NCBI RefSeq assembly: GCF_900129295.1 | Contig: NZ_FQUU01000005.1 | Coordinates: 124,001 to 188,000 of the forward strand | Length of the DNA stretch: 64,000 bases | From: Flavisolibacter ginsengisoli DSM 18119 | GTDB lineage: Bacteria > Bacteroidota > Bacteroidia > Chitinophagales > Chitinophagaceae | Reading direction: 5' to 3' | Part shown: positions 1-64,000 of the stretch, one piece after another | How the letters are laid out: the number at the start of each line of letters is the position of its first letter | How positions within the stretch are numbered: position 1 is the first letter of the stretch | The notes under the pieces: model-generated | Seen by the model: only the letters and a program-made list of their open reading frames with translations | Told to the model about the DNA's origin: nothing | The model's database searches: none | Position numbers and translations under genes: made by a program

Positions 1-1
1 G

Positions 2-1237
2 GCGCCACCTGTATCCAGTAAGCAGGAGATAGCCCAGGTGCTTTCCTCACAACGGAATATGGATTCCGCTGTACTGCAGCAGGTATTGTTCTGGAATGCA
101 GGATCCCCTGGCTTTCGCTGGGAAGAGATGATCTATAAATTATGGATGACCGATACCAGTGGCAACGGTGCGTTGGCCAACATGCTGGTGGGAACGGGAA
201 TCTATGATGCAACTGTAGCTGCATGGGATACCAAGTATGCTTACCAGCGTCCGCGCCCGTTTGTTGCTGATAACCGTGTTAAAGTATTTGCCGTGAAGCC
301 CTCAAGTCCTTCCTATCCCTGTGAATACTCCGTAGCAGCAGGTGTGGGTGCTACTATCATTGCTCATTTCTTTCCTTCACTGGCAGATTCAGTGAACCAT
401 ATGGCAGAGCAAGCCATGGCCTCACGTATTGCTGCAGGAACTGCCTGGCCCAGTGATACACATGCCGGTTTTGAACTGGGAAAGCGTATTGCTGAAAAGG
501 AAATAGAGCATACCAAAGACTTTACCTGCAAGATCCCCTGGAATGGCAAGAGGCCTGGAGGTGCGGGCATATGGAAGGGCAAGCCCATGCTGCCACAGGC
601 GGGTTTGAGTAAGACGGTTGTACTGGATAGCGCGAGCCAGTTTCGTCCGGGCCCTCCACCTGATTATGCAAAGGACATGGCGGAACTGAAGGCTTTCAAG
701 CCTGGTTTCAGGTCCACAGCCAACGCTTTTTACTGGGCCAGCCAGGACTTCTGGTTTGAAGCACTGAATAAAAAGATCTTTGAGTACAACCTAAACCTGG
801 ATCCCCCGGCGGCAGCCCGGTTGTATGCCATCACAGCCATTGGTCAGTATGATGCTTTCACGGCTTGCTGGGATGCCAAGTATACGTATTGGGGTACCCG
901 CCCGGATCAGTATGATACTACATTCCATCCTGTTTTGATATTTACGCCTCCCTTCCCGGGCTATCCTTCCGGTCATGCAGTAATAAGTGGCATGCAGGCA
1001 GCATTGTATTCTTATTTCTTCCCGGCAGAGGAAGCTTATTTCCAGAAGAAGGCAAAAGATGCAGCGGAGTCACGTTTCCAGGGAGGCATTCATTTCCGGA
1101 CAGATAATGAAGTAGGCCTTGAATTGGGTAGAAAAGTGGCAAATGCTATGATACAGAAATTAAAAGCTGATGGTATTGATCATGTTGTGCCCTTGCTTCA
1201 ACTGAAGGAGAATCAAAGGGTGGCTAAGGCGAAGTAG
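2..1237 (+). CDS. Vanadium-dependent haloperoxidase / PAP2-type phosphatase family protein, 5' end outside window
   Basis: The reading frame is open to the left edge, so the true start lies upstream; base 2 is the first complete codon here. The C-terminal half carries the full active-site set of the vanadate-haloperoxidase/PAP2 superfamily: K-x6-RP (about 875-905), PSGH (964-975) and SR-x5-H-x3-D (about 1069-1110). The N-terminal half repeats the same layout (TKYAYQRPRP at about 230-260, then a helix pair ending in FELGKRIA) but PSGH is replaced by PCEY and the HFRTD segment by AWPSD. I infer an internal domain duplication with one degenerate copy. Family members oxidise halides or hydrolyse phosphate esters, usually outside the cytoplasm; which of the two applies cannot be told from sequence. 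Confidence 0.85.
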   Translation, partial: APPVSSKQEIAQVLSSQRNMDSAVLQQVLFWNAGSPGFRWEEMIYKLWMTDTSGNGALANMLVGTGIYDATVAAWDTKYAYQRPRPFVADNRVKVFAVKPSSPSYPCEYSVAAGVGATIIAHFFPSLADSVNHMAEQAMASRIAAGTAWPSDTHAGFELGKRIAEKEIEHTKDFTCKIPWNGKRPGGAGIWKGKPMLPQAGLSKTVVLDSASQFRPGPPPDYAKDMAELKAFKPGFRSTANAFYWASQDFWFEALNKKIFEYNLNLDPPAAARLYAITAIGQYDAFTACWDAKYTYWGTRPDQYDTTFHPVLIFTPPFPGYPSGHAVISGMQAALYSYFFPAEEAYFQKKAKDAAESRFQGGIHFRTDNEVGLELGRKVANAMIQKLKADGIDHVVPLLQLKENQRVAKAK

Positions 1238-1375
1238 TAGCATGTTGTTTTATTTGTTGAAATAGTTAGCGAGTTCCTTGGATGATGAAGGAATAAATCA
1301 GTCCTCGTTTTTTTATAAAATTTATGGGTGCATTTGAAATTAGGATTGATTGAAAACATTAAACACTGATTTTTT

Positions 1376-1402
1376 GTCATCCTGAGGAACGAAGGATCTT
1401 TG
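1376..1402. repeat. Dispersed intergenic repeat, 'GTCATCCTGAGG..GAAGGATCT' type
   Basis: The sequence begins GTCATCCTGAGGAACGAAGG and continues ATCTTT. It has the look of the short partly palindromic intergenic repeats seen in many Bacteroidota genomes. It lies in the 739-bp gap 1238-1976, in which I see no gene, only four kinds of short repeat. Confidence 0.55.
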
Positions 1403-1532
1403 AACTGCATTAAAGCGGCGTCAATGCTTTATAGAAACTATTACGCATGCATAGATTAGAAACGTTTTCTTTTTTTTGGTTTTAGGTCGTTGAGTCTTAA
1501 ATGGTTTAAGGCTGCTTATGCTTTTACCACAG

Positions 1533-1554
1533 ATTCCGCCTATGGCGGAATGAC
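1533..1554. repeat. Short palindrome ending in GGAATGAC
   Basis: TTCCGCC-TAT-GGCGGAA (1534-1550) is a perfect 7-bp inverted repeat with a 3-base spacer, followed by TGAC. It is the second member of the repeat cluster in the gap 1238-1976. Confidence 0.6.
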
Positions 1555-1658
1555 AAGGTCAAAGGGTAGTCAATTGCAGTCAGTAAAATATTCGGTGTGA
1601 ACTATTCTTTTCTTCGTCGTATCAATCCTAAGACGTATAACCGCATTATCCATAGAAC

Positions 1659-1766
1659 AAAATCCCCCTCTGGCAAGCTTACAATGTGCGGAGTGACCGA
1701 AGTCCCCCTTTGCAAAGGGGGAAAGTAGACAGTCTGCATATCGAACACGTGCTGAAGGGGGATTTT
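1659..1766. repeat. About 108-bp nested palindromic element (MITE-like)
   Basis: The outer arms AAAATCCCCCT (1659-1669) and AAGGGGGATTTT (1755-1766) are inverted copies. Inside sits a perfect palindrome, TCCCCCTTTGCAAAGGGGGA (1703-1722). There is no coding capacity. Structure and size fit a miniature inverted-repeat element or a dispersed repeat; no target-site duplication is obvious. Confidence 0.6.
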
Positions 1767-1842
1767 CTAACAGTAATGATTAACTCAATCAAAAGCGCAT
1801 TACGAGGAATTGACATTATTGGAAAATCTAGTTCAATAGTAT

Positions 1843-1894
1843 GAAATTGCCACGGCGCTCAGTGCACAAGGGCAGTGCTGCGCCTCGCAATGAC
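1843..1894. repeat. Dispersed repeat of the 'ATTGCGAGG...CGTGGCAAT' type
   Basis: On the minus strand it reads GTCATTGCGAGGCGCAGCAC at one end and GCCGTGGCAATTTC at the other. This resembles a widely scattered bacterial intergenic repeat. A degenerate relative (ATTACGAGGAATTGAC) lies just upstream at about 1799-1814. Confidence 0.55.
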
Positions 1895-1976
1895 TTATTC
1901 TTTTTGAAGAGTTCTTTTGAAAAGGTATTCTAATGAAAGAAAAACCATTTGGTGATCGTCTAGGCGCTGCAACTTG

Positions 1977-2627
1977 TCATCCTGCACCTGAAATCTCTTT
2001 GAAGTAAAGTTTCTTTCCGTCGAATGTGAATTTCCACCATAGTACATGTTCGCAAATTGAACTGTCATTCTCCGGGATCTCGTCTTCTGAAATATTTTTG
2101 CTCTTGTAGTCTTTGTTTGAATTTGTCCCTACTGTTAGTGTTACAAGATCATTTTCAACGTTAATTCCATAGAAATAATAACATGGTTCAACTTTGATGA
2201 TGGCTTCATACTCTAAACTATCCTTCTGTAATAGGTTGTCAAGGTTTAGCTTTTTAAACAGTTGGTTTAATTGGTTAATCTGCAAACTTTCTGCAATGCC
2301 AGGATAAGACCGGATGAACATAGGCCTTGTCACCTTACTACCATTTTTGTCAAGTTGTTCGTTAAAGGTGCTGTCGTCAATATAAATACCAAAGGCCTCA
2401 TTAGATATTGGGAAACTAAATAGGTCTGCAATTTTACCTTTTTCATTAGATGCAAAAGCGGCTTGAAGTCTCTTTAGTTCTTTAATTAAATTTTGTCGCT
2501 CGTTTTTAGTGGATGTTGTGTCACCATGCTGGTTTAGAGTTGTGTTGGTTAAAACATTAGTCTTGCCAGTATTAATACATGAAAGTAATACGCCAAATAA
2601 TGTCAAGAGAATTAAGGACTGTCTCAT
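1977..2627 (-). CDS. Lipoprotein of unknown function
   Basis: A 216-aa protein that starts with a short hydrophobic segment and a lipobox (LLSC, Cys at residue 17), so it should be a lipid-anchored envelope protein. After a Ser/Thr/Asn-rich linker comes a charged helix (about 40-65) and a mixed alpha/beta region with several aromatic residues and the pair CYYFY. I recognise no family. Its stop codon TGA lies in the string GGATGACAAG, which looks like the end of the intergenic repeats found in the adjoining gap, so the C-terminus may have been set by a repeat insertion. Base composition is AT-rich like the next few genes. Confidence 0.7.
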   Translation of the reverse strand: MRQSLILLTLFGVLLSCINTGKTNVLTNTTLNQHGDTTSTKNERQNLIKELKRLQAAFASNEKGKIADLFSFPISNEAFGIYIDDSTFNEQLDKNGSKVTRPMFIRSYPGIAESLQINQLNQLFKKLNLDNLLQKDSLEYEAIIKVEPCYYFYGINVENDLVTLTVGTNSNKDYKSKNISEDEIPENDSSICEHVLWWKFTFDGKKLYFKEISGAG

Positions 2628-2683
2628 AAAGCTTTAGTATAGCCGGATGTTTAATTTAATTGAGCCAATACCTGTTTGGCTGT

Positions 2684-3223
2684 TCATTGTTTACTTTTTC
2701 GCTTATAGTGTAGTTGTGTCAATCCTGTTTCAAATGTTTTTACCGTAATGAATTCAAGAGTTTGCTCAGGTCTTCCGTCCTGAAAAAGCCTAATTCCATC
2801 ACCCAATAAAACCGGTATAATAGAAATTATAAACTCGTCTACCAGGTCGTGTTTTAATAGTTCATTTATAACTTCTGCACCACCATCACAATAAATATTT
2901 TTTCCTTCTTCAGCCTTCAATCGTTCAACCAGTTGGGCCAGGTTTCCTGTATAGAAAGTCGTTCTACCAACCTGCGGTCTTTCATTTCTGGTGATGACAT
3001 ACACATCCCGCTGCCCGTTGTCATAATGAGATGCGCCGATTTCTTTAAGCACATAATCATAGGTTTTTCTGCCAATAATTAATGTGTCAATTGTGTTTGT
3101 AAATTCGGTATAACCATAGTCTTCGCATTCCTTTTCAACGAGTTTTAAGAAGCTAAGATCGTCATCGGGTTTTGCTATGTAGCCGTCTAAACTTGTTGCA
3201 ATGAAAAGAGATAATTTTCGCAT
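2684..3223 (-). CDS. Dihydrofolate reductase family protein (RibD C-terminal-like)
   Basis: The 179-aa length and motifs fit the RibD_C/DHFR-like family: an N-terminal strand followed by SLDGYIA (residues 11-17), IIGRKTYD (about 49-56), YVITRN (about 75-80) and a C-terminal YCDGGAEVINELL segment preceding a conserved DEF-IPVLLGDG run. These proteins bind NAD(P)H and reduce small heterocyclic substrates; the physiological substrate of this subgroup is generally unknown. It is not the chromosomal folA type. It sits alone in a row of small minus-strand accessory genes, 56 bp from the preceding lipoprotein gene. Confidence 0.85.
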   Translation of the reverse strand: MRKLSLFIATSLDGYIAKPDDDLSFLKLVEKECEDYGYTEFTNTIDTLIIGRKTYDYVLKEIGASHYDNGQRDVYVITRNERPQVGRTTFYTGNLAQLVERLKAEEGKNIYCDGGAEVINELLKHDLVDEFIISIIPVLLGDGIRLFQDGRPEQTLEFITVKTFETGLTQLHYKRKSKQ

Positions 3224-3368
3224 TTGTTTTGAATTTTATTGATTCTGCAAATTTCTTTAGGACAACAGTTTGCCCTTTGTAAAAATGGGACAATTTAAAG
3301 CAGTGATGGTGAAAGTCCCGTGTTCTGCCCGATCTCCGCTATTGCAAAAAGCCACTGTTAGGGCAGTA

Positions 3369-4192
3369 CTATTCGGTTTTTTTGAACTTTATTGTTTTAA
3401 TTGCCTGAAGAAAAAGTCGTTGGTTCTCTGGTTTCATGTTTTCACCACTTAGTTCAAATCGGTCCTTTCCAAACTTTGTTGTCCACAGGCTATCGATATA
3501 TACTCCTGTGATGCCTATTCCCGACTTTCGTGGATATACAATTTTTGCTTCCCTACCATCGACAGAATCCCAGAGTAAGTTTTGCTTTTTATACTGGTCC
3601 AGTTCCTTTGCCTGTCTGTAATCGTCCACCAGTATCAGATCAGTACTGTCGGAATATCCACGATTCTTGAAGTCTTCCCTTGAAAAATGATTGGGTCACG
3701 CTCAGATAAAGGGTTAGAAAAATGTCCTAAATCAAAGCTAAGGGTGTCCGAACTATCAATGATGATGTTGCTTACATAGGAATCTATCCCTTGGGCAGTT
3801 GACTTCCGCCAAGAGTCAGGAACAACAATTGTAAAAGTACCAAAATCTAGAGTCTTGAATGCTTGCTGCTGACTATGTCCGGCACATGACGTTTGTGTCA
3901 GTATGAACATATGAGTCGCCAGCCAGTCTTTGTCCATAGCTTTCTTCGAATAGTTCAAAAGCAGCTCTTTTTCGATGGTTCCCCGGTAGTATACCGAATT
4001 GCTATCTGTTCGAAACGGCACCCCGTAAAAAGCAAATACTTTTTTGATCCCTTCCTTATGTTGCGGTGTCAAAGAGTCTTGACGCTCAACAAACTGTTCA
4101 CCGTCGAAATAGGTGGGCACATATCGATTGTATCTGTCCCGGCAAGAACAGAGAAACACGCTTATAATTATCGTACTTAGGACTGTCTGCAT
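3369..4192 (-). pseudogene. Lipoprotein gene interrupted by a frameshift
   Basis: Two adjacent frames read as one protein. The upstream part starts at ATG 4192 (MQTVLST..., lipobox LCSC) and runs to a stop at 3635 after DIPTVLI. If one base is restored near 3675-3676 (after FQG), the reading continues as DFKNRGYSDSTDLILVDDYR and joins the frame that ends at 3369. The joined product would be about 275 aa. GTG at 4204 is an alternative start but ATG 4192 puts the signal peptide at the N-terminus. No family recognised. The break could be genuine decay or a base-calling error. Confidence 0.65.
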
Positions 4193-4208
4193 ACGCTTGC
4201 GCACATAC

Positions 4209-4233
4209 TTGCGAATATTTTGTAGTACTTATT
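4209..4233 (-). repeat. 25-bp motif shared with 7582-7606, upstream of a minus-strand gene
   Basis: The core TTGCGAATnTTTTGTnGTAC is followed by nTATT; 22 of 25 bases match the copy at 7582-7606. Each copy lies just upstream of a minus-strand gene (starts at 4192 and 7539). It may be a shared promoter/operator or the end of a repeated cassette. Confidence 0.45.
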
Positions 4234-4291
4234 AAAGTATTACAACAAATCAATATTCTCCAACAAAATAATCATTTATAATAGTAGATGC

Positions 4292-4771
4292 TTATAACTG
4301 GTGTTGCGTGATCATCTTCCGTATTATGGATACCTGGCCTAAATGGTAATAACTGTGTTCAATAACGCCTTCTATATTGCGTAAGTAGCTTCCATATTTT
4401 TCATCTACAAAGGGTTGATCAAAGATGGCATCTTCCATCTGTGCCACTTTACTGGCGAAGGTTTCTGCATTGCGGAGAAAGGTACTGACTAGATGGTTCC
4501 AGTCCTGCTCTGTTTTAATTTCCGGAAGGTCAAAACTGTACTTATCACTGATCTCAAGTTTGCCGCCATTGAAAACGTTCAGCAGTCCCTCCATATAATA
4601 GTTGATGTGGAAGGTGAGTGCTGCAATGGTATTCAAATTGTCAACTTTTTGAATGGCTTGTTTCCAATTGATGCTTTGTAATTGCTCCTTATAATTGGTA
4701 TTGGCGATCCAGTGACCATCGAGGAGCACTTCGCGTAGGCGGGAAGCAAGGGTGGTATTTCTGTTCGGCAT
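4292..4771 (-). CDS. DinB/DUF1572-like four-helix protein
   Basis: This 159-aa all-helical protein has the spacing of DinB-superfamily metal-binding His residues: a first His in the segment LTFHINYYMEG (about residue 54) and a pair in EHSYYHLGQ (about 139-145). Members bind a divalent metal and many act as thiol-dependent S-transferases or stress proteins; the substrate here is unknown. It is monocistronic, with gaps on both sides. Despite the family name it is unrelated to DNA polymerase IV. Confidence 0.8.
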   Translation of the reverse strand: MPNRNTTLASRLREVLLDGHWIANTNYKEQLQSINWKQAIQKVDNLNTIAALTFHINYYMEGLLNVFNGGKLEISDKYSFDLPEIKTEQDWNHLVSTFLRNAETFASKVAQMEDAIFDQPFVDEKYGSYLRNIEGVIEHSYYHLGQVSIIRKMITQHQL

Positions 4772-4835
4772 GGTTCTGTAATGATTGATTTTCCTTGTTA
4801 ATGATGAACTTTGCTTCAGTATCCCCAGGAAGCCA

Positions 4836-5330
4836 TTAAATACAATTAGCTTCCAGCAATTGGGCTAAAAACATTTTTGACTTATTACTCTCATATTTAA
4901 AACCTCCTAAAGTTAGCCCATAACCAAAGAGAAGCATAAGTAACACAAAGAAAATCGCAGGTTCGAACTTTTTGTGGACAAGCATCTTGATGAAGACCGC
5001 TATTAATGCTAAAGTAACTCCGCTCATCCAAACCAGCATGAAACCTGCAACAACAGAATGCAATTTCATTTTTACATGGATGCGACTTCCTTCATTTTCC
5101 CTATAAACCTGTCCTTTAATAATTGGCAGAAAAGAATTGCGATACTGTATTATTCTTGAAACTTCGAATGTGTTATGGACGATATATCCTTCATAGGGCC
5201 TTGTTGTGTTTGTATTACTACGAAATATGTCCCGGCTTCGGGGGATAATATTGTTTTGCAACAGTGAAACAACCTGATGAGGTGTCAATTTGGTTGTTAG
5301 GTAATAGTTCTCATATGGAATGAGGTTCAT
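4836..5330 (-). CDS. Membrane protein of unknown function
   Basis: A 164-aa protein whose first 90 residues are soluble (YENYYLTTKL, several Arg/Tyr), followed by two hydrophobic segments at about 92-115 and 123-145 and a short charged tail. The pattern of an N-terminal soluble part that may bind a ligand and a C-terminal membrane hairpin does not identify a family. The ATG start at 5330 has no better alternative. It is followed upstream by a pair of palindromic repeats (5365-5487). Confidence 0.65.
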   Translation of the reverse strand: MNLIPYENYYLTTKLTPHQVVSLLQNNIIPRSRDIFRSNTNTTRPYEGYIVHNTFEVSRIIQYRNSFLPIIKGQVYRENEGSRIHVKMKLHSVVAGFMLVWMSGVTLALIAVFIKMLVHKKFEPAIFFVLLMLLFGYGLTLGGFKYESNKSKMFLAQLLEANCI

Positions 5331-5364
5331 ATTATAATCTTGATATTATAATTCTTATGGGCCA

Positions 5365-5407
5365 CCCGGGGGTCTTCCTGCCTGGGTTTGTGTAGGGAGA
5401 TCCCGGG
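5365..5407 (+). repeat. Second palindrome family, copy 1
   Basis: CCCGGGGGTCTTCC at the left and GGGAGATCCCGGG at the right form a stem; the flank AATTTTCC follows. The same flank and arms occur at 13672-13716. Copy 2 lies 27 bp away in the opposite orientation. Confidence 0.7.
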
Positions 5408-5434
5408 AATTTTCCAGATCGTGCTCAAATTTAA

Positions 5435-5487
5435 CCCCGGGGTCTCTCTGGCTTTCGCACAAAAGATATAGGAGAGACGCCGGGCGG
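5435..5487 (-). repeat. Second palindrome family, copy 2 (inverted)
   Basis: Read on the minus strand it starts CCGCCCGGCGTCTCTCC and ends AGAGAGACCCCGGGG, matching the arm order of copy 3 (CCGCCCGGGGTCTTCCC). With copy 1 it forms a convergent pair like bacterial interspersed mosaic elements. A short open frame that crosses this pair is not a credible gene. Confidence 0.65.
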
Positions 5488-5538
5488 AAATCTGAATTGA
5501 GGAAAATGCGACTCTCAAAGAAAGAGCTTGCCAACCGT

Positions 5539-6436
5539 TTAATTTACTTTTTTAAGTTTTTCAATATTTTCTCTTGCCTGTCTTTTCACTTGTTCGTCCC
5601 CATATTTGGCAGCCAACTCATAATATTTTATTGCATTGATTTTGTCGCCTTTAAGTTTATACCCTTGCGCAATATTATTTAATACAATGAAATCCTTTGG
5701 GTCTAGTTGTTCAGCATGTTTTAAATATTGAATAGCCTTATCATACTGCTTTGTCAACATCAATGCTACAGATGTAGTTGATAATATCTCAACTTCGTTT
5801 GGGTAATATTTTAAAGTTGTTTCTCCTATTTCGATCATATTTGGTAGTAAGTTGTCGTCCTCTGTGTCGTAAAGTTCTTTCAGATATGATTGAATGGTTT
5901 CTAAAAAGAAAGCCGTACCATTTTCCTGTTTTATGTTCTCTGTCCACAGCCAATTGTTTTTGTTTGTTTGAGAATACTCCACAGTTTTAATTATTTCTTT
6001 TGTGAAATTTTCAAAGTCGCCAATTTGCTGAAGCAAATAGCACTTGCCAAACCTGATGTCTAACCTGTTAGGAAATTTGTCTATGCCTTTGTTGGCATAT
6101 TTTATGGCTTCATTCAATTTGTTATTGTCATAGCCAATATTTGAATTTATATAGCCCGCGACTTTTCCTGTGCTATCGGTTAACTGATAACTCTCTTCGC
6201 TTCTTTGTTGTTTATCAAGGGAAACCTCTTCCTGCTTTGAAATAGAGAAATAATAATTGTGCAGAAGTATACAGTTCAAGATCATTGGGATTCGCTCTTT
6301 CCCATTCGGTTAGTAAAGTCCTTATTTTGGCTGTGTCATTGGCTTTGAATAATTTTTTGAACGTCTCATAGTTTGCCTGGCCAAATACAGAGTTTGAGAT
6401 AAGTGCGAGAATTATTATTGCAATTGTCTTTTGCAT
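5539..6436 (-). pseudogene. Exported TPR protein gene interrupted by a frameshift
   Basis: The first part starts at ATG 6436 (MQKTIAIIILALISNSVFGQ, a typical signal peptide) and runs through NPNDLELYTSAQ. Around 6258-6263 (CAATTATTATTT on the minus strand) the frame must shift by one base to continue as YYFSISKQEEV and on to the stop at 5539. The joined protein would be about 298 aa. The C-terminal half has at least two TPR-like units (LTKQYDKAIQYLKHAEQLDP and YKLKGDKINAIKYYELAAKY), so it likely served as a periplasmic protein-interaction scaffold. Either a pseudogene or an indel error. Confidence 0.7.
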
Positions 6437-6508
6437 AGGGGATATTGTAACTGTCAAAGGTGAAAAGATAATAAAATGCTAGAATGAGTGCAAATGACGT
6501 GATTACCT

Positions 6509-6567
6509 CCGATGAGTCCCGCGATGGATATCTTAAACTGTTAGTTACTGCTGCGGTGACTCATCGG
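6509..6567 (+). repeat. REP palindrome family 1, copy a
   Basis: Arms CCGATGAGTC (6509-6518) and GACTCATCGG (6558-6567) are perfectly complementary, with a second inner block CTGCGG. It shares the flank AGAANGAGTGCAANTGACG with copy d next to the transposase, and GGGAAAGG after the right arm with copies b and d. Here the stem may extend outward: TGCAAATG (6489-6496) pairs with CATTTGCA (6574-6581). It lies 7 kb from the RAYT gene. Confidence 0.85.
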
Positions 6568-6578
6568 GAAAGGCATTT

Positions 6579-7566
6579 GCAACCTTTTGTTATATGCTGG
6601 CTGATAACTTTCTATAAATACCTACTTTTTATTGCGCTTCAGCGATTGCTTTATTAAACTCATTATGTACTCAATGTCTTCGTCCGTCTTTAATGATATT
6701 TCGTAATCGCCATTTCCCCAATGTCCAATTTCACTGACGTCTCTTGCGATATTCTTTGGGTCATCTAAGGTGTTTTTTGATAGATTAAGCCAAAGTTTCA
6801 ACCCGTTACGCTGGATATGAATATCGACTACATTTGAACTTGCCACAAATGCAACATATTTTTTCTTTGGCTTTACTTCCAAATTATCAAGATTAAGTAT
6901 AGAGAGTTTTACTTTCTCATAAAGCTCCTTAGTCTCATCAGTTGCAACGTCAAGATGTTCTTGTTCGGTGTAAACTTTTATCTCTCTACTGACTGTTTCA
7001 ATTGTTTCATCTTGTCTGGATATTGTCTTAACGCTTTCCTTAGCGCCAGCTGTTTGAATTTTTATTATGTTAACTGTATAATTATTGAACCGTTTTATCT
7101 CCCACAGTTCGATGGGAAGATCTTTGAAGTTTATCGCTTCGCGTTGATAAGAAGTAAAAGACGGCGAAATGAAAATGACCTTCGATTGGCTCCAATCTAC
7201 ATCATCTCTTTTTAGAGTGTCTAAACAATTTTCATTGTATTCCAGAATGAAGTCTGCTTTGTTATTTAGCATTAACGATAAATAGGCATAGCCTTGGTCA
7301 ATGACACTGAAATTTTTGTCCCTTTTGTATTCAATTATAACGAATGACTTCTGATCTTTGTCAAAACCTAATGTATCAATTCTAAAATTGTTGATACCAA
7401 ATTCTGAACGGACATATTCGAACCCAAAAACGAGTTTTAGATTGTCTTCAATGAGCTTTTGAATTTCTCTTTCTAATTTAAAGTCCGCTTCTTTAATTAA
7501 AGTTAGTTTTCCTTTGTCGTTTATGTCAAATAGTGCCATTGGGATAGTTAGTTGTCAAAAGGTTGC
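6579..7566. repeat. 11-bp inverted repeats bracketing the nuclease gene
   Basis: GCAACCTTTTG (6579-6589) and its exact complement CAAAAGGTTGC (7556-7566) lie on either side of the gene at 6622-7539. Left of it is REP copy a, right of it the 25-bp motif at 7582. The pair may mark the ends of a mobile cassette, but 11 bp alone could be chance. Confidence 0.35.
6622..7539 (-). CDS. PD-(D/E)XK nuclease-like protein with DUF5655-like C-terminal domain
   Basis: The 305-aa protein has an N-terminal PD-(D/E)XK core: RIDTLGF (D55), then IIEYKR (E70, K72), followed by DQGYAYLSLM, a layout like that of NucS/DUF91-type and restriction-like nucleases. After a linker (about 165-200) the C-terminal 100 residues, starting ELYEKVKLSILNLD and ending in the VSEIGHWGNGDYEI region, look like DUF5655, a domain often fused to or found near nucleases of unknown role. 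Inferred function: nucleic-acid cleavage or repair; a link to defence is possible but no partner genes are present. AT-rich, in an accessory region next to REP copy a. Confidence 0.75.
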   Translation of the reverse strand: MALFDINDKGKLTLIKEADFKLEREIQKLIEDNLKLVFGFEYVRSEFGINNFRIDTLGFDKDQKSFVIIEYKRDKNFSVIDQGYAYLSLMLNNKADFILEYNENCLDTLKRDDVDWSQSKVIFISPSFTSYQREAINFKDLPIELWEIKRFNNYTVNIIKIQTAGAKESVKTISRQDETIETVSREIKVYTEQEHLDVATDETKELYEKVKLSILNLDNLEVKPKKKYVAFVASSNVVDIHIQRNGLKLWLNLSKNTLDDPKNIARDVSEIGHWGNGDYEISLKTDEDIEYIMSLIKQSLKRNKK

Positions 7567-7581
7567 TTGTAATGCGAATAT

Positions 7582-7606
7582 TTGCGAATCTTTTGTGGTA
7601 CATATT
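7582..7606 (-). repeat. 25-bp motif, second copy
   Basis: It matches 4209-4233 at 22 of 25 positions and precedes the minus-strand gene that starts at 7539. A partial third repeat of its first half (TGCGAAT at 7573-7579) sits immediately before it. Confidence 0.45.
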
Positions 7607-7709
7607 GAATTTGCTCGCGAACTCGAGGTATAGCTAACAAATTAAACATTAATAATATAAAACAAGCATGTATCAACGCAGTTTTATAAAAATGAACAAA
7701 AAAGGACTA

Positions 7710-8525
7710 TTATTTAGTAACAAACTGCATGGCCTCAGAGAAAGTAGTTACCCAATACTCTTCGGGATGTGCCTTTAAATATTCCAGGAATGTTCTGTGC
7801 GTTTCGCTGGAGATCTTAAAAATTTGGCTGCCAACACCATGAAACTGGTACACACCCATGCCATGACTCTTTTTGACTTTTTCCGCGAAAGAGATCAATT
7901 GATCGAGGGTTGTTCCTGTCCATACATGCCAGGAAGGTACATTCAATGGATCCAGGTGTTTGAAATCTGTAATTACACTATTGCTGTCACCACCTCCCCT
8001 GGCAAATCTGATTAAGCCTTTGTCATGAACCAGCTTTACATAATCGTGGCCCTGGATCAAATTGTTGTTGCAGGGAAAAGCGAAGGAGCGTTTTTTTCTT
8101 TTTGGATCGAGTAGGGTAAGGAGTGCGTTTTGTGTGCTGATCTCCTTTAAGATCCTGTCTATGGTATAATTTTCAATGGAAACAGTGCTATCCCAACCCA
8201 GGTTTTTGGGACAGGGATGAAACAAAGTATGGTTGCCCAGTTCATGCCCATGCTTTGCTGCATTGGTCCAGCCCAAAACAGCTTCAGGCGTTTGTCCTAT
8301 GACGTCAGATGGTGAAGATCCCTGGATGGCATTGAGGAAGAATGTAGCTTTTAGGCCCAGGCTGTCCAACTGCGGGATGCCGGTTGTAAGCTGTGATTCC
8401 AGGCCATCATCATAGGTAAGGCAGATGATTGCTTTATGAGCATTGTTTGTCTTTTTTGTTTGCGCGGATGTTGACAGAGAAAGGAAAGAAGCAAGTAATA
8501 GACCGGTCAAAAGCTTGAGGTGCAT
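7710..8525 (-). CDS. Exported polysaccharide deacetylase (NodB-type)
   Basis: A 271-aa protein with signal peptide (cleavage likely after STSAQ, about 22). NodB motif 1 is TYDDG (37-41, metal ligand D40 and catalytic D39), motif 2 is HTLFH (H99, H103), motif 3 is FAFPCNN (about 167-173) and a late His lies in YQFHGVGS. These enzymes (carbohydrate esterase family 4) remove N- or O-acetyl groups from glycans in the periplasm or outside the cell. The substrate cannot be deduced; the gene stands alone without a visible polysaccharide locus. Confidence 0.85.
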   Translation of the reverse strand: MHLKLLTGLLLASFLSLSTSAQTKKTNNAHKAIICLTYDDGLESQLTTGIPQLDSLGLKATFFLNAIQGSSPSDVIGQTPEAVLGWTNAAKHGHELGNHTLFHPCPKNLGWDSTVSIENYTIDRILKEISTQNALLTLLDPKRKKRSFAFPCNNNLIQGHDYVKLVHDKGLIRFARGGGDSNSVITDFKHLDPLNVPSWHVWTGTTLDQLISFAEKVKKSHGMGVYQFHGVGSQIFKISSETHRTFLEYLKAHPEEYWVTTFSEAMQFVTK

Positions 8526-8739
8526 TTGGAAGTGTTAACTTGTTATACATATAATTTACGATAATTTCCTCCAGGCATTGCATAATCATTTCAAAGGCAT
8601 GTAATCTTCTAATTAATAATGAACTTAATAGTAGATGAAATGATCAATAATCATTATGCTTCAGAAATAAATTAGTTGGAGATGTGAAAAAATTAAGTGT
8701 AGATTTATACAAGCAAGTTTTTTCCTGATAAATTATAAG

Positions 8740-8961
8740 CTACCTATTACTCTCTGACAACCTTTCTATTTGATCCAACTCTTTCGTGTTCATTAATAAT
8801 GCTAGTGTCTTTTCATTTCCAATCCCTGTTATCACTGTTTTTGATCCATTAAAAATTAATTGCCTGGTTAAGGTAATGTCGTTTTGGCCTCTTTCATGCG
8901 AGAAATGATTGGTGGGGAGCCTCTCTATGTTTAAAGCTGTAAAGTGTTTTTTATTTTCTAA
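8740..8961 (-). pseudogene. Possible gene remnant in the 450-bp gap
   Basis: The gap 8526-8981 holds a 73-codon minus-strand open frame without a start codon near its beginning (a TGA lies just upstream at 8962-8964). Its translation has normal protein character (for example TLTRQLIFNGSKTVITGIG and MNTKELDQIERLSES), so it could be the C-terminal remnant of a lost gene. No family was recognised, and a chance frame is possible. Confidence 0.3.
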
Positions 8962-8981
8962 TCAACAAATACTACATGTTT

Positions 8982-9539
8982 ATGAAAAGGATCATTTACC
9001 TAGCATTATTCAGTGCACCTCTATTGTTTTGTTTTCAAAGCTCTGGACAATCAACAGACGTTCTTCTCCGAATAGATAATATTCAAGGGGAGTCTTTGAA
9101 GGCAGGGCATGCAAATGAGATCGATGTTTTTTCTTATTCCAATGGGATAAGCAGTTGTAACCAGGTATCCAGTGGAAGCACCAAAACTTCTACCTGCAAG
9201 GCAATTGCTAGTGAGTTGAATTTTATGATATCCCTGGATAAGTCAAACGTGCAATTAAAAAACGCTATCACTTCCGGAAAGATCATTCCAAGTGCAGATG
9301 TAACTTTTATCACTTCGGGTGCTACACCTTTTGTTTACTATAGAATACACCTCGAAAACATTAATATAGTCTCAGTCCAGGAAAGTGGTTCCAGCGAAAG
9401 ACCTATCGTTTCAGTGAGCCTTGCTTTTTCAAGGATTGCCTGGCAATATACCATGCAGGATCCCAATACAGTAGGACCTGGAGAGGTCTCTAAAGGGGGA
9501 TGGGATTTTGTAGGAGCTAAAGCTTTTAATTACTACTGA
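8982..9539 (+). CDS. Exported Hcp-like (T6SS tube-fold) protein
   Basis: After a signal peptide (MKRIIYLALFSAPLLFCF..., cleavage near SSGQS) the mature part follows the Hcp family layout: a first strand DVLLRIDNIQGES, then GHANEIDVFSYSNG, a middle LNFMISLDKS, a ligand-like strand pair YYRIHLENINIVSVQ and a closing FSRIAWQY..GGWDF. Hcp proteins form hexameric rings; a Sec signal peptide is not used by T6SS Hcp, so this is more likely a secreted relative. ATG 8976 lies two codons upstream and is equally possible. The partner gene begins 31 bp downstream. Confidence 0.75.
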   Translation: MKRIIYLALFSAPLLFCFQSSGQSTDVLLRIDNIQGESLKAGHANEIDVFSYSNGISSCNQVSSGSTKTSTCKAIASELNFMISLDKSNVQLKNAITSGKIIPSADVTFITSGATPFVYYRIHLENINIVSVQESGSSERPIVSVSLAFSRIAWQYTMQDPNTVGPGEVSKGGWDFVGAKAFNYY

Positions 9540-9570
9540 GAACATTCATGAACATTAAAAAATTGAGAAC

Positions 9571-10386
9571 ATGAAAGCGTATAAAATTTTTGGTGTGATC
9601 ATGGTTTTGCTTGGCAGTTCTCCTTTGTGGGCACAGCTTACCCTGGTGAAGAATGGTGCCGGGCATTTTAAATATGCCCTGAAACAGCCTCCTTCTATCA
9701 TTGTTTCTGCAGCCAGCAAAATAAAGGTGGCTTCCATTCCTGCCATCAGTAAACCAAAACCCGCAGGTTTAGACCTGGAGGGTCAAATGCAAATGCTGAG
9801 AGAACAGTGTACTTTATTGAGAGAACCTTCGCCTACACTTCATTTAACTGGTGAACGCCGCAATACGGCCCTGGTGGGATTGCAATGGAAAGCTACCAAT
9901 GGCATCAACAATGAAGAATTTATTGTGGAACGATCACTGTCAGATAGCATGCATTTTGAAGTGATCAATAATGTATGGGCTAACAGCATTTCCGGATTTA
10001 GCGATACTTATCGATTGCCGGATAATAATGACTACGATAATATCTCTTATTACCGTTTGCGGCTAGTGCTGAGAACTGGAAAATACCTTTATTCCAACAT
10101 AGCTGAAGTCAAGGGTTATGACAATCATTCGTTCTTTGTCTACCCTAACCCGGCCCTATCTCAGGTTTCTGTCAATTTCCTGTCAAAGGAGCAGGGCACA
10201 GGTATGATCAGGATTCATGATGCGGCAGGCCGATTGGTTGGGCAACAAAGCATAGTAGTGCAGGAGGGCATGAATTTGCAAAATATCAGTATCAGCAGGT
10301 TGATACAAGGAAATTATTCCATGCAGTTGAATGTCGCTGATCAAACTTATGGCGTTTCAAAGTTCATAAAAGTGGACCGGTATTGA
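9571..10386 (+). CDS. T9SS-sorted secreted protein (type A tail)
   Basis: The 271-aa protein has a signal peptide (cleavage after PLWAQ) and ends in a classic type A sorting domain of about 80 residues: VYPNPALSQVSVNF, GMIRIHDAAGRLV, NLQNISISRLIQGNYSMQL and a final KFIKV. This tail directs export through the type IX secretion system and surface attachment. The middle part (about 95-190) resembles the fibronectin-like/immunoglobulin-like region that often precedes such tails (NNEEFIVERSLSDSMHFEVI). It shares a transcript with the Hcp-like gene, and the pair is closed by a strong terminator. Confidence 0.85.
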   Translation: MKAYKIFGVIMVLLGSSPLWAQLTLVKNGAGHFKYALKQPPSIIVSAASKIKVASIPAISKPKPAGLDLEGQMQMLREQCTLLREPSPTLHLTGERRNTALVGLQWKATNGINNEEFIVERSLSDSMHFEVINNVWANSISGFSDTYRLPDNNDYDNISYYRLRLVLRTGKYLYSNIAEVKGYDNHSFFVYPNPALSQVSVNFLSKEQGTGMIRIHDAAGRLVGQQSIVVQEGMNLQNISISRLIQGNYSMQLNVADQTYGVSKFIKVDRY

Positions 10387-10422
10387 TTGGGTATTCCTTG
10401 ATTAAGAGAACCGAAAGATAAT

Positions 10423-10467
10423 AAGGCCGGGGACTCCGCTAATGTGTGAAGCTCCCGGCCTTTTTTT
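10423..10467 (+). terminator. Rho-independent terminator after the Hcp-like/T9SS pair
   Basis: Arms AAGGCCGGG (10423-10431) and CCCGGCCTT (10454-10462) pair perfectly and are followed by a run of T. Confidence 0.85.
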
Positions 10468-10518
10468 ATTGCAACGCTGATGACAAAACTTAAAAACGTA
10501 TCAAGGTGGAAAATAAAA

Positions 10519-10561
10519 TCCGCGAGTCAATTTTCCTGTGAGGGAAATGAAACACCGCGGA
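10519..10561. repeat. Imperfect palindrome between convergent genes
   Basis: TCCGCG (10519-10524) pairs with CGCGGA (10556-10561), with TTTTCC/GGGAAA inside. It could act as a terminator for the minus-strand genes or belong to a third palindrome family; no second copy was found in the window. Confidence 0.35.
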
Positions 10562-10577
10562 GAAAGAATGGACCTAA

Positions 10578-10955
10578 TCAATAAAAGAACTGCTCCAAAA
10601 CGATCTGTCCGTCCTGCACTTCATAGAGCATGACCTGGTCCATTTTCATTCTGCCAATGCCTTTCACTGTGATATCTGCTACCCGTCCAACTGCAAAAAA
10701 ATTACCACCTATTACTGGCTCAGTGGTGTGACCGCCATGAAAAGCTTCGATCAGTTTCACCCAGTCCTCTCCTTTTTTTCGAACGGCCGCCTTTCCTTCC
10801 GCATTGTGAAGGTATTTTGCTGTGGAGGGCTCTATGCTCCTCACATGATCGGCAAATAACTCGTCCTGTATCTCGAACCATTTTTCCTGGCTGGCCAGCT
10901 CATTGAATCTTGCTGCAACTTCCTGTGTGGTCATTGTTGCTGTATCGTTTTCCAT
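10578..10955 (-). CDS. SnoaL-like (NTF2 fold) protein
   Basis: A 125-aa protein of the SnoaL/NTF2-like fold: helix AARFNELASQEKWFEIQDELF, the conserved strand pair with HTTEPVIGGNFFAVG and VADITVKGIG, and a final strand QIVLEQFFY. Members are small pocket proteins, isomerases or unknown. ATG 10955 (MENDTATM) was chosen because an upstream ATG at 10994 would overlap the neighbouring gene and adds a non-conserved stretch. It starts 10 bp after the SRPBCC gene, so the two form an operon divergent from the GlxA-type regulator. Confidence 0.8.
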   Translation of the reverse strand: MENDTATMTTQEVAARFNELASQEKWFEIQDELFADHVRSIEPSTAKYLHNAEGKAAVRKKGEDWVKLIEAFHGGHTTEPVIGGNFFAVGRVADITVKGIGRMKMDQVMLYEVQDGQIVLEQFFY

Positions 10956-10965
10956 TTTGATTGAT

Positions 10966-11439
10966 TTAATTATTGATGGCTTCAGCCTTCTCATTTATCT
11001 TTTTATCCGGCGCTCCTGTGCCTGTGGTTATAAGGCTTAACAGGCTTTGCTGCACATACTGGCTCCATCCTTTCTGGCAGGCACTGTAACATTCCACACC
11101 GGGAACCAGCCCGATATGTGTGAATAGTACCTGGGTTTTATCACCCTGCCTGGTAATTTCAAAACTGATCCGGGTGCCCGTCCACTCTTCCTTGTGCTGC
11201 AAAAAATATAACTGGCTCTCTGTTACCAGCCAAACGATCTTTTGGTTGGGGACCAGTTCCACTAATCTTTGTTTGGAATAGTGCATGTCTTTGTAGCGGT
11301 AAATGAATTCATCATTTAATTGCCCGGTGTTGCCTTCAATGTTTTCAGACCACCATCCGCGAACGTTCCTGATAGCATTAAAAGCTACCTCGGGCGATTG
11401 GTCAACCAGCAGTGTAAAACTTAAATCGGGTGTATTCAT
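10966..11439 (-). CDS. SRPBCC / AHSA1-like domain protein
   Basis: The 157-aa sequence follows the AHSA1-type START-like fold: a first strand SFTLLVDQSPEVAFNAI, WWS after the helix pair, strands with FIYRYKD, KIVWLVTESQLYF and TRISFEITR, and the long C-terminal helix GWSQYVQQSLLSLI. These bind hydrophobic ligands or modulate partners; several are induced by AraC/GlxA-type regulators. First gene of the pair with the SnoaL-like gene. Confidence 0.85.
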   Translation of the reverse strand: MNTPDLSFTLLVDQSPEVAFNAIRNVRGWWSENIEGNTGQLNDEFIYRYKDMHYSKQRLVELVPNQKIVWLVTESQLYFLQHKEEWTGTRISFEITRQGDKTQVLFTHIGLVPGVECYSACQKGWSQYVQQSLLSLITTGTGAPDKKINEKAEAINN

Positions 11440-11580
11440 TTCATTATTATTTAAGTGAAGAAAAAGGAAGACAACAAAGCTATTGTCTAAATATGGGTAC
11501 TACGGGGTGTTAAATGGACTTTCTCATGGGTTGATCCGGACAAAGAGGATGGTTACCTTTAAACATTGAAAACAGGGAGT

Positions 11581-12564
11581 ATGAAACATTTGACCATTGT
11601 TGTTCCTGATGGGGATGGCAACAATCTAAGTAGCATTGTGGGGGCGTACAAGATATTTTCGAGAGCTAATGCTTACTGGAAACAATCGGGCAGGAATGAG
11701 CTGTTTACCATTGACCTGGCGGGCATATCCAACAAGGTTGACTTCTATAACGGCCTGTTTACTGTAACGCCAAATAAAGAGATCCAGGATATATCCAAAA
11801 CAGATCTTATCATCATTCCTTCCTTAAATCATAATTACGAACAGGCTGTTAAGGCAAATGGCCAACTCATTGAATGGATAGAGCAACAGTATAAAAATGG
11901 TGCAGAGATTGCCAGCATTTGTACGGGTGCTTTTTTGCTGGCATCTTCAGGCTTACTGGATGGAAGGACCTGTTCCACGCACTGGGCGGCTGCCGATACT
12001 TTCAGAATACTGTTTCCCAAGGTGGATCTGCAGGCTGACAGGCTGATCACGGATGAAAACGGGATCTATACTAACGGCGGCGCCTACTCTTTCCTGAACC
12101 TGGTGATCTACCTGGTAGAGAAATATTTTGACAGGCAGACAGCGATCTATTGTTCCAAGGTATTCCAGATTGAAATGGACCGGGAAAGCCAGTCGGCATT
12201 TACCATATTTACCGGGCAGAAGCAGCATGGGGATGAAATGGTGAAAGAGGCGCAGGCGTATATTGAAACCAATATGCAGGAAAAGATATCCGTAGAGCAT
12301 TTGTCAGCCAGGTTTGCTGTGGGCCGGCGCAATTTTGACCGCAGGTTTATCAAGGCTACAGGTAATACGCCGGTGGAATATTTACAAAGGGTGAAAATAG
12401 AATCCGCAAAGAAAGCATTGGAGACCAGCCGGAAGACCATCAACGAGGTGATGTATGAAGTGGGCTATGCTGATGTGAAAGCATTTCGCGAAGTGTTTAG
12501 AAAAGTTACGGGGATGTCTCCATTGGAATACAGAAGGCGGTATAATAAAGAGGCGGTGGTTTGA
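11581..12564 (+). CDS. GlxA-type transcriptional regulator (DJ-1/PfpI domain plus AraC HTH)
   Basis: The protein (327 aa from ATG 11581, preceded by GGGAG) has an N-terminal DJ-1/PfpI-like domain (about 1-190) with the conserved nucleophile-like Cys in ASICTGAFLLAS (C114), and a C-terminal AraC domain (about 225-327) with both helix-turn-helix units: VEHLSARFAVGRRNFDRRF and INEVMYEVGYADVKAFREVF. Such regulators sense a small molecule and activate nearby genes. It is transcribed divergently from the SRPBCC/SnoaL pair (141-bp gap), its probable target. A TTG at 11566 is not a convincing start. Confidence 0.88.
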   Translation: MKHLTIVVPDGDGNNLSSIVGAYKIFSRANAYWKQSGRNELFTIDLAGISNKVDFYNGLFTVTPNKEIQDISKTDLIIIPSLNHNYEQAVKANGQLIEWIEQQYKNGAEIASICTGAFLLASSGLLDGRTCSTHWAAADTFRILFPKVDLQADRLITDENGIYTNGGAYSFLNLVIYLVEKYFDRQTAIYCSKVFQIEMDRESQSAFTIFTGQKQHGDEMVKEAQAYIETNMQEKISVEHLSARFAVGRRNFDRRFIKATGNTPVEYLQRVKIESAKKALETSRKTINEVMYEVGYADVKAFREVFRKVTGMSPLEYRRRYNKEAVV

Positions 12565-12575
12565 TGTTGTTCGAT

Positions 12576-13262
12576 CTATTCTTCATAAACCAGTTTTTGT
12601 TTAAGAAGCTTCAATAAGTTCACTTTATCATTGATATCATTTAGTTTCCATTCGTCCTTTTCACGCAAAAAAGAACAGATCACTTTAAAACTGGATTTAT
12701 CAACTATTAACTCATTTGATATTGATGAATGGTCCCTGGGACAGATGATATATCCCGAGATGTAGGCAGTATAACTATCACATGTGTTATCTAGTTTGTC
12801 TTCTACTCCAATAATATGAGTATCCGTTATTTCAATAGGGTTAACAACCTCATAATTGGTTACACCAGGGACAAGATTTTCCTGGAAGAATTCTTTGTAA
12901 AAAGATTGGGTAAGAAAATTGGGAACTACAGAGAAATCTCTTTCTATAAGAGCATCATAAAATTGATAAAATGCAAGGCGGGCTCTGTTCTTTAAATAAT
13001 ATAAATCCCATGCAGCATCTCTTTTTACTGCTTTTTCAATTATTGCTGCGGTTTTTCTTTCTTTAAAAAGGAGTAAGGATAAGAAAAGGCCTGATGATGT
13101 ACCAAGTGCAATAGAAACATAATTAATTACCGAGTTATAAGTATTTAAAAAATTAGCAGTTTCTACCAGCACAGGCTCTTCATTAGCTAAGCTATGCAGC
13201 AGGTAAGGGATGACAAAGAGAAAAAAGGAAAATACGAATACACTGTATAAATATTTCTTCAT
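12576..13262 (-). CDS. Membrane protein of unknown function
   Basis: A 228-aa protein with two N-terminal membrane segments (about 5-26 and 44-68) and a 160-residue soluble part. The soluble part begins with a basic helix (FKERKTAAIIEKAVKRD) and ends with a strand/helix region containing CSFLREKDEWKLNDI, the type of fold found in NTF2-like or PH-like domains. No family recognised. It ends 11 bp from the convergent regulator gene, and the 545-bp gap beyond its start holds four palindromic repeats. Confidence 0.65.
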   Translation of the reverse strand: MKKYLYSVFVFSFFLFVIPYLLHSLANEEPVLVETANFLNTYNSVINYVSIALGTSSGLFLSLLLFKERKTAAIIEKAVKRDAAWDLYYLKNRARLAFYQFYDALIERDFSVVPNFLTQSFYKEFFQENLVPGVTNYEVVNPIEITDTHIIGVEDKLDNTCDSYTAYISGYIICPRDHSSISNELIVDKSSFKVICSFLREKDEWKLNDINDKVNLLKLLKQKLVYEE

Positions 13263-13359
13263 GGGTAGAAATTCAAAAGAATGTAAGTTCTCTAATTTAT
13301 TATAAGTTTTAAAGGATTCAAATAAAAGGTGCCATGGAACTAAATGATCTTTCTCTTCC

Positions 13360-13417
13360 CCGATGATTTACTGCAACAGTAGTTTTCCTTCGGAATCTCT
13401 CCCTGGGGATTTATCGG
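13360..13417 (-). repeat. REP palindrome family 1, copy e (degenerate)
   Basis: On the minus strand it starts CCGATAAATCCCCAGGGAGA and ends GCAGTAAATCATCGG. The loop segment AGGGAGAGATTCCGAAGG is closest to that of copy c, so c and e form one subtype; several arm bases have decayed. Confidence 0.7.
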
Positions 13418-13466
13418 TTTTGATAAGATAGCAAAGGAAGAAAAAGGGAAAGGGACGTTATTATCT

Positions 13467-13525
13467 CCGATGAGTCCCACGCAGGATTTTATACGGTGTT
13501 AGCCACTACTGTGGTGACTCATCGG
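13467..13525 (+). repeat. REP palindrome family 1, copy b
   Basis: Arms CCGATGAGTC (13467-13476) and GACTCATCGG (13516-13525), inner block CACGCAGG / CTGTGG, loop with GTGTTAGCCACTAC. It belongs to the same subtype as copies a and d and is followed by the same GGAAAGG flank. Confidence 0.85.
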
Positions 13526-13671
13526 GAAAGGAAAGAAGTTATAATAAGGAAGTCAGTGGTTTGATGCGATTTCAGGGCTTGAAGAAAGGAATTAAACAAT
13601 AAATATCGATACTTAAAAACGCTACAAGCAGCACCCAAAATACAGTACTCTTAAAATGAGTTCACTGTCCG

Positions 13672-13716
13672 CCCGGGGTCTTCCCTGCAAGGCATTGTGT
13701 TTGGGGAGACCCCGGG
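13672..13716 (+). repeat. Second palindrome family, copy 3
   Basis: CCCGGGGTC (13672-13680) pairs with GACCCCGGG (13708-13716) and the stem is followed by AATTTTCC as in copy 1 at 5365-5407. It sits between two REP family 1 copies. Confidence 0.75.
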
Positions 13717-13756
13717 AATTTTCCTGATAAAGCATCCTTGAAGTGCACTTTCTTTC

Positions 13757-13814
13757 CCGATGAGTCACCGCAGCAGAAGCATGCCTTCTCAATCTCTCCC
13801 GCGGGACTCATCGG
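13757..13814 (-). repeat. REP palindrome family 1, copy c, overlapping the 3' end of the RAYT gene
   Basis: On the minus strand it runs CCGATGAGTCCCGCGGGAGA ... CTGCTGCGGTGACTCATCGG. Its first arm contains the stop codon of the transposase gene: the gene ends AAC CGA TGA, with CGATGA being part of the arm. Confidence 0.88.
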
Positions 13815-14416
13815 TTTTGTTTATCCCACTCGCTTTCTTCCAGTTCCAGCAGCAATCCCATAAACTCCCGGTAATCCCGTAGCAATTTATTGTTTCTGTT
13901 TCCCTTTTCATAGAAAGCCGCAGAACTATGAGCATAGTCATACGTGTTTTTACATAACCCCCACCTCCCGACACATGGATTCTGATGCATGTAATTTAGC
14001 TTTTGCAGGATGAATTTTTCTGTTCTGCATTCTTTTACATCAAAACTGCCCTGCCACAGTTGATGAAGTTTGCCTTTTTTACGCTCAGCATCTACTACAC
14101 CCTGGGTAAGAATAGCAAGTGTTTCCTTCTCATTTCGCGCCTGCAAATTTTTTATGATCTCGTAACCTATGAATCGCTTAAGATTGCCGATCACTGTATT
14201 TAAAGACTTATTATCACTTGCAAAGAATAATAAAAGGTGCACATGGTTTGGCATAATAGTATAACCGACTACCTGGTGGCCTTTTTGGTTAAGATGAGAA
14301 AGGAAATAATAGACTACATCATAGGCATTTGTTTTACCAATCAAGTGTAGCCATTTGTAACAGGTGAACGTTATAAAATAAATGCCTGGTCTGGCTACGG
14401 GTTTGTGTACAGCCAT
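13808..14416 (-). CDS. REP-associated tyrosine transposase (RAYT, IS200-like Y1 family)
   Basis: A 202-aa Y1 transposase: the early strand GIYFITFTCY, the HUH motif in IMPNHVHLLL (H58, H60) and the catalytic Tyr in KLNYMHQNP (Y142), which is the YxxxNP arrangement typical of REP-associated enzymes rather than of IS200/IS605 TnpA. Such proteins cut and rejoin single-stranded REP hairpins. The protein lacks nothing obvious and appears intact. The stop codon lies inside REP copy c, and the last residues (SEWDKQNR) run straight into it. The plus-strand neighbours share no function with it. Confidence 0.88.
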   Translation of the reverse strand: MAVHKPVARPGIYFITFTCYKWLHLIGKTNAYDVVYYFLSHLNQKGHQVVGYTIMPNHVHLLLFFASDNKSLNTVIGNLKRFIGYEIIKNLQARNEKETLAILTQGVVDAERKKGKLHQLWQGSFDVKECRTEKFILQKLNYMHQNPCVGRWGLCKNTYDYAHSSAAFYEKGNRNNKLLRDYREFMGLLLELEESEWDKQNR

Positions 14417-14464
14417 GGGGTGATAAGATAGTAAATTGGAAGAAAGAGTGCAAGTGACGGTTCT

Positions 14465-14523
14465 CCGATGAGTCCCTCGCAGGATTACCTAAGATGTTAG
14501 CCACTGCTGCGGTGACTCATCGG
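14465..14523 (+). repeat. REP palindrome family 1, copy d, upstream of the RAYT gene
   Basis: Arms CCGATGAGTC (14465-14474) and GACTCATCGG (14514-14523), inner TCGCAG / CTGCGG. It lies 49 bp upstream of the transposase start and has the same upstream flank as copy a. The hairpin may therefore also sit in the promoter region of the gene. Confidence 0.88.
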
Positions 14524-14584
14524 GAAAGGCAGGTGCGAAGAATGGGTTAGTTTCATTGTTTGACATATGAGGCATTTTGAATGA

Positions 14585-16567
14585 TCACCAATTCAAAAGC
14601 TTGTTAATACTGTTCTCCAGTCTTGCCTTCGCCAGGAAATTCTTTTCCAATTCCAAATTAAATGGAACTGCAGTATCCAATGAGGCGCAACGCATAACAG
14701 GTGCATCCAGCCAGGAGAAACAATGCTCTGCGATCCAGGCGCCCAACTCTCCTCCAATACCACCAGTGAGGGTGTCTTCATGTAGGATCAGTACTTTGCC
14801 CGTGCGTTTTACAGAGGCGGCAATAGCATCGTAATCAAGTGGCAATAAACTGCGGAGGTCAAGGATGTCTATAGATACATGCGTATTCTCCATAGCGTAA
14901 TCTTCCGCCCAGTGAACACCTGCGCCATAAGTGATGATAGATAGATCATCACCGGTTTGCACCTGGCGGGCCTTGCCAATTTCTATTTCATAATATACTT
15001 CGGGTACTGGTCCGCTGATGCTGCGGTACAATCCTTTGTGCTCGAAGTACATGACCGGGTTGGGATCATTGATGGCGGCTATGAGCAATCCTTTGGCATC
15101 GGATGGGGTAGATGGATATACTACTTTTAGTCCTGGTGTATGCACAAACCAGGCTTCATTGCTCTGGCTGTGAAAAGGACCAGCCCCTACGCCGCCACCT
15201 GTAGGCATACGTATCACCACATCAGCGTTTTGCCCCCAGCGGTAGTAGATCTTAGCCAGGTTATTAACGATTTGGTTGAAGCCTACAGCCGCAAAATCGG
15301 CAAACTGCATTTCCATCATGGACTTGAAGCCTTCGAGGCTCAAGCCTAACGCAGCGCCAACAATAGCGCTTTCACAAAGGGGTGTGTTGCGTACACGCTC
15401 CTTTCCAAACTGCTGCACAAAGCCTTCAGTGATCTTAAAGGCACCGCCATATTCCGCTATATCTTGTCCCATTAAAATAAGGTTGGGATGCTGCTCCATG
15501 GATTGCTGCAGTCCTTCTTTAATGGCATCTATCAAACGTATTTCCCTTGTAGTATCTAATGTTGCAGGATGATTGATGGCTGATACACGGGGCGCATATA
15601 CATCTTTCAATTCAATGTCAGTGGACACAACAATAGGAGGCGAATTAAAACCTTTTTGCAGTTCTTCTTCTATGGTCTTTTTTTGATCAGCACGGATAGA
15701 ACTCACCTCAGTTTCTGTCAATAGCTTTTCTTTCACCAGCCATTGCTCATAATTTTTAATAGGATCTTTCACTTCCCATGCTTCGAACAATTCTTTGGGA
15801 ACGTACTTGGTGCCACTGGCTTCTTCATGGCCGCGCATACGGAAGGTGAGGCATTCGATCAAATAAGGCTTCTGGTTTTTGATGCAGTATTCCCGCACGC
15901 CTTTAATGGTATCGTAAACTGTGAGCACATTGTTGCCATCGATGATGACCGATTCCATGCCATAACCTTTAGCCCTGTCGGCGAGACTGGCGCATCGGTA
16001 TTGCTCCTGCACGGGTGTACTTAAACCATAGCCATTATTCTCTATCAGGAAGATAACGGGCAGGTCCCAGACAGCTGCCGTATTCAATGCTTCATGGAAG
16101 TCGCCTTCGCTGGTGCCACCATCTCCTGTAAAGGCCAGGGATACCTTGTTCTCTTTTTTAAGTTTTGCCGCAAGTGCTACGCCATCGGCAATAGCCAATT
16201 GAGGACCAAGGTGGGAGATCATGCCGCAGATATGGTGCTCGCGACTTCCAAAATGAAAGCTTCTTTCCCGCCCTTTTGAATAACCATCGCTGCTACCCTG
16301 CCATTGTTTGAACAATTTATGCAGCGGCATGTTGCGGGCGGTGAATACCCCAAGGTTGCGGTGCAGGGGCATGATCCATTCATCAGTTTCCAAAGCCATG
16401 GTAGCGCCAACGGCAATGGCTTCCTGGCCAATGCCACTAAACCATTTAGAGATCTTTCCCTGGCGAAGCAACACGAGCATCTTCTCTTCAATGAGCCTTG
16501 GCCAGAGTAGTTGCTTATAAAGATGCAGCAGTTCTTCGTTAGTGAGTCCTTTGCGGTGAAAGTTCAT
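14585..16567 (-). CDS. 2-oxoacid dehydrogenase E1, fused alpha and beta subunits
   Basis: The 660-aa protein joins an E1-alpha-like half (about 1-310) to an E1-beta-like half (about 330-660). The alpha half has the thiamine-diphosphate motif GDGGTSEGDFHEALN ... NNGYG (about 148-185). The beta half has MGQDIAEYGGAFKITEGFVQ, a QFADF run and the C-terminal LHEDTLTGGIGGELGAWI. The enzyme decarboxylates a branched-chain 2-oxoacid or pyruvate and transfers the acyl group to a lipoyl E2. E2 and E3 are not adjacent. Fused E1 proteins of this length are common in Bacteroidota. It precedes the holin-like gene product by 15 bp, so the two may be co-transcribed. Confidence 0.88.
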   Translation of the reverse strand: MNFHRKGLTNEELLHLYKQLLWPRLIEEKMLVLLRQGKISKWFSGIGQEAIAVGATMALETDEWIMPLHRNLGVFTARNMPLHKLFKQWQGSSDGYSKGRERSFHFGSREHHICGMISHLGPQLAIADGVALAAKLKKENKVSLAFTGDGGTSEGDFHEALNTAAVWDLPVIFLIENNGYGLSTPVQEQYRCASLADRAKGYGMESVIIDGNNVLTVYDTIKGVREYCIKNQKPYLIECLTFRMRGHEEASGTKYVPKELFEAWEVKDPIKNYEQWLVKEKLLTETEVSSIRADQKKTIEEELQKGFNSPPIVVSTDIELKDVYAPRVSAINHPATLDTTREIRLIDAIKEGLQQSMEQHPNLILMGQDIAEYGGAFKITEGFVQQFGKERVRNTPLCESAIVGAALGLSLEGFKSMMEMQFADFAAVGFNQIVNNLAKIYYRWGQNADVVIRMPTGGGVGAGPFHSQSNEAWFVHTPGLKVVYPSTPSDAKGLLIAAINDPNPVMYFEHKGLYRSISGPVPEVYYEIEIGKARQVQTGDDLSIITYGAGVHWAEDYAMENTHVSIDILDLRSLLPLDYDAIAASVKRTGKVLILHEDTLTGGIGGELGAWIAEHCFSWLDAPVMRCASLDTAVPFNLELEKNFLAKARLENSINKLLNW

Positions 16568-16582
16568 GAATACATATTATTA

Positions 16583-16927
16583 TTAGTCCCTGTCCCCAAC
16601 AAAGGCGTTCAGGATATAGCTTACCACGGTCACGATCAGGCTAACCAGCAATGCTGAAAACCAGCCATCAACCGTGAAGCCTGAAACAAGACTTGCCGCC
16701 CATTTGACCATGAGTGCATTGATCACCAGCAGGAACAACCCTAAGGTAATAAGTGTGATAGGTATGGTAAGTATGACCAGTATCGGTTTAATAAATGTGT
16801 TGAGCAAAGCCAGTACCAAGGCTACTATAATGGTTGTTTTTACATCGGTAATGTTGACGCCCGGTAAGAGGTAGGCGGCCAGGTAAACAGCTACAGCTGT
16901 GATCAGTACTTTAATGATAAAACCCAT
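16583..16927 (-). CDS. Small four-TM membrane protein (phage holin superfamily 4 / PF04020-like)
   Basis: The 114-aa sequence is almost entirely membrane: four segments at about 3-23, 30-50, 55-80 and 88-110, with the family pattern LLPGV, ALVLALLNTFIKPIL and LTLGLFLLVINALM. Despite the holin label these are ordinary chromosomal proteins of unknown role in many bacteria. It lies upstream of the E1 gene with a 15-bp gap. Confidence 0.85.
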   Translation of the reverse strand: MGFIIKVLITAVAVYLAAYLLPGVNITDVKTTIIVALVLALLNTFIKPILVILTIPITLITLGLFLLVINALMVKWAASLVSGFTVDGWFSALLVSLIVTVVSYILNAFVGDRD

Positions 16928-17026
16928 AAGAGTTCATTTTTCTCAAAAATAGAACAGTTTGTAGTTTGTAGTGTGTAGTTTCTTAGGTGTAGATGCCTAA
17001 AGGATACAACCATATTTAGTGGTGAA

Positions 17027-17053
17027 ATAAAAAAACCCTGGAGGCCAGGGTTT
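17027..17053 (-). terminator. Terminator of the Asp-box lipoprotein gene
   Basis: AAACCCTGG (17033-17041), loop AGG, CCAGGGTTT (17045-17053). Read on the minus strand the hairpin is followed by TTTTATTTC, just after the stop of the gene at 17076-18104. Confidence 0.8.
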
Positions 17054-17075
17054 ATGTAAGTGGGCTTTTAATCGA

Positions 17076-18104
17076 TTATTTGAGAAGATAGATACCGGTG
17101 CGGTTGATGCCTGCCAATAGCTTTCCGTCCGGGGCAAGGGCGATGGCATACACAGGTTTTTTAGGAAGCCCCGTGCCAATAGCGGTCCAGGACTTGCCAT
17201 TGTCAGCAGAACGGAAAATTTCACCTTCTGCTCCCGCATAAAGTACCCCGTTAGCTGCTGCAAAAAGAGCAGTAACAGCTTTGCCTTCCAACCCGGCAGC
17301 TTTCCAGTTGTTGCCATTGTCAGTGGACAGGAACACACCTTTTTGCGCAGTGCCAATACCTGTAAACAAATTGTTTTTTGAAACAGCAAGGGATTGCATG
17401 TAGCCCAGCCTTACAATACCATTATGTGCAGGCTTGTTCCAGGTCTTACCCTTATCAGTAGAATAACGAACACCAAGGTCGGTAAGGGCATAGACAGTTT
17501 TGTCATTCTGAACAAGTTGTGAAACTGAAACCATCTTGCTGGTAATCAGGTCCAGCGGTATGCCATTGTTGGAAGGTTGCCAGCTTTTGCCTTTATTATC
17601 AGACAGGTACACGCCGCTCTCCATTGTTCCTTTCAGGATATTGTTGCCTGCAGCCAGCATGGCATAGCTGCTCCTGGGTCCACCCTTGTTCAATCCTTCA
17701 CTGTATAATTTCCAACTGTCTCCATTGTCTTCCGACACCAGCACACCATACCGGCTTAGACCTGCGTAGATGGTGCCTGAAGCATCCATGGCCAGGCTGA
17801 AAACCGCTGCTTTGTCATCCGGGTTGATATTGGCAGGTTTCCAGGTGTTGCCCTTATCGTCTGAAATATAAGGACCAGCTGAAGTGCCGGCAACCAGGCG
17901 GCCTTTTTTGGTGGTAACAAAGGCACTCACGGTTTCATCTTTATCGTTCAGGGCTACCGGAGTCCATTGTGTACCCAAATTTTCTGTAATGAGCGCTGAT
18001 TCAGTGTTTTCAGTATTTACAGAGGAGCTATCTGCATTGCTGCAAAAAACTAGTGTGGCAGAAATAGAGATAAATGCGAGGCATAAAAAGGATGTCTTCA
18101 GCAT
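17076..18104 (-). CDS. Lipoprotein with Asp-box (BNR) beta-propeller repeats
   Basis: A 342-aa protein with signal peptide and a likely lipobox (LVFCS, about residue 22). Six Asp-box motifs of the form S-x-D-x-G-x-x-W are visible (SDDKGNTW, SEDNGDSW, SDNKGKSW, STDKGKTW, STDNGNNW, SADNGKSW), each with a following strand, as in six-bladed sialidase-like or photosystem-assembly (Ycf48-like) propellers. No catalytic residues of sialidases can be confirmed, so a binding or assembly role is as likely as an enzyme. It is monocistronic with its own terminator, and its upstream region carries a 126-bp tandem duplication. Confidence 0.8.
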   Translation of the reverse strand: MLKTSFLCLAFISISATLVFCSNADSSSVNTENTESALITENLGTQWTPVALNDKDETVSAFVTTKKGRLVAGTSAGPYISDDKGNTWKPANINPDDKAAVFSLAMDASGTIYAGLSRYGVLVSEDNGDSWKLYSEGLNKGGPRSSYAMLAAGNNILKGTMESGVYLSDNKGKSWQPSNNGIPLDLITSKMVSVSQLVQNDKTVYALTDLGVRYSTDKGKTWNKPAHNGIVRLGYMQSLAVSKNNLFTGIGTAQKGVFLSTDNGNNWKAAGLEGKAVTALFAAANGVLYAGAEGEIFRSADNGKSWTAIGTGLPKKPVYAIALAPDGKLLAGINRTGIYLLK

Positions 18105-18110
18105 GGTACA

Positions 18111-18358
18111 GTACTGTTTATAGTTTATGGTTTTTTGTTTCTGGTTCTTAAGGTCAAAGACTCTTATGAAACGCAGTCATAAATATATTACAGGTAATGA
18201 TAAATTGTTACTGTATTTCAAACAAATTTGAAACAGTACTGTTTTTGGTTTTATGGTTTTTTGTTTCTGGTTCGTTAGGTGAATCATTCCTATGGAACGC
18301 AGGCATAAATATATTACAGGGATTGATCACTGTTACTTTATGTCAAAACAAATTCGAG
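18111..18358. repeat. Tandem direct repeat, two units of about 126 bp
   Basis: The blocks TATGGTTTTTTGTTTCTGG and CATAAATATATTACAGG each occur twice, exactly 126 bp apart (for example 18178 and 18304). The units run about 18111-18235 and 18236-18358 and differ by scattered substitutions, so the duplication is not recent. They fill the gap upstream of the minus-strand lipoprotein gene. No open frame is present. The rest of the gap, to 18456, holds a pyrimidine-rich stretch with repeated TCAAC. Confidence 0.85.
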
Positions 18359-18456
18359 GGAAGGTTTGATCAACTCAACGTATCACACCTGAACCTTAAA
18401 ACTTCACACTACATAATTGTCAACTTTTCAACCTGTTAACTTTTCAACTTCTCCCC

Positions 18457-19731
18457 CTACACCACCACAAGCTCATAAAATTGCTCCGGTTGCAGGTATT
18501 TGTTAGCAAGTTGTTGCAATTCTTCTGCGGAAACAGTTTTGATCGTTTCAATTTGTTTATAAAAATGATCTTCGGGAAGGTCATTCAGGATGATGGTTTT
18601 CCAGCGGTTGATGATGTGGAAGGGTCCATCAAGGTCTCCAAGAATAGAGCCGATCATATAGTTGCGTACCAGCAGTAATTCGTCTTCTTCAACTATCTCG
18701 TTGCGTAACTCTTCCATCTCTTTGTACACTTCCACTATCGTGGCTTCACATACATCCCTGCCGGCCTCTGTGCTGATCACCCAGGCACTTTCCTGGATAT
18801 GGTTTTCCAGGTAGCTGTAAATGCCATAGGTATATCCTTTTTCTTCCCGGATATTGCTCATCAGCCGGGAGCCAAAGAAACCTCCGAATACATTATTCAG
18901 CACCTGTGCTTTTGTAAAATCGGGGTGATGACGGTTAGGGAAATTAGATCCCATGCGTATGGCGCCCTGTACACCTTGTGGATCGTTGGTAACCCGGTAT
19001 TTTTTTTCTTCCGCCTGCACTGATGGAATAAGCGGGACTGTTACAGTGCTGTTTTTCAGATCACCGAAATGTTGATTCAAAAGCGAGAATAAATTGGATG
19101 GCAGCTTACCTGCGGCAAAAAGCAGGAACTTGCCATCGCGGTAATACTGCTGGTAAAAGTTCAGCACTTCTTCACGGGTAAGGCTGTCAAAATCTTCAAA
19201 GCGGCTGAAGCGTCCATAGGGATGCTCGGGGCCATATAGGTAAGTATCAATCAGTCGACCGGCCACAAAATCACTTTTCTTCAGGTTCACATTCAGGCGC
19301 TGCTTCATATTCTGCTTGTAAATGCTGATCTCTTCTTCAGGAAAGATGGCATCTACCAGCATTTCTCTCACTACCGGTAACAGCACTTCAAGGTGTTTTG
19401 CCAGGCAATGGAGGGTGATGACAGCAGTTTCATTAAAACAATTCCGGTTCAGGTAAGAGCCGTAATATTCAAAATGCTCATTGACCTGGAAAGCGTTTTT
19501 GGTGGAGGTGCCATTCTTTAATAAAAAATTGGTACTGGCAGCTACCAGGTTATGCTTTTCAAAAGAGTTGCCCGCATAATACACCCATTCCAATTGCAAT
19601 ACTTCTTCTGCCCCGGCATTCACTGCATATACCGGAACTCCATTATTGAGCGTGTGCTTCTCAAAAGGCTTTAAACTTAAATTGAATTCTATAGCATCTT
19701 TTATGGGAGGAGCAATGGTTCTGTTTAACAT
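18457..19731 (-). CDS. M16 peptidase family protein lacking the zinc motif
   Basis: A 424-aa protein of the M16 (pitrilysin) family: N-terminal domain with the strand NGVPVYAV, the region corresponding to HxxEH reading VAASTNFLLKNGT, and the C-terminal R/Y motif region (SNIREEKGYTYGIYSY, about 290-306). The zinc-binding residues are missing while the R..Y substrate-binding segment is kept. This is typical for the non-catalytic partner of a two-subunit M16 protease. The neighbouring gene, transcribed first, supplies the catalytic subunit 78 bp away. Confidence 0.88.
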   Translation of the reverse strand: MLNRTIAPPIKDAIEFNLSLKPFEKHTLNNGVPVYAVNAGAEEVLQLEWVYYAGNSFEKHNLVAASTNFLLKNGTSTKNAFQVNEHFEYYGSYLNRNCFNETAVITLHCLAKHLEVLLPVVREMLVDAIFPEEEISIYKQNMKQRLNVNLKKSDFVAGRLIDTYLYGPEHPYGRFSRFEDFDSLTREEVLNFYQQYYRDGKFLLFAAGKLPSNLFSLLNQHFGDLKNSTVTVPLIPSVQAEEKKYRVTNDPQGVQGAIRMGSNFPNRHHPDFTKAQVLNNVFGGFFGSRLMSNIREEKGYTYGIYSYLENHIQESAWVISTEAGRDVCEATIVEVYKEMEELRNEIVEEDELLLVRNYMIGSILGDLDGPFHIINRWKTIILNDLPEDHFYKQIETIKTVSAEELQQLANKYLQPEQFYELVVV

Positions 19732-19809
19732 GTATCTTTTGTTTTATTGCTGACATGGCATTAAGGTTGCCAGCGGCCAGTTATGAGGCTAATGCTTATG
19801 CCGGTTTAA

Positions 19810-21048
19810 TTATACCTTGGATCTATAATATAAAGTGCTGCTATTCACTTCTCTGAAGATCTTTTGAGATTCCTCTTTTATATCTTCCACTGTGACAGCA
19901 TTGTAGCGGTCCAGCTCTGTATTCATCAATGAGGCATCACCCAACAGTTCATAAAAGGCAAGGCTGTTTGCCCTGTTCATGACACTCATGTCTTCAAATG
20001 CGATCATGCTTTCTGTTTTATTCTTCACTTTTTCCAACTCGGCTTCTGTGACTTTTTCATTCCTGATCTTTTCCAGTTCCACTTCAATAGCAGCTTCGGC
20101 ATCTTCCATCTTCACACCCTTCACCAACTTGCCTTCAATGGCCAGTAAACCAGCATCAAGTGTGCCGAAATGATAGCATTCAATATTGCTGAACAACTGT
20201 TTTTCTTTTACCAGGGCCTGGTATAAGCGTGAAGAACCACCGCCACCCAGTATCTCCGTGATAAGGTCTGAAACATAATACCGATGGTCTAACCGCGGGT
20301 ATATGTGCCAGCATTTATATAAGGCATCCAATGGTACATTGGCAAAGACCTCGAGCTTTTTAGCCGTAGTTTGGGCTGGTTCCGATGGCAAATTCCGCTG
20401 GTATTTTTCACCTGCCTCAATAGGACCAAACCATTTTTCTGCCAAGGCACGTACCTGGTCTACCGTAACATTCCCGGCAACAACAAGTATGGCATTATTG
20501 GGACGGTAGAATTTAAAAAAGAAATTCTTTACATCCTGGAGTTGGGCATTTTCAATATGAGAAAGTTCTTTTCCAATGGTCATCCATCTATATGGGTGCA
20601 CCTGGTAAGCCAATTCGCGCAATTTCAACCAAACATCACCGTAAGGCTTGTTCAGGTAATGTTCTTTGAACTCTTCACTCACTACTTTGCGCTGCACTTC
20701 AAGGCTGTTCTCGGTAAAGCCCAGGGAAAGCATGCGGTCGCTTTCAAGCCAGAAAGCTGTTTCCAGGTTTTCTGATGGCAGCTGTATATAGTAGTTGGTA
20801 AGGTCATTGGTAGTATAGGCATTGTTTTCACCTCCTGCCATTTGCAGGGGCTCATCATATACAGGTATATTCACAGATCCACCAAACATAAGGTGCTCAA
20901 AGAGGTGGGCAAAACCTGTTTGACCGGGATCTTCGTCCCTTGCCCCCACATCGTACATCACATTGACAACAGCCATGGGAGTAGAAGTATCCTGGTGAAC
21001 GATGACCCTTAATCCATTTTCGAGATTGAACCTTTCAAATTGAACCAC
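19810..21048 (-). CDS. M16 zinc peptidase, catalytic subunit
   Basis: The 412-aa protein has the inverted zinc motif HxxEH in TGFAHLFEHLMFGGS (about 42-56) and the distal Glu region LENLETAFWLESDRM. The C-terminal substrate-binding R/Y region is less clear than in its partner. The start codon is GTG at 21048, since an in-frame stop follows directly upstream. It would degrade or process peptides as a heterodimer with the product of the next gene. No signal peptide, so cytoplasmic or peripheral. Confidence 0.9.
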   Translation of the reverse strand: MVQFERFNLENGLRVIVHQDTSTPMAVVNVMYDVGARDEDPGQTGFAHLFEHLMFGGSVNIPVYDEPLQMAGGENNAYTTNDLTNYYIQLPSENLETAFWLESDRMLSLGFTENSLEVQRKVVSEEFKEHYLNKPYGDVWLKLRELAYQVHPYRWMTIGKELSHIENAQLQDVKNFFFKFYRPNNAILVVAGNVTVDQVRALAEKWFGPIEAGEKYQRNLPSEPAQTTAKKLEVFANVPLDALYKCWHIYPRLDHRYYVSDLITEILGGGGSSRLYQALVKEKQLFSNIECYHFGTLDAGLLAIEGKLVKGVKMEDAEAAIEVELEKIRNEKVTEAELEKVKNKTESMIAFEDMSVMNRANSLAFYELLGDASLMNTELDRYNAVTVEDIKEESQKIFREVNSSTLYYRSKV

Positions 21049-21168
21049 GTACTAATATTTTAAGTGAACAGACAAATGTATAGGTTAAGCCTTTGTGCTT
21101 ATTACAAAGGGTTGCAAAAGTATTTAAAAGATGCCAATAGGATGCTGATAGTGGCATTGTGCCCTTGT

Positions 21169-22353
21169 TTAGAGGATGCTTTTGACTTTTAAACTGTATT
21201 CGAATACATCTGGCCCTCTTTGAATGATCATTTTCAGCTTATCCCCTGCATTTTGAATCGCCAGCTTATATTGCTGAATGCTCTGGTTAAAATTCCTGTC
21301 GATGGCTATAACAATATCTCCTTCTTTCAAGCCTACCGCTTCGGCGGGTGATCCTTTTGCCACATCGCCAATAACTATATGACCATTTTCATAGAAGAGC
21401 TCCATTCCGGTGTAGGAATAATCAAAAGGTTCATTATAATGGCTATTAGGTAACAGGTATATATCCCTGTGATCATAATTGAGAATGATATTGAAACGAC
21501 GCAGCAGGTCATTGCCCAGGATACCACCCAGGTAAGGATAGGAGGTAACATTGTACGTGTCATCGAAAATATAGACGGGCACATTGCGGAAGCGGTAAGG
21601 GCCTATCTTGACCTCCTTGATCACTGAAAGCTGCATATCAATCTTGCCGCCGAGGCCTTCTGCTTGCTTTGTAAAGAATTTTCTTTTTTTACGCATAAAT
21701 GCGCTGTCCTTTATAAAATCACTGGTCAGCATCATGTTCAGGCCGGCTCCCATATCAAAAAGGAAACGGCTGGTAATGGTTCTTTCATCCTTAATACGCA
21801 GTGACTGCACCGGGAGCATATTGATCTGGGGCCTTAACAGGTAGCCCCCGCGTGGATATTTTAGGGAGCCTCTCGACCAGAATTCGATCTTATTACTGTC
21901 ATAATCAATTTTCAGTATATAACGACTCAGCACAGCATACCCAATGATCCCATCAATTCTTTCTCCATACACGCTGGTAAGGATTGAATAGTCATTGACA
22001 TGGAATTCGAGGCTGTCAATACTGAGATCGGGAAGTTTTAACACCTGGTCATGAACAAAGCTCACCTGGCGTATGCCTGCAATACCCCTGATGGTTCTAT
22101 TTGAAGGCACGGGTTTAAGCCCGAAGTATTGAACAGTGACGGAATCAAGGGAAATGCCGCCGCTTCCGCTGTCAAGGATAAAGTTAAGTGTGTCAGGAAA
22201 GGGTTCCAGGCGGGCCCTTAACAGGATTACACCCCCGGTAAGCTGTGTGAAACCGCAACTGGACAAATAACGGGAAGGTGCTATGAACTCCTCCTGGGCA
22301 ATAGAAGAATAGGTGGATGCTAGAAGCAGTATAAGCGTTATGGTTCTCTTCAT
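21169..22353 (-). CDS. Exported retropepsin-like aspartyl protease with PDZ domain
   Basis: After a signal peptide (MKRTITLILLLASTYSSIAQ) there are two pepsin-like halves: the first active-site motif ILDSGSGG (D61) and a second, FLFDMGAG (about residue 193), then a C-terminal PDZ domain (about 310-390) with the loop AKGSPAEAVGLKEGD. Single-chain two-lobed aspartyl proteases fused to PDZ are known in Bacteroidota, but their substrates are not. Start ATG 22353 is chosen over an upstream ATG at 22392 because the signal peptide begins there. Confidence 0.85.
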   Translation of the reverse strand: MKRTITLILLLASTYSSIAQEEFIAPSRYLSSCGFTQLTGGVILLRARLEPFPDTLNFILDSGSGGISLDSVTVQYFGLKPVPSNRTIRGIAGIRQVSFVHDQVLKLPDLSIDSLEFHVNDYSILTSVYGERIDGIIGYAVLSRYILKIDYDSNKIEFWSRGSLKYPRGGYLLRPQINMLPVQSLRIKDERTITSRFLFDMGAGLNMMLTSDFIKDSAFMRKKRKFFTKQAEGLGGKIDMQLSVIKEVKIGPYRFRNVPVYIFDDTYNVTSYPYLGGILGNDLLRRFNIILNYDHRDIYLLPNSHYNEPFDYSYTGMELFYENGHIVIGDVAKGSPAEAVGLKEGDIVIAIDRNFNQSIQQYKLAIQNAGDKLKMIIQRGPDVFEYSLKVKSIL

Positions 22354-22482
22354 TCCTTTAGAAGGACAAAAGATATATTTTAAAAGTTGCAATTGCCAGA
22401 AGTATTAAAATTATTCTAAGCTTTGTCTCCTGCCAAACCTTTCATCCATAATGCTGGCAAACCATTGTAAATTTGCCGCGCT

Positions 22483-23607
22483 ATGAATCTTTCCGAATTA
22501 TATACCAAAGCATTAGCCTTTGAGTTCCTGAGTATCGAAGAAGGTATGCACCTTTTCGAACGTGCGCCGCTGGCAGAATTGATGTATGTAGCTGATGAAC
22601 TCAGAAAGAAGCAGGTGCCCCACGGGAAGGTGACCTGGCAGATAGACCGGAATGTGAATACTACCAATGTATGTATTGCCAATTGCAAGTTTTGCAATTT
22701 CTACCGCATTCCCGGGCATCCGGAAGCCTATATAACGGATATGCCTTCCTACAGGCAAAAGATCACGGAAACAATAAAATATGGCGGCGACCAGTTGCTG
22801 TTGCAAGGTGGTCACCACCCTGAGCTGGGACTTGATTTTTACACTAACATTTTCCGCCAGATCAAGCAGGAATTCCCCACTATCAAATTGCACGCACTCG
22901 GGCCCCCCGAAGTGGCACATATCACCAAACTGGCAAAGTCAACCCACCACGAAGTATTGAAAGCGCTGAAAGAAGCCGGGCTGGATTCACTTCCGGGCGC
23001 GGGTGCAGAGATATTGGTTGACAGGGTGCGTCGGTTGATCTCCAAGGGAAAATGTGGAGCAGACGAATGGCTGGCCATTATGCATGAAGCACATAAGCTG
23101 AATATCACTACATCCGCTACCATGATGTTTGGCCATGTGGAAACAATCAGGGAACGATTTGAACACCTGGTGAAGATCAGGGAAGTGCAGGCTAAAAAGC
23201 CACAGGATGCAAAGGGTTTCCTGGCTTTCATTCCATGGACCTTCCAGGATGTAGATACCCTGCTGACACGTATACGAGGCGTACATAACCTTACCACTCC
23301 TGAAGAATATATCCGCATGATCGCTATCAGCCGTATCATGTTACCTAATATCAAGAACATCCAGGCCTCCTGGTTGACAGTGGGTAAGCAAACAGCCCAG
23401 TTATGCCTGAATGGTGGCGCCAATGATTTCGGAAGTATTATGATCGAAGAGAATGTGGTAAGTGCTGCAGGAGCACCACACAGGTTCACGTCACGCACCA
23501 TCCAGGATGCCATCAGGGAAGCAGGTTTTGAACCCCAGTTGCGCAACCAGCAATATGAGTGGAGAGAGATTCCCCAGGCCATTGAGGAACAGGTTGTAAA
23601 TTATTAA
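22483..23607 (+). CDS. mqnC: Cyclic dehypoxanthinyl futalosine synthase
   Basis: A radical SAM enzyme of the futalosine route to menaquinone. The 4Fe-4S motif is C-x3-C-x2-C in NVCIANCKFCNFY (C64, C68, C71), preceded by the MqnC-typical WQIDRNVN, with the GGDQLLLQGGHHPELGLDFY segment and the downstream LPGAGAEILVDRVR. Length 374 aa fits the family. It catalyses radical cyclisation of dehypoxanthine futalosine. Menaquinol would be the electron donor to the alternative complex III encoded further right. The other mqn genes are not in this window. Confidence 0.93.
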   Translation: MNLSELYTKALAFEFLSIEEGMHLFERAPLAELMYVADELRKKQVPHGKVTWQIDRNVNTTNVCIANCKFCNFYRIPGHPEAYITDMPSYRQKITETIKYGGDQLLLQGGHHPELGLDFYTNIFRQIKQEFPTIKLHALGPPEVAHITKLAKSTHHEVLKALKEAGLDSLPGAGAEILVDRVRRLISKGKCGADEWLAIMHEAHKLNITTSATMMFGHVETIRERFEHLVKIREVQAKKPQDAKGFLAFIPWTFQDVDTLLTRIRGVHNLTTPEEYIRMIAISRIMLPNIKNIQASWLTVGKQTAQLCLNGGANDFGSIMIEENVVSAAGAPHRFTSRTIQDAIREAGFEPQLRNQQYEWREIPQAIEEQVVNY

Positions 23608-23622
23608 CATAGAACAAATCAT

Positions 23623-23650
23623 GAGGCCTTTCAAATTGAAAGGTCTCCTT
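23623..23650 (+). terminator. Hairpin after mqnC
   Basis: GAGGCCTTTCAA and TTGAAAGGTCTC (ending at 23647) form a stem with one G-T pair, followed by CTTT. The T-run is short, so termination may be partial. Confidence 0.6.
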
Positions 23651-23676
23651 TATAAGCTACCCCTTACGGGATCGAT

Positions 23677-23865
23677 ATGAAAAACAATAGCTTTTACTTT
23701 CTTTGGGTACCTTTTATCGTAGGATTGTTATTCGGCATTTTTGGTGTAGCCTTCAATCTTTTTGCCCTGAATAACCGGCGGGATAAGGTCTATTCCTCTT
23801 TATTAGGTTGTGGCATTGGAATGGCTATCAGCTTTTTCCTTTTAAAAACAGTAGTGAAGGCCTGA
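23677..23865 (+). CDS. Small two-TM membrane protein
   Basis: A 62-aa protein with two hydrophobic helices (about 7-30 and 40-58) separated by a basic turn (NNRRDK). Gly-rich helices and the positive loop suggest an inner-membrane hairpin. It is 70 bp past mqnC beyond a hairpin, and ends 4 bp before the convergent 2H-phosphoesterase gene. No family recognised. Confidence 0.6.
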   Translation: MKNNSFYFLWVPFIVGLLFGIFGVAFNLFALNNRRDKVYSSLLGCGIGMAISFFLLKTVVKA

Positions 23866-23868
23866 CGA

Positions 23869-24372
23869 TCAATCTTTTACAAAAGGGAACTCCCTGAATA
23901 ATTTCCAGTTGCCTCCGTTATTCTCCCAGAGTTGGAGCCCGGTTGAAATAGCTTCAAAGGCGGAGAAATTATCTTTCAGGAATTGCAACAATTCTGTGGC
24001 GGCTTCCTGATTTGCCTGGCTTTGGATGGTAATATGGGGCCATAACTCTTCCCGGTCCTGGGGTATCAGGAATGGTTCCCAGCCGTGTTGAAACTTACTA
24101 TGCAATTGCATGAGAGATTCACTTTCAATAGTGTAAGCAACACCGGTGGATGTGCGGAGGGGTTCTTTTACCTGCAGAGTGATGACACTTTGCTGCGCCG
24201 CTATCAGTGCCACTTTTTCTATGATTGATTCCTCGTTGGGTAGTAAGCGGAATAAAGTAAGGTGGGCATCTGTTTTATTAAGATGGGCAGGGTAATAGAT
24301 CTTTCTTAGGGCATTAAAAAACTGGAATGCATAGTCTTCCAGGGCCAGAGTAAGGATCAGGGGTACCTCCAT
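23869..24372 (-). CDS. 2'-5' RNA ligase-like (2H phosphoesterase) protein
   Basis: The protein, about 167 aa from ATG 24372, has the two HxTx signature motifs HLTLF and HITIQ, roughly 90 residues apart, with surrounding strand patterns of the LigT/2H family. These proteins open or close 2',3'-cyclic phosphates or hydrolyse cyclic nucleotides. An alternative ATG lies five codons upstream. Monocistronic. Confidence 0.85.
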   Translation of the reverse strand: MEVPLILTLALEDYAFQFFNALRKIYYPAHLNKTDAHLTLFRLLPNEESIIEKVALIAAQQSVITLQVKEPLRTSTGVAYTIESESLMQLHSKFQHGWEPFLIPQDREELWPHITIQSQANQEAATELLQFLKDNFSAFEAISTGLQLWENNGGNWKLFREFPFVKD

Positions 24373-24461
24373 AGCGTAAATAAACAAATTTATATTGTTA
24401 TAAACGTTTATCCGGCCTTTAAGTATTTTAATATCAAGGAAGTAATAGGAAGCACTTAGTA

Positions 24462-24692
24462 TTAATGTTGCCTGAATAAATAGCGGTCGAGGGCTTCAAT
24501 GGCCTGGGCTTTCAATGTGGGGTCTAAAAGTTCGGTTACATGCCACTCATCTTGTTCCCTCACAAAAGAAAAGGGTTCAACCGCGGTTTTGGCACCCTGG
24601 GGTATAAAAGTATATCGCTCCTTATCGAAGATGACATGATAGGTGATGTTTTGATGGTTAACATCCAGTTGGGTAGAAAACAGATCTTCCAT
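24462..24692 (-). CDS. Small protein of unknown function
   Basis: A 76-aa soluble protein with an N-terminal strand-rich part (ITYHVIFDKERYTFIP) and a C-terminal helix (KAQAIEALDRYLF). The sequence FVREQDEWHVTELLDP has the aromatic-acidic pattern common in small Bacteroidota orphans. No family recognised. Downstream of a strong hairpin and the OmpA-like gene on the same strand. Confidence 0.65.
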   Translation of the reverse strand: MEDLFSTQLDVNHQNITYHVIFDKERYTFIPQGAKTAVEPFSFVREQDEWHVTELLDPTLKAQAIEALDRYLFRQH

Positions 24693-24711
24693 ACGCTGTT
24701 TTTATTCATTG

Positions 24712-24745
24712 ACCGTTAACACCTTCCTGAAAAGGTGTTAACGGT
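24712..24745. terminator. Perfect 14-bp stem between two minus-strand genes
   Basis: ACCGTTAACACCTT (24712-24725), loop CCTGAA, AAGGTGTTAACGGT (24732-24745). The T-run (ATTTTTT) follows only on the plus strand; on the minus strand, the direction of both neighbouring genes, no T-run follows. It could be a transcript-stabilising or regulatory hairpin instead of a terminator. Confidence 0.55.
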
Positions 24746-24754
24746 ATTTTTTAC

Positions 24755-25588
24755 TTATTGACTTGATGCAGAATCCTGTTGTGCAGGTCCTTGCTGAAGT
24801 AACTGCATCAGTTCGTCAAGTTTCGGAGCAAGAATGATCTCTGTTCTGCGGTTGCGTTGCCTGCCATCTGCAGTTTCATTGGATTCAACCGGTTCAAACT
24901 TACTACGTCCACTTGCCGTAACCCTGGTAGGGTCAACATGATACGTATCAGTAAGCAGGCGGACAATAGATGTGGCTCTTGCAACACTTAACGCCCAGTT
25001 ATCTTCATATTTACCATGGATAGGAATAGAGTCCGTGTGCCCTTCCACTACAACATTAATATCCGGATTCACATTTAGTACTTGTGCCAGTGTTGCCAGG
25101 GCCTGTTTTCCTTTTGCATTTACTACCGCACTACCGGATGGGAAAAGCACTTTTTCCTGTAAGCTAACGTATACTTTTCCATTTTTAGTAAAGACCTGTA
25201 ATTCATTGGAATTAAAACCAGTAAGCGCATCAGACATTTTTTTGCGCAGATTTTCTACAGCTTGTCTTTGCTGGTCAAGCAGCTTCCTGAGATCCCATAG
25301 CCTTTTTTGTTCAGCTTCCAATTGTTTTTGAGTCATGTTAGCCGTTCCTGTAGCTTGCGATGCAGCTTTCATGGCATCATCTATTTGCTTCACCAATTTG
25401 GAATTATCGCCTTGTAAACCTTCTATTTGACCTTTTAGCTGGGTTATTTCGTTCCTAAGTTCAGTATTCTGTGCCATCAGGTCCTGCTCCCGCGTAAGAG
25501 ATTCTTCATATTTTTTGCGTGAAATACAGGAAGAAAGAAATAACAAGCAGAAAAGGGAGGTAAATAGGAGGCTATACTGTTTTCTCAT
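24755..25588 (-). CDS. OmpA-family peptidoglycan-associated lipoprotein
   Basis: A 277-aa lipoprotein (lipobox LSSC, Cys about 21), a long coiled coil (about 30-125) with heptad-like QLKGQIEGLQGDNSKLVKQI, and a C-terminal OmpA/MotB domain (about 140-260) with NVVVEGHTDSIPI, LSVARATSIVRLL and GRQRNRRTEIIL. The OmpA domain binds peptidoglycan, so the protein tethers the outer membrane or a complex to the wall. It is single-gene, with a hairpin after its stop. Confidence 0.9.
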   Translation of the reverse strand: MRKQYSLLFTSLFCLLFLSSCISRKKYEESLTREQDLMAQNTELRNEITQLKGQIEGLQGDNSKLVKQIDDAMKAASQATGTANMTQKQLEAEQKRLWDLRKLLDQQRQAVENLRKKMSDALTGFNSNELQVFTKNGKVYVSLQEKVLFPSGSAVVNAKGKQALATLAQVLNVNPDINVVVEGHTDSIPIHGKYEDNWALSVARATSIVRLLTDTYHVDPTRVTASGRSKFEPVESNETADGRQRNRRTEIILAPKLDELMQLLQQGPAQQDSASSQ

Positions 25589-25809
25589 AGCTACAATGAT
25601 TTGCCATATTTTTCAAAAAAACTATGCCATTAGGTTGGTTTTACCTAACAATAGGGTGCAACTGACCTGCTTCTCTTAAATTTCAACGAGTAATTGCATG
25701 CACCCGACTAAGAAATTATATAGTAAAAATTGGTTGAAATACCTTTGATGAACTTGATGTCTGGCAAAGATAATATCGATGCCCGTGAGGCTAAACCCCT
25801 ATAATAAGC

Positions 25810-26211
25810 ATGCTGAAAAACACCATTCTTTGGGCTGATGATGATGCAGATGATCTCATGCTTATGAAGGAGATCCTGCTGAAGAATAATCGCCATTTCC
25901 AGATTATAGAAGTGCGTAACGGCCAGGAGGTTATGGATTATTTACAAAACGCCGGTCAAAAGGCTGCTTACCCCTCTCTTATTATCCTTGATATTAATAT
26001 GCCCATAATGGATGGGAAGGAAACTCTTTCCAGGATCAAACAATCGGAAGAGTTTAAAGATATCCCCCTCGTCATCTTTACCACATCCAATAGCGAACTG
26101 GATAAGCTCTACTGCCGCAAATACCAGGTAGAGATGATCACAAAGCCTCCCAATTATAAAAGCCTGGAAAAAGCTGTCCTTAAATTAATCAGCTATTGCA
26201 AACATGAATAA
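25810..26211 (+). CDS. Single-domain response regulator (CheY-like)
   Basis: A 133-aa receiver domain with acidic triad DDDADD near the N-terminus, phospho-acceptor Asp in LIILDINMPIMDG (about D58), Thr/Ser in IFTTSNS and Lys in MITKPPN. No output domain. It is a close paralogue of the protein at 26824-27249. Family members often receive phosphate from hybrid kinases or phytochromes; no kinase is nearby. Confidence 0.9.
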   Translation: MLKNTILWADDDADDLMLMKEILLKNNRHFQIIEVRNGQEVMDYLQNAGQKAAYPSLIILDINMPIMDGKETLSRIKQSEEFKDIPLVIFTTSNSELDKLYCRKYQVEMITKPPNYKSLEKAVLKLISYCKHE

Positions 26212-26212
26212 A

Positions 26213-26485
26213 TTAGCCTGCAGGATGTCCTCCAAAGCGGTTCCGGTCCAGTAAGGGTTTCGCTTTCAATTCAATGGCATAGCCCAGTTCATCGGAAAGG
26301 TCTTTATACCTTTCATCGGCCACCCATCTTCTACGTTCTTTCTGAAGAACTAACTGTTGGGGAGGTGCATTTTCATTTCTGCCATTATATTTTTGAAGGT
26401 GTGCGTAACACCTGCCGTCATATCCTATTGCTACATCGTAATGAGCTAAAGCACCCTCGTGTAACACTACTGCTGTCATTTCCAT
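26213..26485 (-). CDS. Small protein of unknown function
   Basis: A 90-aa soluble protein (begins MTAVVLHEGALAHYDVAIGY) with a C-terminal helix-like segment and Arg-rich centre (KERRRW). It ends 1 bp from the stop of the convergent response regulator gene. No family recognised. Confidence 0.6.
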   Translation of the reverse strand: MEMTAVVLHEGALAHYDVAIGYDGRCYAHLQKYNGRNENAPPQQLVLQKERRRWVADERYKDLSDELGYAIELKAKPLLDRNRFGGHPAG

Positions 26486-26823
26486 AACACATGCTTTAGT
26501 TTAATAAATCCAAAGATGATGCCCTTTTGAATGGAAAGGCAATAAAAATTTATAATGTAAAATACAGTCAACAATAAAGGAATACAATTCTACAATACGG
26601 GCACAAAAATCAGGGAAAGACACAGTGATTAAAGTATCAAAAAAACAAAAGCACATTAATGTAGACGAAACGAATCACCCAATGAGGACCAGGGTTTGGT
26701 CGGTATAATGCTTAATCTTGCTGCAAATCAATAAAATCGGATTATGATAAGAATACGTGAATTTCTCAGCGGCTTCATCTATTGAAAGTGAAAAGATTAC
26801 ATCATAATTTATACCTTTAATAA
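26486..26823. other. Non-coding gap between paralogous regulator region genes
   Basis: A 338-bp AT-rich gap. I see no gene, strong hairpin or repeat. Promoters for the minus-strand gene and for the response regulator at 26824 must lie here, but no clear TTG/TAnnTTTG pair was found. Confidence 0.5.
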
Positions 26824-27249
26824 ATGATAAGTAAGCACACCATTTTATATGCTGAGGATGACATTGATGATGTGTTCATGGTGAAAGAAGCATTTGAGAA
26901 ACATGACCATATCGAAGTGGTGCATGCATTTAATGGCTGGGAAGCTTTACAGATCTTAAATAAGATGCATTCCAATGATGTTCTTCCATGCCTGCTGATA
27001 CTTGATATAAATATGCCGGTAATGGATGGTAAAGAAGCCCTGGCAAAAGTGAGGAATAACCAACACCTGAAATCAATTCCTATCGTTTTATTCAGTACTT
27101 CCAACAGTATATCAGACCAGTTCTTCGCACAACAATGGAGTGTTGAGCTTATAACCAAACCACTTAATTACAATGACCTGGAAGGAATTGCCAGGGAATT
27201 CGTTAGCCGCTGCAATTTTGAGATCAACCAGCTGAAACAAAGCACCTGA
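26824..27249 (+). CDS. Single-domain response regulator (CheY-like), paralogue
   Basis: A 141-aa receiver with YAEDDIDDVFMV at the N-terminus, phospho-acceptor Asp in LLILDINMPVMDG, IVLFSTSNS, and Lys in LITKPLN. It keeps the same order of motifs as the regulator at 25810-26211, with which it is clearly paralogous, and both end with a C-terminal helix containing a Cys. No kinase is encoded nearby. Confidence 0.9.
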   Translation: MISKHTILYAEDDIDDVFMVKEAFEKHDHIEVVHAFNGWEALQILNKMHSNDVLPCLLILDINMPVMDGKEALAKVRNNQHLKSIPIVLFSTSNSISDQFFAQQWSVELITKPLNYNDLEGIAREFVSRCNFEINQLKQST

Positions 27250-27372
27250 TCTACCCGATTCACATTTAATCTTCGTATTCATCCTGTCAATCTGGCAATT
27301 TCATTGGTTTGGAACAGGCATTGATAGCTATGGTACAATCACTTACACGAACAGATAAATATATTTTAGACT

Positions 27373-29271
27373 ATGGTACAAGAAAAGGGAACAATTTCCA
27401 TTCATACAGAGAACATCTTCCCCATTATTAAAAAGTTTTTGTATTCTGATAACGAGATCTTTCTGCGTGAGCTGGTAAGTAATGCTGTGGATGCCACTCA
27501 AAAGGTTAAACGTTTATCATCCCTGGGCCAATACAACAAGGAACTCGGCGACCTGACAATACAAGTGTCGGTAGATGAGAAAGCGAAAACCATTACTATC
27601 AGTGATAAAGGTATTGGTATGACCGCTGAAGAGATCAAAAAATATATTAACCAGATAGCTTTTTCAGGTGCTACAGAATTCATGGAAAAGTTCAAGGAAG
27701 CCAATGATGCCAACGAGATTATTGGTCGCTTTGGATTAGGCTTTTATTCTGCTTTTATGGTTGCAGACAAAGTGGAAATACAGACCCTTAGTTACCAGGA
27801 AGGAGCAGAGCCAGCACGTTGGATCTGTGATGGCAGTACTGAGTTTGAGATCACAGAAGGCAATAAGCAGGAAAGGGGCACTGATGTAATATTATACATC
27901 AATTCAGAAAGTGAAGAGTTTCTACAGGAAAACAGGATCCAGGGTATATTGGATAAATATGCCAAATTCCTGCCTGTGCCCATCCAGTTTGGGACCAGGT
28001 CGGAGTCGGTTGAGGACGGAGAAGATGAAAAGGGTGAAAAGAAATACAAAACTATCGAAGTACCCAACATCATTAATAATACTACACCCATATGGACAAA
28101 GCAACCAGCTGACCTGAATGATGAGGATTATCTTAAGTTTTACAGGGAGCTATACCCGTTTGCAGAAGACCCTTTGTTTTGGATTCACCTGAATGTGGAT
28201 TATCCTTTTAACCTTACAGGGGTACTTTACTTCCCCAAATTGAAGAACGATTTTGAAGTACAGCGCAATAAGATCAAATTATTCTCACGCCAGGTATTCA
28301 TTACCGATGAAGTAAAGGATATTGTTCCTGAATTTTTAATGCTGTTGCATGGTGTGATCGATTCTCCGGATATTCCATTGAACGTGAGCCGGAGCTTTTT
28401 GCAGGCCGACAGTAATGTAAAAAAGATCAACAGTTACATAACCCGTAAGGTAGCAGATAAGCTTAACGAGTTGTTCAGGAAAGACAGGAAGGCCTATGAA
28501 GATAAGTGGAAGGATATAGGCCTGTTTGTGAAATACGGGGCGCTGAGTGAAGAAAAGTTTTACGAAAAGGCAAAGGATTTCATATTGCTGACGAATACTG
28601 CAGGTGAGTACTATACATTGGAAGAATACAATGCAAAAGTGCGGGATTTCCAGACTGATAAGAATGGTACTACTGTTTACCTGTATACGGTAGATGAGGA
28701 AAGACAACACAGTTATGTGCAGTCTGCTAATAAGAAAGGCTATGATGTAGTTGTGATGGATTCTCCTATTGATAATCATTTTATGCAACATTTGGAAATG
28801 AAGCTGGACAAGGTTTCATTTAAAAGGGTGGATGCTGATGTATTGGATAAGCTGATACAAAAGGAAGATGTGCAAACACACCAGTTGACAGAAGACGAGC
28901 AAAAAATGGTTAAGGAGGTATTTGATAAAGCCATCAACAATACCAATATGAAGGTGGAAGTGGAAAGTTTGTCCGCCGGGGAACTGCCTGTAACCATAAC
29001 CATGGAAGAATGGATGCGCCGGATGAAAGACATGGCTCGTATGGGCGGCGGCGGTGGAATGAATTTTTACGGTTCATTGCCTGATACCTATAAAGTAGCT
29101 GTAAATGGTAATCACAAGCTTGTTCAGCGCATACTGCAGTCAGATGACTCACATAAAGTGCAACTGGCAAGGCAGGCCTTTGATCTTGCCCTGCTATCAC
29201 AGGGAATGTTGAAAGGTGCTGACCTTACTGCCTTCGTTGAAAGAAGTGTGCAGGTGGCAAGCGGAGAGTAA
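27373..29271 (+). CDS. htpG: Molecular chaperone HtpG (Hsp90 family)
   Basis: The 632-aa protein has the Hsp90 ATPase signature: ELVSNAVDATQKVK (about 37-50), DKGIGMTAEEIKKYI and GRFGLGFYSAFMVAD, followed by the middle-domain catalytic-loop region NVSRSFLQADSNVKKI (about 339-355) and a C-terminal dimerisation part. The first motif has Ala-Val where many homologues have Ala-Ser. The chaperone folds or remodels client proteins in the cytoplasm. Monocistronic with its own terminator. Confidence 0.95.
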   Translation: MVQEKGTISIHTENIFPIIKKFLYSDNEIFLRELVSNAVDATQKVKRLSSLGQYNKELGDLTIQVSVDEKAKTITISDKGIGMTAEEIKKYINQIAFSGATEFMEKFKEANDANEIIGRFGLGFYSAFMVADKVEIQTLSYQEGAEPARWICDGSTEFEITEGNKQERGTDVILYINSESEEFLQENRIQGILDKYAKFLPVPIQFGTRSESVEDGEDEKGEKKYKTIEVPNIINNTTPIWTKQPADLNDEDYLKFYRELYPFAEDPLFWIHLNVDYPFNLTGVLYFPKLKNDFEVQRNKIKLFSRQVFITDEVKDIVPEFLMLLHGVIDSPDIPLNVSRSFLQADSNVKKINSYITRKVADKLNELFRKDRKAYEDKWKDIGLFVKYGALSEEKFYEKAKDFILLTNTAGEYYTLEEYNAKVRDFQTDKNGTTVYLYTVDEERQHSYVQSANKKGYDVVVMDSPIDNHFMQHLEMKLDKVSFKRVDADVLDKLIQKEDVQTHQLTEDEQKMVKEVFDKAINNTNMKVEVESLSAGELPVTITMEEWMRRMKDMARMGGGGGMNFYGSLPDTYKVAVNGNHKLVQRILQSDDSHKVQLARQAFDLALLSQGMLKGADLTAFVERSVQVASGE

Positions 29272-29300
29272 GAAGATTTAAGAGTTAATATATAATATTT

Positions 29301-29333
29301 AGGCCGGTCAGGAAACTGTACCCGGCCTTTTTT
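29301..29333 (+). terminator. Rho-independent terminator after htpG
   Basis: AGGCCGG (29301-29307) pairs with CCGGCCT (29322-29328), followed by TTTTT. The purN stop codon lies at its edge, so the hairpin may serve both convergent genes. Confidence 0.8.
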
Positions 29334-29949
29334 ATTGTAAGCTTTTAATCAGGTCGTCTATGACCAGGGGGTAATGGAGGTGTTCGAGCTGGTGAATGCG
29401 GTTGGCCAGTGATTCGGGAGAGTCTGTGTCGAGTACCGGGCATGCAGTCTGGAAAAGGATATCTCCATTATCATAATGTTCGTCTACATAATGAATGGTA
29501 ATACCTGATTCCATTTCGCCTGCATTCAACACAGATTCATGAACATATTGCCCGTACATGCCCCTGCCCCCATATTTGGGCAACAAGGCCGGGTGAATGT
29601 TAATGATCCGGCGTGGATAAGCATCAATTAATGAATGGGGTATTTTCCATAGAAAGCCCGCCAATACTATGAGGTTGGTGCTGGCTTGCCTGATTTCAGG
29701 CAGGTATCCATCTCCTTTAAAAAATCGTTCTTTTTCAATTATTAATACAGGAATCCCTTCTTTTTCAGCTATACTTATGACTCCTGCGCCAGGTTTATTG
29801 CATATTACCAGGCAAACCCTTGCAAGCGTGGAATTTCTGAAATAGTCTATAATCCTTGAGGCATTACTACCGGCCCCTGAGGCAAAAATGGTGATCCCTT
29901 GTAATTTTTGCGATGCAGATTGCCTGGATAAAGAAGATTCCTCGTTCAT
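29332..29949 (-). CDS. purN: Phosphoribosylglycinamide formyltransferase
   Basis: The 205-aa protein matches PurN: IFASGAGSNASRII (about 21-34, phosphate-binding), VLAGFLWKIP, the catalytic Asn-His pair in INIHPALLPKYGG, and the later Asp of VDEHYDNGDI. It transfers a formyl group from 10-formyltetrahydrofolate to GAR in purine synthesis. It overlaps the next upstream gene by 4 bp (ATGA), so the two are translationally coupled. Confidence 0.95.
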   Translation of the reverse strand: MNEESSLSRQSASQKLQGITIFASGAGSNASRIIDYFRNSTLARVCLVICNKPGAGVISIAEKEGIPVLIIEKERFFKGDGYLPEIRQASTNLIVLAGFLWKIPHSLIDAYPRRIINIHPALLPKYGGRGMYGQYVHESVLNAGEMESGITIHYVDEHYDNGDILFQTACPVLDTDSPESLANRIHQLEHLHYPLVIDDLIKSLQ

Positions 29950-30224
29950 TTTCGGGAGATTTTTTTAGCGATCCTGCGAATATAGCTCCTAAAGAAAAAG
30001 AACTGGCCAAGTGGTAAGCTTACCAATAGTACCATTACCGGCCAAAGAATGGTTACTAATATTATATAAACAGGTATATATAGAAACAGGGAGTCAATTT
30101 CAAGAGATGTAATGATCTTCCTGGCCAAAAATCCTGTGAGGCTCCCCCCTAAAGCAAATGTTACCAGGATGAGGCTTACCCTTCCAGCCCCGACACCCCA
30201 TTTTTCTTTTAAGTTTTCAAGCAT
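29946..30224 (-). CDS. Small two-TM membrane protein (DUF6787-like)
   Basis: A 92-aa protein that begins LKEKWGVGAGRVSLILVTFA, followed by two hydrophobic segments (about 16-38 and 48-70) and a basic C-terminal tail (RRIAKKISRK). Its opening K-W-G-V and the F-F-F-R near the end match a small Bacteroidota family I know as DUF6787; the match is from memory. Coupled to purN by a 4-bp overlap. Confidence 0.65.
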   Translation of the reverse strand: MLENLKEKWGVGAGRVSLILVTFALGGSLTGFLARKIITSLEIDSLFLYIPVYIILVTILWPVMVLLVSLPLGQFFFFRSYIRRIAKKISRK

Positions 30225-30429
30225 AATTTCTTCATTGCTGTTACGAAATTACCCTTAGCCAATGGGATTCGAAAAAGAGGGTTCAATAGGTATAATATAG
30301 ATTTCAACAACCTGATGAGAATCAGACAAAAACATGACATAAATCTTTCCCCTATTCCGGGAACTGGTTGAAAATTGGCTGAAACTCAAGCTGGTAGCGG
30401 GTTAAAAAATTTTTTGCATCCTCGATGAT

Positions 30430-30454
30430 TTGTTAGATTCCTGTCATATTTTTG
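30430..30454 (+). promoter_or_regulatory. Candidate promoter of the act-cox operon
   Basis: TATTTTTG (30447-30454) fits the Bacteroidota -7 element TAnnTTTG exactly. The nearest TTG upstream (30430-30432) gives a 14-bp spacer, shorter than usual, so the -33 element is doubtful. The predicted start site lies some 40 bp before the ATG at 30499. Confidence 0.3.
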
Positions 30455-30498
30455 CACCCGATTCGGGAAATTATCCACATTTCAGACCAATCTTTTCT

Positions 30499-31773
30499 AT
30501 GAATTTTTTTAAGATAATTGCTAAGAGGAGTGTTTTGCCAGGACTTTTGCTTCTAATTTCTTTTAACTCCATAAAAGCTCAATCAGGTCAGCAGATATTT
30601 CAACAGAATTGCCAAACCTGCCATAACCTGGATAAGGATGGCACTGGTCCGCACCTGAGAGGGGTTGAAGAAAGAGGGCCATGGGCTGAATCAAGGCAAA
30701 ATTTGCACAAGTGGGTGCATAATCCCGGAGCATTTATCCCAACTACACCTTATACACAGGAATTACATAAGACCTTCGGCCAGATAATGCCATCATTTCC
30801 CCAATTATCTGATGCGGATATAGATGCGATCTTTGACTGGATCAAGAATGCACCAGCTCCCGGAGCTGCCAAGCCAACAGGGGAAGGTGCCACTGCTACT
30901 GAAGGTGAAGGAACATCAAACAGGAATGCCCTGATCTTCGGTATCATTTCATTGATCCTGGCTATTGTGGCTTTGATTCTAATGCAGGTAAACAGCAACC
31001 TGAAAAAGCTGTCTGATGATAAGGAAAGCATTCTGCGGCCCGAGCCTGTACCATTCTGGCGCAATAAGATCTATATAGCTTTATTTGCCATCATATTATT
31101 TATAGTAGGTGGTTATTATGTGGGCAAAGGTGCTATAGGTCTTGGCCGTCAACAGGGATACCAACCAACACAGCCTATTTACTTTTCTCATAAAGTACAT
31201 GCCGGTATTAACCAGATCAACTGTTTATATTGTCATAACAGCGCCTTTGAGGGCAAGCACGCGGGCATACCAACCCTGAACATTTGTATGAACTGTCATA
31301 AATCTATTAATGCCTATGAAAAAGGGCCTAAGATCTATGATGAGAACAAGAATGAGATTGATGGAACCGCGGAGATCAAAAAACTTTACAGCTACGCCGG
31401 CTTTACTCCGGGACCTGGAGCTAATTGGGACCCTGCCAATGCAAAATCTCCTGAGTGGATAAAAATTCATAATCTTCCTGACCACGTTTATTTTAACCAT
31501 TCACAGCATACGAAGGTGGGAAATGTACAATGCCAGACCTGTCATGGAAATATCCAGCAGATGGATAAAGTGCAACAAATGGCTGAACTGAGCATGGGAT
31601 GGTGTATCAATTGCCACCGCGAAACAAAAGTGAACTTTAATTACAACGATAGTTCAGGAAATAAATACTACAGCATTTACGAGAAGTTTCACAACGATAT
31701 TAAGTCAGGTAAAATGGATAGTGTGACAGTCAAGGACATCGGCGGTCTTGAATGTCAGAAGTGTCACTATTAA
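30499..31773 (+). CDS. actA: Alternative complex III subunit A, multiheme cytochrome c
   Basis: Starting at ATG 30499 (424 aa, signal segment ending at SIKAQ), the protein has six CxxCH heme sites. One, CQTCH at about residue 38, lies in an N-terminal mono-heme cytochrome domain. Two membrane segments follow (about 138-160 and 185-205). The other five are CLYCH (about 242), CMNCH, CQTCH, CINCH and CQKCH near the end, which form the pentaheme domain of ActA. It carries electrons from the quinol-oxidising subunits to a periplasmic acceptor or the oxidase. The open frame continues 23 codons upstream, but the signal peptide fixes the start. Confidence 0.93.
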   Translation: MNFFKIIAKRSVLPGLLLLISFNSIKAQSGQQIFQQNCQTCHNLDKDGTGPHLRGVEERGPWAESRQNLHKWVHNPGAFIPTTPYTQELHKTFGQIMPSFPQLSDADIDAIFDWIKNAPAPGAAKPTGEGATATEGEGTSNRNALIFGIISLILAIVALILMQVNSNLKKLSDDKESILRPEPVPFWRNKIYIALFAIILFIVGGYYVGKGAIGLGRQQGYQPTQPIYFSHKVHAGINQINCLYCHNSAFEGKHAGIPTLNICMNCHKSINAYEKGPKIYDENKNEIDGTAEIKKLYSYAGFTPGPGANWDPANAKSPEWIKIHNLPDHVYFNHSQHTKVGNVQCQTCHGNIQQMDKVQQMAELSMGWCINCHRETKVNFNYNDSSGNKYYSIYEKFHNDIKSGKMDSVTVKDIGGLECQKCHY

Positions 31774-31834
31774 TTAGCATTGAACATATGGCTTTTACGG
31801 CATATACCGTCAGGCCTGAACCATATAATTGTTG

Positions 31835-31853
31835 CCCTGAGCATGTCGAAGGG
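31835..31853. repeat. Palindrome CCCTGAGCATGTCGAAGGG between actA and actB
   Basis: An imperfect palindrome of the CCCTTCGAC...CTCAGGG kind, which recurs in many bacterial genomes. Here it lies in the 100-bp gap inside the respiratory operon. It could affect mRNA stability or processing between actA and actB. Confidence 0.6.
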
Positions 31854-31873
31854 TCAAATTTTCAAATTCTAAT

Positions 31874-34800
31874 ATGAGCGATAAGAAATATTGGCAAAGT
31901 TTCGCTGAGCTGAATAATAAAGAAGAAGTTCAAAAACTGGCGCAGAATGAATTTGCTGAAGACCTGCCTTTTGAAGATCTTGATGATAAAGGATTATTTG
32001 ATTCCAAGACACCACGCAGGGATTTTTTAAAGTATTTGGGCTTTAGTACTGCCGCTGCAACTTTAGCTGCAAGCTGTGAGACGCCTGTAAGGAAAGCAAT
32101 GCCATATGTGAACCGCCCTGAAAACGTTACACCGGGAATAGCAAGGTATTTTGCTTCCACTTATGTGCAGGATGGTGACGTGGTGCCAGTGGTTGTTAAG
32201 GTGAGAGACGGACGTCCGATCAAGATTGAAGGAAATGAATTGTATCCTTTTACTAAAGGAGGTACTTCGGCACGAGCGCAGGCTTCTGTTCTTGACCTAT
32301 ATGATATGTACCGCCTTCCGCATCCAAAGCGCAAGTCGGGCAATAAATTCCAGGAGATCCCAACATTTGACCAGCTGGACACCCAGATCAATAATGCATT
32401 AGCCGGATTGGGTGGTGCACCAGTGGTACTGCTGACCAGCACTGTAGTTTCTCCTACAACAAAACAGGTAATCTCTGAATTCCTTGCAAAATACCCGGGA
32501 AGTCGCCATGTGCAATATGATGCAATTTCCTATAGTGGCCTTATCCAGGCCAATGGTGGTAAGATACCAGCCTACCAGTTTGATCGTGCTAAAGTTATTG
32601 TGAGCCTGGGTGCTGACTTTTTAGGTACCTGGTTATCACCGGTTGAATTTGCCCGCCAATATGCTGTGGGTCGCAAGATCGATGAGAAAAATGTTTCCAT
32701 GAGCAAACATTACCAGTTTGAAAGCTATTTGAGCATGACTGGTTCCTGTGCAGATGAACGATTTACACATAGACCTTCAGAATTAGGCCAGGTGGCTCTT
32801 GCCTTACTGGGAGCAGTAGGTGGCCAGGCGCCTGCAGTAAATTTTGCAGATGCCAACCTGCGTGCAGGCATCCAGAAAGTGGCTAATGATCTAAAAGCAC
32901 ATAATGGTGCTGCCCTGGTGGTTTGCGGAAGCAATGATCCAAATGTACAGGCAGTAGTAACAGCCATTAACAGTGCTATAGGTGCTACTATTGATCCTGC
33001 TGTTAGCTTAAATAACAGGCAGGGTATAGATGCTGACATGGTAAACCTTGTCAACCAGATGAATGCCGGACAGGTAGGTGCTTTATTTATCTATGGTGCC
33101 AATCCTGTCTATGATTATTTTGATGCCGATAAATTCAAAACCGGTTTAAGTAAGGTCAGGCTTTCCATTTCCTTTAATGAGAAGCTGGATGAGACCACTG
33201 AGCTTTGTCAATATTCGGTGCCAACACACCATTACCTGGAAAGCTGGGGTGATGCAGAGCCAAGAACAGGTTATATCTGCTTTATTCAGCCTACCATTAA
33301 TCCTCTTTTCAAAACACGTCCTTTCCAGACCTCTTTATTGAAATGGAGTGGTAACAATACTGACTATGAAACCTATTTCAGGAATTTCTGGATGGGTAAA
33401 GTAGGTGGACAGGCAGGATTTGATAAGGTGCTGCAGGATGGCGTTCTGGCTATGTCAGTTGCTTCACCTGCCACAACTACTTCTACTGCTAATACAGGTG
33501 GTCTTCCTGCAGCTATCACTGCTATCACAGGTGGTCGCAAAGGGGGTAAAACTGAAGTGATTTTATACCAGAATGTGGCAATGGGAACAGGTCGCCAGGG
33601 TGGTAACCCATGGTTGCTGGAAGTTCCTGATCCTGTTACCAGGTCAAGCTGGGACAACTACGCCATGATCTCTACCAAGAAAGCAGAAGAACTAGGTATT
33701 AATTATAAAGATGTTGATTTTGAATATTATCCTGATAAGCCAATAATAGATATTACTGTTGGTAATAAAAAAGTTTCACTGCCTGCCCTGGTCATTCCTG
33801 GTATGCAGCCAGATACCATTGCAGTAGCAGTAGGATATGGCCGTAGCGAGAATTATTCCAAGGCAACACAGGGAGTGGGAAAGAATGTTTACCCATTGGC
33901 CCGCTGGAATGGATCTTCTATTGAATATGCCAATGATGTCAATGTGGCCCTGGCCGGAGACACTTACAAGGTGGCAAGGGTACAGGTGCACAATTCCTAT
34001 GACGGCAGGACAGAAGTAGTAAAGGAAACTTCAATGGCTTCCTTCATGCTGCATCCTGACGCCTATAAAGAATGGCGTGAAGAATTGCATAAAGATTTTG
34101 CACCTGCTACAGGTGATTACCGCAAGGAAGGAACACTGTATGGTGATCATGTGCAGCCTGGTCCAAAATGGGGTATGTCTATCGATATGAACCTATGTAT
34201 CGGTTGCCATGCCTGCGTAGTGGCCTGTCACCTGGAAAACAACGTTCCTGTTGTTGGTAAAAGTGAAGTACTGCGCTATCATGATATGCACTGGTTACGG
34301 ATTGACCGCTACTTTGTAAGCGATGAAAATAACCCGGATAACCTGAAGGCAGTTGTATTCCAGCCTATGCTTTGCCAGCATTGTGATAATGCTCCTTGTG
34401 AGAACGTTTGCCCTGTTGCTGCTACCATGCACAACTCTGAAGGTGTAAACCAAATGGCTTATAACCGTTGTATAGGTACAAGGTATTGTGCCAACAACTG
34501 TCCTTATAAAGTTCGACGCTTTAACTGGGGTGATTATACTGGTGCAAGTACGCACGGTGTGTTAGGCCCTTCCAGTGGTGTAGGAGAACTAGATCCTGTT
34601 GTTCACCAGATGAATGACGAGCTGACACGTATGGTATTAAATCCCGACGTTGTTACCCGTAGCCGTGGTGTAATGGAGAAATGTTCCTTCTGTGTGCAGC
34701 GTACACAGGCTGGAAAATTACAGGCAAAAATGGAGAACAGGCCGCTGGGTGGTGACGATGTGATCACAGCATGTGCGCAAGCTTGTCCTACCAATGCTAT

Positions 34801-35044
34801 CACTTTTAGTAATGTAAACGATAAAACAAGTACTGTTTCTAAGATCCGTGAGCAGAATCCGCGTCGTTTATTCTACGTGCTGGAACAGATCCATACCTTG
34901 CCTAACGTAAGTTACCTGGCCAAGATCCGTAACACGCAGGAAGTGATACAAGGTGAGAAAGAAGGCGCTGAGCATGCGCAACAACAAACGCATGAACCAG
35001 TTCCTTCAGAGCAGGCACCTGCTTCCACCGAAGCTGGACACTAG
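31874..35044 (+). CDS. actB: Alternative complex III subunit B, Fe-S / molybdopterin-oxidoreductase-like protein
   Basis: The 1056-aa protein has a twin-arginine motif (RR 48-49, RRDFLKYLG) followed by a lipobox-like LAASC (C68), so it should be exported folded by Tat and may be lipid-anchored. Residues about 80-720 resemble a molybdopterin oxidoreductase without evident cofactor ligands. The C-terminal part (about 770-1000) has a ferredoxin-like region with four cluster motifs: CIGCHACVVAC, CQHCDNAPCENVC, CIGTRYCANNC (one Cys replaced by Thr, so probably 3Fe-4S) and CSFC...CAQAC. It relays electrons between the membrane subunits and ActA/ActE. Confidence 0.95.
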   Translation: MSDKKYWQSFAELNNKEEVQKLAQNEFAEDLPFEDLDDKGLFDSKTPRRDFLKYLGFSTAAATLAASCETPVRKAMPYVNRPENVTPGIARYFASTYVQDGDVVPVVVKVRDGRPIKIEGNELYPFTKGGTSARAQASVLDLYDMYRLPHPKRKSGNKFQEIPTFDQLDTQINNALAGLGGAPVVLLTSTVVSPTTKQVISEFLAKYPGSRHVQYDAISYSGLIQANGGKIPAYQFDRAKVIVSLGADFLGTWLSPVEFARQYAVGRKIDEKNVSMSKHYQFESYLSMTGSCADERFTHRPSELGQVALALLGAVGGQAPAVNFADANLRAGIQKVANDLKAHNGAALVVCGSNDPNVQAVVTAINSAIGATIDPAVSLNNRQGIDADMVNLVNQMNAGQVGALFIYGANPVYDYFDADKFKTGLSKVRLSISFNEKLDETTELCQYSVPTHHYLESWGDAEPRTGYICFIQPTINPLFKTRPFQTSLLKWSGNNTDYETYFRNFWMGKVGGQAGFDKVLQDGVLAMSVASPATTTSTANTGGLPAAITAITGGRKGGKTEVILYQNVAMGTGRQGGNPWLLEVPDPVTRSSWDNYAMISTKKAEELGINYKDVDFEYYPDKPIIDITVGNKKVSLPALVIPGMQPDTIAVAVGYGRSENYSKATQGVGKNVYPLARWNGSSIEYANDVNVALAGDTYKVARVQVHNSYDGRTEVVKETSMASFMLHPDAYKEWREELHKDFAPATGDYRKEGTLYGDHVQPGPKWGMSIDMNLCIGCHACVVACHLENNVPVVGKSEVLRYHDMHWLRIDRYFVSDENNPDNLKAVVFQPMLCQHCDNAPCENVCPVAATMHNSEGVNQMAYNRCIGTRYCANNCPYKVRRFNWGDYTGASTHGVLGPSSGVGELDPVVHQMNDELTRMVLNPDVVTRSRGVMEKCSFCVQRTQAGKLQAKMENRPLGGDDVITACAQACPTNAITFSNVNDKTSTVSKIREQNPRRLFYVLEQIHTLPNVSYLAKIRNTQEVIQGEKEGAEHAQQQTHEPVPSEQAPASTEAGH

Positions 35045-35123
35045 AATAAAGGGCGGAAACGCTTGAGATAAAAACAGTTGAAAGGTTGTTTAACAGAAAC
35101 GGCCGGTAAGAAAAAGTAGAAAA

Positions 35124-35149
35124 CCTGGTGAGGTATAAACTCCACCAGG
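35124..35149 (+). other. Intra-operon hairpin between actB and actC
   Basis: CCTGGTG (35124-35130) pairs with CACCAGG (35143-35149); no T-run follows. It sits in the 165-bp gap and may act in RNA processing or protection. Confidence 0.45.
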
Positions 35150-35209
35150 AAAAGCATAAAAATTAAATAAGAGCCCTGGACATTTGCCATGGCTTGTAGC
35201 TAATAAATT

Positions 35210-36652
35210 ATGGCATTACTTAAATATGAATCGCAGGTAAGACCACCGTTGGTAGTGGGTGACAAAGATTACCACCAGGTAACAGAAGACATTTGCCGCC
35301 CTGTGGAAGCCCGTCCTTCAACGCTTTGGTGGATTGGATTTATCATCTCTGTATTAATGCTTTTGTTTGGAGTTGTTTCCGTTACCCGCGAGGTGTGGTT
35401 TGGTACCGGCCAATGGAATCTAAATAAGACCGTGGGTTGGGGATGGGATATCACCAACTTCGTATGGTGGGTTGGTATTGGTCACGCCGGTACATTGATC
35501 TCCGCGATCCTGTTGCTCTTCCGCCAGGGATGGAGAACAGGTGTAAACCGCGCTGCTGAGGCTATGACCATCTTTGCGGTAATGTGCGCCGGCCAGTTTC
35601 CTATCTTTCACATGGGTCGTGTGTGGAATGCCTTCTTTACGCTTCCTTATCCAAATACACGTGGTCCTTTATGGGTGAATTTCAACTCACCCTTGTTATG
35701 GGACGTATTCGCGATCTCAACATATTTTACCGTTTCTCTTCTTTTCTGGTATGCGGGTTTACTGCCTGACCTGGCCACTCTTCGTGACAGGGCCAAAGAA
35801 AAATGGAGAAAGATGTTCTATGGTATCACCGCTTTTGGATGGACTGGTTCTACCAAGCACTGGCAGCGCCATGAAGCCCTTTCATTAGTTTTAGCCGGTT
35901 TGGCAACACCACTGGTACTTTCGGTACATACCATTGTATCCTTTGACTTTGCCACTTCAGTTATTCCAGGCTGGCATACTACCATTTTCCCTCCTTACTT
36001 CGTTGCAGGAGCCATCTTCTCTGGTTTTGCAATGGTGCAAACCCTGTTGCTGGTAACAAGAAAAGTATTGAACCTTCAACAATATATTACCATTGAGCAC
36101 ATCGAGGTAATGAATAAGGTAATAGTGTTAACGGGGTCTATTGTTGGTATTGCCTACCTGACAGAGTTATTCATGGCCTGGTATTCCGGGGTGAAATATG
36201 AGTGGTTTGCATTTGAACAAAACAGGGTGAACCTTTCCAGTCCATATGGATGGAGCTACTACATTATGATGGGATGTAACGTACTTTCTCCCCAGATCTT
36301 CTGGTTCAGAAAGATGAGAAGAAACCTATACGTTACATTTTTTATGTCAATCCTTGTGAACATTGGTATGTGGTTCGAGCGTTTCGTGATCATCGTTACT
36401 TCACTTTACCGTGATTACCTGCCATCTTCCTGGAGTACTTATTACTCACCAACTATCTGGGAGGTGGGCTTTTATATCGGAACTTTTGGATTATTCTTTA
36501 CATGCTATTTCCTGTTTGCCAAGTTCTTCCCGGTAATTGCAGCGGCAGAGATCAAGCATATCCTAAAGAAGAGCGGGGATAATTATAAGGAACAAATGAC
36601 CGTAGTGGAGGAAGAGTCGGTAGACCAATTTGTGCACGATACAGCACACTAA
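35210..36652 (+). CDS. actC: Alternative complex III subunit C, NrfD/PsrC-like membrane protein
   Basis: A 480-aa polytopic protein of the NrfD family with about ten membrane segments (first at about 43-65). Family hallmarks are the GWGWDITNFVWWVGIGHAGT block (around 75-95), RQGWRTGVNRAAEAMTIFAV and the His-rich helices with HTIVSFDFA. With ActF it forms the membrane quinol-binding part of the complex. It lies between actB and actD in the same order as in characterised act operons. Confidence 0.95.
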   Translation: MALLKYESQVRPPLVVGDKDYHQVTEDICRPVEARPSTLWWIGFIISVLMLLFGVVSVTREVWFGTGQWNLNKTVGWGWDITNFVWWVGIGHAGTLISAILLLFRQGWRTGVNRAAEAMTIFAVMCAGQFPIFHMGRVWNAFFTLPYPNTRGPLWVNFNSPLLWDVFAISTYFTVSLLFWYAGLLPDLATLRDRAKEKWRKMFYGITAFGWTGSTKHWQRHEALSLVLAGLATPLVLSVHTIVSFDFATSVIPGWHTTIFPPYFVAGAIFSGFAMVQTLLLVTRKVLNLQQYITIEHIEVMNKVIVLTGSIVGIAYLTELFMAWYSGVKYEWFAFEQNRVNLSSPYGWSYYIMMGCNVLSPQIFWFRKMRRNLYVTFFMSILVNIGMWFERFVIIVTSLYRDYLPSSWSTYYSPTIWEVGFYIGTFGLFFTCYFLFAKFFPVIAAAEIKHILKKSGDNYKEQMTVVEEESVDQFVHDTAH

Positions 36653-36722
36653 ATAAGATTTGTGTGCAATTACAAATTGCCCACAAGAATGAACGAGGAT
36701 TAAAAAACCAGAAACAATTAAA

Positions 36723-37313
36723 ATGGCTATAAAAAAATTTGTTGTTGGATGCTTCGATGATGAGCAGGTGTTGTTTCCTGCCGTCAAGAACGTAAGAAAA
36801 GCAGGGTACAGGATACATGATGTATATACTCCAATGCCAATACACGGCCTGGATGCTGCCATGGGTCTCAGAGATACCAGCCTTCACACAGCAGGATTTA
36901 TTTACGGTATTGCCGGAACAACCACGGCTTTCAGCTTCATCACCTGGGTATTTACAACAGACTGGCCCATGAACATCGGCGGTAAGCCTTTTTTCTCTTT
37001 GCCTGCATGGATACCTATTATGTTTGAGTTGACCGTTCTATTTTCAGCAGTAGGTATGGTACTTACTTTTTGCTACCTGTGCCAGTTGGCACCCTTTGTA
37101 AAAAAGGACCACTTCCATCTTCGTGCAACAGATGACCTTTTTGTGATGGCCATTGAGTGTACAGACAAAACCAATGAAACTGAAGTCAGCCAGTTCCTTT
37201 CCAATATAGGGGCTATTGATGTGACTACTCAATATAAAGAAACAGGTTGGTGGTTAGGCCGTTATGACAAGGAAACACAATTATTTGGTAAACCAACTGA
37301 AGCTGTCAGTTAA
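36723..37313 (+). CDS. actD: Alternative complex III subunit D (DUF3341)
   Basis: A 196-aa protein with a soluble N-terminal part (FVVGCFDDEQVLFPAVKNVR, about 4-24; DVYTPMPIHGLDAAMG) and two membrane helices (about 58-80 and 100-122), which is the DUF3341/ActD layout. A short soluble C-terminal part follows. It bridges peripheral and membrane subunits; it carries no cofactor motif. Confidence 0.95.
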   Translation: MAIKKFVVGCFDDEQVLFPAVKNVRKAGYRIHDVYTPMPIHGLDAAMGLRDTSLHTAGFIYGIAGTTTAFSFITWVFTTDWPMNIGGKPFFSLPAWIPIMFELTVLFSAVGMVLTFCYLCQLAPFVKKDHFHLRATDDLFVMAIECTDKTNETEVSQFLSNIGAIDVTTQYKETGWWLGRYDKETQLFGKPTEAVS

Positions 37314-37330
37314 TTAAACCTTATACGTAG

Positions 37331-38017
37331 ATGAAAAAATTTGCAATTGCTGCAGGATTTCTGGCCATAAGCTTTGGTTTTATTGGCTGCGGTGGAGCTC
37401 ATGGAGATGATCCGGGCCATTCCTATATGCCTGATATGTATTACAGCCGGGCCTATGAATCCTATGGATATAATAATGTGGGAGGAGAAAGAGATAGTTT
37501 AAAAGCCAGGGGTATATTTTATAATGCAATGCCTGTTCCGGGTACTGTAGCACGCGGCGAAGAAATGTCTAACCACCTGACTAATGATTCTGCAGGTTTA
37601 GCAGCTTCCAATGCCATCAAAAGTCCTTTGGATTCCACAACCTTTTCACCAGCTAATATGAAAGAAGCGCAAAGAGTTTACCTGGTGAACTGTGCTATCT
37701 GCCATGGTGAAAAGCTGGATGGTAATGGTCCTTTATGGAATGGTGGTAATGGTCCCTTCCCGGCAGCACCAAGAAACCTGATGGATGATTATACAAAGAA
37801 ATTAAGCGATGGACATATTTTCTGGGTGATTACCAATGGTATTCGTACCATGGGAAGCTATGCTTCTCAAATACACCCTGAACAACGTTGGGCTATTATT
37901 AAATATATCCGTTCGAAACAGGGAGGTTCCGCACCCGCAGCAACTGATTCTGCTTCGGCAACAGCAGCTAAACCTTCAGGGGCAACAGCTCAGAAAGACA
38001 CAACCAAAGCAAAATAA
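37331..38017 (+). CDS. actE: Alternative complex III subunit E, mono-heme cytochrome c lipoprotein
   Basis: The 228-aa protein has a lipobox (FIGCG, Cys 20), the typical YMPDMYYSRAYESYGYN region and one heme site, CAICH (about 121), with a Met ligand likely in GIRTMGSYA. The C-terminal 30 residues are Ala/Thr-rich. It accepts electrons from ActA/ActB and is anchored in the membrane. 17 bp from actD. Confidence 0.95.
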   Translation: MKKFAIAAGFLAISFGFIGCGGAHGDDPGHSYMPDMYYSRAYESYGYNNVGGERDSLKARGIFYNAMPVPGTVARGEEMSNHLTNDSAGLAASNAIKSPLDSTTFSPANMKEAQRVYLVNCAICHGEKLDGNGPLWNGGNGPFPAAPRNLMDDYTKKLSDGHIFWVITNGIRTMGSYASQIHPEQRWAIIKYIRSKQGGSAPAATDSASATAAKPSGATAQKDTTKAK

Positions 38018-38042
38018 TTAGAGCATAGATAAAAAGATTGTA

Positions 38043-39296
38043 ATGACAATTAGAGAACAATACGTAATACCCAAAAAATATAACATGCTTTCAATGGTTT
38101 TAATGGCCATTGGTTTGTTATCGATCATCATTTTGTTTATTACACATGGCTCCAAAAGTGGTGCTGAGAACGAGGTGGTAAGAGCCAGGTTCTGGGCTGC
38201 TCTTTTACAAAATAGTGTTTACTTTTTACTGGTCACTAATGCGGCTATGTTTTTTATTTGCGCTACCACGTTGATGTGGGGCGGATGGCAGGTTTCCTTT
38301 CGTAGGGTCACAGAGGCTATTTCTGCCTGTGTACCTGTTATCGGTATTATTACTTTTGTGATATTGATGGCAATAGTTTTTGGCGGCGACCATGTGATCT
38401 ACCACTGGACAGATGCCGAACATGTACAACATGACCCCATTCTTTTAGGTAAGTCTGGCTTTTTAAATAAAACTTTCTTCACCGTTTGGACATTGATCAC
38501 TTTAATAGGATGGTCATGGCTTGGTTATAAGATCCGCAGCATGTCGCGTGCTATTGATGACACAAAGCTTACTGTTGAAGAAGGAAGAAAGTATATGTGG
38601 GATAATACAGTATGGTCTGGTGTATATGTAGTATTATTTGGCTTAACCGTAATGTCCTGTACCCCATGGTTCTGGCTGATGAGCATAGATGCACACTGGT
38701 ATTCAACCATGTATAGCTGGTATACATTTGCCAGTACATTCGTTGCGGGAATTGCCCTTATAACCTTGTTTGTGGTTTTCTTAAAGAATAACAATTACCT
38801 GGAGCTCACCAACAGGGAACATTTACATTCCCTTGGTATTATGCTCTTTGCCTTTTCCATTTTCTGGACTTATTTGTGGTTTGACCAGTTCATGCTGATC
38901 TGGTATGCCAACATTCCCGAGGAAACTATTTATTTCAAATCACGATTGCAAGGACCATACAGGGGCATATTCTTCCTGATGCTGATCATTAACTTTTTAG
39001 CACCAATATTGCTGCTCATGACGCGTAGCGCCAAGAGAAATTATGGTACCATGACCATGTTGTGCGTGCTGATCTTATTTGGCCACTGGCTGGACTTCTT
39101 CCAAATGGTGATGCCTGGTCCGTTGACCGACCCAAATACCAAGCTGACGCATGTTCCTTTTATGTTAGCTGATTTCGGAATTGCATTAGGTTTTGTAGGT
39201 TTGATCATGTTTGTTACTGTAAGATCACTGGCTAAATGGCCACTGATCGCTAAAAACAATCCATTCTTAAAAGAAAGCATTATACATCATACGTAG
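38043..39296 (+). CDS. actF: Alternative complex III subunit F, membrane protein
   Basis: A 417-aa polytopic protein with about ten membrane segments and the ActF marks GGWQVSFRRVTEAISACVPVI-type and TPWFWLMSIDAHWYSTMYSW-type sequences (pieces only shown). It pairs with ActC to form the second NrfD-like half of the membrane domain. Gap of 25 bp to actE, 57 bp to coxB. Confidence 0.95.
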   Translation: MTIREQYVIPKKYNMLSMVLMAIGLLSIIILFITHGSKSGAENEVVRARFWAALLQNSVYFLLVTNAAMFFICATTLMWGGWQVSFRRVTEAISACVPVIGIITFVILMAIVFGGDHVIYHWTDAEHVQHDPILLGKSGFLNKTFFTVWTLITLIGWSWLGYKIRSMSRAIDDTKLTVEEGRKYMWDNTVWSGVYVVLFGLTVMSCTPWFWLMSIDAHWYSTMYSWYTFASTFVAGIALITLFVVFLKNNNYLELTNREHLHSLGIMLFAFSIFWTYLWFDQFMLIWYANIPEETIYFKSRLQGPYRGIFFLMLIINFLAPILLLMTRSAKRNYGTMTMLCVLILFGHWLDFFQMVMPGPLTDPNTKLTHVPFMLADFGIALGFVGLIMFVTVRSLAKWPLIAKNNPFLKESIIHHT

Positions 39297-39353
39297 AAAT
39301 TCCAGGGCCAGGGGTTTTGGAGCACTGGCCTGAATAAAATAACTCAATAGAAT

Positions 39354-40433
39354 ATGTCAACTATCTGGATACTTGTAGCGTTTATTTTGGGATTTATCAT
39401 TGTCTTTCAAATAGCCAAGGCAAGTGAATATGTAGCTATACTTAGAGGAGAAGATAAAACCCGCAAAGAATCAAACAGGATCAATGCATTCCTCCTGCTT
39501 GTTTTTCTTGTGGTCGGGCTTTTTGGAGTGTTTTATTGCAATGAGCAATTAAAAGGAAAGATCCTTCCTGAGTCTGCATCTGATCATGGCGATAAAATAG
39601 ATACCATGATCTGGATCACACTGGGTATTACCTTCTTTGTATTTTTAATCACACAGATCCTTTTATTCTGGTTTGCCTACAAGTACCAGGAAAAAGAAGG
39701 ACAGAAAGCGTATTATTTCCCTCATAATAACAAACTGGAAGTGATCTGGACGGTAATCCCGGCTATCACCCTGACAGTATTGGTAGGATTTGGTTTGTAC
39801 TACTGGTTCCAGATAACAGGCGAGGCTCCAAAGGATGCTCAGCTGGTTGAAGTAACCGGAAGCCAGTTTAAATGGGAGTTCCGTTACCCTGGTAAAGATG
39901 GTAAGCTGGGAAGAAAATATTTTAAGGAGATCAGTGAGACCAAACAAAATCCATTAGGACAGATATGGAGTGATCCTGATAATCATGATGATGTAGTTGG
40001 TAGCCAGGAAATGCATATAGTTGTGGGTAAACCAGTAAAGCTGATCATCAATGCTAAAGATGTAATTCATGACGTGGGTCTTCCTCACTTCCGAATGAAG
40101 ATGGACGCTGTTCCGGGTATGCCAACAACCATGTGGTTCACCCCTAAGTTCACTACACGCCAGATGAAAGAAAAGTATGGTGAAGATTTCAACTATGAGA
40201 TCTCCTGCGACCAGCTTTGTGGTAAAGGCCACTATAGTATGAGAGGTGTAGTAATTGTGGAATCCCCGGCAGAATTTAAAATATGGCTGGCTAAACAAAC
40301 ACCACAGTATGTAACCGCCAACAGCGCACCTGCACCAGAGTCCCCGGCAGGTGGCACTCCCGCTAAGCCAGCAGGAGGCGCAGCTAAAGATTCAACCACG
40401 GGTTCATCGAATGCTATTAAAACACGTAATTAA
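39354..40433 (+). CDS. coxB: Cytochrome c oxidase subunit II
   Basis: The 359-aa protein has an N-terminal membrane region (three hydrophobic segments at about 1-20, 40-60 and 80-105; the third precedes FAYKYQEKEG), then the CuA domain with HFRMKMDAVPGMPTTMWF and the CuA ligand set CDQLCGKGHYSM (about 285-296: C-x3-C-x3-H-x2-M). The C-terminus is a Pro/Ala-rich tail and carries no cytochrome c domain, so electrons come from a separate cytochrome or ActA/ActE. It directly follows actF, supporting a supercomplex. Confidence 0.95.
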   Translation: MSTIWILVAFILGFIIVFQIAKASEYVAILRGEDKTRKESNRINAFLLLVFLVVGLFGVFYCNEQLKGKILPESASDHGDKIDTMIWITLGITFFVFLITQILLFWFAYKYQEKEGQKAYYFPHNNKLEVIWTVIPAITLTVLVGFGLYYWFQITGEAPKDAQLVEVTGSQFKWEFRYPGKDGKLGRKYFKEISETKQNPLGQIWSDPDNHDDVVGSQEMHIVVGKPVKLIINAKDVIHDVGLPHFRMKMDAVPGMPTTMWFTPKFTTRQMKEKYGEDFNYEISCDQLCGKGHYSMRGVVIVESPAEFKIWLAKQTPQYVTANSAPAPESPAGGTPAKPAGGAAKDSTTGSSNAIKTRN

Positions 40434-40457
40434 ACCAAACGGTTAAAAAATATTGAT

Positions 40458-42272
40458 ATGAGCAACGATTCAACAATACATGTGCATGAAGGAGCAGTGG
40501 AGCATGGGGTACATCATGATGGAGATGGACATCACCATCACAAACAGAGCTTTGTTTCTAAATATATCTTTAGCCAGGACCATAAGACCATTGCCAAACA
40601 GTTTTTGATCACTGGTATGGCATGGGCTATTGTAGGTGCCATGTTTTCCATTATATTCCGTTTGCAGATAGGATATCCTGACCAAACTTTCCCATTCCTG
40701 GAAACTTTCCTGGGCAAATGGGCCAAGGGCGGAAAGATCGACCCGGAATTTTATTATGCAGCGGTTACCATGCACGGAACTATCATGGTGTTCTTTGTAC
40801 TGACTGCAGGACTGAGCGGAACATTTGCCAACCTGTTAATTCCCCTGCAGATCGGTGCCCGTGATATGGCATCTCCTTTCCTGAACATGCTATCTTACTG
40901 GTTCTTCTTTTTAGCCAGTATCATCATGGTATCTTCATTATTCCTGTCTACAGGTGCGCATAGTGGTGGATGGACAACCTATCCTCCATTAAGTGCCTTG
41001 CATGAAGCATCTTCTGGTTCTAAAAGAGGCGTGGATTTCTGGCTGGTGAGTATGGCTATGTTCATTGTTTCCCAGTTAATGGGTGGTTTGAACTATGTTT
41101 CCACCATCCTTAATATGCGAACAAAAGGAATGAGCATGACAAGGCTGCCATTAACAATATGGGCCCTTTTCTTTACTGCCGTATTGGGAATCCTTTCCTT
41201 CCCGGTATTACTTTCTGCAGCCATATTATTGTTATTCGACCGTAACCTGGGTACAAGCTTTTACCTGAGCGATATATATGTAGCGGGACAGATCCTTCCC
41301 AATGAAGGTGGTAGCCCGATATTGTACCAGCACTTGTTCTGGTTCCTGGGTCACCCCGAAGTTTATATCGTTATCCTGCCAACCATGGGTATGGTATCAG
41401 AGATCATGAGTATCAACTCCCGCAAGCCAATCTTCGGTTACATGGCAATGGTGGGTTCTCTGTTCGCCATCTGTATCCTGGCATTGTTGGTATGGGCGCA
41501 CCATATGTTTGTGAGCGGTATGAATCCATTCCTTGGAGGTGTGTTCGTTCTATTGACATTGCTGATCGCTATTCCTTCAGCCATTAAGGTGTTTAACTGG
41601 CTTACAACCATCTGGCGTGGAAACATAAGGTTTACTCCCGCCATGCTATTCTGTATTGGGTTTGTGAGCATATTCATCTCTGGTGGATTGACAGGTATCT
41701 GGATGGGTAACTCTACTATCGATATTCATATTCATGATACTTATTTTATCATTGCCCACTTCCACCTGGTAATGGGTGTAGCAGCATTCTTAGGAATGTT
41801 TGCGGGTATCTATCATTGGTTCCCTAAAATGTTTGGACGTTACCTTAACAATACACTTGGTTATATCCATTTCTGGGTTACATTGACTGGAGCATACCTG
41901 ATCTTCTGGCCAATGCACTACATGGGACTGGCAGGTGTGCCACGCCGTTACCTTGACTTCAGCCTGTGGACTTCCTTTAATAAGTTCGACAGCCTGAACA
42001 AAATGATCTCTATTGTTACCATTATAGTATTCTTTGTTAACCTGATGTTTGTATTCAATTTCTTCTATTCAATATTCAAAGGAAGAAAGGTGAGAACAAC
42101 AAATCCCTGGGATGCCACTACATTGGAGTGGACCACACCAATCAATCCGGGACATGGTAACTGGGTGGGTGAAATACCGGAAGTACACCGTTGGGCATAT
42201 GATTATGGTAAGGATGGCAGAGATTTCATTGCACAGACAGAACCAGTAAAGCCTGGTGAAACAGGACATTAA
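40458..42272 (+). CDS. coxA: Cytochrome c oxidase subunit I
   Basis: The 604-aa catalytic subunit has twelve hydrophobic segments and the ligands of the heme-copper family: His in TMHGTIMVFF (about 104, low-spin heme), HPEVY (about 298, CuB His and cross-linked Tyr, A-type with Glu), HH (about 347) and HFHLVMG (about 433). It reduces O2 and pumps protons. The first 40 residues are unusual: soluble and His-rich (VHEGAVEHGVHHDGDGHHHH), not part of the core subunit. Confidence 0.97.
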   Translation: MSNDSTIHVHEGAVEHGVHHDGDGHHHHKQSFVSKYIFSQDHKTIAKQFLITGMAWAIVGAMFSIIFRLQIGYPDQTFPFLETFLGKWAKGGKIDPEFYYAAVTMHGTIMVFFVLTAGLSGTFANLLIPLQIGARDMASPFLNMLSYWFFFLASIIMVSSLFLSTGAHSGGWTTYPPLSALHEASSGSKRGVDFWLVSMAMFIVSQLMGGLNYVSTILNMRTKGMSMTRLPLTIWALFFTAVLGILSFPVLLSAAILLLFDRNLGTSFYLSDIYVAGQILPNEGGSPILYQHLFWFLGHPEVYIVILPTMGMVSEIMSINSRKPIFGYMAMVGSLFAICILALLVWAHHMFVSGMNPFLGGVFVLLTLLIAIPSAIKVFNWLTTIWRGNIRFTPAMLFCIGFVSIFISGGLTGIWMGNSTIDIHIHDTYFIIAHFHLVMGVAAFLGMFAGIYHWFPKMFGRYLNNTLGYIHFWVTLTGAYLIFWPMHYMGLAGVPRRYLDFSLWTSFNKFDSLNKMISIVTIIVFFVNLMFVFNFFYSIFKGRKVRTTNPWDATTLEWTTPINPGHGNWVGEIPEVHRWAYDYGKDGRDFIAQTEPVKPGETGH

Positions 42273-42392
42273 GGTGAATCTTTAGTTTTTGAGTGATAGT
42301 AAAGTGTAGATTATAGAAAGAAGGATAAGTGTAGAGCGAAATAAGTTTTTTGAAATAAAGGTGTTTGCAGGCACGGTAAACATTGCAGGGAA

Positions 42393-43328
42393 ATGGGTCA
42401 TTCGGATCAGTTAGCAAACAACGGGAAACATAATAAGTTGAAAGATTATCTTCAACTTACCAAGCCATCACTAAATATTATGGTGGTGTTCTCCAGTGTG
42501 GTCTGTTACCTGATGGCACCTAAAGTGGTGGACAATGACTGGCTCATGATCACCTTGTTGTTTATCGGAGGCTTTTTGGTCACCGGTAGCGCCAATGCCA
42601 TTAACCAGGCAGTGGAAAAAGATACTGATGCCATGATGAAGCGTACCTCCAAAAGACCTGTCGCTGCTGGTCGTATGCCTGTTTCTGAGGCATGGATTTT
42701 TGCAGTTGTAACAGGAGTGGTTGGATGCTTTATCCTGGGTTACTTTTTTAATCCACTGAGTGCCGGATTAGCAGCCTTCAGTCTTTTTTTATATGCGTTT
42801 ATATATACGCCATTAAAAAAAGTGAATGCCGTAGCAGTGTTAATTGGGGCATTTCCCGGTGCATTACCTTGCCTGATTGGATGGGCTGCTGGTAATGATT
42901 CGGTCTTTGAAAATGGACATGGCTGGAAAGATTATGGTGGATGGGCCTTGTTTGGGCTACAGTTTCTGTGGCAGTTCCCGCACTTCTGGGCTATAGCCTG
43001 GATAGCGCATAAGGACTACACTACGGCAGGCTTTAAATTATTGCCTGCAGAAAAGGGACCAACAAAGTTCACAGCATTGCAAACCATTATCTATGCGCTG
43101 CTATTGATTCCAGTTAGCATATTGCCCTATATCCTTGGACTAACTAGCTTCCAGGGGACAAAAGGTATAATTTGCCTGGCATTGGTAGTGATTTCAGATT
43201 TGTTCCTGGTATGGCAATGTGTAAGGCTTTACAATGAAATGGAAGCCAAAGCAGCCAGGAGAGTAATGTTCAGCAGCTATATTTACCTGCCGATAGTGTT
43301 ACTGGCACTATTGGCTGCCAAATATTAA
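42393..43328 (+). CDS. ctaB: Protoheme IX farnesyltransferase (heme O synthase)
   Basis: The 311-aa polytopic prenyltransferase has the first Asp-rich motif in NAINQAVEKDTDAMMKRTSK (about 67-86) followed by RPVAAGRMP, the second region YTPLKKVNAVAVLIGAFPGA and the later FPHFWAIAWIAHKDYTTAGF. It adds a farnesyl chain to heme b, making heme O for the oxidase encoded around it. It is also known as cyoE. The gap from coxA is 120 bp. Confidence 0.95.
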   Translation: MGHSDQLANNGKHNKLKDYLQLTKPSLNIMVVFSSVVCYLMAPKVVDNDWLMITLLFIGGFLVTGSANAINQAVEKDTDAMMKRTSKRPVAAGRMPVSEAWIFAVVTGVVGCFILGYFFNPLSAGLAAFSLFLYAFIYTPLKKVNAVAVLIGAFPGALPCLIGWAAGNDSVFENGHGWKDYGGWALFGLQFLWQFPHFWAIAWIAHKDYTTAGFKLLPAEKGPTKFTALQTIIYALLLIPVSILPYILGLTSFQGTKGIICLALVVISDLFLVWQCVRLYNEMEAKAARRVMFSSYIYLPIVLLALLAAKY

Positions 43329-43404
43329 AACGAATGAAAGTAATAAAATCGATTACCCGGGGCTTACATTCGTATCATTCATCAAACCTGTGTGATCAGT
43401 GACT

Positions 43405-43974
43405 ATGGATATAGTGAGCGCACAACAAGACAATAAGGTCCATCCGCACAAATTCATTTTGTGGGTTGCAATTGCCAGCATTATAATGATGTTTGCAGGG
43501 CTGACCAGTGCTTATATAGTTAAAAGTGGCCAGGCAAACTGGCAGGATGTAAGGTTGCCAAATACCTTCTGGTATTCAACTGCTGTTCTTCTGATCAGTA
43601 GTCTTACCATCCAGGTGGCTTACCGTGCTATTAAGCAAAGGGAAATGACCCAATACCGTTCCTTGCTGATTGTGACGCTTGTACTTGGAATTGCCTTCGT
43701 TGTTTTGCAGGGTATAGGATTCAGTTGGTTATGGGCGCATGGAGTTCATTTTGATGGAGCGGGCGCAGGACAGTTCTTATATATTTTATTTGGCTTGCAT
43801 GCCCTTCATGTAGTAGGTGGCATCATTGCTTTGATCATCATTATATTGAAACAATATACTGGCAAAACAAGAAGCTATAATACAGTACAGGCAGAAGTGA
43901 TGAGCACTTACTGGCATTTTGTAGATTTCCTGTGGTTGTATTTATTGGTGTTCTTTGTTTGGATCGGGAAATAG
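43405..43974 (+). CDS. Cytochrome c oxidase subunit III family protein, short form
   Basis: A 189-aa protein with five membrane segments and subunit III features: HKFILWVAIASIIMMFAGLT, WSTAVLL-type helix with YR, FLYILFGLHALHVVGG (about 130-145) and the terminal YWHFVDFLWLYLL. ATG 43405 is the likely start; GTG at 43399 lies two codons upstream. It is shorter than classical subunit III, which has seven helices, and is one of two such genes here. Confidence 0.9.
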   Translation: MDIVSAQQDNKVHPHKFILWVAIASIIMMFAGLTSAYIVKSGQANWQDVRLPNTFWYSTAVLLISSLTIQVAYRAIKQREMTQYRSLLIVTLVLGIAFVVLQGIGFSWLWAHGVHFDGAGAGQFLYILFGLHALHVVGGIIALIIIILKQYTGKTRSYNTVQAEVMSTYWHFVDFLWLYLLVFFVWIGK

Positions 43975-43982
43975 AGTTTGAA

Positions 43983-44012
43983 CCAGGCTCTTAATTCGGT
44001 TAAAAAGCCTGG
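43983..44012 (+). other. Intra-operon hairpin between the two subunit III genes
   Basis: CCAGGCT (43983-43989) pairs with AGCCTGG (44006-44012), with a TTAA/TTAA inner pairing. No T-run follows. The 143-bp gap otherwise shows no gene. Confidence 0.45.
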
Positions 44013-44117
44013 AAAACAGGGGTTTGTTGAATTGAATTCCTGGATTGGATATATTAAATGAAGTGAAGGTTATGGTTCAGGGAACTATTACCGGTTATTA
44101 AAAACTTGAAATTGAAT

Positions 44118-44990
44118 ATGGCAACAACTGCTGCGGCAACAAAAACAAATTGGTGGAATGGAGGTAAAAGCCCATTCAATGTAGAGTATGGTAAACTGAT
44201 GATGTGGTATTTCCTGATGAGTGATGCCTTCACCTTTGGAGCATTTCTTATCTCATATGGCACCATCCGCTTTTCACAAAACGTGTGGGCAGACCCTAAC
44301 GTAGTATTCAATGCATTTCCCGGCGCCGGACATACCAACCTGCCTCTTGCCTTTGTGAGCGTTATGACCTTTATATTGATCATCAGCTCCGTTACCATGG
44401 TGCTGGCAGTTCATGCAGGTCATAACAATGATAAGAAAGGTGTTATGAAGTGGCTGGCATGGACAATTGTTGGAGGGTTAGCCTTCCTTGGTTGCCAGGC
44501 ATGGGAATGGCATCACCTGATCACTGGTGAACATGTTGTCCTGATGGACAATCACCTGGATGTGATCGGGCAAACTACCAGGGTAAATCCATGGGGCCAA
44601 ATGGTGAATCCGGCCACAGTAATGAACGCCCTGCAAAATACGCCGCATGATGCGCTGGTGAAGATCGTTGGATCACACCATCATGAAATGACGGAAGTGC
44701 AACTGGCAGCCCTTTCAGACAGCCAGTTAAAAGGCATGATTGATACTGCTGAATTACATGTAAGGGAAACAGGACCTGTTGCTTTCGGGGGATTCTTCTA
44801 TGGCATTACAGGATTTCATGGTTTCCATGTATTTTCTGGTGTCATCATTAATATAATAATGTTGGTTATGACCAGTAAAGATGTATTTACCAATAAAGGT
44901 CATTACCTGATGATAGAAAAAGCAGGTCTTTACTGGCACTTTGTAGACCTGGTATGGGTATTTGTATTCCTTTGTTTTTATCTAATCTAA
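44118..44990 (+). CDS. Cytochrome c oxidase subunit III family protein, long form
   Basis: A 290-aa membrane protein with the subunit III ending GLYWHFVDLVWVFVFLCFY and, before it, FFYGITGFHGFHVFSGV. Between residues about 145 and 215 it has a long soluble loop with HHHEMTEVQ, not present in the short paralogue. ATG 44118 was chosen; a TTG at 44106 also keeps the frame. It probably holds the lipid-binding site of the oxidase. Confidence 0.9.
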   Translation: MATTAAATKTNWWNGGKSPFNVEYGKLMMWYFLMSDAFTFGAFLISYGTIRFSQNVWADPNVVFNAFPGAGHTNLPLAFVSVMTFILIISSVTMVLAVHAGHNNDKKGVMKWLAWTIVGGLAFLGCQAWEWHHLITGEHVVLMDNHLDVIGQTTRVNPWGQMVNPATVMNALQNTPHDALVKIVGSHHHEMTEVQLAALSDSQLKGMIDTAELHVRETGPVAFGGFFYGITGFHGFHVFSGVIINIIMLVMTSKDVFTNKGHYLMIEKAGLYWHFVDLVWVFVFLCFYLI

Positions 44991-45004
44991 ATTGAAGAAT
45001 TATT

Positions 45005-45454
45005 ATGGAGCATCAAAATATATCATCAGAGATCACCTACCAGCATCATATTGAGGATACCGAATTTAAAAAACGGATCCGCAAAACAACTATCCTGCTT
45101 TCTGTCATCACAATGATAGAATTGGCCATAGGGTTAACTATATATACCATGCATAAAGGTGAACACCCAAGTGCTTTATTAGTACTAATGTTCAAAGGCA
45201 TGGTATGTATCCTCACCCTGGCAAAAGCTTACTATATTGTTAGTGTGTTTATGCACCTGGGCGATGAGATCAGGAACATGATCATGACCGTAGTAGTCCC
45301 ACTTATGTTATTTGTATGGTTCATTGCTGCCTTCCTTTGGGATGGTAATGCTTTCAGAACAAGCCGTAACCGGTATGATAAGTTTAAGATGGAGAAGACT
45401 ATGCAGCATCCAATAAAGCAGGGAGATACTACCCAACATGGTTTTGGCGGTTAA
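45005..45454 (+). CDS. Cytochrome c oxidase subunit IV-type small membrane protein
   Basis: A 149-aa protein with three membrane helices (about 30-48, 58-80 and 95-115): ITMIELAIGLTIYTM, AKAYYIVSVFMHLGDE and the final FIAAFLWDG. This matches the small bacterial subunit IV (CoxD/CyoD-like) family. It is the last gene before the terminator. Confidence 0.88.
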   Translation: MEHQNISSEITYQHHIEDTEFKKRIRKTTILLSVITMIELAIGLTIYTMHKGEHPSALLVLMFKGMVCILTLAKAYYIVSVFMHLGDEIRNMIMTVVVPLMLFVWFIAAFLWDGNAFRTSRNRYDKFKMEKTMQHPIKQGDTTQHGFGG

Positions 45455-45479
45455 TGTCCTGTTATAATGAAATGTACTT

Positions 45480-45517
45480 ACCACCGTCATCATAATTTTG
45501 TGACGGTGGTTTTTTTT
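45480..45517 (+). terminator. Strong terminator closing the act-cox operon
   Basis: ACCACCGTCA (45480-45489) and TGACGGTGGT (45501-45510) form a 10-bp stem, followed by TTTTTTT. Confidence 0.92.
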
Positions 45518-45591
45518 ATCACAGAACTATAGATTATTGTACCAAGCCATAACAGGTAATCATTCCTTTCTTCTGTGAAACCTGGTGTTTT

Positions 45592-46398
45592 ATGAACAAA
45601 AAAGCGATCTACGGGATCTTATTGACGGTGTTACTTCCTTTGATAGGTTATATCTATTTGAAAAATGCCACTGAATCAGCAGCTCCCATGCCCCGGCATT
45701 TTATTCCAGATTCCGTGGTTACCCGAACAAAAAACGGCAAAGAATACAACGATACCATCTGGCATAAGATACCCGACTTTAGTTTCACCAACCAGTTAGG
45801 GCAAAAGGTTTCCTGGTCAGACATGGAAGGGAAAATAGTGGTGGCAGACTTCTTTTTTACGCATTGCCCTACCATTTGTCCTGGCATGACCAACAATATG
45901 AAATCATTGCAAAATGGTATCAAGAACACTGAAATGGTAGGCAATACAAAGGCCGACTTCATTCAATTCCTTTCCTTCAGCATAGACCCTGAACGTGACA
46001 GCGTGGAGAGACTAAAGAAATGGGCCGACCGTTTCCAGATTGATCCCCAGAACTGGTGGCTACTTACCGGCGACAGGAAACAGATTTACGACATGTCCAT
46101 CAATGATATGAAGTTACTGGCACAGGATGGAGGGCCTGTGGATTCCAACTTCCTGCATACAGACTTTTTTGTATTGATTGATAAAAACCGCAATATCCGG
46201 GGCTATTACCATGGTCTTGATACAAATGCTTTATCACAGCTTTCGGAAGACATCGTTTTGCTGTCCATGGAAAGAGACAGGAAGGCTAAGTCGTTCTTTT
46301 CAGGGAAACTGGAATTGATAGCGATCATTTTTATGATAGCAGGTATAGGCCTGGTAGTTTTAATGCAGCTGCTTAAAAAAGAGAACAAAAGACTATGA
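45592..46398 (+). CDS. SCO1/SenC-type copper chaperone
   Basis: The 268-aa protein has a single N-terminal membrane segment (about 5-22), the copper-binding CxxxC in THCPTICPGM (C92, C96) and the distant His in NFLHTDFFVLIDKN (about 187). A second hydrophobic helix near the end (about 243-262) is additional to the classical SCO layout. SCO proteins deliver copper to CuA in subunit II. It overlaps the DUF420 gene by 4 bp (ATGA). Confidence 0.92.
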   Translation: MNKKAIYGILLTVLLPLIGYIYLKNATESAAPMPRHFIPDSVVTRTKNGKEYNDTIWHKIPDFSFTNQLGQKVSWSDMEGKIVVADFFFTHCPTICPGMTNNMKSLQNGIKNTEMVGNTKADFIQFLSFSIDPERDSVERLKKWADRFQIDPQNWWLLTGDRKQIYDMSINDMKLLAQDGGPVDSNFLHTDFFVLIDKNRNIRGYYHGLDTNALSQLSEDIVLLSMERDRKAKSFFSGKLELIAIIFMIAGIGLVVLMQLLKKENKRL

Positions 46399-46973
46399 AT
46401 ATCGGATTAGTCAAAAATGACCGCAATGCCAGGATATGGATATACAGCTTTTCAGTAATTGTATTCCTGGCAGTTACCGTATTAGAAAGGGTAACCATCA
46501 ACGTGGACCTTGGATTTGATCCGCATGTATTAGCATTGATCAATGCAGTGATCAATACCACAGTTTCCATTTTACTGGTGGCAGGATTGATAGCAGCAAA
46601 GAGCAGGAAGCTAACGCTCCATAAGAACATCATGCTCACCGCTATTGGGCTTTCAGTTATATTTCTTGTCACGTATATCCTTCATCACCTGTTTGCAGGT
46701 TCTACTTTGTATGGCGATCTTGACAAGAACGGCCTTGTAGATGCGTCTGAAAAAGCCATTGCAGGTAGTATGCGTTATCTCTATTTCTTTTTATTGGGTA
46801 CACATATCCTGCTGGCAGGTATTTCACTCCCTTTCATATTATTTACTGCTTACCGTGCCCTGATCAATGAAAATGACCGACACCGTAAGATCGCTAAGAT
46901 CACCTGGCCATTGTGGTTCTATGTAGCCGTGACAGGGCCTATTGTGTACCTGATGATCAGTAAGTATTATTGA
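46395..46973 (+). CDS. DUF420 oxidase-assembly-type membrane protein with EF-hand-like loop
   Basis: A 192-aa membrane protein of the DUF420 family with conserved His residues at 75, 97-98, 137 and 163 and five hydrophobic segments. DUF420 proteins sit next to oxidase genes and the B. subtilis relative is a CtaM-type assembly factor. Unusual here is DLDKNGLVDASE (108-119), which fits a canonical EF-hand calcium loop (D1, D3, N5, G6, D9, E12), between two membrane helices. Translation is coupled to the SCO gene. The last 7 bp overlap the convergent PPC-domain gene. Confidence 0.88.
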   Translation: MNIGLVKNDRNARIWIYSFSVIVFLAVTVLERVTINVDLGFDPHVLALINAVINTTVSILLVAGLIAAKSRKLTLHKNIMLTAIGLSVIFLVTYILHHLFAGSTLYGDLDKNGLVDASEKAIAGSMRYLYFFLLGTHILLAGISLPFILFTAYRALINENDRHRKIAKITWPLWFYVAVTGPIVYLMISKYY

Positions 46974-47425
46974 TCTTTCTTTTTGATCTGCAGTTCTTCC
47001 CATGGCGTAGTGCCATCTTTTTCCCTGGTAAAGATGTATTCATCCGATTGCTGCAGGATGATTTCTGCAGTAGTGTAGACTTTATTGCTGTCCAATAAGT
47101 GACCTCCTATAGTTTTACCTGTGCTATCGCTGATGCTTATGTGCATATGTGAACCATTGACAGAAACAGTTCCGGTAAGACTGACGATCTCAAAATGGCC
47201 CTGTCCCTTGCTGGCACCCTGCTGGTTGGCAAAGCGAATACTGTAATCTGTAAGGCTGCCGGCACAACTAACGATCCATCCAGCCTTAATGTCATTAGCT
47301 TTTACAAAAGATTCGATCCCTTTTCTCAGGTCTTCACCCGGTTTTAACCTTAATGCAAATGTTTTGGTCATATTGTGCTGACACGAGGTAAATAGAAATA
47401 CAAAGACAAACAATAGTTTATTCAC
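46967..47425 (-). CDS. PPC/DUF296 domain lipoprotein
   Basis: A 152-aa protein with a lipoprotein signal (FTSCQ, Cys 15; GTG start at 47425) and a PPC/DUF296 domain (about 22-145): the first strand KTFALRLKPGEDLRKGIESF, the His pair GSHMHISIS and GGHLL. PPC domains trimerise and bind metal or nucleotide; a lipid-anchored version is outside the usual DNA-binding role. Internal ATG (residue 19) would give a cytoplasmic form without the lipobox. Confidence 0.8.
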   Translation of the reverse strand: MNKLLFVFVFLFTSCQHNMTKTFALRLKPGEDLRKGIESFVKANDIKAGWIVSCAGSLTDYSIRFANQQGASKGQGHFEIVSLTGTVSVNGSHMHISISDSTGKTIGGHLLDSNKVYTTAEIILQQSDEYIFTREKDGTTPWEELQIKKKDQ

Positions 47426-47574
47426 CCCGTGAAAATACTATAATACGTTACAGTGTTCGTGTAATCCTGTATTCTTTACTTTAAGTTTAAATATTATCTT
47501 GTCAAATAAATTAATAATTTAAATATGCCTTATAGCTATTATAAAAATATTCAAATGCTCCTTGGTTGCAGTGT

Positions 47575-48102
47575 ATGACAGATACGGTTCAAATAAAATA
47601 CAATAAAGGGTTTGCTTACATTACAATAATTGGACTACTTGGGTTGCTAATTGTTACAAGTTTAATTGAGGTTAAAGATAAACGTGGGATTCTTTTTGGA
47701 GACGCATGGATCATACTCCTTTTGCTATACTGTTTTTATAAAATATTTCTTCCAATGCTTAATGGGCGGGTAGCAATGGAATTAACAGACACAGGCATTT
47801 ATGACTACATAAGTAAACAGAAAGCTACTTGGGAAAATATAACTGAAATAAGAAAAGTAAGTTTTGGCAAAGGCTCAGTCGGAATTGCAATTGTAATTGC
47901 AGATACAAGAGAATTTATAAATGACAAAAGGTTTGTTCGCAAGCTTCTTTGTTATTACAACAATTTTTTTTACAATACCCCGTTCATTATCCCAATGCAA
48001 TTTTTAGCTGGTAGTGACAATGAAATTATTGAAGTGGTGCAAAATTATTTTGAATGCAGAAAGCTATCAACCAACATTGCTAATTCTACTAGGTTAGCTT
48101 AA
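47575..48102 (+). CDS. Membrane-anchored PH-like protein (STM3941-like)
   Basis: The protein (175 aa from ATG 47575; the TTG at 47566 is unlikely) has two membrane segments (about 14-32 and 42-60), then a soluble part with ELTDTGIYDYISKQKATWENI, resembling the YcxB/STM3941-type bacterial PH-like family in the strand-turn W-x-x-I pattern. No function known. The sequence is AT-rich and differs from its neighbours, suggesting a later arrival. The next 248 bp carry no gene. Confidence 0.6.
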   Translation: MTDTVQIKYNKGFAYITIIGLLGLLIVTSLIEVKDKRGILFGDAWIILLLLYCFYKIFLPMLNGRVAMELTDTGIYDYISKQKATWENITEIRKVSFGKGSVGIAIVIADTREFINDKRFVRKLLCYYNNFFYNTPFIIPMQFLAGSDNEIIEVVQNYFECRKLSTNIANSTRLA

Positions 48103-48350
48103 ATGATGATCCAGGCATAATCAATGTGTTCCTTATTCTTACATCAGCTCTCTGGTTAATGGATCATTAATCATATCATTAAGTTAAAAAGCCAACATCT
48201 TTGAGATTGGGATTTTAGCTAATTAATGCACGCAAGTTCATCTAATCAATACATATAAATGTAATGTTCTTAAGCTATCAGCAACAAACAGATATTGCTT
48301 CCCAAGTAAATAGGTAGTAATTTGCCATTCGCAAAACACCACCAATACTT

Positions 48351-51300
48351 ATGAAAAAGGTCTTGAAATATACAGGCATCGGTTTGCTTTCCCTGCTTGT
48401 TTTAGCCTTCACACTGCCGTTACTTTTCAAAGGAAAGATCGTAAGTGCGGTCAAATACGGAATTAATAAGAATATAGAGGCCAAGGTTGACTTTAAGGAT
48501 GTAAGCCTTTCACTTTTCCGTCATTTCCCCCAACTCTCTGTCAGTTTGGAAAATATTGCAGTTACCGGTCTCGGAGAATTTGCTAAGGATACCCTTGTAA
48601 GTGCGCCCTCGATAGATGCATCCATGAACATCATAAGTTTATTTACGGGTAAGGATATAAAGATAAAAGGTGTTTATTTCAATGAGCCAAGGATCCATGC
48701 GCTTGTGAATAAGGATGGAAAGGCCAACTGGGAAATAACCAAAGCCGATACTTCGACATCTGCATCCGAACCTTCTGCTTTCAGGGTGCAGCTGGAAAAA
48801 TATGCCATTAAAAATGGCTATGTGTATTATAGGGATGAAAGTAGCGATATGACCGCCGAGATCACAGGGCTGGATCATGAAGGAAAGGGAAACCTTGACC
48901 AGGACCTTTTCAAACTAACCACCTCCACCAATGCAGGCATGGCCAGCTTTAGCTATGCCAATGTTCCCTATCTGGTGAAAGCAAAGACTGGCATTGATGC
49001 GGACTTTGAGATCGACAACAAAAAAAGTCGTTACTCTTTTTCGAATGCATCCATCATGGTCAATGACCTGAAGCTGGTGGCTGATGGATTTATGCAACTG
49101 GATAATGACAGCACCTATTCCATGGATATTAAATTTGATGCGCCTTCCAATGAGTTCAAGACCATCCTTTCGCTTATACCAGCCATCTACCAGAATGATT
49201 TCGCCAAATTAAAGACAAGTGGCACGGCGGGATTCAAAGGTTTTGTAAAAGGTGTGTACAGCCCAACGCAGATACCATCATATGATGTCAACCTGGACAT
49301 TAAAGATGGCTTTTTCCAATACCCCGACCTGCCACAACCAGTAAAGAATGTGCAGGTCTCAGCCCATATATCCAATCCTGATGGTATTACCGATCATACT
49401 GTAATAGACATTTCTAAAGCCCACCTTGAAATGGGCACTGAGCCCTTTGATTTCAGGCTATTGGTAAAAAATCCAGAAACCAGCCGGTATGTAGATGGTG
49501 CTCTAAAAGGAAAGATCAACCTGGCCGATTTTACAAAGATTGTCAAGCTTGATGCCGGTACTAAATTATCCGGATCACTGTCGGCCGATGCATTTGCCAG
49601 GGGCAATGTTGGCAACCTGCAACAGATAGATAAAACTTTCGAAGCCGGTGGATTCATCACCATCAGCAACCTGTATTATGCATCCCATGACTTTGTTCAT
49701 CCGATACAAAATGGCAATTTCAAAATAGAGTTGGATAATAAAGGCGGCATAGCCGATGCTACTACCATCAATATAACCTCGGGTCATTTGGAAGTAGCCA
49801 ATGACCCTATTGACTTTTCATTAAAGATCAGCAAGCCTGTTACGGCGGTTGATTTTTCAGGTACTGCGAAAGGACACATAACGCTGGATCATATTAACCA
49901 GTTTGTATCCCTCCAACCCGGAACTGCCATCAAGGGATTGATGGATATGGACCTGAGTTTTAGCGGTAGCAAGGCAGCTATTGATAAAAAAAATTATGAA
50001 CAGATCAACACTGCCGGCAGCATCAATGTCTCTAATGTAAACTATACCAGCAAGGAATATCCTGCAGGGTTGCAGGTACAAAACGCCGTGCTGGTGTTCA
50101 GCCCCCAGCATGCTTCGCTGCAAAACTTTTCCGGCAGGTTTATGAATACCAACCTTACTGCCAATGGTATGCTGGATAATATGATCGTGTATGCTATGCA
50201 TAAAGGCGAATTGGGTGGGACCCTGAACCTGCAGGCTGATGGGATCAATTTGAATGACTGGATGGGCACAGATACTTCTACCTCAACTGCTACATCTTTA
50301 TCTGCCCCCTTCCAGGTTCCGGGCAAAATGAATATTACCGTGAATGCTACAGCGGATGCGGTAAAGTATGACAAGGTCACCTATAACAATGTAAAAGGAG
50401 CTTTGCAGGTTAAGGATGAAACAGTAAAGCTACTAAATGTGCAAACGCAGGCACTGGATGGAACGATCACCTTTAATGGTTCTTACAGCACCAGGAAGCA
50501 CAAGGAAAAACCTGAAATAAGTCTTGACTATAACATCAAAGATGTAGATGTGCAGAAAGCCTTCTTTGCCTACAATACCATTCAGAAGCTGATGCCTGTG
50601 GGCAGGTTCCTGGCGGGTAAACTCAGCTCGCAATTCAGCATGACCGGCAATTTGAAAGGTGATATGTTTCCTGACCTTACCAGCCTTACAGGAAATGGCA
50701 ATTTGTTGTTGATACAAGGTATACTGAGCAAATTTCAACCCCTGGAAAAGCTGGCCAACATGCTGAATATTGATGCATTGAAAGAAATTCCTGTAAAAGA
50801 TATCAAGAGCCATTTCGAATTTGCAAATGGTAAAGTATTGGTGAAGCCATTTACCATCAAAGTGAAAGACATTGACATGGACGTTGGAGGTATGCACGGG
50901 TTTGATCAAAGCCTGGATTATATCATTGCCATGAAGGTGCCAAGAAAATACCTTGGGGCCAATGGAAATGCATTGGTCAACAAACTGGCGGCACAAGCAT
51001 CGGCCAGAGGCATACCAGTAACCCTTTCGGATATCATTGACCTGAATGTGAAGATGCAGGGCAGCATTACCAACCCTGTTATCAAAACGGACCTAAAGCA
51101 GGCCGCAGGCGACGTCACCAAAGAACTGAAACAGCAGGCAACAGCATTTGTAAAGCAAAAGACCGATAGTGCCAGGCAAACCATTAAAGATTCTCTTACT
51201 GCGGTGAAAAAGCAGGTGCTGGAAGATGTGAAGGGAGAAGTGGCCAAACAATTATTAGGAAAAGATTCGGCTAATAAACCTTCCGTGGAAGGCACCAAAC

Positions 51301-51389
51301 AAAAAGCCACGGAAACCCTTAAGAATACCTTCAATGGCTTATTCAAAAAGAAGAAAGCGGCAACAGATACTTCAGGAAAAGGTAATTGA
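48351..51389 (+). CDS. AsmA-like envelope protein
   Basis: The 1012-aa protein starts with a membrane anchor (about 5-28) and then the AsmA N-terminal pattern LFKGKIVSAVKYGINKNIEAKVDFKDVSLSLFRHFP-type (shown in part: NIEAKVDFKDVSLSLF). A long repetitive beta-rich body follows and a C-terminal AsmA_2 region (FQPLEKLANMLNIDALKEIP, about 795-815), ending in a Lys-rich coiled tail. AsmA-like proteins span the periplasm and move lipids or affect outer-membrane assembly. Length is at the upper end of Bacteroidota members. Monocistronic. Confidence 0.9.
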   Translation: MKKVLKYTGIGLLSLLVLAFTLPLLFKGKIVSAVKYGINKNIEAKVDFKDVSLSLFRHFPQLSVSLENIAVTGLGEFAKDTLVSAPSIDASMNIISLFTGKDIKIKGVYFNEPRIHALVNKDGKANWEITKADTSTSASEPSAFRVQLEKYAIKNGYVYYRDESSDMTAEITGLDHEGKGNLDQDLFKLTTSTNAGMASFSYANVPYLVKAKTGIDADFEIDNKKSRYSFSNASIMVNDLKLVADGFMQLDNDSTYSMDIKFDAPSNEFKTILSLIPAIYQNDFAKLKTSGTAGFKGFVKGVYSPTQIPSYDVNLDIKDGFFQYPDLPQPVKNVQVSAHISNPDGITDHTVIDISKAHLEMGTEPFDFRLLVKNPETSRYVDGALKGKINLADFTKIVKLDAGTKLSGSLSADAFARGNVGNLQQIDKTFEAGGFITISNLYYASHDFVHPIQNGNFKIELDNKGGIADATTINITSGHLEVANDPIDFSLKISKPVTAVDFSGTAKGHITLDHINQFVSLQPGTAIKGLMDMDLSFSGSKAAIDKKNYEQINTAGSINVSNVNYTSKEYPAGLQVQNAVLVFSPQHASLQNFSGRFMNTNLTANGMLDNMIVYAMHKGELGGTLNLQADGINLNDWMGTDTSTSTATSLSAPFQVPGKMNITVNATADAVKYDKVTYNNVKGALQVKDETVKLLNVQTQALDGTITFNGSYSTRKHKEKPEISLDYNIKDVDVQKAFFAYNTIQKLMPVGRFLAGKLSSQFSMTGNLKGDMFPDLTSLTGNGNLLLIQGILSKFQPLEKLANMLNIDALKEIPVKDIKSHFEFANGKVLVKPFTIKVKDIDMDVGGMHGFDQSLDYIIAMKVPRKYLGANGNALVNKLAAQASARGIPVTLSDIIDLNVKMQGSITNPVIKTDLKQAAGDVTKELKQQATAFVKQKTDSARQTIKDSLTAVKKQVLEDVKGEVAKQLLGKDSANKPSVEGTKQKATETLKNTFNGLFKKKKAATDTSGKGN

Positions 51390-51428
51390 TGTTAACATGC
51401 ATCATCTTCTATAGAACTGGGATTGGAA

Positions 51429-51824
51429 TTATTCCAGCCCCAGTTCTTTTACAGGGTCCCAAAACTTTTTGGCAAAGTCCACCACTTTATCATCCACTAT
51501 TTGAACACCTTCTTTTTCCAGCAACTCCTGCATCTGATCAGGGTATTCAAAATGCATCTTACCTGTCAATAAACCCTGGCGGTTCACTACCCTGTGTGCC
51601 GGCACCTTGGGCCTTACCCTGTGCGATCCATTCATGGCCCAGCCTACCATACGTGATGAGGAACGGGTACCCAGTGCTGCCGCAATAGCACCATAGGAAG
51701 TGACCCTTCCTTTTGGAATTTCCATTACCACATCAAACACCAGCTCGAAAAAGCTTTCATCTTTTTTACCCGATGGCGTAACGGTTTTTAATTTCTCACG
51801 GAGGGGTATATTCTTGGACGGCAT
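51429..51824 (-). CDS. Alkyltransferase-like protein (ATL; MGMT fold without catalytic Cys)
   Basis: A 131-aa member of the MGMT/ogt C-terminal family: YGAIAAALGTRSSSRMVGWA (about 45-64, DNA-binding helix-turn-helix) and the active-site position VPAHRVVN, with Ala 76 where methyltransferases have Cys (PCHR). ATL proteins bind O6-alkylguanine in DNA and pass the lesion to nucleotide excision repair. The loss of Cys shows it cannot transfer alkyl groups itself. Confidence 0.88.
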   Translation of the reverse strand: MPSKNIPLREKLKTVTPSGKKDESFFELVFDVVMEIPKGRVTSYGAIAAALGTRSSSRMVGWAMNGSHRVRPKVPAHRVVNRQGLLTGKMHFEYPDQMQELLEKEGVQIVDDKVVDFAKKFWDPVKELGLE

Positions 51825-51878
51825 ACCGTTGATTTAGATGGTTAAATTGATTACATTGATTACGCTATTTTAATAAAG

Positions 51879-52310
51879 ATGATTGACACTAAATATAAAT
51901 ATTCGGCTATAACTGCCAAAATCATTGGTGGCGCTATGGAAGTTCATAAACATCTGGGCAATGGCTTCCAGGAAGTGATCTATCAAAGGGCTTTGGAAGA
52001 AGAGTTTAACATACAGGGAATGTCATTTGTGCGTGAGTTTGGCATGAATGTCTTTTATAAAGAAAAAATTGTTGGCACACGTAGAGTTGATTTTTTGATA
52101 GAGGATGTTGTGTCGGTTGAAATCAAGGCTGTGATCAAAATGGAAGATGCGCACCTTGCGCAAGCCATCAATTATTTGGAAGCGTATAATCTTGAAATTG
52201 GTATGCTGTTAAACTTTGGAGCCAAAAGCCTTGAATATAGACGACTGATCAATCCAAAGTATAATCCAAATACCACCCACACTGCCATCAAAGCAAATAC
52301 ATCTAAATAA
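51879..52310 (+). CDS. GxxExxY protein (PD-(D/E)XK-like)
   Basis: The 143-aa protein has the family signature in LGNGFQEVIYQRALE (about 27-41) and the nuclease-like core RVDFLIEDVVSVEIKAV (D, then E-x-K). The C-terminal helix with AQAINYLEAYNLEIGMLLNFG is typical. The GxxExxY family is widespread, often near mobile or defence genes; its function is unknown. It is divergent from the ATL gene, 54 bp apart. Confidence 0.88.
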   Translation: MIDTKYKYSAITAKIIGGAMEVHKHLGNGFQEVIYQRALEEEFNIQGMSFVREFGMNVFYKEKIVGTRRVDFLIEDVVSVEIKAVIKMEDAHLAQAINYLEAYNLEIGMLLNFGAKSLEYRRLINPKYNPNTTHTAIKANTSK

Positions 52311-52352
52311 TCCACCTTTATCAAATCAATTAAATCCTTCAAATCAAATTAA

Positions 52353-52538
52353 TCAACGGTCCTGCCTTTTCATCAATTCACTCCTCCCTGGTTCAGGCAC
52401 TGCTTCATACTCATAAGGACAATGCTTACATCCATTCCCGCAACAATAGCCACGCTCTGAAAGGTATTTAGCTGTGAATGTCAGCAAGCCATTATCATTC
52501 AGGTAATAATCAACACCTTCAGTCAACACCAGCTTCAT
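52353..52538 (-). CDS. Small DUF5522-type Cys-rich protein
   Basis: A 61-aa protein with the cluster RGYCCGNGCKHCPYEY (C32, C33, C37, C40), likely a metal site, after a strand pair DYYLNDNGLLTFT. It matches the DUF5522 family from memory. Its start overlaps trmB by 20 bp in another frame, so the two are translationally coupled. Confidence 0.85.
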   Translation of the reverse strand: MKLVLTEGVDYYLNDNGLLTFTAKYLSERGYCCGNGCKHCPYEYEAVPEPGRSELMKRQDR

Positions 52539-53229
52539 CTTTTAAAAATTGTTGTAATACCGCATCCATTTCTTTAGAAGGCAAAAACTCGGGCATAGAG
52601 AAACACAGGTAATGCACTTTCTTGCTTCCAGCTATATCCAGCATCTCATAATGAGTCTTGATCTGCAGATCTTTGGAAACTCCAGGTTCTGCATACACAT
52701 CATCCATGTCTTTATGTAGTGTGCAGCCATACATGTCGATCACTTTTTTAGTGAACTGGTACAGGTCAGGGCTGTCAGTTTTTAAATGGATCTTGCCCCC
52801 AGGTACCAGGAACTGGTAATACAAGCGCAGGAACTTGGGGTGTGTCAGTCGTTTCTTTGACTTGGAAATGCGTAACTGCGGGTCTGGGAAAGTGATCCAC
52901 ATTTCATCCACTTCCTCTGTAGCAAAGAATTCAGTGATCCTGTCTATCTGTATGCGGAGGAAGGCGACGTTCTTTAAACCAAGTTGGGTTGCCTTTTTAG
53001 CACCTACCCAAAGACGGTTGCCCTTTTGGTCTATGCCTATGAAATTCTTATTAGGATAGATCTGTGCCAGGCCAATACTGTACTCTCCTTTACCACAAGC
53101 CAGTTCCAGCACCAATGGGTTTTTGTTGCCAAAAAATCCACTCCATGTCCCGGGCATAGCCACAGGATACTGTAATACATTGGAAAAGGTTTCCAGTTCA
53201 GCAAAACGTACCAGCTTCTTTTGACCCAT
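52519..53229 (-). CDS. trmB: tRNA (guanine(46)-N(7))-methyltransferase
   Basis: A 236-aa Rossmann methyltransferase: SAM motif LELACGKGEYSIGLA (about 36-50), NFIGIDQKGNRLWVGAKKA, the TrmB-specific MWITFPDPQ and KKRLTHPKFLRLYY, and HLKTDSPDLYQFT. It methylates G46 in the variable loop of tRNAs. It is followed on the same strand by the overlapping DUF5522 gene. Confidence 0.93.
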   Translation of the reverse strand: MGQKKLVRFAELETFSNVLQYPVAMPGTWSGFFGNKNPLVLELACGKGEYSIGLAQIYPNKNFIGIDQKGNRLWVGAKKATQLGLKNVAFLRIQIDRITEFFATEEVDEMWITFPDPQLRISKSKKRLTHPKFLRLYYQFLVPGGKIHLKTDSPDLYQFTKKVIDMYGCTLHKDMDDVYAEPGVSKDLQIKTHYEMLDIAGSKKVHYLCFSMPEFLPSKEMDAVLQQFLKDEAGVD

Positions 53230-53308
53230 ATACTTTACGTTCTATGCCTGGATGGCTACTGATACTTACCTGTCTTGGTAAGCTATGAATGAATCTTATT
53301 GGTAAATA

Positions 53309-54007
53309 TTAGTGTGCAGCACCTGTCTCTTCTCTTTTGGAACTGCGGGCTGTGAACATCAGTTCCTGCACCTTCTGCTTGTCCTCTTTCTCTTTTTTCA
53401 GGTCAAACATGGTCCCGAAAACCAGGTCCCACAGCGTAGAACTTACACCAAAGCCTTTATGTTCATCCTTATAATGATGCAGGTGATGGTTTCTCCATAA
53501 TGGTTTCATCCATTTGAACGGAGGATTCCAGGCGTGGATGGCATAATGCATGGAAGCATAGATCAGGTAGCCCAATATGAAACCAGGAAAGAAAGCGAAA
53601 GCGTTCTCCCTAAGCACCAGGTATTCCAGCCCAAAAATAACAGAGGCCAGGATAATGCTGGGCACAGGAGGCATGAACAGCCTGTCCCTGTCACGGGGGT
53701 AATGATGGTGATTGCCATGCATGATATAAACAAGTTTCTGGGCTTTATTGCTATTGGCCACCCAGTGAAAGGCGTACCGGTGCGCCAGGTATTCAAAAAA
53801 GGTCCAGAAGAACATGCCTGTAAAGAACAGCAGGGCGATCTTACCGCCGCTGAATCCGCGGTTGGAAAAAGCATAAACAGGCAAACCAATGATAAATGGA
53901 AGATAAATGCTCCAGATCACCAGTGGATTAGCCTTGGTAAGCATTTCCAGGTAAGGATTCTGGAAAAGCTGCGCCTGGCCCTTATTATGAATTTTCTCAA
54001 ACTTCAT
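53309..54007 (-). CDS. Fatty acid 2-hydroxylase-like membrane di-iron enzyme
   Basis: The protein (232 aa from ATG 54007) has four membrane segments and the eight-His pattern of the sterol desaturase/fatty acid hydroxylase superfamily: HRYAFH, HGNHHHY, HYAIH and NHHLHHY. It probably alpha-hydroxylates fatty acids or a sphingolipid base, which are common in Bacteroidota. A GTG at 54073 would add 22 residues without support. The C-terminal tail is charged. Confidence 0.88.
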   Translation of the reverse strand: MKFEKIHNKGQAQLFQNPYLEMLTKANPLVIWSIYLPFIIGLPVYAFSNRGFSGGKIALLFFTGMFFWTFFEYLAHRYAFHWVANSNKAQKLVYIMHGNHHHYPRDRDRLFMPPVPSIILASVIFGLEYLVLRENAFAFFPGFILGYLIYASMHYAIHAWNPPFKWMKPLWRNHHLHHYKDEHKGFGVSSTLWDLVFGTMFDLKKEKEDKQKVQELMFTARSSKREETGAAH

Positions 54008-54129
54008 CAACGATGGATTTACGGCAAATTTACAATCTGCCTTGGTTTGACGAATGGCTATTCGCCCGAACACCTCTAAATTTAAGGTTAAGTTTTCTAT
54101 TCACAAGCCCTGGACGGGTCAACCTTCGT

Positions 54130-54963
54130 TTAATTCCGCTTTAAAAAGCTTTTACCGCCTTGATCCAGCAATTGATCTATCCTCACCGGTTCGTAGCCCC
54201 TTTTCCTTAGCCATTTAACGAGTTGGGGTAATCGCTTGTAGAACTTATCTGTCCGTCCTGGTCCTGAACCTATGTGCAGCAGCAGAATAAACCCATTGAG
54301 CCCGGAACTTTGCCTGGCCTCGTAGTTGAGAATGGAAGTGTAGATGATCTCTGAGCTCCTGTAATTATTGTCCTTCGGGGTTGTGTAATCTGCACTGCTC
54401 AGGGTGCCGGGTGAAAAACTGATCAACTGGAGGCCCTGCTCCTTTGTCCATGAGGCTATGGAATCGTTGTACCATTCGTAGGGTGGGAGGAAATAGCGGG
54501 CATTAGGGGCGCTTACCCCGAGTTGCCGTAGCTCTGAATAATTCTTGTCGAGGTCCTCATTGAATTGTTTTTTTGTTACCAGCAGGCTATCACGCTTTAC
54601 CCAATCGCAATAAAGCAAGTGCTCGTTGCTGTGAGCGCCTAGATAATGGCCCTCTGCCTGCAGGCGCCTGGTCAGGCTCCTGAATCCTGGGTTACGGTAA
54701 AACCTGCCCGTGAAGAAAAAGGATGCTTTTACGTTTTCTTTCTGAAGGGCTGCTAAGATGGTTTTCCCTCCTTCTCCAAATTCATCCCCGGTAAAAACAA
54801 TGGCCATCTTCCGGGATGAAGTGTCGCCCCTGCGTATAGCACCATGATCCAGCAGATAGGAATGTTGATGGGGCAGCGTATCCCCCTGTAGCCCATTACT
54901 GAAAGCGTTGTTCCCGGGAGTAAGTACCATGCCTATTATAAAACAAATGATCGTGCGGCACAT
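54130..54963 (-). CDS. Exported polysaccharide deacetylase-like protein with altered motif 1
   Basis: A 277-aa exported protein of the NodB fold: motif 1 is FTGDEFGEGG (57-66), where most enzymes have TFDDG, motif 2 is HSNEH (H111, H115), motif 3 is LPPYEW and a late LLLHIGSG. The change DD to GDE keeps one acidic residue, so metal binding is possible but unproven. Compared with 7710-8525, the second deacetylase of the window is clearly a different subgroup. Substrate unknown. Confidence 0.82.
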   Translation of the reverse strand: MCRTIICFIIGMVLTPGNNAFSNGLQGDTLPHQHSYLLDHGAIRRGDTSSRKMAIVFTGDEFGEGGKTILAALQKENVKASFFFTGRFYRNPGFRSLTRRLQAEGHYLGAHSNEHLLYCDWVKRDSLLVTKKQFNEDLDKNYSELRQLGVSAPNARYFLPPYEWYNDSIASWTKEQGLQLISFSPGTLSSADYTTPKDNNYRSSEIIYTSILNYEARQSSGLNGFILLLHIGSGPGRTDKFYKRLPQLVKWLRKRGYEPVRIDQLLDQGGKSFLKRN

Positions 54964-55109
54964 GCTACAAGTTAATAAACCTTAAGCATTTGTGATTTTG
55001 CATGACCAGGCCCTGCCATAATTGGTGATCATATTGGCCCGAAGTTGGAAGTAGGATAAAAAGCGACTATGGATGTCGCCTCATTATTTAATCATCATAA
55101 ATGTATTTT

Positions 55110-55382
55110 ATGAAAAAGTGGATGTATGTCTTGAGTATGGTCTTTGTTTTCAGTTGTGCTTCTGCAGGTTTTAATGGGCTGCATGCACAGGAGCACAAAA
55201 CAGTACAAAAGAGTAAGAAAGGCAAGTATGCATTGATTGGTGCGGCAGCAGGTGCGGGCACAGGTGCCATTGTCAGTAAAAAGAAAGGCAAAGGTGCATT
55301 GATAGGCGGAGCCGTAGGTGCCGGAGCCGGGTATCTCTATGGACGTCATAAGGATAAAAAATACAGGAAGGCACATTCCTAA
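55110..55382 (+). CDS. Glycine-zipper small exported protein
   Basis: The 90-aa protein (ATG 55110; an ATG three codons upstream also fits) has a signal peptide (cleavage likely after GLHAQ) and two Gly-zipper helices: ALIGAAAGAGTGAIV and ALIGGAVGAGAGYLYG, separated by a Lys-rich turn (SKKKGKG). Glycine-zipper segments can embed in or tether to membranes. No catalytic role inferred. Confidence 0.8.
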   Translation: MKKWMYVLSMVFVFSCASAGFNGLHAQEHKTVQKSKKGKYALIGAAAGAGTGAIVSKKKGKGALIGGAVGAGAGYLYGRHKDKKYRKAHS

Positions 55383-55397
55383 AGACTATTAAATACA

Positions 55398-55419
55398 AAG
55401 GCCTTCCGAAGAAGGCCTT
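55398..55419. terminator. Bidirectional hairpin between convergent small genes
   Basis: AAGGCCTTC (55398-55406), loop CGAA, GAAGGCCTT (55411-55419): a perfect 9-bp stem between the plus-strand glycine-zipper gene and the minus-strand 43-aa gene. T-runs on either side are weak, so termination strength is uncertain. Confidence 0.65.
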
Positions 55420-55443
55420 GTATGAACCTAAAGTACAGCAGCT

Positions 55444-55575
55444 CTAACCAGCAAAAGCCACTGTTAGTATAACCATCATCAAGATCAGTGTGGTAGCCCA
55501 GATGAAAAAGCCAATGCAATTAATAACCAGGCTTACAATAGGATTTACTTTGTAGATGTGAAGTAGTGTTTTCAT
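55444..55575 (-). CDS. 43-aa single-TM membrane protein
   Basis: Below usual gene-caller length. The frame starts ATG at 55575 and reads MKTLLHIYKVNPIVSLVI, then NCIGFFIWATTLILMMVILT and ends VAFAG before TAG at 55444. The pattern is a short basic-aromatic head, a long hydrophobic helix and no tail. It is convergent with the glycine-zipper gene across a hairpin. No family recognised, function unknown. Confidence 0.55.
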   Translation of the reverse strand: MKTLLHIYKVNPIVSLVINCIGFFIWATTLILMMVILTVAFAG

Positions 55576-56045
55576 AGGTCAGCTTAATAGGGTTAAAACG
55601 TTAGTCAGCAATTACAATCTGAAAGTAGCCTGCCAGATCGGTAACAAAAAGCAAATCGAAGAAAATCATTCACGCTTACAAACAAATCCTAAGTGAATCA
55701 ACGTGAAAAAAGTTCTGCCTATACGTATAATGCCCAGTTTAGGCAATGTTTACAGTAATTCCACTTAGTACAACCCAATTCAGGTGTTTATTAAATATTA
55801 TAGTAAACAGCAACGGGGATGCCTGTATGTAGTCCCACTTCTAGCTTACCTAAGTTTTCATTGAGCATTGCCTGTTGAATTTATTCGCATCTACCTGAGA
55901 AAAGACCAGATTCCTCTCCCTGTAACCCCATTCAAATTCAATACGCACCTTGCCTTTCTATTTCCGGATCATAAAAAATCAGCATTCTAATTTGTATCTT
56001 TCCCGGCTATAATTAGCATCAAAAGAATTATAGCAGGAAAAGAGC
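55576..56045. other. Non-coding gap of 470 bp
   Basis: AT-rich, with several stop codons in all frames. No hairpin, repeat or RNA gene was recognised. It should contain the promoters of the 43-aa gene and of the surface protein gene at 56046. Confidence 0.5.
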
Positions 56046-57977
56046 ATGAATCCGCCCCGGGTGTTATTGGTATTGATTTCCTTTGTGCTGGTGAAGATCT
56101 GTGGTGCCCAGCTTTGCCAGGGGAGCCTGGGCGATCCAATTGTCAATATTACCTTTGGATCTGGCTCCAACCCAGGCCAACCGCTTGCAGCAGCTTCTAC
56201 TTCCTATCAATATGTTTCACATGATTGTCCCAGCGATGGTTTTTATACGGTTCGCAACCGAACCGACCAGTGCTTTACAGGCTGGCATACATTGACGGCG
56301 GACCATACCGGTAATGGCAATGGCTATTTTATGCTGGTGAATGCAACCGAGCAGCCCAGTGCTTTCTATGTGGATACAGTAAACCTGCAATGCAATAACA
56401 CGACTTATGAATTTGCCGCCTGGGTGGTGAATATGAACAGGCCTTTCGAATGCAACGGCAATCCAAATAAACCTAACCTGACCTTTAACATTGAGACAGT
56501 GGATGGTAAGGTATTGCAAAGCGGCAACTCAGGTGATATTGGCCCGCAGACCGGACCCGAATGGCGCCAGTACGGTTTTTTTTTCAACACGCCTACCAAC
56601 ACTAGCAGGATCGTTTTGCGAATCATCAATAATGCAATGGGTGGATGCGGAAATGACCTGGCACTGGATGATATTACCTTCCGTCCCTGCGGCCCCCGGT
56701 TAAATGCAGCCATTACCGGCAACGGTACTTCCATGAATTTTTGCCAGGGACAGGTATTACCCCAAACAATTACCTGCCAGGTTTCCGCAGGTTATTCTAA
56801 TCCTCATTACCAATGGCAGCAACGCATCAACAGTGCCACTTCCTGGATAGATATTCCCGGGGCTAATGATGTTAACCTGCAAACAGATCTATCAGCTAAT
56901 ACAGCACCTGGAGTCTATGAATACAGGTTATCTGTGTCCCAGCAGGAAAATATAGGCAACGCTGTTTGCAGGGTTAATTCAAATGTGATCAGCATTACTG
57001 TCAACCCTACTCCGGTGCCTTCTGCTTCCAATAACAGCCCAATATGCAGCGGCGCGAATGTATTGGTTTCAGCAGCTAACGGAGAGAAATATGCGTGGAC
57101 GGGACCCAATGGCTTTACCAGTACTGCACCTGGTTTTACCCTGGACAATGCCCAGGCAGGACAAACAGGGAAATATTTTGTGGAGGTTACCTCAGCCGCT
57201 GGCTGTAAGGCAACAGACTCCACAGGAGTCATTGTTCACCCTACACCCATAGCTTCGGTTAGTCCCGGGTCAGTTTCCATATGCGAAGGCGCCACCACCA
57301 ACCTGCAGGCCACTGGAGGCAATTCGTATACATGGAGTCCGGCCTTGCACTTATCTTCCTTTTCCGACGCGGCACCAGTTGCCTCACCTGTAGACAGTAC
57401 GCTCTACCAGGTGATCGTTGCCAATGATTTCCAATGCACGGATACTGGTTATGTGCAGGTAAATGTTAGTAAGAAGGCAAGGGCCAACGCTGGTCCTGAT
57501 AAAGCTTTACTGGTGGGACAGGTCATTCAGTTACAGGGGAGTGCTTCAGGCACCAATACCAGCTTTTCATGGTCACCAACTACTTATATGGATGATGCTA
57601 CTGATCTGGAGCCCCATGTACATCCGGATGCTGACATTACATATAAGCTTGAAGTCGTTTCCAATGATGGTTGCGGCACCGCTATAGATTCAGTTAAGGT
57701 TAGCGTATTTAATGATATTTATATACCCAACGCATTTTCACCTAATGGTGATGGTAAAAATGACACCTGGAACATTCCAGTGTTGCAGGTTTATACTAAT
57801 GTTGACATCCTGGTGTTCAACCGTTGGGGAGCAGTAGTCTACCATGCAAAAAATAATAGTTCTCCCTGGGATGGACGTTTCAAAGGCAGTGACCTTCCGG
57901 TAGGCATTTATCCTTATATCATCCAGGTAAAAGATATAGGCATCAAACGCACAGGCTGGGTTATGATCGTGAGGTGA
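56046..57977 (+). CDS. Large secreted surface protein with CHU_C-type (type B) T9SS sorting domain
   Basis: The 643-aa protein has a signal peptide (about 1-21), an N-terminal domain (about 25-215) with Cys-rich strands and two Ig/PKD-like modules (about 330-480; repeated PTP-A-S and CEGATTNL segments). The last 90 residues are a type B sorting domain: IYIPNAFSPNGDGKNDTW, NVDILVFNRWGAVVY, SPWDGRFKGSDLPVGIYPY and the final RTGWVMIVR. It should be exported by the type IX system and stay at the cell surface, in adhesion or glycan binding. No catalytic motif found. Confidence 0.9.
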   Translation: MNPPRVLLVLISFVLVKICGAQLCQGSLGDPIVNITFGSGSNPGQPLAAASTSYQYVSHDCPSDGFYTVRNRTDQCFTGWHTLTADHTGNGNGYFMLVNATEQPSAFYVDTVNLQCNNTTYEFAAWVVNMNRPFECNGNPNKPNLTFNIETVDGKVLQSGNSGDIGPQTGPEWRQYGFFFNTPTNTSRIVLRIINNAMGGCGNDLALDDITFRPCGPRLNAAITGNGTSMNFCQGQVLPQTITCQVSAGYSNPHYQWQQRINSATSWIDIPGANDVNLQTDLSANTAPGVYEYRLSVSQQENIGNAVCRVNSNVISITVNPTPVPSASNNSPICSGANVLVSAANGEKYAWTGPNGFTSTAPGFTLDNAQAGQTGKYFVEVTSAAGCKATDSTGVIVHPTPIASVSPGSVSICEGATTNLQATGGNSYTWSPALHLSSFSDAAPVASPVDSTLYQVIVANDFQCTDTGYVQVNVSKKARANAGPDKALLVGQVIQLQGSASGTNTSFSWSPTTYMDDATDLEPHVHPDADITYKLEVVSNDGCGTAIDSVKVSVFNDIYIPNAFSPNGDGKNDTWNIPVLQVYTNVDILVFNRWGAVVYHAKNNSSPWDGRFKGSDLPVGIYPYIIQVKDIGIKRTGWVMIVR

Positions 57978-58256
57978 TGGATGCCGTGTTCTATATAAGC
58001 TTCTTCTAATTTCTCCCTCACTTGAAAATTGAGCATTGATGGTAAGTCAAAGTGCATCTCTTCTTTGCAAGAAAAGAGTATAAACAAAATAAATGAAAGA
58101 AGGTAAAATATACAAGCAGGTTACAGTTAAGCAGAACTAATAGTTACCCTGTTTCCGCTTCAAAAAGGGTTTATAGTTTGGCTGGAATATCGACATTATC
58201 AGCTAACTGCTATAAACAAATATTCGAATGTGAACATTCAACTATTATTCTGTTCC

Positions 58257-58670
58257 TCAATTCCTGGTTTTCTTTTGAACGAAGTACAAGACAAGGTAAA
58301 TAAGGAGCATACTTGAAATAAGTTCCTGGGCTTTTAGGTCAGTAACAGGATCTTTTACAAGCATGTCAATAAAGGGTTTGATCATAACATTCAGTACACC
58401 CCAGATAAATGCCACTAACATAGAATGCTGGCGTATAGCAATGGTCAGTTCATCTTCGACCTTCTCTCTTGCCCAGGCAATAAATAACAGCCCTAAGATA
58501 AAGGCGTTCATAGATTGTAACCTGAAGACTTCTTTACTTACCGGGGATTGTGTAACGTTTACAGTCTTGACTATAACCAGAGGAACAAATGCCAGCACTA
58601 TAATTGCTATTCCTGCTTTCCGGAAATAATTGGGTAATAAACCTGCAGCAATCTTTGTTCTCTTTTCCAT
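58257..58670 (-). CDS. Four-TM membrane protein of unknown function
   Basis: From ATG 58670 the 137-aa protein has four hydrophobic segments (about 17-36, 51-66, 81-100 and 113-130), with REKVEDELTIAIRQHSM as a charged loop. No family was recognised. An upstream ATG at 58724 would add an 18-residue Cys-containing stretch that looks non-coding. The 279 bp before it (57978-58256) contain no gene. Confidence 0.65.
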   Translation of the reverse strand: MEKRTKIAAGLLPNYFRKAGIAIIVLAFVPLVIVKTVNVTQSPVSKEVFRLQSMNAFILGLLFIAWAREKVEDELTIAIRQHSMLVAFIWGVLNVMIKPFIDMLVKDPVTDLKAQELISSMLLIYLVLYFVQKKTRN

Positions 58671-58791
58671 AATGTAAAATTGCCATCGACATGACAAACA
58701 TACATTACCTGATGAGACATCCAAATTCCTTGTAAACTATCTCTATTACACTAATGCAAAACTTACTTTATTCCTTTTTGAGATCCTGAAA

Positions 58792-59283
58792 TTATGGCCT
58801 TGCAGGCATACTTGTACTCCCGATATCCCTGTATAGTTTCCACTCTCCATTACGCTGTTCCCAGACCACCACATACTTGCCTTTGTCTAATAAGGAACCT
58901 TTGTCATTCTTCATTTGGTAATTACCGGTTTCAATGATGAAAAGGGAATCTCCTTTTATATCTGTAGTAGTTAGGTTTATTTCTTTCATACCCATACGTA
59001 TGGCGCCACCCCAGGCATTGATAATATCTTTTCCTTTAACAGGCTCACTGTTATCCAGCAACAATTCTGCATCGGGCCAGTAATGTGAAGCCAGTGCAGC
59101 GGAATCGCCGGCTGCCAGTTGTTGTGAAAACTTAGCATTGATACTGTCAATGAATGACCTGGCTTGTTGCTGATCAAAACCTGGTTGGGTAGTCTTATCA
59201 ATTGCAGAGTTTTTGGTTTTTGACTCACAAGCTGTTAGTGAAAAACAGATTACAATAAACAGGAAGGATGAAAGCTTCAACAT
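58792..59283 (-). CDS. DUF4440/SnoaL-like lipoprotein
   Basis: A 163-aa protein with a lipobox (LTACE, Cys about 19) and a DUF4440 (NTF2-like) domain: helix DSINAKFSQQLAAGDSAALASHY, AELLLDNSEPVKGKDII, and the closing strands KYVVVWEQRNGEWKLYRDIG. Such domains form small pockets and sometimes serve as enzyme or binding domains. Anchored in the envelope. No operon partner. Confidence 0.88.
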   Translation of the reverse strand: MLKLSSFLFIVICFSLTACESKTKNSAIDKTTQPGFDQQQARSFIDSINAKFSQQLAAGDSAALASHYWPDAELLLDNSEPVKGKDIINAWGGAIRMGMKEINLTTTDIKGDSLFIIETGNYQMKNDKGSLLDKGKYVVVWEQRNGEWKLYRDIGSTSMPARP

Positions 59284-59397
59284 ACTGTTGGATTTAAGGT
59301 GATTAAAGCAGACTTTTTATTTCAAAAAACACAAGGAATAAGGGCTGATTGAATATAGCATTATAAGTTCATAAATGGAAAAATGGAAAGCTGGAAA

Positions 59398-60789
59398 TCA
59401 ATTACCATGAGGGGTGAGCTTAGTTGTTGGTATCAACCTGTTAACAGGTGATGGCTGGTTTGCCATAAAAGCTAAAAAGCGTTCCACATCATACATTGCA
59501 GTATGGGCGCAGGGTGATACTTTAGGTAGTATCAGGTCAAAACCGTGATCTGTATGAGGGATGATATGCATTACTACCGGTACTTTTAATTCCAACAGTC
59601 GGTTAAACAGTTTACGGGTTGTCCTTACCGGTGCCATAATATCGTCTTCGTCATGAATGAACAAGGTGGGAGGACAGTTGCGGTGCGCATGTGTAATAAC
59701 CGTAAACATTGTATAAGCCCCCGGTTTTTCTTCAGGATGTCCACCAAGCAATTGCGGTAAAGAACCTATTTGCTCAAAGTTTTTATTCATCCCCAGTCGA
59801 TAATAATCCTTGCCCATTTTTTTGATGATCCATCCGGGCAATTTTGTGGGAACAGCTTTCTTAAGCTTTCCGGGAATATTTCGGGTAGTGATATGCTGGT
59901 TGGTATGATAGTACAGTGCTTCCATATCATTGGTCCCATAAAGTGAGATCACAGCATTGACACTGAGGTCTTTTCCTGCCAGGTCTATGGGTATAAACCG
60001 CTGGTCATCGTCGGTATAGGCTGCCAGCAACGCCAGGTGCGCACCTGCAGACCCTCCGCCAATGGTGATCTTTTCCGGATCAATACCGAAGCGGGCTGCG
60101 TTTTCTTTCATCCAGGCTATGGCACGTTTTGCATCATCTACCATCCCCATAATACCGGTTTCAGGAGCCAGCCTGTAGGCTACGTCTATGATCACATGTC
60201 CCTGTGCTGCCAGGTGGGTAAAGAAAGGTCTTGTTTGAAAATCCTTGTCAAGAAAGTAAAAAGCGCTGCCATGCAGGTAAATAAAAGTCAGGCCAGTGGG
60301 TGTGATACCAGGTGCCGGCTGCCAGGTATCACACAAGAGCTTCCGGTCTGTGCCAGGTATGCTTGCAAATGGAATATCCTGTTCGAATCGAGGGGATGGG
60401 ACTGACGGTAATATAAACTGGAAACGCCTTGACAGGAAGCGGGTCTTTTGCGTTCCAGGTATTTTTTCTTTCCAGCCAGCGCCAAAAGCCTGTTCAAAGC
60501 TTCCGGGTGAAGCAGGCGGCCGGGAAACTTTATAAATATGGATACCATAAATTAAGATATCATAAACGCCGATGCAACTGGTAATGAAGGACCCGGTTGC
60601 CAATCCTGCAACCAGGGTAAGTAGGCCCACCAACATTAAAAATGGAGAAAGTGCGCATGCAAATAGTTTAACGAACCAAAGTAGTGGTGCCGGCCAGCGC
60701 AGGCGCATGAAAAGGGTACTGCTCAGAAGAGCCGCCAGGCTACCCGCTATAACTACCAGTGTGCTTAATATGGTAATGACCAGGTTCAC
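59398..60789 (-). CDS. Membrane-anchored alpha/beta hydrolase (esterase/lipase, HSL-like)
   Basis: The 463-aa protein has an N-terminal membrane region (about 3-95, three or four segments) and an alpha/beta-hydrolase of the hormone-sensitive-lipase type: oxyanion HGSAFYF, nucleophile in GGGSAGAHLA (Ser about 250), Asp in HDEDDIMAPV and His in PHTDHGFDL. GTG 60789 is the start. Only 5 bp separate it from the frameshifted DUF998 gene, so they share a transcript. Substrate: a short-chain ester or lipid. Confidence 0.88.
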   Translation of the reverse strand: MNLVITILSTLVVIAGSLAALLSSTLFMRLRWPAPLLWFVKLFACALSPFLMLVGLLTLVAGLATGSFITSCIGVYDILIYGIHIYKVSRPPASPGSFEQAFGAGWKEKIPGTQKTRFLSRRFQFILPSVPSPRFEQDIPFASIPGTDRKLLCDTWQPAPGITPTGLTFIYLHGSAFYFLDKDFQTRPFFTHLAAQGHVIIDVAYRLAPETGIMGMVDDAKRAIAWMKENAARFGIDPEKITIGGGSAGAHLALLAAYTDDDQRFIPIDLAGKDLSVNAVISLYGTNDMEALYYHTNQHITTRNIPGKLKKAVPTKLPGWIIKKMGKDYYRLGMNKNFEQIGSLPQLLGGHPEEKPGAYTMFTVITHAHRNCPPTLFIHDEDDIMAPVRTTRKLFNRLLELKVPVVMHIIPHTDHGFDLILPKVSPCAHTAMYDVERFLAFMANQPSPVNRLIPTTKLTPHGN

Positions 60790-60794
60790 AGTGC

Positions 60795-61549
60795 TTAAAT
60801 GCTGTGTTTGATCTTAGGTTGTGGATGACCGTTACTCTTTATTTTTCCTTTAAAACTTTCACCAGGGGTTTTCATGAGTAATCTTTTGTCTTTTGCCCTC
60901 TGCAATAACTGCACTGCCAGCACAATCATCCAGAGCATATAGGCGCCTATGTTGATGCGTTCCGCACACCAATCATTGGGGTAGGAAGATTGGATGAAAT
61001 GCCTGGTGATGCTAGCCAGGTAAGGATGCCAAATACCATAAACACAACAACTGTTAACACTGAATAGATCCTGAATGGCCTCTTCATGGCTGCAGCACCA
61101 AAGCCGATCAATGCTAACATCAACACTAAAGTGATAAAGGTCATAACAATGTGCCAGGTATCAGTGAAGCTGCCGCCACCGGCTGCAAGAATCTCCCGCC
61201 GGTGCATAGGGGTCCATGCCAATCCAGCAAGCCCACTAATGATCATCAATGTTCCAAGTACGCGTAGGTTCCGGCTTTTGCCTGCCGTAAGCCTGATCCC
61301 CCATCCAAATGCAGCAACCAGCAGGGAATATAGAATACCTGGTACCAGCCATATAGCCCTGGTTGGCGCACCAATGGCTGACAATTCACTTACCACCTGT
61401 GAAGCAGGATTGTAGCCCGGGTAGAACATAGGAACAATGATATTCATGGCTATATACAAAAGGGAAGCAATGATGCCGCAGGTGAGCAGTAGGTTAACCC
61501 ATTGTGAAGCAGCTGCTTTTTTTGCCTCTTGAATTTTTACTGGTCTCAT
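60795..61549 (-). pseudogene. DUF998 membrane protein gene with a frameshift near its end
   Basis: From ATG 61549 the frame shows DUF998 features: five to six membrane segments, YNPASQVVSELSA and TPMHRR. It runs into a stop at 60947 after NLPTPMIGVRNAST. In the other frame the sequence GVxERINIGAYMLWMIVLAV (with one missing base at about 60961-60966) continues the expected sixth membrane helix and ends at 60795. A single-base deletion in CGG(G)AACGC explains the break. The 5'-most ATG is 61549; the open frame extends upstream to a TTG with no better start. Real pseudogene or indel error. Confidence 0.7.
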
Positions 61550-61832
61550 GGTTGATGATTTAAAGAGCAAATTCTAAGTTCTGTCAATCCATGATCCTGT
61601 AAAATGATGATGGTTAGTCTAACCTGTGATAGCTATCACTACAAGTGCGAATGGTTTTCATCCATGATGGGTTCTACATCTTAAATATGACTGTATACTG
61701 TTTGAGTGTAACTGTAAAGAAGCCCTGCAATGAATGGGAGATCAAAAAAAAGGCTGTACAATTATTGCATTATAGGTGGGTGGCAACGGGCCTGACAAAA
61801 CAATTGAAGAAATTGCAGCAACTTTTCAAACA

Positions 61833-62264
61833 ATGATGATCTGGTCTATACATCCTAAGTATCTTGATAGGGTAGGGTTGGTAGCTCTTTGGAGAGAAAC
61901 GCTGCTGGCAAAGCATGTATTAAAGGGTAAAACAAAGGGATACGTTAATCATCCCCAGCTTAAAAGGTTCAAAGCCTGTAGCCATCCCTTGCAGGCCATT
62001 AATCAATACCTGGAAGAAGTGTATAAAGAAGCTCAGGCAAGGCAATATAATTTTGATGATACTAAGTTTGAAAGCATCCCGGGCCAATTACTATTACCAG
62101 TTACCGAAGGCCAGGTGAAATATGAATTCAGTCATTTACTTAAAAAACTACGTGAAAGAGATATAGTTAGATACAATGCGTTCGTGGGCACAGGTATCAT
62201 TGACGTGCATAAAATCTTTATGATGGTGCCAGGTTCCATCGAACCCTGGGAGCTACTCTCTTAA
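61833..62264 (+). CDS. Pyrimidine-dimer DNA glycosylase / endonuclease V family
   Basis: A 143-aa protein, from ATG 61833 (or 61836), with the family pattern MIWSIHPKYLDRVGLVALWRE-type opening (WSIHPKYLD, LVALWRETLLA), KGKTKGYVNHPQLKRFK and CSHPLQAINQYLEEVYKEA. T4 endonuclease V-type enzymes remove UV-induced dimers by base excision. The frame extends 19 codons upstream, but the protein begins at the second or third Met. Solitary, with 262 bp of non-coding DNA before it. Confidence 0.85.
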   Translation: MMIWSIHPKYLDRVGLVALWRETLLAKHVLKGKTKGYVNHPQLKRFKACSHPLQAINQYLEEVYKEAQARQYNFDDTKFESIPGQLLLPVTEGQVKYEFSHLLKKLRERDIVRYNAFVGTGIIDVHKIFMMVPGSIEPWELLS

Positions 62265-62306
62265 GGTTAATGCATAAGTACCCTCACTGATTCATCTCAT
62301 GAATCA

Positions 62307-62657
62307 TTATTCTACAAAATGCCAGCAAACACCCGCAATGTCTACCAGGTTCACCTCTTTCCCATAAGGTTGTTGTGTGGGTTTGCTAACGCGGATACTA
62401 TATTTACTAGCCAGCTCTCTAACAGTTACCTCCTCATAAAATTCATTGGCATTACTGATCTTGACATTGATCATCAGATTCTCTGCAAATTCTTTATTAG
62501 CAAAGTTCTGCAAGATAAATTTGCAGCCATCTCTTTCAAATCCCACATAATCTCCCGCGTCCCAGTTAATGTGAAAACCCAGGTCCTGGAAAAGCCGTTT
62601 AGATGCTTCGAAATTTTCTCCGGATGGAATGAATGGTTCAAGTGATAGCAGTTTCAT
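62307..62657 (-). CDS. VOC-fold (glyoxalase/bleomycin resistance-like) protein
   Basis: The 116-aa protein has the paired beta-alpha-beta-beta-beta units: LEPFIPSGENFEASKRLFQD, HINWDAGDYVGFERDGCKFI and the second half NLMINVKISNANEFYEEVTV, ending DIAGVCWHFVE. A His-poor metal site suggests a binding or thiol-related role as well as an enzyme. Single gene. Confidence 0.82.
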   Translation of the reverse strand: MKLLSLEPFIPSGENFEASKRLFQDLGFHINWDAGDYVGFERDGCKFILQNFANKEFAENLMINVKISNANEFYEEVTVRELASKYSIRVSKPTQQPYGKEVNLVDIAGVCWHFVE

Positions 62658-62792
62658 GCTCGTAATATTATAGGTAAAGATATTGGTTTGGATTATCCTG
62701 CATGCAGGTTATAAAGAAATCCAAATTGCTATGGAGGTAATCAACAATACGTGATAGCAGTTGAAAGAGTAACGCTTCTTATAATTTAATAT

Positions 62793-63548
62793 TTACTGTT
62801 TGGGTAAGCTGGAAACTACCTTGCCCGCTTCATTCAGAAATTCAATTCTTGCACTGCCAGTGGAATCAACAATGAGGCGTATTCTTGTTTTGCCTTTTTT
62901 ATCTGCCAGGTTGATCAATGCCGATTTATCCGAATCCTTTCCAATAAAGACCCTGTGGGCAAACGCCGGATCGCTGTTTGCCGGCTCTAATAGTTCTTTA
63001 ATTTTTGCATCCCTCTCCGGGCCCTCAGGCAGTTTCTGAGCAGCTTTGTATTGACGTCGAAACTCTGGGAAGGGAGGACTGTTGTGCCAATCGTCAACAT
63101 ACAGGCCTGTATTCTTGTCTCCATTATCATCAAGGTATTGAAGGTACAAGACCTGGTTTTGGTTGTACTGATCAAAAGAGAAATGCCCTGAAGCAAAATA
63201 TTTTCCGCTGCTGTCTTTTCTGCCTGTGAATACCAATCCTCCACATTCAGTGGCATTGTCATCATAAAATATGAGGCCAGGTCTGCCACCTCCCGGAAGG
63301 CCATAAGGCTTTCCGTAGTATAAATTTTCAGGCGAGCTTTCCATATTGGAAAGAATTAGGCGGGGCTGCCCGTTTGGTTCAACTATATTGATTCGTTTCG
63401 CTGTAAGTTGGTCAACAGATAAGTTCTTTCCATTGGTTCCCTGCTTAAAAATAAGGAACAAGGCAAGTAGTAACAGCAGGGAGGAAACTACCGCGTACAC
63501 CGTTAGGATCTTTACCTGCTTTTTAATGGTATCAAGGCTGTTGTTCAT
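62793..63548 (-). CDS. Single-TM exported protein of unknown function
   Basis: A 251-aa protein with a signal anchor (about 15-36), and a periplasmic or extracellular domain with two related strand motifs, NIVEPNGQPRLILSN (about 53-67) and LINLADKKGKTRIRLIVDST. The Gly/Pro-rich GLPGGGRPGLIFYDDN and a long polar centre (about 110-180) suggest a beta-rich fold. No family recognised. Confidence 0.65.
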   Translation of the reverse strand: MNNSLDTIKKQVKILTVYAVVSSLLLLLALFLIFKQGTNGKNLSVDQLTAKRINIVEPNGQPRLILSNMESSPENLYYGKPYGLPGGGRPGLIFYDDNATECGGLVFTGRKDSSGKYFASGHFSFDQYNQNQVLYLQYLDDNGDKNTGLYVDDWHNSPPFPEFRRQYKAAQKLPEGPERDAKIKELLEPANSDPAFAHRVFIGKDSDKSALINLADKKGKTRIRLIVDSTGSARIEFLNEAGKVVSSLPKQ

Positions 63549-63951
63549 AAGGATTTAGTCGTCTCTTTTAAAGAGATCGAAACTATACCTTTTCATTTAC
63601 TTTCTAGATGTTAACATTTCAATCCCTTGGTGTGTTGAAAGTGTTTAGCGGGCTTCTATTTAATTATCTCAGTGTATCACCGGGTCTTCTTCGCGAACTC
63701 ATAGGGAAGACCATCCAATTATTAAGGCGCTTCCTTATTAACTTGTCAACCTGTAAACATTTCAACTTTTTATTTTGCCTTTCTCCCTCCTTACCCACCA
63801 ATCAACTTATCAATTTGTCAACCCCTTTTTCATTCCCTTAACACTACCCATCTTCCTTTAACATAAGCTTACCTAAGCCGCATTAATCCTGCGAACCTGT
63901 TTCATTTCTTATATAACGGAACGAAAGAAAAACCACGTTCCCCATCGGCAT
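63549..63951. other. Non-coding gap with repeated TCAAC/TGTCAAC motifs
   Basis: A 403-bp gap. It contains a pyrimidine-rich run (about 63734-63835) with the motifs TTGTCAAC, TTTCAAC, ATCAACTT and TGTCAACCCC, resembling the run at about 18417-18450. No gene, terminator or RNA found. Confidence 0.5.
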
Positions 63952-64000
63952 ATGAAAAAGCAAATTTTACTTTTAGCTTCTGTCATCATCTCCACGCTGG
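63952..64000 (+). CDS. Start of an exported protein, 3' end outside window
   Basis: The frame starts ATG at 63952 and reads MKKQILLLASVIISTL, a typical signal peptide, before the window ends. Only 16 codons are visible, so no family can be named. Confidence 0.6.
   Translation, partial: MKKQILLLASVIISTL

What the first reader, a model, noticed from the sequence alone, without database searches (positions are those of the whole stretch)
13757..14523. RAYT transposase gene bracketed by inverted REP palindromes, one of which supplies its stop codon
The Y1 transposase (HUH at H58/H60, catalytic Y142) is flanked at its 3' end by REP copy c and upstream of its start by copy d, in opposite orientation. 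The gene's final codons CGA TGA are part of the palindrome arm CCGATGAGTC, so translation stops inside the REP and a loss of the REP would change the C-terminus. This physically ties the transposase to its cognate palindrome, a strong argument for co-inheritance (REPtron). RAYT/REP systems are described mostly for gammaproteobacteria; in Bacteroidota they are little described.
Basis: partly seen in the sequence, partly recalled or inferred. Interest (0 to 1): 0.75.

Follow-up and report, generated by a model that had tools for sequence, protein, structure and literature searches.

The report
Jumping gene with REP hairpin ends
The window holds a transposase gene boxed in by two mirrored DNA hairpins, and comparison with shrunken copies in the same genome and with relatives suggests that gene plus hairpins move together as one small mobile element, although the stop codon lying inside a hairpin is only a local quirk.

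Summary
Confirmed: a 202-aa HUH/Y1 RAYT (13808-14416, minus) lies between two inverted ~59-bp palindromes; its TGA and last codon lie in the arm of the downstream one. The overlap is no RAYT rule: of 49 distinct intact RAYT loci (window included) with such a palindrome near the stop, only the window gene overlaps it; the rest stop 1-82 nt before. RAYT remnants in the same genome share it, so it is old in this lineage. The protein fits TnpA-REP subclass 2.6 (RAYT group 5), already described in Bacteroidetes. More interesting: the palindromes look like the ends of a mobile unit. Of 17 hairpins found, 16 form eight outward-footed inverted pairs; one encloses the RAYT, four keep cassette ends or a RAYT remnant. 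One ~312-bp element occurs twice, 98% identical, in unrelated flanks. Two RAYT cassettes of another REP type are alike from foot to foot (within ~7 bp), and two examples from other Bacteroidota (97-98%) agree. This goes against published statements that RAYT genes show no mobility, and resembles the autonomous ancestor proposed for REPINs. No two-sided empty site was found; Bertels et al. 2017 could not be read.

The parts
13808..14416 (-). RAYT / TnpA-REP gene, 202 aa, HUH H58/H60, Y142
   Evidence: Pfam Y1_Tnp 25.3 bits over cut-off 23; NCBIfam REP_Tyr_transpos 68.6 bits, below its cut-off of 80; fold match 4er8
13757..13814 (-). downstream REP hairpin (end of the cassette), 10-bp arms, bulged T beside the outer arm
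13808..13810 (-). RAYT stop codon TGA inside the inner arm (13805-13814) of the downstream REP
14465..14523 (+). upstream REP hairpin, inverted relative to the downstream one; 48 nt before the ATG
13749..13756 (.). left foot TTTCTTTC, similar in deletion derivatives; inferred left end of the mobile unit
14524..14529 (.). right foot GAAAGG; inferred right end of the mobile unit
13467..13525 (+). REP hairpin of the CCGATGAGTC type, right half of an outward-footed pair without RAYT
13360..13417 (-). degenerate REP (16 of 20 arm bases), left half of the same pair; reads QNR then TAA like the RAYT 3' end
   Evidence: weak on its own: each of 5 shuffles gave 11-17 matches of 14 or more, no stable fold (coordinates one base off), and it helped train the model
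6509..6567 (+). lone REP hairpin of the same type, no partner found by the model
13672..13716 (.). REP-like palindrome of another type (arms CCCGGGGTC/GACCCCGGG), the type that flanks the RAYT on contig C9

Best explanation
The window locus 13749-14529 is an intact copy of a small mobile element whose two ends are REP hairpins in inverted orientation and whose only gene is a RAYT (TnpA-REP subclass 2.6). Shown: the hairpins occur as outward-footed inverted pairs; at least four pairs besides the intact one hold cassette ends or a RAYT remnant; some cassettes and shortened copies are found at unrelated sites with similarity ending at the hairpin feet. Inferred: the RAYT, an HUH single-strand nuclease, binds the folded ends, cuts at the feet and moves the unit, and acts in trans on copies that have lost the gene. 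The stop codon inside one arm is an incidental extension of the gene into its own end in this lineage.
For: (1) The 16 paired hairpins of 17 found form eight pairs, each '-' then '+' with feet outward, 182-783 bp long (two of these pairs are neighbours, so one '+-' spacing of 356 bp also exists). (2) Deletion derivatives: C35, C6 and C10 hold cassette ends with the middle missing, and the C21 pair encloses 63 bp encoding RAYT residues 1-21. (3) A ~312-bp element is present twice on C30, 97.8% identical over 316 bp, unrelated flanks in the 1.3-1.4 kb compared, similarity ending at the feet. Against congener G004, the best match to the neighbouring gene starts at the last base of the right foot. 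(4) Two broken RAYT cassettes of another REP type (C21, C17) are 84% alike over 695 columns, from foot to foot within about 7 bp. (5) Elsewhere: in genome G034 two whole cassettes 97% identical with different flanks, edges at the feet, a third partial one (656 bp, 99%), and five REP pairs of ~190 bp without gene; one cassette 98% identical over 768 bp in two genomes of one genus with different flanks. (6) Among 90 distinct intact RAYT loci, 60 have a palindrome with inner triplet GTC/GAC upstream and/or downstream; next triplet 5 (downstream) and 7 (upstream); bulge outward in 31 of 43 upstream and 35 of 46 downstream. Controls: 44 of 87 at the stop against 5 of 81 and 2 of 79 further downstream and 0 of 90 in gene bodies. 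(7) Fold: pLDDT 91.9; best PDB match is the RAYT bound to a REP hairpin (4er8).
Against: No two-sided empty site: synteny around the sites looked at is broken in the congeners searched. Only one intact copy of the window cassette exists in the genome, so its own mobility is not shown. Of 14 pairs of related cassettes inspected, the left edge of similarity lay at a foot-like motif in 9 of 13 that could be judged and the right edge in 5 of 13; both in 3. In one of these 3 (L019/L025) the automatic search had found no palindrome of 8 bp or more at the L019 stop, and L025 is a broken gene. Gene conversion or recombination between REPs, or another transposase, could move such units. 30 of 90 loci had no such palindrome found. 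Hairpin-like matches also occur in 4 of 12 congeners, so the hairpins predate this genome.
Confidence: 0.72

Rival explanations
1. Classical REPtron: the RAYT is a resident, vertically inherited gene that spreads REPs or REPINs in trans but does not itself move; cassette duplications come from segmental duplication or recombination between REPs.
For: Published view for other subclasses (PMC2817692, PMC8266576, PMC6006769, PMC8049555; passages seen). Only one intact CCGATGAGTC cassette in this genome. The C30 copies show that units without a gene spread.
Against: RAYT cassettes themselves lie at unrelated sites with similarity limited to foot-to-foot (C21/C17; L054/L059; L019/L025). None of 5 congeners in which the neighbouring E1 gene was matched (of 11 searched) has the RAYT beside it, within the 0.9-1.5 kb held.
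Confidence: 0.2
2. The stop codon in the REP arm is a functional coupling (translation end tied to the hairpin, e.g. mRNA 3' protection, or loss of function if the REP is lost).
For: The overlap is retained in diverged remnants of the same genome: C35 and C21 end in EEQNR-stop, C10 in NR-stop (with another in-frame stop two codons before).
Against: 48 of 49 loci with such a palindrome have the stop 1-82 nt before it, median over all 49 being 11 nt; the C6 remnant is out of frame; the C-terminal tail is not conserved; the closest relative (62% identical, L042) stops 24 nt before its REP.
Confidence: 0.05
3. The palindromes are mainly transcription terminators or mRNA-stabilising hairpins and the RAYT association is incidental.
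For: The perfect window copies fold well. Of six pairs checked against ORFs of at least 100 aa, four (C35, C6, the second C30 copy, window 13360-13525) lie between them and two (first C30 copy, C10) overlap only the start of one.
Against: Association with RAYTs in 60 of 90 loci, biased outward orientation, and RAYT remnants inside pairs.
Confidence: 0.03

Closest known systems
TnpA-REP subclass 2.6 of Quentin et al. 2018 (= RAYT group 5 of Bertels et al. 2017)
   Same: Bacteroidota; NHVH; Y-M-H-Q-N-P; HUH-Y spacing of 82 residues (paper: median 82); conserved SS after the core; flanked by structures without a GT[AG]G foot, with copies elsewhere in the genome
   Different: [quoted passage not shown] here near-identical cassettes lie at different sites. 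The motif of the ends (GTC/GAC core, outward bulge, GAA-type foot) was derived here; the paper's supplement was not seen
REPIN / RAYT systems of Pseudomonas and E. coli
   Same: Inverted REP pairs, RAYT flanked by inverted REPs, REP sequence follows RAYT sequence
   Different: REPs of ~59 bp with variable middle, foot TTCTTYC/GAAAG-like in place of GTAG, few copies (17 found), some pairs still carry RAYT remnants
IS200/IS605 (IS608, ISDra2)
   Same: HUH Y1 transposase fold, hairpin ends, small one-gene unit
   Different: Y---NP in place of Y---Q; ends are inverted repeats, which IS200/IS605 lack
MITEs
   Same: Two inverted ends, internal deletion of a larger element, presumed movement in trans
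   Different: Presumed to be driven by an HUH single-strand enzyme; no target duplication seen by eye
TIRtrons of Di Nocera et al. 2013
   Same: RAYT-like genes flanked by long inverted repeats, some overlapping the gene's 3' end ('3'ov')
   Different: Bacteroidota example with deletion derivatives and copies alike foot to foot

Membership tests
TnpA-REP subclass 2.6 / RAYT group 5 | HUH motif NH[LIV]H | tested here: met
   NHVH at 57-60
TnpA-REP subclass 2.6 / RAYT group 5 | Y motif YIH[QN]NP | tested here: met
   YMHQNP at 142-147, with I to M
TnpA-REP subclass 2.6 / RAYT group 5 | long HUH to Y distance (median 82 aa) | tested here: met
   H60 to Y142 = 82; how the paper counts it was not checked
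TnpA-REP subclass 2.6 / RAYT group 5 | WQ motif | tested here: inconclusive
   WQ at 122-123 of the window protein, but most aligned relatives have other letters there and the paper's position was not checked
TnpA-REP subclass 2.6 / RAYT group 5 | SS motif after the core | tested here: met
   S164 at 90% or more and S165 invariant in A1 and A2
[quoted passage not shown]
   the 2018 profile is not at hand
TnpA-REP subclass 2.6 / RAYT group 5 | flanking atypical secondary structures with copies elsewhere, no GT[AG]G foot | tested here: met
NCBIfam NF047646 REP_Tyr_transpos | curated score of 80 bits | tested here: not met
   68.6 bits, E 5.2e-19: related, below the cut-off
IS200/IS605 insertion sequence (TnpA class 1) | Y---Q motif | tested here: not met
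   N146 at Y+4
IS200/IS605 insertion sequence (TnpA class 1) | no terminal inverted repeats | tested here: not met
   ends are inverted REPs
REPIN | two inverted REPs with a short spacer, dispersed in the genome | tested here: met
   8 outward pairs, 7 without an intact RAYT
REPIN | GTAG/GTGG foot | tested here: not met
   feet are TTCTTYC/GAAAG-like
Autonomous transposable element | whole cassettes at different sites with sharp ends | tested here: met
   C21/C17 in this genome, L054/L059, L019/L025: 3 of 14 pairs inspected have both edges at feet; shown for relatives and another REP type, not for the window copy itself
Autonomous transposable element | empty site before insertion | tested here: inconclusive
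   one side only, C30 against G004; none for C35 or C10
Autonomous transposable element | transposition activity of the protein | not testable with these tools
   needs biochemistry

The most novel reading that the evidence does not exclude
Subclass 2.6 RAYTs of Bacteroidota are still autonomous transposons with REP ends, the ancestral state that Bertels and Rainey (2011) postulated, and this genome shows REPIN-like elements being born from them by internal deletion, with pairs caught at several stages from whole cassette to bare hairpin pair.
Probability: 0.6. Interest if true: 0.7.

Novelty: new variant of a known kind. Interest (0 to 1): 0.55.

Why it matters
RAYTs are cited as the first domesticated bacterial transposases because no mobility of their genes was seen. 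A RAYT clade whose cassettes move with their REPs, beside shortened copies that keep only the ends, would supply the missing link between IS200-like elements and REPINs and make the origin of REPINs testable in ordinary Bacteroidota.

Tried and rejected
Rejected: stop overlap as a general RAYT feature (1 of 49). Rejected: window RAYT as a true IS200 (Y---NP). No support for plasmid or phage carriage: 5 plasmid records, 24-30% identical, and no phage record. Covariation within the 16 own hairpins is no better than shuffles (2 pairs changed on both sides; 74 of 500 shuffles reach that), as expected for close copies. A fixed target sequence and target duplications were looked for by eye in the flanks and not found. 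Two-sided empty sites were sought at C30, C35 and C10 in 12 congeners and, by the E1 gene, at the window site in 11, without success; C6, C21 and the lone 6509 copy were not searched. PHROGs gave nothing; a PDB sequence search gave only weak matches (best E 0.28, a transposase chain, 2xo6). The first genome pattern had too short a gap and found nothing; it was repeated with a wider gap. Bertels et al. 2017 is not held, so what it says on group 5 is not known to me beyond citations.

Full report
Observation. The sequence is as described. Four palindromes with perfect 10-bp arms lie in the window (8 arm matches, 1.58 expected, none of 100 shuffles as many) and fold far better than shuffles as single-stranded DNA. 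The RAYT ORF is 13808-14416 on the minus strand. Its stop TGA and its last codon lie within the inner arm of the palindrome 13757-13814; the other palindrome, 14465-14523, lies 48 nt before the ATG in the opposite orientation. H58, H60 and Y142 are invariant in two alignments of 23 and 30 sequences. An AlphaFold model (mean pLDDT 91.9, pTM 0.87) matches best the REP-associated tyrosine transposase bound to a REP hairpin (4er8, Foldseek E 7.5e-7, TM 0.53 over the query, 14% identity), then IS200/IS605-type transposases.

What family. Pfam gives Y1_Tnp just above its cut-off; NCBIfam's REP-associated tyrosine transposase model scores 68.6 bits, below its cut-off of 80. The letters NHVH and YMHQNP, the 82-residue spacing and the SS motif fit TnpA-REP subclass 2.6 of PMC6006769 (found passages and section 25 read), which that paper equates with RAYT group 5. 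[quoted passage not shown] The system is therefore not undescribed in this phylum. By protein search 114 of 195 genomes drawn from the same family, own genome included, carry a relative at E 0.001 or better. Of 280 stretches in named genomes that encode a relative, the best 80 were kept; they include Chitinophagaceae, Cytophagales and many unnamed Bacteroidetes assemblies; the nearest is Flavisolibacter longurius, 62% (L042). The upstream hairpin of Flaviaesturariibacter sp. RYN_278 (L043) reads the same as one in G204, a genome of the window's genus, so the window probably comes from a relative of that genus (inference).

The stop overlap. I took 110 RAYT loci (30, 80), kept 101 with an intact gene and 90 distinct ones (9 and 11 dropped). 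In 46 of 90 a perfect palindrome of at least 8 bp whose inner triplet is GTC lies between 20 nt before and 120 nt after the stop; the next commonest inner triplet occurs in 5. Counting GTC anywhere in the arm gives 49. In those 49 the distance from stop codon to arm is 1-82 nt, median 11, except for the window gene, where it is -7. Among loci complete over the stretch, 44 of 87 have one at the stop, against 5 of 81 and 2 of 79 at 400 and 800 nt downstream, 0 of 90 in gene bodies and 0.1 on average in shuffles. So RAYT genes of this kind normally stop just before the hairpin, and the window gene runs into it. In the same genome, RAYT remnants at C35 and C21:46.9 kb end EEQNR-stop inside the arm; the one at C10 ends NR-stop there but has an in-frame stop two codons earlier; the one at C6 is out of frame; the degenerate copy at 13360 reads QNR with TAA. 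The overlap is thus old within this element lineage but not a property of the family. The C-terminal tail is not conserved.

What the hairpins are. Upstream and downstream hairpins carry an unpaired base that mostly lies on the outer side: in 31 of 43 upstream copies (4 opposite, 8 undecided) and in 35 of 46 downstream copies (1 opposite, 10 undecided). The two ends are thus mirror images, often followed outward by a foot of the type TTC.. / ..GAA. Of the 90 loci, 29 have such a palindrome on both sides, 17 downstream only, 14 upstream only and 30 on neither. The outer seven bases of the arm differ between genomes and follow RAYT similarity (Mantel rho 0.40, 0 of 2000 permutations, 49 loci; rho 0.39 for pairs under 80% identity). 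At least three RAYT types with three arm types coexist in the window's genome (CCGATGAGTC in the window; TCCGCGAGTC at C21 and C17; CACCCGGGGTC at C9); a fourth, more distant RAYT at C23 has no such palindrome in the stretch held.

Pairs and shortened copies. BLAST with the cassette and a covariance model built from 16 own hairpins give 17 hairpins in the genome (18 rows, one being the other strand of a listed hairpin). Sixteen trained the model and the 17th is nearly identical to one of them, so the model adds no independent find, and only 150 of 855 first-look candidates were scored. Sixteen of 17 form eight pairs, each '-' then '+' with feet outward, 182 to 783 bp long; two pairs are neighbours, 13360-13525 and the RAYT cassette. 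The window's 6509 copy is alone, and a half hairpin at C21:46.1 kb was not counted. The 783-bp pair holds the RAYT. The pairs on C35, C6 and C10 hold cassette sequence from both ends with the middle missing. The C21:46.7-kb pair encloses 63 bp encoding RAYT residues 1-21 (85.7% at protein level; DNA 86% over 58 bp). The remaining three (window 13360-13525 and two on C30) show little cassette sequence beyond the hairpins. The two on C30 are 97.8% identical over 316 bp and their flanks are unrelated in the 1.3-1.4 kb compared; similarity runs from TTC.TTTCTTCC to GAAAAGAA. In congener G004 the best match to the gene beside the first of them begins at the last base of that right foot, a one-sided junction; the gene is internally repetitive and weaker matches begin elsewhere. 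Across the 16 aligned hairpins the inner arm has 16 mismatches to consensus and the outer arm 7 (inner worse in 8 copies, outer worse in 1), which suggests that the outer arm matters more. In 12 congeners, cassette DNA matches only parts of the gene in G202 and G204, and hairpin matches, weaker than any in the window's genome save that of one other-strand row, occur in G195, G200, G202 and G204; some in G204 have the same CCGATGAGTC arms.

Whole cassettes. Two broken RAYT cassettes of the second REP type, at C21:44567-45243 and C17:7762-8453, are 84% alike over 695 columns, beginning and ending within about 7 bp of the feet, with unrelated flanks. In genome G034 two whole cassettes are 97% identical with edges at the feet; a third is cut at 656 bp (99% identical), where another cassette's left end follows. 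In four stretches of that genome chosen from the hits, five hairpin pairs of about 190 bp lack the gene; they account for 10 of 33 hairpins listed there, others being tandem or unpaired. L019 and L025, from two genomes of one genus, share 768 bp at 98% in different flanks, edges at TTCTTCCC and CGAAGGAA; L025 is a broken gene and the palindrome search found none at the L019 stop. Of the 14 pairs inspected, chosen for high similarity, the left edge lay at a foot-like motif in 9 of 13 that could be judged, the right edge in 5 of 13, both in 3. The others ended earlier or could not be judged, which may reflect divergence or nested insertions.

Mechanism. Most likely the RAYT binds the folded ends as single strands, cuts at the feet and moves the unit, and serves shortened copies in trans. 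The predicted fold, the catalytic residues, the mirrored ends and, in some pairs, the sharp edges of similarity are shown; binding, cutting, strand choice and movement are inferred. Recombination between REPs or another transposase remains possible.

Comparison with print. PMC2817692 found no signs of IS-like mobility of RAYTs and noted REPs immediately downstream of the stop (passages). [quoted passage not shown] PMC8266576 says that there is no evidence of tnpA-REP mobility (passages), and PMC8049555 calls RAYTs single-copy and vertically inherited (passages). PMC3116915 proposed that REPINs derive from REPs that flanked an ancestral autonomous element (passages). PMC3733652 describes inverted repeats overlapping the 3' ends of such genes (section 16 and legends). 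Seven library searches listed no paper whose title or abstract start reports mobile RAYT cassettes in Bacteroidota; the library lacks Bertels et al. 2017, so I do not claim that nobody has reported it.

Limits. No two-sided empty site. The RAYT is absent beside the neighbouring E1 gene in 5 of 5 congeners in which that gene was matched (of 11 searched), within the 0.9-1.5 kb held, but synteny there is lost in any case. The window cassette itself is single and intact, so its present activity is unknown.

Noticed in passing
window 13672-13716: A REP-like palindrome of another type (CCCGGGGTC arms, 6 exact copies in the genome) sits about 30 bp outside the cassette; it is the type that flanks the RAYT on contig C9.
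   Followed up: partly
window 13360-13525: Outward-footed REP pair without gene, about 220 bp from the cassette; its left half is degenerate but still reads QNR-stop like the RAYT end.
   Followed up: partly
L237 1020-1335 (G000:C30:130319-130634): The deletion derivative abuts a gene with repeated DGGYIMAGQT-like units; in congener G004 similar coding sequence continues past that point, so the element may have truncated it.
   Followed up: partly
alignment A3, 16 hairpins: The outer arm of the hairpins is better conserved than the inner one (7 against 16 mismatches), which may point to recognition of one arm and foot.
   Followed up: partly
L203, L205 (G034:C36, C4): The right end of these cassettes carries two or more REPs in tandem, up to five in a row on C36, like a growing BIME.
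   Followed up: no
G000:C10:48190-48531 and G000:C9:54474-54782: Two other Y1 transposases with strong Pfam scores (103.7 and 66.2 bits), perhaps true IS200 elements.
   Followed up: no
window 14585-16567: Fused alpha-beta E1 dehydrogenase gene of 660 aa beside the cassette, matched in 5 of 11 congeners at the strict cut-off used.
   Followed up: partly
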